Part shown: positions 1-25,516 of the stretch, piece after piece | Position numbering within the stretch: the stretch's first letter is position 1 | How the letters are laid out: every line of letters begins with the position of its first letter | Origin: a virus | Length of the DNA stretch: 25,516 nucleotides | Strand: one strand, 5' to 3' | IMG/VR virus record: IMGVR_UViG_3300028610_000630 | Coordinates: 1 to 25,516 of that record | Notes under the pieces: model-generated | What the model saw: the letters and a program-made list of their open reading frames with translations, nothing else | Told to the model about the DNA's origin: nothing | Databases searched by the model: none | Translations under genes and position numbers: made by a program

Positions 1-1073
1 GTAGAGTATTCATCTTCCCACTCACCTGTTACGCCAGGATCCCAATGCTCCATCCCGGACTTTTTCGTATAATCTGTAAATGCTTTTGTTTCTTCAGGTT
101 TCATCCCAAGTACTTTAGACGCATATAAGATTCCGTCTTTTGTGTCTGTACTCATACCAGAGAAAGGTCCTTTCTTATTGGCATCTGGTACAAACTTCAT
201 TTTGCTTTCGCGTTCAGCAGTAAAAGCAGCTTCTAGGTCACCACTTTCAGCGGCAGCCTCTAGGCTTTCTTTAATTTCAGCTAAGGCATCGGCTAGGTCA
301 CCATCTTTTTCTACTAATTCTTCACGTAGATCTTTGATCAAACGTTCAGCAGCAGTAGTGGCGGTAGCTTCGATCTTGTCATTAGCTTCCTTTTCTGCTT
401 TTTCAGCTTCTTCCGCAGCTTTCTTATCCTTATCTAGGTCTCCCTTGACAGCGGCAGAAATCTGCGCAACTAAAGCTGCAACATCGATAGGCCCTTTTTT
501 AGCCTTATCTTTACTCTTATCATCCATTAAAGTCTCCTCACTTTCTGACTTGATAAATTGATTTCTAAACTCTTTGTAATCTTCAGTATTATCAAAATTC
601 TTTTCAATACTGAAAAGTGCATTTTGATTCGCAGGAACAGACACTACACTAACTTCAAATAATTCTAATTCTTTAATAAAGAATACTCCAGATTTTGGAT
701 CGAAGTCAGCATCTTTTATCATAAATCCAATACTAAATGCGGAAAGAATTTCTTCCTTAATTAATTCAATGATATCGCCTGCTGCTTTGCTAATCTTAGC
801 TGTTATCTTTAAACCCTTGTCATCGACTTCATGATCTATAGTTTTACCTATTGGTCTAGAAGTATCATGAAATGCCAAAATAACTGGGTTTTTAAGATAG
901 TTAGCTAGAGCATCTACTTTTTTCCATGCATCTAATATAATAACGTCACCTGTTCGGTCCTCGTCATTTGTACTAGCATGTCCGGTAATAATAAGATCTT
1001 CATCTTCTTCACCGTGTGCTGTCTTAGTTTCGATAGGCACGTAGAGTTTTAGAACTTTCTCTTTCGTTAGCAT
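1..1073 (-). CDS. Prohead maturation protease with C-terminal scaffold-like region (partial, runs off left edge)
   Basis: Reading leftwards from ATG at 1073 there is an open frame of 357 codons that leaves the window. Residues about 1-160 match the HK97-family prohead serine protease: a core with HDTSRPIG (His69), then SAFSIGF (Ser114 the likely nucleophile), then the strand ELFEVSVVSVPANQNA. This enzyme cleaves scaffold and capsid proteins inside the assembling prohead. Residues about 185-290 are Ala/Glu/Lys-rich and look like coiled coil, as expected of an internal scaffold. The remainder (KFVPDANKKGPFSGM onward) looks like folded protein and may begin a fused major capsid protein, which I infer but cannot confirm because the frame is cut. 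The start is supported by a GAGGA ribosome site about 7 nt upstream. It is the last visible gene of the minus-strand head operon, directly after the portal gene. Confidence 0.88.
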   Translation of the reverse strand, partial: MLTKEKVLKLYVPIETKTAHGEEDEDLIITGHASTNDEDRTGDVIILDAWKKVDALANYLKNPVILAFHDTSRPIGKTIDHEVDDKGLKITAKISKAAGDIIELIKEEILSAFSIGFMIKDADFDPKSGVFFIKELELFEVSVVSVPANQNALFSIEKNFDNTEDYKEFRNQFIKSESEETLMDDKSKDKAKKGPIDVAALVAQISAAVKGDLDKDKKAAEEAEKAEKEANDKIEATATTAAERLIKDLREELVEKDGDLADALAEIKESLEAAAESGDLEAAFTAERESKMKFVPDANKKGPFSGMSTDTKDGILYASKVLGMKPEETKAFTDYTKKSGMEHWDPGVTGEWEDEYS

Positions 1074-1093
1074 ATTATTTCCTCGATTAATAA

Positions 1094-2305
1094 TTAATCG
1101 TCATCTTCTTCTTCACCAGCTGGTGGTGCTCCACCATCTGTTGGGTCTGCTGCGCTTCCTGCTATGTTAGCGGGAATTCTGAGTTCATCAGATTCCGGAT
1201 CTTTATCAGGCTCGAGTCTTAACTCAAGTCGCGCTTCATTTGGGGACATGATACCCCCGTTTACTAATCCTGTTAAATATTGCGTTTGATCTTTTAGTTC
1301 AGGGCGTAAAGCTCTGATCTTAATAACCTCTGGTTCCATGTCCCAGGCGAAAAACCTTTCGTAAGAACCAATGATTTTCGCAATTATTGGTAAAACTGTC
1401 GTTTCATAAAATAGCTGTATATTTGGTCTTAAATTTGCATTGTTTCCAGAGTTTAGAAGTACTGGTGGTACCCCCAACGCTTTCAGAATCTTTGTTTCAT
1501 GAGAAGTTATTGATGCCTCAAAATCTAACTCACTAAACTTAACTTGGCTTATAGGATTAACTTTCATATCCCCATCTAAGATTATAGGGCGTTTACCGCC
1601 AGAATTAGGCTTGTATTTTGTTATCCAAGCTCTAAGTAACTTTTCTTTAATCTTATCCCCTAAAATATTAGGCGTTTGAATAATCAATCCTGGTACTGCT
1701 GCATTGTCAAAGAAATCATTTTGAAATCCTAACATGCTTTGTAATATTGTTATACTTCTTTTAGCACTTAATAATCTACTAGTACCCACATAAACAGATG
1801 TAGCAGAGTTATCTTTTGTATGTATAACTTCATCTGGCATAAGCTTAATATCTGAATTATACATATAATGCGAAACTTTAGTATTTTCCCCACTTATCAC
1901 TTCCATTAATTCTGATGGTAAATGATTTAAGTTAAGTCCTTTTTTATCCCATAATTGAAAACAATTACCTGTAAGTACTAAATCTAATACTAGTTGACGA
2001 CGGAAGGTATTTACATCTTCATCATCATTTGGACGAAAATTAAGTATAGTCGATAAAGTTTTCTTTCTTACTCTACCCCCTTCATGTACAGTAGGTATAG
2101 GCAAAACATCTGTAATATTAATGTCTATTTCTGTTGCAGAGTCGGATATCATATCAACTCCACGTCTTACAACTTCAATATTGTCGAAAGACTTTTCAAA
2201 AAAGAAACGTTTTTCAGACGCTTCTATAGTTCCCCCTTCTAAATCGTGAATAGCGCTCTGGTGTCTATTCTTCCATTCCCACTCTAATCTCTTGAATATA
2301 TTCAT
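1094..2305 (-). CDS. Phage portal protein (HK97 family)
   Basis: A 403-residue protein with the features of the HK97-type portal family: the YVGTSRLLSAKRSI segment, the phrase FFDNAAVPGLIIQTP, a 'SITSHETKILKALGVPPVLL' segment, and a C-terminal helix region (GIMSPNEARLEL) followed by an acidic tail ending EEEDDD. Portal proteins form the dodecameric ring at one capsid vertex through which terminase pumps DNA and to which the tail attaches. The length is normal for the family. It lies between the PAS-domain gene upstream and the prohead protease downstream on the minus strand, the usual terminase-portal-protease order. Confidence 0.93.
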   Translation of the reverse strand: MNIFKRLEWEWKNRHQSAIHDLEGGTIEASEKRFFFEKSFDNIEVVRRGVDMISDSATEIDINITDVLPIPTVHEGGRVRKKTLSTILNFRPNDDEDVNTFRRQLVLDLVLTGNCFQLWDKKGLNLNHLPSELMEVISGENTKVSHYMYNSDIKLMPDEVIHTKDNSATSVYVGTSRLLSAKRSITILQSMLGFQNDFFDNAAVPGLIIQTPNILGDKIKEKLLRAWITKYKPNSGGKRPIILDGDMKVNPISQVKFSELDFEASITSHETKILKALGVPPVLLNSGNNANLRPNIQLFYETTVLPIIAKIIGSYERFFAWDMEPEVIKIRALRPELKDQTQYLTGLVNGGIMSPNEARLELRLEPDKDPESDELRIPANIAGSAADPTDGGAPPAGEEEDDD

Positions 2306-2314
2306 ATATTACTC

Positions 2315-2896
2315 TCATTGGATAGTGACTACTCCAAGGTAACCTAACCTGTCACCCATACAGCTTGTCATTTTATAACTAGTGCATTTGACAGGAATAC
2401 AATTCCCATCAGGTGTTTGGAAGTCTAACTTTCCGGAAAATTCTCTATCTTCATCAACAGACTTATACCAAGCTGTTACAACTTCTTCTCGCGTCTTTTG
2501 GCAGATGGCGTTAACCCATCCGTGTCCCATAAGTTCACTTGGAGTACGTTGTACTAGCTTACAGTATGTTCTATTAACCCAGGTACAGTTTCCTTTTATA
2601 TCAGTTTCAAACATTGCATCTTCAGTCTCAGCATTTAACGCTCTAAATCTTTCACGAGATAATGCTACTTCTCTTTCAATTCGACCAAGACTATCTTTCA
2701 TGGATTTACCACCATTTGGTGTAAGTTCCTCAAAAATAATATCGATCTTGTCTACAGCCTCACTATACTTAGTTATAGCTTCCCACATAGGTTTAATTCC
2801 TTTTTTGTATAGTAATGTAAAAAGACCTATGCTTACACTAATAGCTGTGGCATAAAATGCGTAATTTTCTACGAAAAGACTCCATGCTTCAGACAT
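2315..2896 (-). CDS. Membrane-anchored PAS-domain protein
   Basis: A 193-residue protein. Residues about 12-30 form one hydrophobic membrane segment near the N terminus, followed by a KK charge pair, a helical linker (about 36-90, with alternating charges as in a coiled coil), and a PAS fold at about 91-193. The PAS hallmarks are AMFETDIKGNCTWVNRTYC, the 'TPSELMGHGWVNAI' helix, a W-x-x-x-V-x-x-x-x-E-F segment and a final strand GYLGVVTIQ. PAS domains sense small ligands or mediate dimerisation; no kinase, cyclase or other output domain is attached. The gene overlaps the upstream HNH gene by 28 bp and sits 9 bp before the portal gene. A PAS protein in a head-assembly operon is unexpected; a role in sensing or in tethering head assembly to the membrane is speculation. 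Confidence 0.82.
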   Translation of the reverse strand: MSEAWSLFVENYAFYATAISVSIGLFTLLYKKGIKPMWEAITKYSEAVDKIDIIFEELTPNGGKSMKDSLGRIEREVALSRERFRALNAETEDAMFETDIKGNCTWVNRTYCKLVQRTPSELMGHGWVNAICQKTREEVVTAWYKSVDEDREFSGKLDFQTPDGNCIPVKCTSYKMTSCMGDRLGYLGVVTIQ

Positions 2897-3258
2897 TGCT
2901 TCTCCCTTTGCTTATCTAACCATCTTTCTTGTTTAGGTGCTGTCGCAAGCGCAGGCCGCTGTCCGTAAACAACATGTAGTCGCTGATGACATTTCTTACA
3001 TAAAGTACGAGCGTATTCAAACATTTCATACGCATATTCTTCTATAAAATCATCGCGAACTGTAATAATATCTTCCACACAATTAATAGTGATTTTATTG
3101 GCCTTTAACCAATTATCAAACAGGATGTCCACAGTGTATAGATGGTGAAAGTCAAGTGACCCACCAACTTCACAAACGTAGCATAAAGCCTCCTTCACAT
3201 ACCGGCTCTTAGCTCTGTCACGTACATATTTAATTGGAATTCTTTTAAGTGCAGACAT
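2869..3258 (-). CDS. HNH-type nuclease
   Basis: A 129-residue protein with two zinc-knuckle pairs, CYVC (Cys26, Cys29) and CKKC (Cys87, Cys90), framing DFHHLY (His38, His39) and ending in HQRLH (residues 91-95). This is the layout of the HNH/beta-beta-alpha metal nuclease family. HNH nucleases are often encoded beside terminase and portal genes and are needed for packaging-related DNA cutting in HK97-like phages; that role is inferred from position. The start has no clear alternative. Upstream of it is a gap of about 100 nt before the small membrane protein gene. Confidence 0.8.
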   Translation of the reverse strand: MSALKRIPIKYVRDRAKSRYVKEALCYVCEVGGSLDFHHLYTVDILFDNWLKANKITINCVEDIITVRDDFIEEYAYEMFEYARTLCKKCHQRLHVVYGQRPALATAPKQERWLDKQREKQCLKHGVFS

Positions 3259-3364
3259 AACAAATATAAATGTTGTATTTCAATTTTTTTCTTCTCATTG
3301 TATATATTCTGACATACTTTTAGCAGCAAGTCAAGAAGTATTTTTAATTATGGTGTACAGAAAT

Positions 3365-3505
3365 TTAGTCCTCTAAAAGTATGACCATAAATGCTATAGC
3401 AAGTAATCCTAGCATACCCATACCCCCTGCAACCTGATATGCCAAATTAAATAAAAATATACCGAAAACTAAAAGAAATAAGAAATAAGCACACCCAGAT
3501 CCCAT
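3365..3505 (-). CDS. 46-residue membrane protein
   Basis: ATG at 3505 overlaps the TGA stop of the PagL-like gene (TGATG), which suggests coupled translation. The product is almost entirely hydrophobic, with two likely membrane helices (about residues 5-24 and 28-43) separated by a Gly-rich turn, and it ends in Glu-Asp. No family is recognised. Phage proteins of this size and build can be holins or superinfection-related membrane proteins, but nothing in this one decides that. Confidence 0.6.
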   Translation of the reverse strand: MGSGCAYFLFLLVFGIFLFNLAYQVAGGMGMLGLLAIAFMVILLED

Positions 3506-3996
3506 CAAAATCTATAGCCACCATTTATCATATTTACTCCAGCATTAGGTCTACTAGTACCTGCATTAGAGTAATGTCTGAAGATTCCATAGAATCGTGT
3601 ATTTGGTATAGAGTACTCTATAGATAAACCATAATTTAAATGACTACTAGTAGCATGACTAGTATTATTAAAGTAACCTAGTCCAATTCCTAAAATAACG
3701 TTATCTAAGAAACCTGGTCCACGTACAATACGTTCACCGAAAACTAACATATTATTTTGAACATTTCGACTTTTGTAAGTCATATCGCCTATTAGACCAA
3801 TACCGCCCCGCCATCTTTCATTACGTTCGGATAACATAATATTAAAAGTTTCAAGTTTTATATTATCACTAATGAATGGTACTCCACCTTCTACGGCAGT
3901 TTCAGCACGACCATCATAAGCAAAGAAGATTAAAACTACAATTATAAATGCACCTATAACTAATTTTACTGGTTTCGGATTGTTAAATAAACTCAT
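3505..3996 (-). CDS. PagL-like lipid A 3-O-deacylase family protein, catalytic Glu apparently replaced
   Basis: A 163-residue protein with an N-terminal membrane segment or signal (about residues 11-27) followed by alternating strands ending in an aromatic residue (GGYRF), as in a small outer-membrane beta-barrel. Residues 141-154 read HYSNAGTSRPNAGV, matching the PagL active-site signature (H-x-S-N-A-G...P-N-x-G). His141 and Ser143 correspond to the catalytic His126 and Ser128 of Pseudomonas PagL, as I recall that numbering. The third residue, Glu140 in PagL, aligns with Asn155 here. PagL removes a 3-O-linked acyl chain from lipid A in the outer membrane. Phage copies could alter the host surface after infection; activity is uncertain without the Glu. 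It overlaps the TerL stop by 4 bp (ATGA). Confidence 0.75.
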   Translation of the reverse strand: MSLFNNPKPVKLVIGAFIIVVLIFFAYDGRAETAVEGGVPFISDNIKLETFNIMLSERNERWRGGIGLIGDMTYKSRNVQNNMLVFGERIVRGPGFLDNVILGIGLGYFNNTSHATSSHLNYGLSIEYSIPNTRFYGIFRHYSNAGTSRPNAGVNMINGGYRF

Positions 3997-5360
3997 GTGA
4001 TTCCTCCTACTGAGCGTTCGTAAGTATAAATTGCATAACGTATTGCATCAGCACAGTGACTAGCGCGATTATGTTCTGGCTTTTGTGATTCGATGTTCCA
4101 AACGCCAGCATCTGCAGACCCCTTCCATTTGTAGTTGCGCAACGCGTAAATTGATTCATGGCATTCATCATGCACGATCAATCTATCATTGTCAATAACG
4201 GCGCCTACCGCGCCGATGCCATCAGTTCTAGACTTAATAGCAGCTATTGTAGATATATCATAAATAGAAGCCAAGTCCCATCTAGTTTGCGCGGCTGCCG
4301 AATCACAAAAAATATATTCCAAGTCCCACTTCTCAACTCGAGCTGATATTTCAGCAGCGTGTTTATCAGTGCCTTTTTCTGCTTGTACGTATTCATCAAG
4401 TATAGAATAGATATTCAAACCATCAGAATCTTCATATACTAGCATTACTACAAGAGCAGTTTGATCTCGGAATCCTAAATCTAATCCGGCTATAATTTCA
4501 TATCTAGCAGGATTAGCAACGATATCGTGAATCATAATTGTAAGGTCTTGAATAGCTGAACCTTTCAATGCCCACACTTGGCCTTCGAACGTTACAAAGT
4601 TAGCCATGTACTCTTGCTCAAATTCTGAGTGAGACATAGTCTTTCTAGCTTGGGCTATATCTTTTTTAGAAGCTCTAGGATTTTCATGGTAATCAGCATG
4701 AATTGATAGCCACTCGGCTAAATCAGGATCAGTTGAGAATCCACGTTGAAAAAACTCTCTAAACCAGTTATCTCCACGTGGTGTAGAGATGAACAAACAT
4801 TTAGAGTTTAATTTATCTAAAGTTGGGCGCAGAGCTACATTGAATGCTTGGCCACCGGCGTCGTTTAACGCAGCTTCATCGAAGATGATAAGATCGTAAC
4901 TTCGCCCAACGGCCGAATCAACTCGACTAACAGAAGCAATCTTAATAAGAGAACCATTTGATAATTCAATAATTCTATCTTTAGCATTGTCTCGTATGCG
5001 TTCGATATCGAACTTGTCAAGTAGCGTGCGTTGTAAGTCCCATGATATACCAGATAAGGCATAATCGGGGCTAATAATAAGCACCGATGCTCCAGGCATA
5101 AGTGCTACGACTTGCAAAATGATATTTGCAATAAAAGTTTTACCTACTCGCCTAGAAACACATGCAGTAATAAATCTATATGAAGGAGAATTAATTGCAT
5201 TAATAATTGCATTTTGTACTCTATTTGGAACTATCGGTTTGTTTTCCGAGTCCGTCAGTAACTTTAAGTAATTCTGTATTGGTACCTTTAGAAATCTTTT
5301 CGACGCCGATAGTTCCACTATGTGGTTTAATTCTAGATTTGGATCCGAAACTTTTAACAT
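3993..5360 (-). CDS. terL: Terminase large subunit
   Basis: A 455-residue packaging motor. The ATPase half has Walker A SRRVGKT (residues 69-75), Walker B LIIFDEA (157-163) and the coupling segment ISTPRGD (191-197). The nuclease half has the acidic triad of the RNase H-like fold: DLGFRDQ (Asp294), FCDSAAAQ (Asp353) and HCADAIRYA (Asp438). It docks on the portal, translocates DNA with ATP and cuts the concatemer. The ATG at 5360 has a GAGAAG ribosome site; this start gives a 140-bp overlap, in another frame, with the upstream 97-residue gene. The residues just after the overlap (PIVPNRVQNAIINAI) look conserved for the family, so the overlap lies only in the variable N terminus. Confidence 0.95.
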   Translation of the reverse strand: MLKVSDPNLELNHIVELSASKRFLKVPIQNYLKLLTDSENKPIVPNRVQNAIINAINSPSYRFITACVSRRVGKTFIANIILQVVALMPGASVLIISPDYALSGISWDLQRTLLDKFDIERIRDNAKDRIIELSNGSLIKIASVSRVDSAVGRSYDLIIFDEAALNDAGGQAFNVALRPTLDKLNSKCLFISTPRGDNWFREFFQRGFSTDPDLAEWLSIHADYHENPRASKKDIAQARKTMSHSEFEQEYMANFVTFEGQVWALKGSAIQDLTIMIHDIVANPARYEIIAGLDLGFRDQTALVVMLVYEDSDGLNIYSILDEYVQAEKGTDKHAAEISARVEKWDLEYIFCDSAAAQTRWDLASIYDISTIAAIKSRTDGIGAVGAVIDNDRLIVHDECHESIYALRNYKWKGSADAGVWNIESQKPEHNRASHCADAIRYAIYTYERSVGGIT

Positions 5361-5514
5361 TTAATAATTCTTCTCTTGTGTATAGTGAGCCAGAGGAATC
5401 TCTAACTACACCATTTTTATAATCTCTCAAAAAATCGAGAGCAGATTTAATCGGCATATCCTGTGCCACAATAACTTCTCTAACTTTGTTCTTTACATAA
5501 CATGTATATAACAT
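5221..5514 (-). CDS. 97-residue protein overlapping the terL start
   Basis: ATG at 5514 overlaps the TAA of the upstream lipoprotein gene (TAATG), so the start is supported by probable translational coupling. The product is mixed and hydrophilic, with a helix (IKSALDFLRDYKNG) and a Ser/Lys-rich tail. Its last 46 codons share DNA with the first codons of terL in another reading frame. No family is recognised. Either the terL start is further in, or this is a real out-of-frame overlap; the coupling start favours a translated gene. Confidence 0.6.
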   Translation of the reverse strand: MLYTCYVKNKVREVIVAQDMPIKSALDFLRDYKNGVVRDSSGSLYTREELLNVKSFGSKSRIKPHSGTIGVEKISKGTNTELLKVTDGLGKQTDSSK

Positions 5515-5774
5515 TAATATATTCCTCGTATTATCTTTTTGGGGTCAACACATTTTGCACTATGCATTTCATGATAAGTAAGAGGATGTGGTATTCTAGA
5601 TATAGTATATTTTCTTATCATCATAGCACCTCCTGCTTTTTTACAACTAGCAGATGCAATAATATATGTATCAACCATTTCATCATAACGTGCTATTTTT
5701 TCATAAGGTGATAGTGTTTGACATCCTCCAATTACAATATTAACTATCAATAAGCTTTTCCATAAGTTTACCAT
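5514..5774 (-). CDS. Small putative lipoprotein
   Basis: I place the start at ATG 5774 rather than the upstream in-frame ATG at 5795, because GGAGAGGG lies at proper spacing before 5774. The 86-residue product begins MVNLWKSLLIVNIVIGGC, a short signal peptide ending in a lipobox-like IGGC, so Cys18 would be lipidated. The mature part has further cysteines (SCKKAGG, KCVDP) and no family I recognise. It overlaps the end of the terminase small subunit gene and its stop is coupled to the next start. A lipoprotein between the two terminase genes is odd. Confidence 0.6.
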   Translation of the reverse strand: MVNLWKSLLIVNIVIGGCQTLSPYEKIARYDEMVDTYIIASASCKKAGGAMMIRKYTISRIPHPLTYHEMHSAKCVDPKKIIRGIY

Positions 5775-6210
5775 AAGAACCCTCTCCGTATACATTAACC
5801 TGAGTATTCTTAGTCAGTCCAACTTCTTTACTAACATCAGCTTGTAATAATTTAGACATATCCATTCTAAATTTATGTGCCATAAGTAGTAAGTCAGCTA
5901 TATCTTTATTAGAACCGATTTCAGCTTCATCAAGCTCTGCCCACTTGCGATCGACTAGATCATCTAGTTTTTCAGCTATTTGTACCATATGACGATATCC
6001 GTGTTCTCTTAATATAGAGTTGACGTAAGTTTTTATAAGTGGTTGTTGTAATACTGCTGCAATTTCATGTGTGGGTACATCTAGTGACTGAGAGCATTCT
6101 TTTATAGAGCATCCATTAGCTAAATAAGTGTTGGCAATTTTTGCTCCGTCAGGACTTATTAATTCTGGGGTAGCATCTTCTGAAAATGGTTGTAGTTGAT
6201 AATCGCTCAT
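5740..6210 (-). CDS. Terminase small subunit (probable)
   Basis: A 156-residue protein immediately upstream of the terL region. Residues about 22-66 form a helix-turn-helix-like unit (IANTYLANGCSIKECSQSLDVPTHEIAAVL) and the rest is predominantly helical with charged heptads (RHMVQIAEKLDDLVDRK), as in small terminases that recognise the packaging site and form a ring around it. The identification rests on this build and on position; the sequence is too divergent to name a family. ATG at 6210 overlaps the previous stop (TAATG). Confidence 0.68.
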   Translation of the reverse strand: MSDYQLQPFSEDATPELISPDGAKIANTYLANGCSIKECSQSLDVPTHEIAAVLQQPLIKTYVNSILREHGYRHMVQIAEKLDDLVDRKWAELDEAEIGSNKDIADLLLMAHKFRMDMSKLLQADVSKEVGLTKNTQVNVYGEGSYGKLMEKLIDS

Positions 6211-6443
6211 TATTCTAATACACTAAATACTCTATTGAAGAAACCTTCTTTAGTTGCTGCTTTCGCTAAAAAATTTGGATTGTCCTCGTCAGCGTCAATG
6301 AGCATAACTTTCTCAGGTATATCCATGGTGCTTTCGATTTTGTAACGTTGAACCCGATTTTTTCGAATATACGTATTACAATCATGCTTTGATCCAGTGA
6401 ACAAAATTTCACCATCAAGCGTTTTAATATTTAATTTTTTCAT
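6210..6443 (-). CDS. 77-residue hypothetical protein, first gene of the head/packaging operon
   Basis: The first gene after the minus-strand promoter, with an AGGAGA ribosome site 9 nt before ATG 6443. The sequence starts with beta-like repeats (LNIKTLDGEILFTGSK) and a basic middle (YIRKNRVQRYKI), then an acidic patch. No family is recognised. Its place before terS would fit a small regulatory or packaging-accessory protein, which is inference only. Confidence 0.65.
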   Translation of the reverse strand: MKKLNIKTLDGEILFTGSKHDCNTYIRKNRVQRYKIESTMDIPEKVMLIDADEDNPNFLAKAATKEGFFNRVFSVLE

Positions 6444-6468
6444 GCGGTAGTTCTCCTATTAATAAGTT

Positions 6469-6497
6469 AGTGTAACACGTCGGGGGCGTCATGTCAA
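6469..6497 (-). promoter_or_regulatory. Sigma70-type promoter of the head/packaging operon
   Basis: On the minus strand: TTGACA (6497-6492), a 17-nt spacer and TACACT (6474-6469), preceded by AGTTC and an A-rich stretch. It lies about 25 nt upstream of ATG 6443 and points at the minus-strand operon. Confidence 0.75.
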
Positions 6498-6619
6498 GAA
6501 CTTTTTTTGTATTAGGTTTATAGTTTGCACCGGAATTGGTTTTTTGAAAAATCATGGTTGTACACGTGTGGGGTAGTCCGTTTATAGGGGCTTAGAACGG
6601 GTCTAATAACCGCCCCCGG

Positions 6620-6663
6620 TTGGCACGATTCTTGCCAATAGGTAATGGCAAATTGCGTGCCAA
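6620..6663. promoter_or_regulatory. Nested dyad, probable operator
   Basis: Outer arms TTGGCACG (6620-6627) and CGTGCCAA (6656-6663) and inner arms TTGCCA (6632-6637) and TGGCAA (6646-6651) share exactly the same centre (6641.5). Such concentric half-sites suggest two dimers of a repressor or activator bound side by side. It lies between the divergent promoters at 6469-6497 and 6704-6735. Confidence 0.6.
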
Positions 6664-6681
6664 TAACCTGGATCGCTTATA

Positions 6682-6735
6682 CCGATTCGGTATATCAAAT
6701 CTATTGACTCGAATCGGAAAATCGTGTTATTGTAT
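6682..6735 (+). promoter_or_regulatory. Promoter with inverted repeat around the -35 box
   Basis: TTGACT (6704-6709) is followed at 17 nt by TTATTG, or with a longer spacer by TTGTAT, in an AT-rich stretch. CCGATTCG (6682-6689) and CGAATCGG (6710-6717) are perfect inverted arms flanking the -35 box, so a bound dimer would cover it. The promoter drives the three-gene cassette beginning at 6760. Confidence 0.6.
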
Positions 6736-6759
6736 CTTTACTGACTCGGGAGAAAAATC

Positions 6760-6963
6760 ATGGCTAGAAAATTATTTACATCAGCTTCACTTTATACCCT
6801 TGAAAATGATATCGTTCACGTTCACGTCGCGTGGATGGACAAGGATTATAATTCTGACTCGCTGAAATTCCTTGCCGAAGGTTATCAACACGCGGTAGAA
6901 TTGCTTGATACGCTCTTCGGTAATTGGACTGACTGCGACCAGTCAATAGCAAGGAGCGCATAA
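6760..6963 (+). CDS. 67-residue hypothetical protein
   Basis: ATG at 6760 has a GGGAG site at good spacing. The protein has a beta-like start (SASLYTLENDIVHVHVAW) and a helix (LKFLAEGYQHAVELLDTLF). No family is recognised. It is the first gene of a three-gene cassette closed by the terminator at 7394. Confidence 0.65.
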   Translation: MARKLFTSASLYTLENDIVHVHVAWMDKDYNSDSLKFLAEGYQHAVELLDTLFGNWTDCDQSIARSA

Positions 6964-7160
6964 TGGGATACTATAAAGACAAGGCAATCGAGCAAGAAGA
7001 ATCCGAGATGGCTTTGGATTTTGACGAACGCAACTACACAGACGGCGGGTACTGGTCAGAACGTGATGCTGAACGTGTAATGGCAGAGCATGACGAACTG
7101 ACTCGAATCGAAAATCAAGCGAAGCTTGAAGACGAACGCCGCACAATTGGAGGATGGTAA
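6963..7160 (+). CDS. 65-residue hydrophilic hypothetical protein
   Basis: ATG at 6963 follows AAGGAG and touches the previous stop. The product is highly charged (DERNYTDGGYWSERDAER, then a KLEDERR tail), helical and without membrane segment. No family is recognised; middle gene of the cassette. Confidence 0.6.
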   Translation: MGYYKDKAIEQEESEMALDFDERNYTDGGYWSERDAERVMAEHDELTRIENQAKLEDERRTIGGW

Positions 7161-7161
7161 A

Positions 7162-7386
7162 ATGAAGAATTTTCTAATCGCAATGGCTTTGATTGTTGGA
7201 CTGCCAAGTTTTTTCATCGGCACATACAAATTGTTCGAGGTGATTGATTGCAACACGGCACAAAAGAATCTACGATTCATTGATGCCTGCATCACAGATG
7301 ATAATTGTAATCTAACAGCACGCGACAGACAGAGCGCAGAAAGCTGGACACGATTAAAATTGGCACGATGCCACTCGAAAGACTAA
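7162..7386 (+). CDS. 74-residue secreted or membrane-anchored Cys-containing protein
   Basis: I start at ATG 7162 because AGGATGG precedes it; an earlier in-frame ATG at 7126 lies deep inside the previous gene. Residues 3-22 are a hydrophobic signal or membrane segment, and the rest has four cysteines (DCNTAQ, DACITDDNC, ARCHS) that could form disulfides in the periplasm. No family is recognised. Confidence 0.6.
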   Translation: MKNFLIAMALIVGLPSFFIGTYKLFEVIDCNTAQKNLRFIDACITDDNCNLTARDRQSAESWTRLKLARCHSKD

Positions 7387-7393
7387 CTCAATA

Positions 7394-7417
7394 GCCCCGC
7401 CGAGGCGGGGCTTTTTT
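7394..7417 (+). terminator. Intrinsic terminator
   Basis: GCCCCGC and GCGGGGC form a stem at 7394-7411 around a short loop, followed by six T residues (7412-7417), 8 nt after the stop at 7386. Confidence 0.9.
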
Positions 7418-7441
7418 CTGTCTGATCCCTGGAACCAGGCA

Positions 7442-7466
7442 AATGCGAATGAGAATCATTCGCATT
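7442..7466. repeat. Family-B palindrome, solitary copy
   Basis: Perfect arms AATGCGAAT and ATTCGCATT around the core GAGAATC. The same palindrome recurs, with core changes, at 9808-9832, 10396-10420 and 12417-12441, and as a half-degraded copy at 8023-8042. This copy is followed directly by GGCGCGCC. Confidence 0.85.
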
Positions 7467-7498
7467 GGCGCGCCATTTTACCATATACACCCCTAGCC

Positions 7499-7549
7499 TG
7501 TCAATACGTATATCTACCTATTGCATATATCGTTTGGTTATGAGACAAT
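7499..7549 (+). promoter_or_regulatory. Shared operator-promoter, copy 1
   Basis: TGTCAATACGTATATCTACC and the following TA lead into a -35 TTGCAT (7521-7526), 17 nt, then GACAAT (7544-7549). The sequence upstream of the -35 box is nearly identical at 9876 and 12494 and contains an inverted repeat of TACCTA type. Confidence 0.6.
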
Positions 7550-7589
7550 CGGGTGTTATGTTAGAAAAATATAATATAAATAGAATAAA

Positions 7590-7604
7590 GGGGTGGGGGG
7601 TGGG
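7590..7604 (+). other. G-run (GGGG-T-GGGGGG-T-GGG)
   Basis: An isolated run of 13 G in 15 nt inside AT-rich flanks, downstream of promoter copy 1 and upstream of the 7659 promoter. It may form a G-quadruplex in RNA or DNA. The stretch 7467-7658 otherwise holds no gene that I can see. Confidence 0.4.
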
Positions 7605-7658
7605 CGCCAGTGAGTGACGGCAGTATTTTGTACGTGTGTTACGTCCGAAAATATGTGC

Positions 7659-7688
7659 TTGACAATTGGTGGTGATTCGTGATAAAAT
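7659..7688 (+). promoter_or_regulatory. Sigma70-type promoter
   Basis: TTGACA (7659-7664), 18 nt, TAAAAT (7683-7688), upstream of the 16-residue leader gene at 7712. Confidence 0.75.
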
Positions 7689-7711
7689 AAATTATTAACT
7701 GGAAGAATAAG

Positions 7712-7762
7712 ATGGATATAAGAGATACCGAAAGAGAACAGACCCTCAAGGAGATAAACTAA
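7712..7762 (+). CDS. 16-residue leader peptide gene
   Basis: ATG at 7712 is preceded by GGAAG at good spacing and encodes MDIRDTEREQTLKEIN. Its TAA overlaps the next ATG (TAATG), and AAGGAG near its end serves the next gene, so it may couple translation to it. Whether the peptide itself matters is unknown. Confidence 0.5.
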   Translation: MDIRDTEREQTLKEIN

Positions 7763-7971
7763 TGCCGAAGAATAGAAAAAGAGTATTACAAAAAGGGGGC
7801 AAAAGCGTGAGCATACGTACCAAACACAAAATTGGTGGGCGTAAGGCTAGCAAAGGCACAAATGAAATGAGCAATACTGAATTGACAGGCTTGTTAAATA
7901 AGGTCAACAAGCGTGATCGTAACAAGCTACGCCGCGCTATACTAGCGCGATTCAAAGATCTCCCAAGCTAG
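7762..7971 (+). CDS. 69-residue highly basic protein
   Basis: ATG at 7762 has AAGGAG 9 nt upstream. The product is rich in Lys and Arg (MPKNRKRVLQKGGK; KVNKRDRNKLRRAILARF) with a C-terminal helix, consistent with a nucleic-acid-binding protein. No family is recognised. It forms a single-gene cassette with its own promoter (7659) and terminator (7992). Confidence 0.65.
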   Translation: MPKNRKRVLQKGGKSVSIRTKHKIGGRKASKGTNEMSNTELTGLLNKVNKRDRNKLRRAILARFKDLPS

Positions 7972-7991
7972 GTGCAGACCTAGCACACTTT

Positions 7992-8022
7992 GCCCTCCGC
8001 TGTCAAGGCGGAGGGCCTTTTT
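7992..8022 (+). terminator. Intrinsic terminator
   Basis: GCCCTCCGC (7992-8000) and GCGGAGGGC (8008-8016) pair over a 7-nt loop and are followed by five T residues (8018-8022). Confidence 0.9.
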
Positions 8023-8094
8023 AAATGAGAATCGTTCGCATTCGGGCACCCTCGCAGGTGCGAGGGTGCCCCGCTACGCGGGGCATGTCAAGCG
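8023..8094 (-). repeat. Composite palindromic cassette spacer, copy 1 (reverse orientation)
   Basis: Order on the plus strand: degraded family-B palindrome (8023-8042), family-A palindrome with arms GGGCACCCTCGCA and TGCGAGGGTGCCC (8044-8071), a small GCCCCGC-TAC-GCGGGGC palindrome sharing bases (8068-8084), then TGTCAAGCG (8086-8094). This is almost exactly the reverse complement of the copy at 12365-12441. It sits between the terminator at 7992 and the promoter at 8114. Confidence 0.85.
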
Positions 8095-8113
8095 TTTTAT
8101 TTGCTTATTTCGC

Positions 8114-8142
8114 TTGTGCCGTACTTGATTTTCTGGTAAACT
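8114..8142 (+). promoter_or_regulatory. Promoter of the Band-7 cassette
   Basis: TTGTGC (8114-8119), 17 nt, TAAACT (8137-8142). The -10 context GGTAAACTAAA is the same as that of promoter copy 3 at 12540. Confidence 0.55.
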
Positions 8143-8167
8143 AAAAACTTGATTTTGGGAGAACAAA

Positions 8168-8683
8168 ATGTTTGATAGAATATTCGATTTTTTGGAAAGC
8201 GTATGGGAATGGATTATTCCCTTTGTGATCATTGACCAATACGAGCAGGGCGTCGTCCTGAGATTCGGAAAATTCCAGCGTATCTTAAACCCCGGTCTGC
8301 GCTGGATTATCCCGCTAGGTGTAGATGCTGTAAAATATGAAACCGTTGTAAGGCAAACGGCATATCTCGATGTGCAGTCCATTACTAGCCAAGATGGAAA
8401 GTCAGTCAGCGTATCAGCAATTGTTGTGTTTACTATTACCAATATTCGCAAATTCCTGTTAGAAATTGACGAAGGTGAAACCGATATGACTAACATGGTC
8501 TATGGCATCATAACGGATTTTGTCGAGTCAACGATTTGGATAAACATTAGAGGAAAAAACTTCAACAAAAAAGTATTAGAAAAATGTCGCCGCGACTGTG
8601 AAAATTATTGCGGCGTGAAAATTATTTCAATCAAATGGTCAGACAAAGCAACTGCAAGGAATATCAGATTATGGAACGATTAA
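8168..8683 (+). CDS. Band-7/SPFH-domain membrane protein (first of two)
   Basis: A 171-residue protein. After an amphipathic or membrane-contacting N terminus (FDFLESVWEWIIPFVII) come Band-7 hallmarks: YEQGVVLRFGKF, NPGLRWIIPLGVD, VRQTAYLDVQSITSQDGKSVSVSA and VVFTITN. The family (stomatin, prohibitin, HflK/C) forms large membrane rings that organise lipids and control proteases. Host SPFH proteins are usually over 250 residues; this copy keeps the core domain only and lacks the long coiled coil. ATG 8168 has a GGGAG site. It overlaps the following lipoprotein gene by 13 bp. A second Band-7 gene lies at 22682. Roles in lysis timing or in blocking host FtsH/HflKC are plausible but unproven. Confidence 0.85.
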   Translation: MFDRIFDFLESVWEWIIPFVIIDQYEQGVVLRFGKFQRILNPGLRWIIPLGVDAVKYETVVRQTAYLDVQSITSQDGKSVSVSAIVVFTITNIRKFLLEIDEGETDMTNMVYGIITDFVESTIWINIRGKNFNKKVLEKCRRDCENYCGVKIISIKWSDKATARNIRLWND

Positions 8684-9039
8684 ACGGCTTTTGTAAGGGG
8701 GTATCTGCGGGCTTTATTATATGGTTTATTATTGCCCTTATGATTCTATCCGGTTGTGCTAGTTCGCCGGTCGCTATGCCTTACAACAAGATCGAAAGCG
8801 AATACAATATTACGACAACTACAATTCTTGTCCACTGGTATAACTCGGAACAAGAGTTGCAACTATCATTAGGGCATCGCGGTATAGCTGGATTTTCAGA
8901 ATGTGAATTGCGTCCCGACTTCAATACATCGTTTTGTGAATTGTGGTTAGTGCGGCCGATAGATGCTAACGATTATTACTCATTCGATACTATCGGTCAC
9001 GAATTCTATCACGCACTAGCAGGGGGTTTCCATGACTAA
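8671..9039 (+). CDS. Lipoprotein with HExxH zinc-peptidase-like motif
   Basis: I choose ATG 8671, which follows AAGGA and begins a clear lipoprotein signal: a hydrophobic stretch (residues about 11-27) ending in LSGC, with Cys29 the lipidation site. The 122-residue product carries HEFYH at residues 110-114, the zinc-binding and catalytic core of gluzincin or metzincin peptidases, and a further His121 that could be the third ligand. The protein ends one residue later, so it is shorter than any peptidase family I know. It would act at the inner face of the outer membrane or in the periplasm. Co-expression with a Band-7 protein suggests an envelope function. Confidence 0.7.
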   Translation: MERLNGFCKGVSAGFIIWFIIALMILSGCASSPVAMPYNKIESEYNITTTTILVHWYNSEQELQLSLGHRGIAGFSECELRPDFNTSFCELWLVRPIDANDYYSFDTIGHEFYHALAGGFHD

Positions 9040-9133
9040 ACAACTTAATTCTTTGGTGTGGGCATTGCTGTTTACTATAGGCTTGTTCGCTGGCGTATTG
9101 GTCGGACTGTTTACAGTGTGGCTTTTGTCATGA
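9032..9133 (+). CDS. 33-residue single-span membrane protein
   Basis: ATG at 9032 overlaps the previous stop by 8 bp, and its TGA overlaps the next start (ATGA). The product MTKQLNSLVW plus a long hydrophobic segment ending VWLLS is one membrane helix. No family is recognised. Confidence 0.5.
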   Translation: MTKQLNSLVWALLFTIGLFAGVLVGLFTVWLLS

Positions 9134-9312
9134 TTAAGGTGGGTAATAGAGTAAGAATTAAAAACTACTCAAAAACGTTAAACGGGGAAAAAGGAACTGT
9201 AGTACGGCGCGATGGATACTATGTTTATGTTTATCCCGATTGCCAACCGAATAACACCAAATACCCGCTTGAATTGTATGACTGCGAATTGGAAAAACTG
9301 CCATGCAAATAA
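9130..9312 (+). CDS. 60-residue KOW/SH3-like small protein
   Basis: ATG at 9130 overlaps the previous TGA; an upstream in-frame start at 9058 would read through the previous gene and is not needed. The sequence VGNRVRIKNYSKTLNGEKG and TVVRRDGYYVYVYPD has the strand-turn pattern of a KOW or SH3-like barrel (G-D-R-V-x-I...G..G-x-V). Such domains bind RNA, DNA or proteins. The specific role is unknown. Confidence 0.55.
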   Translation: MIKVGNRVRIKNYSKTLNGEKGTVVRRDGYYVYVYPDCQPNNTKYPLELYDCELEKLPCK

Positions 9313-9497
9313 AAAATTTCGGCATCCGTGATATTGAAAGCGTATGCGAAAACACCACGCGCAGAATGAAAACGGCACATTACACGTTGCTAGATTCTAC
9401 CTGCGCACAAGCGAAAAAAGAATTACGCAACTTGCGTATAAACTGCAAAAAATTTGGAGACGATGATGCGAAAATATTGGAATCCGGTTGTAGCTAG
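9303..9497 (+). CDS. 64-residue helical hypothetical protein
   Basis: ATG 9303 overlaps the preceding gene by 10 bp. The product is helical and basic with three Cys (TCAQAKKELRNLRINCKKF). No family is recognised. Its end overlaps the next gene by 32 bp. Confidence 0.5.
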   Translation: MQIKNFGIRDIESVCENTTRRMKTAHYTLLDSTCAQAKKELRNLRINCKKFGDDDAKILESGCS

Positions 9498-9699
9498 AAA
9501 ACATTACAATGGTGTAACGATTGGTTACATCGTTGGATGGAAACACATTCACTGTAACTTTGTGCGAAACATTCGTGCTGGTTTGATTTTCAAAAAGTTG
9601 GGTGATGCGTTACGGTTCAGAGATAATATGGAACGCAAGCGTACTTGCCCGTATGTCGAATTTGAGATAATCGAGGGGGAAGATAAAACCAGAGTCTAA
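9466..9699 (+). CDS. 77-residue hypothetical protein
   Basis: Three possible starts lie together (TTG 9454, ATG 9463, ATG 9466); GGAG at 9456-9459 is best spaced for 9466. The product (KYWNPVVARKHYNG, then GWKHIHCNF and VEFEIIEGEDK) looks like a small alpha/beta fold. No family is recognised. It is the last gene before the terminator at 9723. Confidence 0.55.
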   Translation: MRKYWNPVVARKHYNGVTIGYIVGWKHIHCNFVRNIRAGLIFKKLGDALRFRDNMERKRTCPYVEFEIIEGEDKTRV

Positions 9700-9722
9700 G
9701 ACTCCAAGGACGTACCACAAAA

Positions 9723-9746
9723 GCCTTGCAAATGCAAGGCTTTTTT
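9723..9746 (+). terminator. Intrinsic terminator
   Basis: GCCTTGCA (9723-9730) and TGCAAGGC (9733-9740) form a tight stem followed by six T residues. Confidence 0.9.
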
Positions 9747-9756
9747 GTAAATAAAT

Positions 9757-9862
9757 CGCTTGACAAGCCCGGTGTAGTCGGGCACCCTCCCACCGGGAGG
9801 GTGCCCAAATGCGAATACGTCTCATTCGTATTGGGGCACCCTCGCAGGTGCGAGGGTGCCCC
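9757..9862 (+). repeat. Composite palindromic cassette spacer, copy 2 (forward, with extra palindrome)
   Basis: CGCTTGACA (9757-9765), a GC-rich turn, a family-A variant with arms GGGCACCCTCCC and GGGAGGGTGCCC (9780-9806), a family-B palindrome with core ACGTCTC (9808-9832), and then a second, canonical family-A palindrome (9833-9862). The arms of the variant changed together (CTCCC with GGGAG), which preserves pairing and argues for selection on the hairpin. Confidence 0.85.
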
Positions 9863-9875
9863 ACCTAAAACCTGG

Positions 9876-9925
9876 TGTCAATAGGTATTTCTACCTATAT
9901 ACTATTTTTCTGATCGGCGTATACT
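9876..9925 (+). promoter_or_regulatory. Shared operator-promoter, copy 2
   Basis: TGTCAATAGGTATTTCTACC and the following TAT contain a perfect ATAGGTA/TACCTAT inverted repeat with a 4-nt gap. The -35 position is poor (TATACT, 9898-9903), then 16 nt, then TATACT (9920-9925). It points at the structured RNA beginning near 9932. The weak -35 suggests that an activator binds the repeat. Confidence 0.6.
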
Positions 9926-9931
9926 CTCTTT

Positions 9932-10331
9932 ATCGGATCGGGACAGAGAGAAATTAACCCCTCTCATTAAACAAGAATTTGGTTGTTTAGGAAAACTGCC
10001 CCATACCGGTCTAGCAAGAGAAGTGAAAAGAAAGGCTAATCGAAACCACTTGAGCTAGTAGGAGCATCGGAGATTGGAACCTTTAAGAATGGTCAAAGGG
10101 TGAGTCAAAGAAGATGGTCCACCTTCCCCACCTTCGGGTGGGGATTTATTCAAAGAGATAACGCTTAGGCGAGATTTCAAGGGTAGAGAAGCCTAAACTC
10201 TTTAAAATTAAGGGCCGACAGATACTCGGGATACAAAATTATCAGAGGAACCAGCCTCTTTAAAAATTTGCAGAGAACAGCTGCCATAAAAAAATCACGC
10301 GCCCCCCATCTTCGGATGGGGGGCTTTTTTT
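9932..10331 (+). ncRNA. Structured non-coding RNA A, about 400 nt
   Basis: No credible gene lies between the promoter at 9920 and the terminator at 10301, but the stretch is full of local complementarity. Pairs include 9946-9950 with 9961-9965, 9969-9974 with 9983-9988, 10011-10015 with 10054-10058 enclosing 10021-10025 with 10047-10051, 10126-10132 with 10137-10143 (UUCG tetraloop), 10152-10157 with 10198-10203 enclosing 10165-10170 with 10191-10196, 10244-10248 with 10255-10259, and 10270-10273 with 10281-10284. Purine-rich joining segments resemble those of folded RNAs. I do not recognise RNase P RNA, tmRNA, 6S RNA or a group I intron. It is flanked by cassette spacers and has its own promoter and terminator. 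Confidence 0.7.
10301..10331 (+). terminator. Intrinsic terminator of RNA A
   Basis: GCCCCCCATC, UUCG tetraloop, GATGGGGGGC (10301-10324), then seven T residues (10325-10331). Confidence 0.93.
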
Positions 10332-10343
10332 GTCTAAAATAAA

Positions 10344-10420
10344 CGCTTGACAACGCTTGACAGATAGGGCACCCTCACACCTGTGAGGGTGCCCTAATGC
10401 GAATGCGTCTCATTCGCATT
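10344..10420 (+). repeat. Composite palindromic cassette spacer, copy 3 (forward)
   Basis: A tandem CGCTTGACA (10344-10352 and 10354-10362), a family-A variant with arms AGGGCACCCTCACA and TGTGAGGGTGCCCT (10366-10395), and a family-B palindrome with core GCGTCTC (10396-10420). The G-to-A change in one arm is matched by C-to-T in the other, so pairing is kept. Confidence 0.85.
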
Positions 10421-10506
10421 CAGCGCCCGCCGAGCAAAAGACGTTACTCTAATTGTATCACATACGCCTAAGAATGTCAACACTTATTTTCGATATTATG
10501 TCAAAT

Positions 10507-10558
10507 CGGGCACCCTCGCAGGTGCGAGGGTGCCCGCTGCGCGGGCGCGTGTCAAGCG
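10507..10558 (-). repeat. Composite palindromic cassette spacer, copy 4 (reverse, no family-B part)
   Basis: Family-A palindrome (10507-10536), a short GCCCGC-TGC-GCGGGC type palindrome, then TGTCAAGCG (10550-10558). The segment 10421-10506 between copies 3 and 4 holds no gene. Confidence 0.8.
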
Positions 10559-10620
10559 ATTTATTTTCTTTTTTGCTTGACTTATCCCTGGAGCATGTGC
10601 TAGGCAATAGACCACGATAT

Positions 10621-10651
10621 TTTACAACGTGCGGAATTTTCGTGCTATACT
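10621..10651 (+). promoter_or_regulatory. Promoter of the HAD/exonuclease cassette
   Basis: TTTACA or TTACAA (10621-10627), 18-19 nt, TATACT (10646-10651). A further TTGACT at 10577-10582 has a poorer -10. Both lie upstream of ATG 10686. Confidence 0.5.
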
Positions 10652-10685
10652 TGGTGGCTGGCACTACTCACAAGAGAATTTGACC

Positions 10686-11162
10686 ATGTTTAAACGCATC
10701 CATACTTATGATCTCGACGGGGTTCTGGTTGATACCGCGCACAGATACCGCAACTTGCCAGACGGTAGCATTGATATGCCCTACTGGAACAAGAACCACA
10801 CCGAAGAAAAAATAGCGCAGGACAAAATTTTGCCGCTGGCAAAACAATTCCTTGCCGACTGTTTAAACCCGGAAACGTATTGCATACTGTGTACTGTTCG
10901 CACAATGCACATACTAGATATTGCGTTTATCGTTGGACGGTTGGGCGCTCCCGACAATTTGCTTATGGTGGGTGAACCCCGCCCGCCATATTCGCTCGAC
11001 TACATTTTAAAACGTCGCGCACTAACCCGCATTTTTAATTTGCGGCAATTTTCTAAGCTACCGAAAAAACTTTGGGAGGATAACATTCGCAACATTGAAA
11101 ACCTACAAAACCTTTTTGATCGTTGCTACTATGTCCCGTCACGCATCACCGCAAGGAATTAA
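10686..11162 (+). CDS. HAD-superfamily phosphatase (nucleotidase-like)
   Basis: A 158-residue protein beginning MFKRIHTYDLDGVLVDT. DLDGVLVD is HAD motif I, with Asp9 the nucleophile and Asp11 the acid/base. CILCTVRT (about 67-74) suits motif II, whose Thr binds phosphate. A basic helix region and ED/DN residues (LWEDNIRNI) may supply motifs III and IV. Small phage HAD proteins of this size include 5'(3')-deoxyribonucleotidases and 3'-phosphatases; the substrate cannot be read from the sequence. Upstream in-frame starts lie between the promoter and this ATG and are not favoured. The DnaQ-like exonuclease follows after 4 bp. Confidence 0.78.
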   Translation: MFKRIHTYDLDGVLVDTAHRYRNLPDGSIDMPYWNKNHTEEKIAQDKILPLAKQFLADCLNPETYCILCTVRTMHILDIAFIVGRLGAPDNLLMVGEPRPPYSLDYILKRRALTRIFNLRQFSKLPKKLWEDNIRNIENLQNLFDRCYYVPSRITARN

Positions 11163-11166
11163 AACG

Positions 11167-11889
11167 ATGAGACAAAAAACTTTTTTGGTAATGGATACTG
11201 AAACTACGGGCATTGCGTCAAAGGCTATGGTTTTCGACTTTGCATATGTGATTGCCACGCGTACCAAAATTTTGTGCGAGCGCAAATTTTTAATACGCGA
11301 AATTCTAACTAACCCACGCGTGATGTTAGGCGCGCTTTACGATAGAACATGGCGCGATATGATGGGGGGTAAACTGTTTCATCATTACATACCCGGCTTG
11401 CATAGCGGCGAACTAGAATTATTTGGCTGGCGCGATGCGTTACAAATTATGCGCGATGACGTTTTGACTTTCGGCGTTGATGTTATATGCGCGTATAACC
11501 TGCCATTCGATTTGGGCGCGTTAAACAAAACGCATCAACGTATCACCGAAAAGAATATTAACCTTTCGCGTTTTGACTTGTTATGCCTTTGGGAATTTTC
11601 CTGCTCGACTGTTTGCAAGGAAGCGTTATATCATCAAGTAGCGCGACAGCAGGGACAAGCGACCGGATGGATTACACCGGCCAACAACGTACGAACTAAC
11701 GCGGAGAAAGTTTACGCATTCTTATCCGGTGATTTGAATTTTGTGGAATCGCATACTGCGTTAGAGGATGCACAAATCGAAACCGAAATTTTGCAACGCC
11801 TGTTAGCAAAACGCAAAACGATCCCGTACAATGTGCTAGATCATATGCCGTGGCGCAAGGCGCAGCAAATCAACGGTCAGATGTTTTGA
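11167..11889 (+). CDS. DnaQ-like 3'-5' exonuclease (DEDDh family)
   Basis: A 240-residue protein starting at ATG 11167 with AAGGA at good spacing. ExoI is VMDTETTG (Asp10, Glu12), ExoII is AYNLPFDLGAL (Asp115) and ExoIII is SHTALEDAQIE (His196, Asp201), the complete DEDDh set. Such enzymes remove nucleotides from 3' ends by a two-metal mechanism, as in proofreading (DnaQ) or RNase T/oligoribonuclease-like RNA trimming. No polymerase domain is attached. With the adjacent HAD phosphatase it suggests salvage or end-processing of nucleic acids. The long insert between ExoI and ExoII (about 45-100) is lineage-specific. Confidence 0.9.
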   Translation: MRQKTFLVMDTETTGIASKAMVFDFAYVIATRTKILCERKFLIREILTNPRVMLGALYDRTWRDMMGGKLFHHYIPGLHSGELELFGWRDALQIMRDDVLTFGVDVICAYNLPFDLGALNKTHQRITEKNINLSRFDLLCLWEFSCSTVCKEALYHQVARQQGQATGWITPANNVRTNAEKVYAFLSGDLNFVESHTALEDAQIETEILQRLLAKRKTIPYNVLDHMPWRKAQQINGQMF

Positions 11890-11912
11890 CCATCACCCAA
11901 GAGGAAAAGAAA

Positions 11913-12299
11913 ATGACCGAAACAAAGGTAAACTACGATGATGAAACCACGACCAAAATCGTGGAAGCGTACAAGATTGGCGAATCCGATGATCAGCGTA
12001 AAGCAATTCTGGAAACGCTGTCAGCGGAGACTGGTAAGACAGTCAAAAGCCTGCGCGCTAAACTGGTCCGGGAGGGTGTGTACGTTAAACAGACGTACAA
12101 GACCAAGACCGGCGCGAAAGCGGAAACCAAGGAAACGATTGTCGAATCAATCGCTGTTCTGATGGATGTTACCGCAGAGCAACTTGGCGGATTGGAGAAA
12201 GCAACGAAACCCGCGCTGCTGAGAATCCGTAAGCAATTCCGGGGTGCTTACGCCGCACTTGCTGGCGAAGATGAGGCGGGAGAGGAAGCGGCAGAATAG
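11913..12299 (+). CDS. Small paralogous protein P1, probable nucleic-acid binding
   Basis: I start at ATG 11913, which follows GAGGAAAAG; an earlier frame opening at 11850 overlaps the exonuclease. The 128-residue product has an N-terminal helical unit (VNYDDETTTKIVEAY...ILETLSAETGKTVKSLRAKL) that looks like a helix-turn-helix ending in the phrase KSLRAKLVREGVYV, then a Lys-rich linker, a second helical unit (ETIVESIAVLMDVTAEQLGG) and LEKATKPALLRI. The same order is found in the products at 12890 (plus) and 13782 (minus). The pattern suggests a sequence-specific DNA-binding protein, which is inferred. Confidence 0.75.
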   Translation: MTETKVNYDDETTTKIVEAYKIGESDDQRKAILETLSAETGKTVKSLRAKLVREGVYVKQTYKTKTGAKAETKETIVESIAVLMDVTAEQLGGLEKATKPALLRIRKQFRGAYAALAGEDEAGEEAAE

Positions 12300-12323
12300 C
12301 CGAAAATCCCTAGCACGAAATTT

Positions 12324-12352
12324 GGCCCGCGTCAAGGCGCGGGCCTTTTTTT
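12324..12352 (+). terminator. Intrinsic terminator
   Basis: GGCCCGCG (12324-12331) and CGCGGGCC (12338-12345) pair over 6 nt, followed by seven T residues. Confidence 0.92.
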
Positions 12353-12364
12353 CTTTGAAAAAAA

Positions 12365-12480
12365 CGCTTGACAAGCCCCGCTACGCGGGGCACCCTCGCA
12401 CCTGCGAGGGTGCCCGAATGCGAATGATTCCCATTCGCATTCGCGAGGGTGCCCGCCCTCCCACCCTGCGAGGGTGCCCG
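12365..12480 (+). repeat. Composite palindromic cassette spacer, copy 5 (forward, longest)
   Basis: CGCTTGACA (12365-12373), the GCCCCGC-TAC-GCGGGGC palindrome (12375-12391), family A (12388-12415), family B with core GATTCCC (12417-12441), then two degraded family-A arms (12442-12480). Copy 1 at 8023-8094 is the near-exact reverse complement of its first three quarters. Confidence 0.85.
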
Positions 12481-12493
12481 ATCCAAAAAACCG

Positions 12494-12545
12494 TGTCAAT
12501 ACGTATATTTACCTATTGACAAGATATGCCTCAACGTGGTAAACT
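12494..12545 (+). promoter_or_regulatory. Shared operator-promoter, copy 3
   Basis: TGTCAATACGTATATTTACC and the following TA run into TTGACA (12516-12521), 18 nt, TAAACT (12540-12545). It has the strongest -35 of the three copies. It drives the short RNA at 12552. Confidence 0.65.
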
Positions 12546-12551
12546 AAAGGG

Positions 12552-12676
12552 TTAAGACATTTTCCTTATATTAGAAAAAGCTAATATACGTAACCGGCAA
12601 GATATTACCCATTCACACTATCGAGCGCAAGCGGCGCTTGCGCCAGTACCTAGTGCCTGGTGGAGCCTTTTTTAAT
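12552..12676 (+). ncRNA. Small structured RNA B, about 125 nt
   Basis: Downstream of promoter copy 3 there is no gene but two clean hairpins: TATATTAG with CTAATATA (12567-12574 and 12581-12588) and GCGCAAGC with GCTTGCGC over a 3-nt loop (12625-12632 and 12636-12643). A GGAGCC then six T residues (12662-12673) may end the transcript, with a weak stem. The limits are estimated from the promoter and T-run. Confidence 0.5.
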
Positions 12677-12679
12677 TAC

Positions 12680-12733
12680 ATGCGCATCCGCGCCAGTATA
12701 CCACGTCGGCATTTCAAAGTCAAGTCGAAAATT
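12680..12733 (+). repeat. Cassette-boundary direct repeat, left copy
   Basis: ATGCGC...GCGCCAGTA, then GTATACCACGTCGGCAT, then CAAGTCGAAAATTT. The same three blocks in the same order recur at 13266-13343. The pair brackets the P2 gene cassette. Confidence 0.65.
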
Positions 12734-12739
12734 TTTTTC

Positions 12740-12768
12740 TTGACATTACCTGGCCCCCGTGATATAAT
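12740..12768 (+). promoter_or_regulatory. Strong sigma70-type promoter 1 of P2
   Basis: TTGACA (12740-12745), 17 nt, TATAAT (12763-12768): consensus at both boxes. Confidence 0.85.
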
Positions 12769-12821
12769 ATATTTATCAGATGGAAAAGAGCAACAGTATT
12801 TAAGGGCAGAAAAAATAGTTC

Positions 12822-12850
12822 TTGACATCTTCCCCAAAATCAGATATAAT
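12822..12850 (+). promoter_or_regulatory. Strong sigma70-type promoter 2 of P2
   Basis: TTGACA (12822-12827), 17 nt, TATAAT (12845-12850), 82 nt after promoter 1 and with the same TTCTTGACA lead-in as most promoters here. Tandem consensus promoters imply high expression. Confidence 0.87.
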
Positions 12851-12889
12851 AGTATTTCAAATCGAGATACACACAACTGGAGAATAAGC

Positions 12890-13216
12890 ATGACTGACAA
12901 AGTAGTTAATTACTCTGACGAGGCCGTTACCGCCCTGCACAACGTGTATGATGGTACCGCATCCGATGAGGATCGTAAGGCACAGGTTGCAGCACTGGCC
13001 GAGGAACTCGGCAAATCTGCTGCATCTATCCGCGCTAAGCTGACCCGTGAGGGCATTTATGTAGCACTGACCAAGGCCCCAGCTGGTAAAGCACCGGTTC
13101 GCAAGGCCACTCTGGTACAGGACATCGCTGATGCACTTAAGGTCGATGTAGACGTGATCGGTTCGCTAGAGAAAGCAACCAAGAACACACTGGAGCGCAT
13201 CCTCAAAGCTCTCTAA
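12890..13216 (+). CDS. Small paralogous protein P2, probable nucleic-acid binding
   Basis: ATG 12890 has GGAGA 8 nt upstream and lies just after tandem promoters; the frame is open further up but the extension runs through the promoters. The 108-residue product matches P1 along its length: VNYSDEAVTALHNVY, then KSAASIRAKLTREGIYVAL, then KATLVQDIADALKVDVDVIG and SLEKATKNTLERIL. It lacks P1's acidic tail. The strong promoters suggest an abundant protein, perhaps a regulator or DNA-coating protein; this is inferred. Confidence 0.8.
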   Translation: MTDKVVNYSDEAVTALHNVYDGTASDEDRKAQVAALAEELGKSAASIRAKLTREGIYVALTKAPAGKAPVRKATLVQDIADALKVDVDVIGSLEKATKNTLERILKAL

Positions 13217-13233
13217 GAGCAACAAAAATGCAA

Positions 13234-13265
13234 GGACCAGGTGGGAAACTACCTGGTCCGTTTTT
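13234..13265 (+). terminator. Intrinsic terminator of P2
   Basis: GGACCAGGT (13234-13242) and ACCTGGTCC (13251-13259), then G and five T residues. Confidence 0.9.
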
Positions 13266-13343
13266 ATGCGCTCTGCGCCAGTAGCTGACAGCTTCTCCCA
13301 TTATAGTATACCATATTGGCATAAACAAGTCAAGTTGAAGATT
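13266..13343 (+). repeat. Cassette-boundary direct repeat, right copy
   Basis: ATGCGC...GCGCCAGTA, then AGTATACCATATTGGCAT, then CAAGTTGAAGATTT. It is the same series of blocks as at 12680-12733, with 20-odd extra bases between the first two blocks. Confidence 0.65.
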
Positions 13344-13629
13344 TCCCGCCTAACTGGCGCGCTTCGCGCGCAATACGGGCAATAAACGCACTTAAAGTGA
13401 CTTATATGCACATATTCGAGCATTTAGCGAGATTTAAGCATGGTATACCCCTGTAGTAGTCTATATTGACCCCCCTGTTGCCACGAAGTGGGGATAAAGT
13501 ACACATAATTGCCGCCGGAGGCGGCCAGTGTGACAATTAAAGGTTGTATACGTGAGAAAAACTTGACTTGACATTTTCTTGGTGCGCCCCGACCTGTAGT
13601 AAAAAAGGTCTATTTTTAGCAACCTCGAA
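13344..13629. other. Gene-free stretch in the convergent zone
   Basis: No credible gene is present between the plus-strand cassette and the minus-strand P3 gene. It contains GCGCGC-TTC-GCGCGC (about 13357-13371), a weak CCCC/GGGG hairpin near 13470-13495, the family-C palindrome GCCGCC-GGA-GGCGGC (13511-13525), and GGTTGTATACGTG, which resembles GGTTGTACACGTG near 6560. TTGACA at 13567 lacks a good -10 box. Confidence 0.5.
13511..13525. repeat. Family-C GC palindrome, intergenic copy
   Basis: GCCGCC-GGA-GGCGGC. Reverse-oriented relatives lie inside two minus-strand genes at 14260-14274 and 15427-15441. Confidence 0.7.
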
Positions 13630-13679
13630 TTAAATAATCATCTATATTGCCATTTTAGGCAATATAGATGATTATTTAA
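13630..13679. repeat. Perfect 22-bp inverted repeat with 6-nt loop
   Basis: The left arm 13630-13651 begins TTAAATAATC and ends TATTGCC; the right arm 13658-13679 is its exact reverse complement. There is no T-run after either arm, so it is not a standard terminator. It lies between the ends of convergent transcription units. Confidence 0.9.
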
Positions 13680-13691
13680 AAATTCAAATAC

Positions 13692-13723
13692 AAAAAAGGC
13701 CCACATCCGCAATGATGTAGGCC
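13692..13723 (-). terminator. Intrinsic terminator of the P3 operon (minus strand)
   Basis: On the minus strand GGCC-T-ACATC pairs with GATGT-G-GGCC (13723-13698, one mismatch), followed by six T residues (13697-13692). Confidence 0.82.
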
Positions 13724-13781
13724 TTCCCGGAGTAACGCTTATGAGCAATGAGCGTAACTTAATTGTCAAATTTTAATTTTA

Positions 13782-14213
13782 CTACTTACCCTTATGTAGT
13801 ATAGTTATAGGATCATAATTATCTGTCTGTTTTTGCATTTCCTGGCGTATACTATCCACCTCAGCAAGAGTAGTAATTTGTCCTAATGTATCCTCTAGGG
13901 TATATGCCATATCTACTACAGTGTTTGATAGAACCTTTAATGTGGCTTTTGGAGCCTTATCGAGCCCTGGAAGCTTAATATCAAGTGCATCTTCGACACT
14001 TCTCACAATTTGTAGCTTAGTAACGGGCGTTTCACCTAACTTAGTAACATACCCCCTAGTAAGATATAATCCATCTTTAGACAATTTAGATATAATAGAT
14101 TTCTTCGGTTTATTCAATATAGTACAAAGTTTAAGTACAGTCTCCATGCACGGATTATCGCAGTATATATCATGCAGCTTTTTAGTCTCATTCATAGTAT
14201 ATGAACTAGCCAT
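13782..14213 (-). CDS. Small paralogous protein P3, probable nucleic-acid binding
   Basis: I place the start at ATG 14213 because AAGGAAG is well spaced from it; 14219 is too close and 14285 has no site. The 143-residue product repeats the P1/P2 layout: MNETKKLHDIYCDNP, then KPKKSIISKLSKDGLYLT, then TKLQIVRSVEDALDIKLPG and LDKAPKATLKVL. It adds a C-terminal helical tail of about 40 residues. It is much more diverged and AT-rich in codon use than P1 and P2, and lies on the opposite strand. It overlaps the coiled-coil gene by 8 bp. Confidence 0.75.
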   Translation of the reverse strand: MASSYTMNETKKLHDIYCDNPCMETVLKLCTILNKPKKSIISKLSKDGLYLTRGYVTKLGETPVTKLQIVRSVEDALDIKLPGLDKAPKATLKVLSNTVVDMAYTLEDTLGQITTLAEVDSIRQEMQKQTDNYDPITILHKGK

Positions 14214-14457
14214 CGACATCTTCCTTGTTTTTCCAGTAAAAAGGATAACTCCCGCCCTGGCCGCCTCCGGCGGCAAGTGGCGCAATATCAGGCGTTATAC
14301 CTCCAGCGGCAAGTGGCACACCATTTTGTCTACATAATTTGTCAAATTTCTCATATTTGTAAACAGCCTCTAGTTGTGCTAATTGTGATTCTAGCAAATG
14401 CAGTTGAGTTCTTTTTATGTTTACTTCATTCTGTAAATATTGTATGTCGTCTTTCAT
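14206..14457 (-). CDS. 83-residue coiled-coil protein carrying a GC-rich repeat insertion
   Basis: ATG 14457 overlaps the previous TGA (ATGA). Residues 1-40 form a coiled coil (DDIQYLQNEVNIKRTQLHLL). The second half holds two PLAAGG units (GVPLAAGG and APLAAGGGQGG), encoded by GC-rich DNA containing the family-C palindrome and a partial second copy (14260-14281, 14305-14317). This part is unlike the AT-rich first half and looks inserted. No family is recognised. Confidence 0.6.
   Translation of the reverse strand: MKDDIQYLQNEVNIKRTQLHLLESQLAQLEAVYKYEKFDKLCRQNGVPLAAGGITPDIAPLAAGGGQGGSYPFYWKNKEDVDG
14260..14274. repeat. Family-C GC palindrome inside a gene
   Basis: GCCGCC-TCC-GGCGGC followed by AAGTGGC; AGCGGCAAGTGGC recurs at 14305-14317. 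The insertion is in frame and encodes the second PLAAGG unit and following glycines. Confidence 0.75.
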
Positions 14458-15554
14458 AATCTTAAATCGTCCTCTGTGTTCTCTTTAGGTTTTTCTAAGC
14501 TACCCTTCCAATTATCAGTAGCAAAGCCCTTTGAATCTTCGTAAGTATCCCCCATCATTTGCATAATACCTGGAGGTATGTTATTATCTTTAGGTTGTGC
14601 ACTCATTAATTGTGATATTACAGAATCTGCACTCTTAGGTACTTTATCCCAATCACTAAAACATAGTATCATATCAGTACTTCTATGATTACCATACCAA
14701 CACCAACCTTGTATATGTAAGTGCTTCATACACACACTTGAATCATTAAAAAATTCTACATTTTTAAATTCTTCTTTACAATCACTAACACTATAGTTAG
14801 TAGCGTAGCCTTGATTACTGTCTCTTAATGTAGATATGTATCTACCGTCAAACATTTGTGCTGGCCAATATAAATGTTTAATAAGTCCATTCTTTTGTGG
14901 ACCTCTACCTTTACCCCATTTCTTTTCTCCAGTAGCTGGATCAAGATAAGTACTAGAAAGTCCTTGTCCTAGAAAAACATCTACTTTATATACATCTTCT
15001 ATATTATCAACGTCAATACCATGAACCCAAGTCATATAACTACGGTTAAGTACATTTCTAGCACCTAGCAAAGCTAATGGAACTCCAGTACAAGCAGCTG
15101 TATCACCATATGCTTGTTTAGTGTCTGGTTTCCAATAATTGCTGGGAGCCTTTAAATATCTAAGTAATGTAAAATTGGCAAAATCCCTAGTATGTACCGT
15201 TTTATTACCAATTTGTATACGATGTTTCGGTTCCACAAATAATAAGTCATACAGGTTGCCATGTTTACACAATTGACCGTATACAGTTGCTATTTGTTTT
15301 AATTCTGTTGTTGATAATTTAGGTATCTTACGAGTACTCCTTTCCCAACAATCTTGAGTTAAGTAAGTTAAATATCCTTCATCCAATATATCTCTCATTC
15401 CATCTCCTAGCTGATTTAGCCCAATGGCCGCCTTTGGCGGCAAATAGGCCAATACTTTATTATTATACGTTATAGTTACTCTCGTAACACTGTCTTTTTC
15501 ACCAATAAAAATAATTAAAAAAAATATGATTATAAGTGAGAAAAATTTCTCCAT
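14454..15554 (-). CDS. Secreted or membrane-anchored 366-residue protein of unknown function
   Basis: The N terminus (residues 3-17, FFSLIIIFFLIIFIG) is a signal peptide or single membrane anchor; most of the chain would then lie in the periplasm. The body is rich in aromatic residues and Asn, with several Cys (LTQDCWERS, VSDCKEEF, SSVCMKH, QGWCWYG) that may form disulfides, and an acidic C terminus. No family is recognised. A family-C palindrome is embedded in frame near residues 37-43 (YLPPKAAIG). The frame has no strong ribosome site before ATG 15554; the nearest GGAGG sites lie inside a foldable leader (15555-15672). Confidence 0.65.
   Translation of the reverse strand: MEKFFSLIIIFFLIIFIGEKDSVTRVTITYNNKVLAYLPPKAAIGLNQLGDGMRDILDEGYLTYLTQDCWERSTRKIPKLSTTELKQIATVYGQLCKHGNLYDLLFVEPKHRIQIGNKTVHTRDFANFTLLRYLKAPSNYWKPDTKQAYGDTAACTGVPLALLGARNVLNRSYMTWVHGIDVDNIEDVYKVDVFLGQGLSSTYLDPATGEKKWGKGRGPQKNGLIKHLYWPAQMFDGRYISTLRDSNQGYATNYSVSDCKEEFKNVEFFNDSSVCMKHLHIQGWCWYGNHRSTDMILCFSDWDKVPKSADSVISQLMSAQPKDNNIPPGIMQMMGDTYEDSKGFATDNWKGSLEKPKENTEDDLRL
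15427..15441. repeat. Family-C GC palindrome inside a gene
   Basis: GCCGCC-TTT-GGCGGC followed by AAATAGGCC, in frame in the 366-residue gene. Its neighbourhood is otherwise AT-rich. Confidence 0.7.
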
Positions 15555-15672
15555 TTAAGGGAGGCTGCCACGCCGTAAGTTGGATCCTCCTAAAAGGCAC
15601 CTCCAAAATACTGCTACCAGCCTCCCTACGGGAAATTTTTCATTTATAAAAAGCTCTAGATCGCTCAATATA
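15555..15672 (-). promoter_or_regulatory. Foldable leader of the 366-residue gene
   Basis: In the transcript, GGGAGGCTG (15626-15618) and CAGCCTCCC (15567-15559) are perfect 9-bp partners enclosing about 50 nt that contain TTTTGGAGG and TTAGGAGG. The second partner ends 4 nt before the start codon. A five-codon frame (ATG-AAA-AAT-TTC-CCG-TAG) ends at the first partner. This could sequester ribosome sites or act as a protein- or ligand-responsive switch. It matches no riboswitch class that I recognise. Confidence 0.5.
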
Positions 15673-15678
15673 ACTAAT

Positions 15679-15707
15679 ATTATATCATACTCGGAAGCAA
15701 TTGTCAA
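15679..15707 (-). promoter_or_regulatory. Strong sigma70-type promoter (minus strand)
   Basis: TTGACA (15707-15702), 17 nt, TATAAT (15684-15679). It points at the 366-residue gene. Confidence 0.88.
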
Positions 15708-15777
15708 GAACTATTTTTGAGTTAGGGGTTATGTTCTTCGATTAGTGCTAGTCGCTATATAGTTTAGAAATCTCGAC

Positions 15778-15806
15778 TTGATTATCGTTGCTTGTTGTGA
15801 TATAAT
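15778..15806 (+). promoter_or_regulatory. Promoter of the long plus-strand polycistron
   Basis: TTGATT (15778-15783), 17 nt, TATAAT (15801-15806) followed by ATATTATA. It lies divergently from the promoter at 15679. Confidence 0.78.
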
Positions 15807-15831
15807 ATATTATAAGTCGAAGGAGCATACG

Positions 15832-16002
15832 TTGAAAGTGAACTGCTACATAATTAAAGAAGTTAATGGGGTATATGTACGTTCTTTAGAGTCGGTTGAA
15901 GAAGTTCAACCTGGTTCTGTTATTGAGTGGATTGATGACTATAACGTTAACTCAGCCTATGGTAACACGAAAGAATTTATTCGTATCGCGGAGATTGGTT
16001 AA
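15832..16002 (+). CDS. 56-residue hypothetical protein (TTG start)
   Basis: AAGGAG lies 6 nt before TTG 15832, downstream of the promoter, so the longer frame upstream is excluded. The product has beta-like strands (KVNCYIIKEVNGVYV; GSVIEWIDDYN; EFIRIAEIG). No family is recognised. Its TAA overlaps the next ATG. Confidence 0.6.
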   Translation: MKVNCYIIKEVNGVYVRSLESVEEVQPGSVIEWIDDYNVNSAYGNTKEFIRIAEIG

Positions 16003-16202
16003 TGAATTATATGTTAGTACAACGCACTGGTGATGATGTTAGTAAGCCTTGCGAAATTATTCAAATGTTCACTGATGATCAAATACTATTACTTGGTGAG
16101 TTTGTACAAGACGCTATAGATAGAGATATTTATGAGCCAGGTGCTCGTGTAGCTGGTACATTCATGCATTTACTAAAACAACGGGAGAATAAGACCCTAT
16201 GA
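16002..16202 (+). CDS. 66-residue hypothetical protein
   Basis: TAATG overlap with the previous gene; ATGA overlap with the next. An acidic alpha/beta protein (MLVQRTGDDVSKPCEII; LLLGEFVQDAIDRDIYEPG). No family is recognised. Confidence 0.6.
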   Translation: MNYMLVQRTGDDVSKPCEIIQMFTDDQILLLGEFVQDAIDRDIYEPGARVAGTFMHLLKQRENKTL

Positions 16203-16399
16203 AAGTTAGACAGTTAATGAGTATGCTTAGTAGATGTGATCCTGACTTGGAAGTATATGTGCAGGATGCAAATTGTGCTGTAGCCGATAAACTGGAGTGT
16301 GCTTGGGAAAGTGTATATAACACTGAAGATTATTGGGAAGGTGGTGGTATTACTGAAGAATTAGCAGATGGTACTAAGTATGTAGTGGTGGGTGCATGA
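16199..16399 (+). CDS. 66-residue protein of a common small phage family
   Basis: The opening MKVRQLMSMLSRCDPDLEVYV resembles short phage and bacterial proteins that begin with a helix and a DP-D-x-E-V-x-V strand. No biochemical function is known to me. It is chained by ATGA overlaps on both sides. Confidence 0.62.
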   Translation: MKVRQLMSMLSRCDPDLEVYVQDANCAVADKLECAWESVYNTEDYWEGGGITEELADGTKYVVVGA

Positions 16400-16470
16400 C
16401 TGAAGTATGGGTTTTATCTTGGATTTTTGTTATGGGTACATTTACTCACATGATTTGTAAAGAATGGTAA
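16396..16470 (+). CDS. 24-residue membrane peptide
   Basis: ATG 16396 overlaps the previous TGA. The product MTEVWVLSWIFVMGTFTHMI plus CKEW is one short hydrophobic helix. Very small, supported mainly by the unbroken overlap chain. Confidence 0.4.
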   Translation: MTEVWVLSWIFVMGTFTHMICKEW

Positions 16471-16643
16471 TAGTCTGGATCATATTTGTTATTGCTCTCC
16501 TTATACTATGTTTCATGCTACCTAGTGGTGGTGGATCATGGGTAAAACGTGACGGTACGATTATCGAGTGGGATGGTGAGGGTAATAGTTGGAAGCTAGA
16601 CCCTGATGGTACATTACATGAGTATTTAAATGATGGACATTAG
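16464..16643 (+). CDS. 59-residue membrane-anchored protein
   Basis: ATG 16464 overlaps the previous stop. Residues 1-18 are a membrane segment, followed by GGGSWVKRDGTIIEWDG and a beta-like WKLDPDGTL segment. No family is recognised. Its end overlaps the NADAR gene by 14 bp. Confidence 0.55.
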   Translation: MVIVWIIFVIALLILCFMLPSGGGSWVKRDGTIIEWDGEGNSWKLDPDGTLHEYLNDGH

Positions 16644-17070
16644 AAGTGGCGCTAAGTACCCAGCAGGAGCATTGTCTAACTTTGCTCCTCACCCGTTTGT
16701 ATTTCGTGAGTGTCAAATAAACTCTATGGAAGGATTTTTGCAGGGTCTGAAGTTCGCTCATCCGGGGATACAGTGCGAAGTGTTTGAAATGGTAGGGGCA
16801 GCAGCTAAGTCTCGTGGTAGACGTAAGAACTATGGTTCAACATTGTGGTTCCAAGGTAACCCAATTTGCAGATTTAGCGATGAATACCAGGTCTTGTTAA
16901 ATGATGTTTACCTAGCTATGTTCACTCAAAATAAGAAGGCTAGGGCAGCATTGTTAGCTAGTGGTTCAGCTGTGTTGAAGCATTCAATTGGTAGACAAAA
17001 ACAGGCTGATACAGTACTTACTCGTACAGAATTTTGTAGTAGATTAATGAGGATTAGGGATGTGGTTTAA
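16630..17070 (+). CDS. NADAR (YbiA/DUF1768)-domain protein
   Basis: A 146-residue protein (or 145 from ATG 16633) with the NADAR signature: GALSNFAPHPF (SNF at 16-18), then INSMEGFLQGLKF with Glu34, Gln38 and Lys41 in the spacing of the active-site helix, then KSRGRRKNYG and LWFQGNP. NADAR enzymes are N-glycosidases; members cleave N-glycosidic bonds in riboflavin intermediates, and some remove ADP-ribose from guanine in DNA, reversing DarT-type toxins. The whole protein is one domain of normal length. In a phage this suggests counter-defence or NAD/ADP-ribose handling; the substrate is inferred. Confidence 0.82.
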   Translation: MMDIRSGAKYPAGALSNFAPHPFVFRECQINSMEGFLQGLKFAHPGIQCEVFEMVGAAAKSRGRRKNYGSTLWFQGNPICRFSDEYQVLLNDVYLAMFTQNKKARAALLASGSAVLKHSIGRQKQADTVLTRTEFCSRLMRIRDVV

Positions 17071-17251
17071 ACGTGGAACATCATACGCCTGGCTAGAACA
17101 TGGGTATTGTATCTATTTTAATCCAGTAGGGGAATTTCGTACAGCAGTTGATATTAGTGTATCATGGCTACTTGATTGTGGTTGGATTAATTGCAAAGAC
17201 ATTCATGTGCCGCAAAAATATCTTAACTATATTAAGGAGAACATTACGTGA
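17060..17251 (+). CDS. 63-residue hypothetical protein
   Basis: ATG 17060 overlaps the NADAR gene by 11 bp. The product is rich in aromatic residues (MWFKRGTSYAWLEHGYCIYF; SWLLDCGWINC). No family is recognised. AAGGAG near its end serves the next gene. Confidence 0.55.
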   Translation: MWFKRGTSYAWLEHGYCIYFNPVGEFRTAVDISVSWLLDCGWINCKDIHVPQKYLNYIKENIT

Positions 17252-17421
17252 AAGAAGGTGAGGTAATAATTTTACTTATAACTGGTCTATGTTCTGTTTT
17301 TGCATTTGCAGGATTAGGTTTAGGTTTAATATGGGAACATAATGTACTTGGGTTTGGTTATTTATATGGTGCTTTTATGCTATTTTGGTTATCAACTGGT
17401 ATTATTAGAGGAGTTAAATGA
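17248..17421 (+). CDS. 57-residue two-span membrane protein (GTG start)
   Basis: GTG 17248 has AAGGAG at good spacing and overlaps the previous TGA. Two hydrophobic helices (about 6-29 and 35-55) are separated by EHN. No family is recognised; holin-like in size only. Confidence 0.55.
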   Translation: MKEGEVIILLITGLCSVFAFAGLGLGLIWEHNVLGFGYLYGAFMLFWLSTGIIRGVK

Positions 17422-17552
17422 TGAAACAGTGGCAATTATTTTTAATACTTAGTGCTATTTACGTTAGTCATGTTATACCTGACGTCGGTAATCTAGTATT
17501 AAGTGGAATATGTTTAGTAACTGCTGTAGTATATGGGGTAATAGGTGAGTAA
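17418..17552 (+). CDS. 44-residue membrane protein
   Basis: ATG 17418 (or 17421) follows AGAGGAG. Two short hydrophobic segments. ATGA overlap with the previous gene and 8-bp overlap with the next. Confidence 0.5.
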   Translation: MMKQWQLFLILSAIYVSHVIPDVGNLVLSGICLVTAVVYGVIGE

Positions 17553-17688
17553 AAAAGATTTACAACGTGATTTAATGTGGTTGATCTCAGAAATTTTAGT
17601 AGATCATAAATTAGGACGTTTAAGTGTTGACTCAGAGGATTGTGCTATGTCATTAAAAGAAAAGTATGGGGATTTGGAGGATTCGTGA
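17545..17688 (+). CDS. 47-residue hypothetical protein (GTG start)
   Basis: GTG 17545 follows GGGG; the product is hydrophilic and helical (KKDLQRDLMWLISEILVD). Its TGA overlaps the GTG of the phosphatase gene. No family is recognised. Confidence 0.45.
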   Translation: MSKKDLQRDLMWLISEILVDHKLGRLSVDSEDCAMSLKEKYGDLEDS

Positions 17689-18074
17689 GAGAATATACAA
17701 GAAATGTTGATGCGTGTGTAAATAACCGCTATCAAAATTTTGAAGATCATAAGCGTGTGGTAACTGTCTGCTCCGGCGGATGCTTGCGTTCGCCTACCGC
17801 TGCCGTAGTACTAGCAGGTGATCCCTGGAATTATAATACTCGTAGTGCTGGCTTAACTGAAGCATTTGCTATTGTATTATTCGATGATATTTTGTTTCAT
17901 TGGGCAGATGAGATCGTAGTTATGGAACAGCACATGAAAAATGAAATTAGACTACGTTGGCCTAATTCAGATAAGCCTATCATTGTTTTAAACATCCGCG
18001 ATAACTATAGTTATCGTGATACTGAATTAATGCGTTTAATTAGGGAAAGGTATACACAGTATGAACAACTATAG
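17685..18074 (+). CDS. Predicted protein tyrosine phosphatase (COG4551-like)
   Basis: GTG 17685 follows TTGGAGG and overlaps the previous stop (GTGA). The 129-residue product contains VVTVCSGGCLRSPTAA, the C-x5-R-S phosphate loop with nucleophile Cys29 and Arg35. It also has RSAG, then WADEIVVMEQHM and IIVLNIRDNYSYRDTELMRL, which match the predicted tyrosine phosphatases of the COG4551 type. These are related to low-molecular-weight phosphatases and use a cysteinyl-phosphate intermediate. The substrate is unknown; it could be a phosphotyrosine protein or a nucleotide. The Asp-rich loop near IRDNYSYRD may supply the general acid. Confidence 0.82.
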   Translation: MREYTRNVDACVNNRYQNFEDHKRVVTVCSGGCLRSPTAAVVLAGDPWNYNTRSAGLTEAFAIVLFDDILFHWADEIVVMEQHMKNEIRLRWPNSDKPIIVLNIRDNYSYRDTELMRLIRERYTQYEQL

Positions 18075-18267
18075 GTTAAAAATAGATTCTAAAAATCATG
18101 GTACTTATACATATCGTATTGAAAAATTACAAGATTATGAGTTTGGTGATGATTGGATTCAGTTCGCTATGTTTATATCAGGTAGTACTGACAAAGAAGA
18201 ACTCATTGAAAATGCCAAAAATGTGGTTAAAGAATTTAACAGTATTATAGGGGAATTTAAATTATGA
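18061..18267 (+). CDS. 68-residue hypothetical protein
   Basis: Overlaps the phosphatase gene by 14 bp. An alpha/beta pattern (YRLKIDSKNHGTYTYRIEKL; DWIQFAMFISGS; a C-terminal helix) suggests a small folded domain. No family is recognised. Confidence 0.6.
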   Translation: MNNYRLKIDSKNHGTYTYRIEKLQDYEFGDDWIQFAMFISGSTDKEELIENAKNVVKEFNSIIGEFKL

Positions 18268-18473
18268 TGAATCATGAAAAGGTATATAGTAAAGTAGTTA
18301 AAAGAGATACTGCATTTAAAGCAGACTTAATAGCTTCACATCAGAAATTGCCTATGTTTACATTTGATACATTGGAAATGGGAATGTGGGCCGCTGCTTA
18401 TAGTGGTTGGGTATTGGGGAAATTTGGCCCAGTAGTGCTTGAACAACGAAGTGCTGAATGGAAATTATTATGA
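18264..18473 (+). CDS. 69-residue hypothetical protein
   Basis: ATGA overlap with the preceding gene. The phrase TFDTLEMGMWAAAYSGWVLG may be a membrane-contacting or packed helix. No family is recognised. Confidence 0.55.
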   Translation: MMNHEKVYSKVVKRDTAFKADLIASHQKLPMFTFDTLEMGMWAAAYSGWVLGKFGPVVLEQRSAEWKLL

Positions 18474-18637
18474 GCAGAACAGATTGGAGATTTCCTAGAC
18501 GTAAAGAACGTAAAGCTGAGGCAAAAGAACGCCAGGAGTATTGTAATTCTTTGAATATAGAACAGCGTATTACAGTTGCTGAGGACAGACGTGGGGATTC
18601 TAAAAAGGAATTGATTAAACTGAGGAAATTACTATGA
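18470..18637 (+). CDS. 55-residue highly charged basic protein
   Basis: ATGA overlap at the start and at the end. Rich in Arg, Lys and Glu (FPRRKERKAEAKERQEY; EDRRGDSKKELIKLRKLL), largely helical. It may bind nucleic acid; no family is recognised. Confidence 0.5.
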   Translation: MSRTDWRFPRRKERKAEAKERQEYCNSLNIEQRITVAEDRRGDSKKELIKLRKLL

Positions 18638-18864
18638 GTGATGGGATTTTTGCAGTATTTACGCTGTTCTTTGCAATACTTATAGGTTTATTTTCCATGG
18701 CTGGAATTCAAACTCTATTAACTGATACAGGTGAAATAACGCCAAATGAATTTTATACCGCAGTTGTTACTTGTGAGAACAATGATGGATTAAAACATTT
18801 ACATGTTTTAAGTGGCAGTATTTATTGCAATGATGGTGCAAAATTTAGGAGTACAAAAGAATGA
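18634..18864 (+). CDS. 76-residue membrane-anchored protein
   Basis: Residues 4-27 form a membrane helix; the rest, with two Cys (VTCENND, IYCNDG), would lie in the periplasm and could form a disulfide. No family is recognised. Chained by ATGA. Confidence 0.6.
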   Translation: MSDGIFAVFTLFFAILIGLFSMAGIQTLLTDTGEITPNEFYTAVVTCENNDGLKHLHVLSGSIYCNDGAKFRSTKE

Positions 18865-19094
18865 AAGTAACAATTAAATTATCACAAAAACAGGAAGATA
18901 AGTTATTTTTAGCTATACTAGAAAATGGTATGAAAAATAGCTTTGAAGAAATAGAAAGACTCGATGAAAAAGTCGAGTTACCAGATTATCAAAAAGTTGA
19001 CTATTATGATGCTGTAGAGTATTTAAAAGCGGCAAAAATCATTTATGGTTGGCATAGTGTAGACACCTCTGTACTAGATAAGTTTGAATTGTAA
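18861..19094 (+). CDS. 77-residue acidic hypothetical protein
   Basis: Hydrophilic and helical (IKLSQKQEDKLFLAILENG; SFEEIERLDEKVELPDYQ). No family is recognised. TAATG overlap with the next gene. Confidence 0.58.
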   Translation: MKVTIKLSQKQEDKLFLAILENGMKNSFEEIERLDEKVELPDYQKVDYYDAVEYLKAAKIIYGWHSVDTSVLDKFEL

Positions 19095-19312
19095 TGGTTA
19101 ATTTTCTCGCTTATGTAATATTAATCTTTATTGCGGTGGCTTTATTGTGGGCATCAGATGATGATAATTTGTGTGAGTATGCAGAAGCAGAAATTGCTGC
19201 ATTTGGTATGTGTGCTATGGACACAATGTGTTTTACTAATCCCGATGATTATGCAAATGTAACTTTCTTTTTAGAAATAGGTAAAAAATATTGTAATAAG
19301 GAAAAAGAATGA
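19094..19312 (+). CDS. 72-residue membrane-anchored Cys-rich protein
   Basis: Residues 3-19 are a membrane segment or signal. The exported part has four Cys (LCEYAEAE, GMCAMDTMCF, KKYCNK). It resembles in layout the product at 7162 (signal, then four Cys), though sequence similarity is slight. No family is recognised. Confidence 0.57.
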   Translation: MVNFLAYVILIFIAVALLWASDDDNLCEYAEAEIAAFGMCAMDTMCFTNPDDYANVTFFLEIGKKYCNKEKE

Positions 19313-19593
19313 ATATGATAATTCATAAAGCTGAAATGTTTCCCGCGGTTAAGATACCCATAGGTAGTAAAGGAATGAAAGCTGCTGAATTTGAAATAAA
19401 AAGACTTAAAGCTTTATGTGATACTAGATTATGTGAAATCAATAGTTTAGGGGATATAGTAGAACAGGGCCTTTGTAGATATAATTGTCGCAGACGTGCA
19501 GATATTTGGAAGGATGGATTTAATTTCTCTGAAATGGTATCAGGATATACAGCGGATGAAGCATATAAAATATGGAAGGAAGATAATGAATGA
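19309..19593 (+). CDS. 94-residue hypothetical protein
   Basis: ATGA overlap with the previous gene. Contains RLKALCDTRLCEIN and GLCRYNCRRRADIWKDG, with four Cys in two pairs that could bind a metal. No family is recognised. Confidence 0.55.
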   Translation: MNMIIHKAEMFPAVKIPIGSKGMKAAEFEIKRLKALCDTRLCEINSLGDIVEQGLCRYNCRRRADIWKDGFNFSEMVSGYTADEAYKIWKEDNE

Positions 19594-19813
19594 AGAAGTA
19601 ACATATTTAGAATTTGAAGATGAAGAAGATTCTAGATCAATGGTATACAAAGATGAAGAACGCACATCATTTAGAATTATGGTACAGCCTGAAATGTATT
19701 TGCTTGCTTTGATTGATGATCCTAAAGCAATTCAAGGTGATGTATTACCTGCAGTGAGACAATTAATGGATGCGGCATATGAACAAGGTAAACAACTAGG
19801 GAAATCATTGTAA
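19586..19813 (+). CDS. 75-residue acidic hypothetical protein
   Basis: ATG 19586 follows GGAAGGA; the frame upstream of it runs through the previous gene. The product starts with a run of Glu and Asp (YLEFEDEEDSRS) and ends with a helix (VLPAVRQLMDAAYEQGKQLG). No family is recognised. Confidence 0.58.
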   Translation: MNEEVTYLEFEDEEDSRSMVYKDEERTSFRIMVQPEMYLLALIDDPKAIQGDVLPAVRQLMDAAYEQGKQLGKSL

Positions 19814-20148
19814 TGAGGATGCGAGCAAATGCACGATTAGCCTACGGTGTAATCGTAGATGAAGAAAAAATATATGATATTATAGGGGAAGTATATGAAG
19901 ATGGTTTCTATGAATATATGGAAGATAATTATCCATCATTAGATATAACTTCTTGTGGTGCTGATATGTGTGAATTATATGTGGTTGGCCCCATGAATAA
20001 TTCTAAAAGTGTAGAGTGGGGAGAATGGTTAAAAATCACGAGAAAAGATTTAAAAGATCCCTGGCATACTGTAGAGTTGGCTAAGTTTTGTGAAGATCAC
20101 AAAATAGATGATTACTATGGTTGGTATTTAGGGGCATATTTTGGCTGA
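19813..20148 (+). CDS. 111-residue hypothetical protein
   Basis: TAATG overlap with the previous gene. Alpha/beta and acidic, with LAYGVIVDEEKIYDII, CGADMCELYVVGP and an aromatic C terminus (DDYYGWYLGAYFG). No family is recognised. Confidence 0.62.
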   Translation: MRMRANARLAYGVIVDEEKIYDIIGEVYEDGFYEYMEDNYPSLDITSCGADMCELYVVGPMNNSKSVEWGEWLKITRKDLKDPWHTVELAKFCEDHKIDDYYGWYLGAYFG

Positions 20149-20167
20149 AATGAATAAGGAAAGATTA

Positions 20168-20467
20168 ATGGAAGTAACATATAAACAAGGCATGACCACA
20201 GTTTGGACCGATGGGGAGAAAATAATAATAAAAAACCCCACCGGTTTTACTCATGTAAAAGCTAATGTTGAAAATATATTTGGAATGGGTGAGTATGATA
20301 AGATTGCTGATACTCACTATACAATGGATGAAGGCGTTGGCAGATTAAATACTGTTGCCAGGGAATGGAAAATGGTAGGAGGATATATTCCTCAACGTGC
20401 ACTAGACGATCTAGAAGCACAAGGCAAGGATGAAAGTTTAATTGATAAATATTTCGGAGGTACTTAA
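20168..20467 (+). CDS. 99-residue hypothetical protein
   Basis: Several in-frame starts exist (TTG 20141, ATG 20150, ATG 20168); AAGGAAAG is best spaced for 20168, and 20150 remains possible. The middle (GEKIIIKNPTGFTHVKANV) is beta-like, and the end (QRALDDLEAQGKDESL) is helical. No family is recognised. Confidence 0.57.
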   Translation: MEVTYKQGMTTVWTDGEKIIIKNPTGFTHVKANVENIFGMGEYDKIADTHYTMDEGVGRLNTVAREWKMVGGYIPQRALDDLEAQGKDESLIDKYFGGT

Positions 20468-20748
20468 TGTTTGGAACAATAATTGATGTACTTGGTACAT
20501 TTACATTTGCACTAGGTTGGCTTATACTTATTTATGGATTGTGGCGCAATCAACGTGTGGCTAAGAAATCTCCTCTAGTAGATAATACTAATTTTGGGCC
20601 ACGTGTAGCAGCTATCGTAGAAGTAATACTACATCCTGACCATGCTGCTTACTGGAAAAACCCTAACGGAACTAGAGTGTTTCCGGCACTGGGTCAAGAT
20701 TCTAGTGAACAATTTGGTATCAGAGAAGATGATGGTAAAACAACCTGA
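20467..20748 (+). CDS. 93-residue membrane-anchored hypothetical protein
   Basis: TAATG overlap. Residues 5-26 form a membrane helix followed by a basic cytoplasmic-type stretch (RNQRVAKKS). No family is recognised. Confidence 0.58.
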   Translation: MFGTIIDVLGTFTFALGWLILIYGLWRNQRVAKKSPLVDNTNFGPRVAAIVEVILHPDHAAYWKNPNGTRVFPALGQDSSEQFGIREDDGKTT

Positions 20749-20971
20749 ATTTATAGATGTACCTAGCAAAGCAATATTAGATGGCGTTTCCCCTAATATA
20801 ATTAAAGGAATTGAAGCGGCCGATCAAAATACAATAGTGGAGAAAATAGAGTGGACCACCGAAGGCTTAAGAGTGTGGCTAACACCGAGGAACTTGGAAA
20901 ACAGTTGCTCACAGAAGCAAGAGTCTCCTTCAGATACTGGCACTCTAGTAAATCCTGTAGAGAACACATGA
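20732..20971 (+). CDS. 79-residue hypothetical protein
   Basis: ATG 20732 (or 20729) lies inside the previous gene's end. The first half (PEFIDVPSKAILDGVSPNII) looks like a folded protein; the last 40 codons overlap the next gene in another frame and encode a low-complexity Ser/Asn/Pro tail, which may be a by-product of the overlap. Confidence 0.45.
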   Translation: MVKQPEFIDVPSKAILDGVSPNIIKGIEAADQNTIVEKIEWTTEGLRVWLTPRNLENSCSQKQESPSDTGTLVNPVENT

Positions 20972-21051
20972 ATAATCCATACTTTGATAAAACTCAATGT
21001 ATGGATATTCTTGATGCATTTGATGATAAAGATGAAAAGAGGTTAGCATGA
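20851..21051 (+). CDS. 66-residue hypothetical protein (GTG start)
   Basis: GTG 20851 follows GGAG; GTG 20875 after GAAGG is an alternative. It overlaps the previous gene by about 120 bp. The product looks plausible (TEELGKQLLTEARVSFRYW; CMDILDAFDDKDEKRLA). ATGA overlap with the next gene supports its end. Confidence 0.48.
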   Translation: MDHRRLKSVANTEELGKQLLTEARVSFRYWHSSKSCREHMNNPYFDKTQCMDILDAFDDKDEKRLA

Positions 21052-21266
21052 AAAGAGTAATAACATTTGGGCCATATGAATGGTCAGAAAAAGGTTTTTG
21101 GTTTCAAAGAGACTATGTTCAAGAAGGTGCAGTTAGAGTTATTGATAATAGATTACTTCAAGCTGTACCACATACAATAGAATTTGACGAACCTAAATAT
21201 GATACGAAAACTCAAAGTATGGAAACTAGCGAAAAAGTATGGGCTTGGGTACCTATAGATGATTGA
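21048..21266 (+). CDS. 72-residue hypothetical protein
   Basis: Beta-rich and aromatic (VITFGPYEWSEKGFWFQRDY; KVWAWVPIDD). No family is recognised. ATGA overlap with the previous gene and 8-bp overlap with the next. Confidence 0.58.
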   Translation: MKRVITFGPYEWSEKGFWFQRDYVQEGAVRVIDNRLLQAVPHTIEFDEPKYDTKTQSMETSEKVWAWVPIDD

Positions 21267-21429
21267 GAAAGAAACACTTATAGCAGTAATGGCTATATTA
21301 ACCGAACGTAAAAATTTAGCAGAATATAAATTTGCTCAAGGTCAAAAAGAATACGGTTTTATTGTACAAGAATTAGAAGAACAACAAAAAATATTCAGAA
21401 GATTACTTAACAGTTTACATACAATATGA
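21259..21429 (+). CDS. 56-residue helical protein
   Basis: ATG 21259 lies inside the previous gene's end. Helical throughout (LIAVMAILTERKNLAEYKF; VQELEEQQKIFRRLL), likely coiled coil. No family is recognised. ATGA into the next gene. Confidence 0.5.
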   Translation: MIEKETLIAVMAILTERKNLAEYKFAQGQKEYGFIVQELEEQQKIFRRLLNSLHTI

Positions 21430-21602
21430 TTGTAGATAATAAGTGTTGTAAGTGTAATTATAAGTGGAAAGATCAACCTGGAGCATTTGCTACCTATAGA
21501 GACGAAAGAGGTGCACATTGTCCCAGGTGCGGATCTGTATATTTTAAATGGGTAAGTTATCGAAATGATCTAAGGAATCATCAAAAAGATTTTCTGACTT
21601 GA
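21426..21602 (+). CDS. 58-residue zinc-ribbon protein
   Basis: ATG 21426 overlaps the previous TGA. Two knuckles, CCKC (residues 7-10) and CPRC (about 34-37) with a C-G after the second, are spaced as in a zinc ribbon. Such small ribbons bind nucleic acid or protein partners. Its end overlaps the -35 box of the next promoter. Confidence 0.65.
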   Translation: MIVDNKCCKCNYKWKDQPGAFATYRDERGAHCPRCGSVYFKWVSYRNDLRNHQKDFLT

Positions 21603-21626
21603 TATTTCTTGAAAATTCTGTATAAT
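21599..21626 (+). promoter_or_regulatory. Internal promoter
   Basis: TTGATA (21599-21604), 16 nt, TATAAT (21621-21626) followed by ATATATTATA. Confidence 0.75.
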
Positions 21627-21667
21627 ATATATTATAGATTTTTCATAAAATATTTAAGGATAAACAT

Positions 21668-22015
21668 ATGCAACCTAAGATTTTAGTAGACTCTCTGGAT
21701 TTAGTATTTCAAGAGGCTAAGATTACTCATCCATATTTTCAAAGTTGGTGGGATGAACTTAAGGATGTGATTGACGAAGCTTATCCTGATCTTACATCGA
21801 TTCAAATTGGTCGTAAGTATGTCATGGAGACAAAGAAAGGACGTGCTATTGTACAGGTAACGAAAGAAAATCAAAAGACTTGGGTCATGTACGAACTGGA
21901 GGGTTCGTCTCGTCCTGGTTGTCGTTGGATGATTGGTAAGACTTGGTGTACTGCCGAAAAAATTCAGGCTGTTACCACAGATGCTGTCATTCCCAACACT
22001 GTGAGAGTGAAATAA
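21668..22015 (+). CDS. 115-residue hypothetical protein
   Basis: AAGGA lies before ATG 21668, downstream of the promoter at 21599. The product has a helical first half (LDLVFQEAKITHPYFQSWW; ELKDVIDEAYPDL) and a beta-rich basic second half. No family is recognised. Confidence 0.65.
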   Translation: MQPKILVDSLDLVFQEAKITHPYFQSWWDELKDVIDEAYPDLTSIQIGRKYVMETKKGRAIVQVTKENQKTWVMYELEGSSRPGCRWMIGKTWCTAEKIQAVTTDAVIPNTVRVK

Positions 22016-22016
22016 T

Positions 22017-22187
22017 ATGACATATAGAAAATGGGAAACTGAAGTTGATAACTTTATGGTAGTAAAGTATGGTGTAGGGATTGATGACATTCCTGATATG
22101 CCTTATCGCGATTGGTGGAAGAACGATATGCCAGTTAAAGATGCTGTCAAAGAAGCTATCCGCATAGTTAATGAAGGAGGATTTTAA
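22017..22187 (+). CDS. 56-residue protein of a small phage family
   Basis: ATG 22017 lies just after the previous stop. The pattern IDDIPDMPYRDWWKNDMPV followed by a helix (AVKEAIRIVNEGGF) is one I recognise from many small phage proteins of unknown function. GAAGGAGG near its end serves the next gene. Confidence 0.58.
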   Translation: MTYRKWETEVDNFMVVKYGVGIDDIPDMPYRDWWKNDMPVKDAVKEAIRIVNEGGF

Positions 22188-22188
22188 T

Positions 22189-22398
22189 ATGAAAGCAGGA
22201 AGTACAGTTATAAAGAGATGTAATTGTAAATCTAAATATCAAGATTCAGTTCATGGTAAAGATTTGAGAGTACATACTGTAGGGTCTGACAAAAGTGGAA
22301 CTCAATCTATAAATTGTACTATTTGTGGTCCTTCACCTAAATCAATATCTCGTTTAGTGTCTCATGGACGAGTGCACAATAAGAAAATACACGGATGA
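22189..22398 (+). CDS. 69-residue Cys-containing protein, probable zinc binding
   Basis: ATG 22189 follows GAAGGAGG. CNCKSKYQDSVHG and CTICGPSPK provide two Cys pairs in the style of small phage zinc-binding proteins with a beta hairpin between (LRVHTVG). Function unknown. ATGA overlap with the next gene. Confidence 0.6.
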   Translation: MKAGSTVIKRCNCKSKYQDSVHGKDLRVHTVGSDKSGTQSINCTICGPSPKSISRLVSHGRVHNKKIHG

Positions 22399-22685
22399 AT
22401 GATGCACAAAAAGAAAGACTTATAAAATTGATAGAGGAATGTGGAGAAGTAATCCAGATTGCCTCTAAAACTTTACAGTACGGATTTAACGAAAGATATA
22501 AAGATAACTCAGATAATAGAGAACGTCTAGAAAAGGAAATAGCAGACGTTCTTTTTTGGGTGCTCATGTTAAATGAGTATGATGATATTAAATTAAATAA
22601 TATAGATGATTATTTAGTATCAGAAGAAATATATAAAAGAAAAATGGAATATTCACAATATCAACCTGAGAGTACGTGGAAATGA
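22395..22685 (+). CDS. MazG-like nucleotide pyrophosphohydrolase
   Basis: A 96-residue all-alpha protein with EECGE (residues 14-18) and EIADVLFWVLML (Glu48, Asp51), the metal-binding E-x-x-E and E-x-x-D pairs of the MazG/dUTPase-like superfamily. These enzymes cleave nucleoside triphosphates to monophosphates, removing non-canonical nucleotides or lowering (p)ppGpp-related signalling; phage MazG is a common auxiliary gene. ATGA overlaps on both sides. Confidence 0.8.
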   Translation: MNDAQKERLIKLIEECGEVIQIASKTLQYGFNERYKDNSDNRERLEKEIADVLFWVLMLNEYDDIKLNNIDDYLVSEEIYKRKMEYSQYQPESTWK

Positions 22686-23215
22686 CTAATTCAGCTTTAG
22701 GAAAAGTATTTGATACTCTTTTAAATGCTATCAATTTATTCAGATTTTGGATAGTATTAGACCCATTTGAACAGGGAATTATATTAAGACTAGGAGAATT
22801 TCATAGAGAAGTAGGTCCTGGTTTTCATTGGCGGAGAGCTTTTAATGTTGATAGACTACTTTGGTTAAATGTACGTAAAAAAACCAGGGATAGTTGGGAA
22901 ATGACTCTAACTTCTAAAGATAATAAACCTATAACTATGTCGTTTGATATGATTGTGGAAGTAGTTAATGCCAAAAAAGCATTATTAGCTGTAGATAGTT
23001 GGACTAGTGTAGCATATACTACTTCTAAAATTATGTTATCACAAATAGTAGCTAATACCAATGCTAGTTGTATAAATGGTTCAGATTTTGCTAAAAAAGT
23101 ACATAATACTATTAATCTTGTAGTACAAAATTATGGTGTTGAAGTAACTGAGTTCGGTTTAACCGATATGGCACAAAGTAAAGCTTATCGTGTATTCACG
23201 GGGGCAAGTAAATGA
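22682..23215 (+). CDS. Band-7/SPFH-domain membrane protein (second of two)
   Basis: ATG 22682 overlaps the previous TGA. The 177-residue product has a hydrophobic N terminus (NLFRFWIVL) and Band-7 marks: FEQGIILRLGEF, GPGFHWRRAFNVD, LTSKDNKPITMSFDMIVEV and a C-terminal VEVTEFGLTDMAQSKAYRV. It shares layout and length with the product at 8168 but has an AT-rich coding style and clearly diverged sequence, so the two are old paralogues or came from different sources. It is followed by a coiled-coil gene that could supply the helical part missing from the short SPFH core. Confidence 0.83.
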   Translation: MTNSALGKVFDTLLNAINLFRFWIVLDPFEQGIILRLGEFHREVGPGFHWRRAFNVDRLLWLNVRKKTRDSWEMTLTSKDNKPITMSFDMIVEVVNAKKALLAVDSWTSVAYTTSKIMLSQIVANTNASCINGSDFAKKVHNTINLVVQNYGVEVTEFGLTDMAQSKAYRVFTGASK

Positions 23216-23394
23216 TAAAGGAAAAACGAATTTTAAGTCAATTACAACTACTATTAAACGGTAAAAATGCAAGAATTAGAGACTTAACTGGAGAAATAAC
23301 AGAATTAAAAAGGAAATTAAATCACAGTATCCTAGTAGTATCTAGACTAGATAAAAAACTTATAGAACTAGATAAAAACGATAAAAAATCTTGA
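23212..23394 (+). CDS. 60-residue coiled-coil protein
   Basis: ATGA overlap with the Band-7 gene. Heptad-like Leu/Ile spacing runs along the whole chain (ILSQLQLLLNGKNARI; LTGEITELKRKLNHSIL), with many Lys. It may associate with the Band-7 protein; this is inferred from coupling alone. Confidence 0.6.
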   Translation: MIKEKRILSQLQLLLNGKNARIRDLTGEITELKRKLNHSILVVSRLDKKLIELDKNDKKS

Positions 23395-23395
23395 C

Positions 23396-23423
23396 TTGAT
23401 AATTTTTGAAAAAGCTGTATAAT
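23396..23423 (+). promoter_or_regulatory. Promoter of the 42-residue membrane protein
   Basis: TTGATA (23396-23401), 16 nt, TATAAT (23418-23423) followed by ATATATA. Confidence 0.75.
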
Positions 23424-23453
23424 ATATATATAGATTGGGGAAAGGTATCTAAC

Positions 23454-23582
23454 GTGAAAGTTTTATTGATAATGGTTGTGGCAGTGGTAGCACTTAATTG
23501 GTTATACACAGTAGCACCTGGATATGCAGTTTTTATTGGTGGAGTAGCTTTACTATACGCTATACACAGTGAGTTTGGCTGA
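23454..23582 (+). CDS. 42-residue membrane protein (GTG start)
   Basis: AAAGG lies before GTG 23454. The product is one or two membrane helices (VLLIMVVAVVALNWLY; GGVALLYAIHS). It has its own promoter. No family is recognised. Confidence 0.5.
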   Translation: MKVLLIMVVAVVALNWLYTVAPGYAVFIGGVALLYAIHSEFG

Positions 23583-23600
23583 GCTAGTTAAAAATAATTC

Positions 23601-23629
23601 TTGACACCTTGTTCATTTTATGAGATAAT
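23601..23629 (+). promoter_or_regulatory. Promoter upstream of the 31-residue gene, first of two
   Basis: TTGACA (23601-23606), 17 nt, GATAAT (23624-23629). Confidence 0.7.
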
Positions 23630-23653
23630 ATATTTAAGTTTGAAAATTTTGTC

Positions 23654-23682
23654 TTGAAATGTTATACTAATTTTGATATAAT
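23654..23682 (+). promoter_or_regulatory. Promoter upstream of the 31-residue gene, second of two
   Basis: TTGAAA (23654-23659), 17 nt, TATAAT (23677-23682) followed by ATATA. Confidence 0.7.
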
Positions 23683-23719
23683 ATATAAAGTGAAAAATAA
23701 ATGAGGAGGCAACATTAAA

Positions 23720-23815
23720 ATGATTGATCCCTCAATACTTAATTGGTCGGTTGTTATTTTTATATTTCTAACTACATGGTTGTTAGTAACTATGGGAGAT
23801 ACTGACGGTAAATAG
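23720..23815 (+). CDS. 31-residue single-span membrane protein
   Basis: GAGGAGG lies 10 nt before ATG 23720. The product MIDPSILNWS plus a hydrophobic helix and GDTDGK tail has two promoters of its own. No family is recognised. Confidence 0.5.
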   Translation: MIDPSILNWSVVIFIFLTTWLLVTMGDTDGK

Positions 23816-23836
23816 TTAGCAATGGAAAAATAATTC

Positions 23837-23865
23837 TTGACAATACGGTGAAAATTTCGTATAAT
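23837..23865 (+). promoter_or_regulatory. Consensus promoter of structured RNA C
   Basis: TTGACA (23837-23842), 17 nt, TATAAT (23860-23865): perfect boxes, preceded by TAATTC as in several other promoters here. Confidence 0.88.
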
Positions 23866-23871
23866 ATAGAT

Positions 23872-24410
23872 ATAAATTTTAATAACCCGCGAACAAATGA
23901 AATCCTCTTGGGAGAGTGTTATTAGTAACGGGTTTAGTCTGCGGATATTAGACTTAAATTCAAGTATGCCCCGCCTGATAAGCGTAAGAACTATCACAGT
24001 TTTCCGCCGCTGAGTGGCGGGTTCTATAAATAACCAGCAGGCGCTTGTATGCCAAGCGATGAAATAATAGGCATGGGTTCATTAGCTTCATGATACTATA
24101 ACCCCGGACTAATAGGTAGAGAGCGACGGCATTCTGCTTTACCGAAAAATAGAAAGCGGTAGATACTGATTATTAGATTAATGTATCGTCAGGTGTCGGA
24201 GTCATACGTTCCCCTTGGCGTCATTGCCAGACGTAAAAGGCAAATCTAATCCACGATGAAGAGTTGTTAGTGTTAGATTAGTAAAGGATATAAGGGCTTT
24301 GATAGGGGTCTTATACCGGACTTAGAAGCAACTAGTATTTTAAGGTAAACAACCACCGGAAATGCCAGTTAAACTATTCGTCCGCCCCACGACACGGGGC
24401 ATTTATAATC
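23872..24410 (+). ncRNA. Large structured non-coding RNA C, about 540 nt
   Basis: From a consensus promoter to a GCCCC/GGGGC hairpin (24384-24400) there is no credible gene on the plus strand, but pairing is dense. Examples are 23884-23889 with 23929-23934, 23936-23940 with 23950-23954, 23972-23977 with 24038-24043 enclosing 23987-23991 with 24021-24025 and 24004-24008 with 24016-24020, and 24243-24249 with 24273-24279. The final hairpin has a poor T-run, so the 3' end is estimated. Size, phage setting and multibranch layout recall ornate phage RNAs such as ROOL or GOLLD, but I cannot match conserved sequence to either. Confidence 0.72.
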
Positions 24411-24437
24411 AAACATATTCATAGAGTATTTTTAATT

Positions 24438-24632
24438 ATGGACAAAGAAAAAGAAGATCAACCAAAGGATTATGTAGAATTTGCAGATTTTCTTAGGGAC
24501 GAATATAGTTTTTTAACTTGGAATCAAAAGATTTTATATCGTTTGCAAAACCATGTAATCAAGGTAATACTATTTGTTTTTATGGCAGGAATTTTTACTG
24601 GAGCTTATTTAGATAAGTTTCAAATATTATAA
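24438..24632 (+). CDS. 64-residue protein with C-terminal membrane anchor
   Basis: ATG 24438 begins a hydrophilic acidic N terminus (MDKEKEDQPKDYVEFADF), a helical middle and one membrane span at about 43-58 (VILFVFMAGIFTGAYL). It lies between two large RNAs. No family is recognised; no strong ribosome site is visible. Confidence 0.5.
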   Translation: MDKEKEDQPKDYVEFADFLRDEYSFLTWNQKILYRLQNHVIKVILFVFMAGIFTGAYLDKFQIL

Positions 24633-24639
24633 GGTTTTG

Positions 24640-25516
24640 GCTCAGAGGTAACGTGCTGCAGCGGTTGTGCTTAACAACCTTAAAGTCGGGTTAAATTATA
24701 TGGATAAACTAATATGATGGGAATTAAGGGCTGTTTGGAGTCCTGGCTTCGGCCGCAGATAATCTAGGGCGACCTAGAAAAAGGAAGAGATTATTCATAT
24801 CTTCCACCAGGTGACTGGCCTATCTAAGCAAGCTAATGTGCCCTAACCCCTACGTGGGTTGCTTCAATCATTATAGGTTGGAGATAAGGTCTACACAGTA
24901 GAGGAGATAACTGGATTCGCTGCCCTTTCGGGGGATAACCAAGGTCTGGGAACTAACAGGTTGTGCTGAGTGAAGCCTTTAACAAAGCTGTTACACTGTA
25001 AGGTAAATTAGTAATATAGCAAGTCCAAGAAAGTAATCGAGGGCGGCTATGTAATATCAACGAGAACGGTGCAATGCCTAGTAACGTGAAGTATAGCTGA
25101 GTATCTGACAAGAGAAAGGTATCGGACGGGTTGTATTTTGTAGCTCAAAAAGGTTGCGAATCAACAGAGGTAGCTCGTTTGTGGATAAATGGTTAATTTT
25201 AAGTGATTACGCAGGTTCGAATCCTGCCGGGATCGCCAAAATAACATTAGTGTGAAAGGAAACATAATTTATAGTCTCCGTCTAGTGTTATTCTGATGAT
25301 CCCGTAGCTGAGTCAGGTTTAGCAATTTCATGTCTAGGAATAAACATCGTAAATGATAACATAACTTAATGCAAAGACTACCTCGGTACGATAGTGAAAA
25401 TAGCTTAAACCTGAACTCACTTAGGTGGGAATTCAGGGTCGGACAGCTCGCAAGGCTAGAAGGTTTGATGGAAAGTCGCACGTAAGGGATTAGCGTCCTT
25501 GTACAGCTCTGATTAA
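24640..25516 (+). ncRNA. Very large structured non-coding RNA D, continues past the right edge
   Basis: No credible gene lies from 24640 to the window end. Clear hairpins include 24663-24668 with 24674-24679, CTAGG-GCGA-CCTAG with a GNRA loop (24764-24777), a UUCG hairpin near 24745-24755, 24826-24831 with 24859-24864 enclosing 24845-24849 with 24856-24860, and 25240-25250 with 25282-25292. The stretch contains a tRNA-like module in permuted order (25211-25341). Its 5' end is not marked by a promoter and may be processed from a longer transcript. Phage-borne GOLLD RNA, which is often associated with tRNA genes, is the nearest known analogue in size and setting; identity is not established. 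Confidence 0.7.
25211..25341 (+). tRNA. Circularly permuted tRNA-like module (Asp-like anticodon), embedded in RNA D
   Basis: The upstream part is a perfect T-arm (GCAGG 25211-25215, loop TTCGAAT, CCTGC 25223-25227), acceptor strand CGGGATC (25228-25234), discriminator G and encoded CCA (25236-25238). The downstream part is GATCCCG (25298-25304), an exact 7-bp match to that acceptor strand, then TA, a D-arm-like GCTGAGTCAGGTTTAGC, then a 5-bp stem (25325-25329 with 25337-25341, one G-U) around loop ATGTCTA with U33 and anticodon GTC. G73 and GUC are both Asp features. An 11-bp stem (25240-25250 with 25282-25292) closes the insert joining CCA to the 5' end. Against it, the D-arm segment can pair with 25403-25417 instead, and position 37 is T. 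Confidence 0.5.

Follow-up and report, generated by a model that had tools for sequence, protein, structure and literature searches.

The locus considered here raises the question of why a large phage RNA should carry a tRNA-like module whose two halves stand in reversed order, and whether that module is a working part of the RNA, a tRNA to be released from it, or the remains of older tRNAs. The whole stretch of DNA that was analyzed, referred to as the window, is a 25.5-kb phage fragment (25,516 nucleotides) with portal and large terminase genes, and non-coding RNA occupies its last kilobase. A prior reading of the letters without database searches (the sequence-only reading) had described the module, at 25211-25341, within what was taken to be a giant phage RNA. 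Coordinates refer to the window unless a contig is named, and all features of the RNA lie on the plus strand.

A Divergent GOLLD as Host

With cmscan, the Rfam model of GOLLD (RF02032) matches 25123-25516 at 48.3 bits (E 3.7e-11), the 3′ part being cut off where the window ends. In sister contigs the RNA extends about 186 nt beyond this point, and a complete copy (L103, L151, and L152) matches the model of the conserved 3′ region over its full length (model positions 1-416, 100.2 bits, E 2.9e-26 to 5e-29), which bears out the giant phage RNA proposed as host. In L103 the entire GOLLD spans about 4315-5384. The Rfam gathering cut-off for GOLLD is 150 bits, a curator's threshold rather than an anatomical feature, and it is reached neither by the window's RNA at 100.2 bits nor by a second GOLLD discussed below, L556, at 135 bits. 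The window's RNA is therefore named a divergent GOLLD. The stretch at 24633-25122, which is non-coding and runs from the end of a 64-aa ORF (24438-24632) up to the Rfam match, is probably the 5′ region of GOLLD, its less conserved domain. As in other GOLLDs, the RNA is phage-encoded, given the portal and terminase genes, and close to tRNA genes, with tRNAs for Met, Ala, Thr, and Lys downstream of it in sister contig L103.

The GOLLD core, GCAAAGACTACCTC (25371-25384), was located by an alignment of 27 GOLLD cores, in which GCAAAGACT of the window's RNA aligns with the 26 others. The last seven bases of the core (CTACCTC, 25378-25384) close the linker by pairing at seven of seven positions with GAGGTAG (25167-25173), so that both the core motif and the closing helix of GOLLD are present. 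RF02032 places the whole module in an unstructured insert of its own; membership of the T-arm in another helix of the family model, which the sequence-only reading had named as an outcome that would speak against permutation, was thus not seen. A conserved GOLLD hairpin at 25410-25437 (25410-25418 with 25423-25437) is kept with compensated pairs across the 27 aligned sequences. Because of this hairpin, a competing pairing of the D-arm segment raised earlier (25311-25323 with 25403-25417) is disfavored, since its partner strand belongs to the covarying hairpin. Cryo-EM of another GOLLD has revealed an RNA cage of 14 subunits with the linker inside (PMC12286853), and a cage with an interior linker may be carried over to the window's RNA by analogy with that structure.

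Anatomy of the Permuted Module

Read from 5′ to 3′, the module (25211-25341) consists of a T-arm, the acceptor 3′ strand, G73, CCA, a spacer, the acceptor 5′ strand, the dinucleotide TA, a D-arm, and an anticodon arm. The T-arm (GCAGG-TTCGAAT-CCTGC, 25211-25227), which was recognized by sequence, scanner, and fold, is followed by the acceptor 3′ strand CGGGATC (25228-25234). This strand is the exact complement of the acceptor 5′ strand GATCCCG (25298-25304), giving the seven of seven Watson-Crick pairs claimed at the outset. G73 (25235) and CCA (25236-25238) are encoded next, and the spacer that follows (25239-25297) measures 59 nt rather than the 60 nt first reported. The 11-bp helix said to bridge the two halves is present within this spacer in both the sequence and the minimum free energy (MFE) structure, with AATAACATTAG (25240-25250) pairing with CTAGTGTTATT (25282-25292) through one T.G pair. 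The D-arm (GCTG-AGTCAGGTT-TAGC, 25307-25323) was found by the scanner and in the fold, and the anticodon arm (ATTTC-ATGTCTA-GGAAT, anticodon GTC, 25325-25341) by these and by ARAGORN after the halves had been rejoined. The anticodon loop departs somewhat from the canonical form, with U at position 37 and A at position 32, which is atypical of a translating tRNA.

Both the MFE and the centroid structure of 25205-25345 consist of exactly the arms of the module at −40.1 kcal/mol, with a stability z-score of −3.58 and none of 200 shuffles equally stable. The wider linker (25180-25372) has modest stability (z −1.81), and its MFE structure includes a possible inner closing stem between TTAAGT (25198-25203) and ACTTAA just 5′ of the GOLLD core, which is weak, confined to one lineage, and missing from the centroid. 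In the unprocessed fold, the discriminator base can pair with base −1 (G.U in the window, T-A in L556), and CCA sits in a helix or an internal loop. As modeled, these features may be an obstacle to RNase P or to synthetases.

The permuted order scored 33 for the module, against a best score of 23 when the entire window was dinucleotide-shuffled 300 times and both strands were scored, so the order read directly from the sequence was confirmed. A normal-order tRNA, the other outcome named in advance as adverse, was detected by ARAGORN nowhere in the window; the scanner found no normal-order partner for the halves of the module, and Rfam at gathering thresholds reported nothing in the window. The check proposed by the sequence-only reading, in which the halves are rejoined in normal order, yielded a complete tRNA. 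ARAGORN called one in 181 of 192 joins, 143 of them as Asp-GTC and always with the start at G1, compared with 7 of 3000 when the D-half was shuffled and 171 of 3000 when the acceptor strand alone was kept.

Permuted tRNA genes, which also place the 3′ half first, occur in algae and an archaeon, where free tRNAs are produced through splicing at bulge-helix-bulge sites (PMC3978253). Given this precedent and the rejoined reading as tRNA-Asp(GTC), the module could be cut out of the GOLLD transcript, its halves ligated into a circle, and the spacer removed to yield a free tRNA-Asp. Such a fate is very unlikely here, as the cuts would destroy the GOLLD, the anticodon loop has U37 and A32, and the module is embedded in another structured RNA with no ligase found. 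In particular, RtcB was not detected in the five phage records searched, which are fragments, and no RNA ligase appeared when 50 proteins of a 53-kb sister contig, likewise a fragment, were compared with Pfam.

The Linker Domain across the GOLLD Family

Pattern scans and profile searches together gave a set of 45 distinct GOLLDs. The linker contains a normal-order tRNA-like domain in 33 of these, lacks a T-arm in seven, is truncated in three, and is permuted in two, the last number not being an estimate of frequency, as L556 came from a pattern that required a distant T-arm. Of 42 intact GOLLDs, 41 have their linker closed by a covarying 7-bp helix, which occurs in 18 sequence versions. The 33 normal-order domains lie near the core, and the T-arm lies far upstream in the two permuted linkers. 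Those normal-order domains that could be measured have three to five inner acceptor pairs, with the outer two mostly unpaired and CCA mostly absent, and anticodon loops are variable.

A tRNA-like domain in the GOLLD linker had already been published (PMC12286853, PMC6582537), and some of these domains carry a tRNA gene annotation in phage records. The novelty claimed by the sequence-only reading thus holds for the permuted order and not for the presence of a tRNA-like domain. The GOLLDs with a normal-order tRNA, such as those of Caulobacter phages phiCbK and Magneto, Mesorhizobium phage Cp1R7A-A1, and mycobacterial examples, share with the module its family (RF02032), linker, and closing helix. 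They usually possess an acceptor of 3-5 bp and no CCA, in contrast to the swapped halves, complete acceptor, encoded CCA, and extra spacer helix of the module. The window's RNA had no match in the INPHARED phages searched, and all related GOLLDs inspected in that collection (Caulobacter, Mesorhizobium, Mycobacterium, and Sinorhizobium) have the normal order. An unannotated GOLLD whose linker tRNA-like domain has the normal order was also observed at about 1030-1505 of L654 (Sinorhizobium phage Phosso), a cultured jumbo phage that makes it a convenient laboratory comparator.

A Second Permuted GOLLD

The other permuted linker belongs to L556, which is located on a 185-kb phage contig and matches GOLLD with an E-value of 1.6e-36. 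Its T-arm stem is ATGGG/CCCAT and its acceptor CGCCCGC/GCGGGTG, with seven of seven pairs including one G.U, followed by TCCA. A 49-nt spacer then forms a helix of its own, similar in length to that of the window and different in sequence, before the D-arm and the anticodon arm. When the halves were rejoined, a tRNA was called in 193 of 234 joins, chiefly as Ser(TGA). Judged by its sequence, L556 is an independent phage RNA with an identical plan and other arm sequences.

The close relatives offer no variation in the acceptor, as L086 and L103 match the window at every one of 886 shared bases. L556 differs from the window on both sides of acceptor pairs 2-5, four double-compensated pairs, and of three T-stem pairs, with pairing kept. 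As the permuted order occurs in just two lineages among the 45 GOLLDs, this covariation is a two-sequence comparison to which no statistic is attached. Compensated pairs would separate any two tRNAs, and the telling point is that the halves still pair in permuted order. The closer relatives identified by terminase (G002-G008, 60-80% identical) have no GOLLD match and therefore supply no covariation set.

The recurrence bears on whether the arrangement is a relic. A permuted order arises most simply by tandem duplication, and a single normal-order copy is present in most GOLLD linkers. If two tandem linker tRNAs had lost, respectively, the 5′ half of the first and the 3′ half of the second, functionless fragments would remain that look permuted, and the atypical anticodon loop would fit such decay. 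This history is nonetheless quite improbable, considering that all four arms are intact, the acceptor pairs at seven of seven positions, the halves are connected by an additional 11-bp helix, shuffled sequences fold much less stably, and an unrelated GOLLD has the same arrangement, spacer helix included. By sequence, chance or decay would have had to produce this arrangement twice, sparing every arm and the spacer helix each time.

Comparison with Known Permuted RNAs

A scan over all loci gave 1105 distinct sites with a T-half plus CCA and 11 permuted candidates for which no normal-order partner was present. These candidates include YrlA-like arrays and a permuted tmRNA, which shows that the scan detects RNAs already known to be permuted. 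YrlA and permuted tmRNA are also the closest permuted tRNA mimics so far described, and the module is a member of neither. YrlA, a bacterial Y RNA (RF02553), is a circular permutation relative to tRNA (PMC11472068) and mimics the structure of tRNA while tethered to a longer RNA (PMC8394870). Such a use of the permuted tRNA fold as a mimic was not mentioned by the sequence-only reading among known permuted relatives. The module has the same circular order of T-arm, acceptor stem, and D-arm in one chain, whereas it differs from YrlA in its GOLLD host instead of an Rsr-binding stem, its 59-nt spacer, its encoded CCA, and its added anticodon hairpin. The Rfam model of YrlA, which includes the basal Rsr-binding stem, gave no match to the window's RNA up to E 10.

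Tandem permuted tRNA-like arrays with CCA and loops of 4-6 nt were observed in phage contigs L118 (5242-5852, minus strand), L124 (3822-4381), and L119 (about 4086, reverse complement). Though these arrays were first suspected to be permuted introns, L118 matches YrlA instead, in three copies of 36.5-37.5 bits, below the cut-off of 69. For the module itself, no Rfam intron match was obtained in 23800-25516. Of the three options offered earlier, a permuted intron-exon arrangement is accordingly dropped, and a tRNA mimic on a larger RNA and a processed form survive. A permuted tRNA-like RNA is also possible at 859-919 of L656 (Vibrio phage D497), where 25 nt separate a T-half with GCCA from a complementary acceptor strand and D-half downstream, with no GOLLD match.

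The permuted tmRNA (RF04321) has the same succession of T-arm, acceptor 3′ strand, CCA, intervening segment, and acceptor 5′ strand, and the module differs in having a canonical D-arm and an anticodon arm. Its model, which includes the tag region, scored 16.7 bits on 23800-25516 (E 0.87, below the cut-off of 47), compared with 78.4 bits for the positive control L610, whose positions 2319-2617 hold a permuted tmRNA in an IMG/VR contig. In the 16.7-bit alignment, which is not significant, the model aligns the T-arm, spacer, and acceptor strand of the module. This layout leaves a small chance for a chargeable form in two pieces, as does the presence in each permuted GOLLD of G1-C72, an encoded CCA, and a complete minihelix of acceptor and T arms. 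Host RNase P would cut before G1 and exonucleases would trim the spacer to CCA, after which the acceptor stem would hold the two GOLLD strands together, much as in permuted tmRNA, and the aminoacylated end would lie inside or on the cage. Against this stand the pair that bases 73 and −1 may form, the long spacer helix, and the absence of the features for charging from most GOLLD linker domains. The extended proposal, in which some GOLLD cages would contain a covalently tethered chargeable tRNA, cut into two pieces by RNase P, with its aminoacylated end in the interior to trap or meter a translation component, is rather doubtful.

A Probable Tethered tRNA Mimic

The module is thus a circularly permuted tRNA-like domain that occupies the linker of a phage GOLLD, where it probably serves as a tethered tRNA mimic, the most economical reading. 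From the observed order, pairing potential, linker position, and recurrence in a second phage, we infer the three-dimensional fold, the cage, a binding partner, and any processing. The conserved 7-bp helix ties off the linker. The normal-order domain of most GOLLDs with a tRNA-like linker, which has a short acceptor stem and no CCA, would hang on the cage by its acceptor end. The permuted domain would instead hang by the variable-loop and anticodon side, making the acceptor and T arms, with the full 7-bp stem and encoded CCA, the distal free end. Still attached, the mimic would then present the surface of a tRNA to a protein recognizing either the T/acceptor half or the elbow of the D and T arms, candidates being a modifying enzyme, RNase P, a nuclease, EF-Tu, or a synthetase.

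The permuted linkers of two unrelated phages suggest that the tRNA shape remains part of the cage RNA, leaving its amino-acid end free, and is not released as an ordinary tRNA. In both phages the linker tRNA is rearranged such that the acceptor end, not the anticodon end, would face away from the cage. This suggests that the tRNA shape itself is selected and that its mode of attachment can change, and it leads to a testable prediction as to which end a partner must reach. GOLLD would thereby be a further setting, after Y RNAs and permuted tmRNA, for a circularly permuted tRNA fold within a larger RNA.

Genomic Surroundings

HMM searches gave no GOLLD match among the loci retrieved by a pattern scan of genome contigs, and none of 149 Lactobacillales genomes had one, a negative of no weight, since the control genomes had none either. 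Elsewhere in the window, at 23837-24400, a sigma-70-like promoter (TTGACA at 23837-23842, a gap of 17 nt, and TATAAT at 23860-23865) precedes an apparently structured non-coding stretch that has no convincing Rfam match. A PAS-domain protein is encoded at 2315-2896, adjoining the phage portal gene. Alternative genetic codes made the reading of the gene-poor stretch at 7-13.5 kb no clearer. At 10629-12299, ORFs overlap in different frames, one of them weakly resembling a DNA polymerase exonuclease subunit, and sister contig L502 has a similar set of ORFs at 6177-7844. The tRNA array of L103 also includes non-tRNA elements with a tRNA-like start and end (5585-5660, 6157-6250, 6479-6584, and 7460-7554), each with a 7-bp acceptor-like stem and then G and CCA. 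Counting the real tRNAs, 11 such stems were observed, compared with 2.0 expected and at most six in 100 shuffles.
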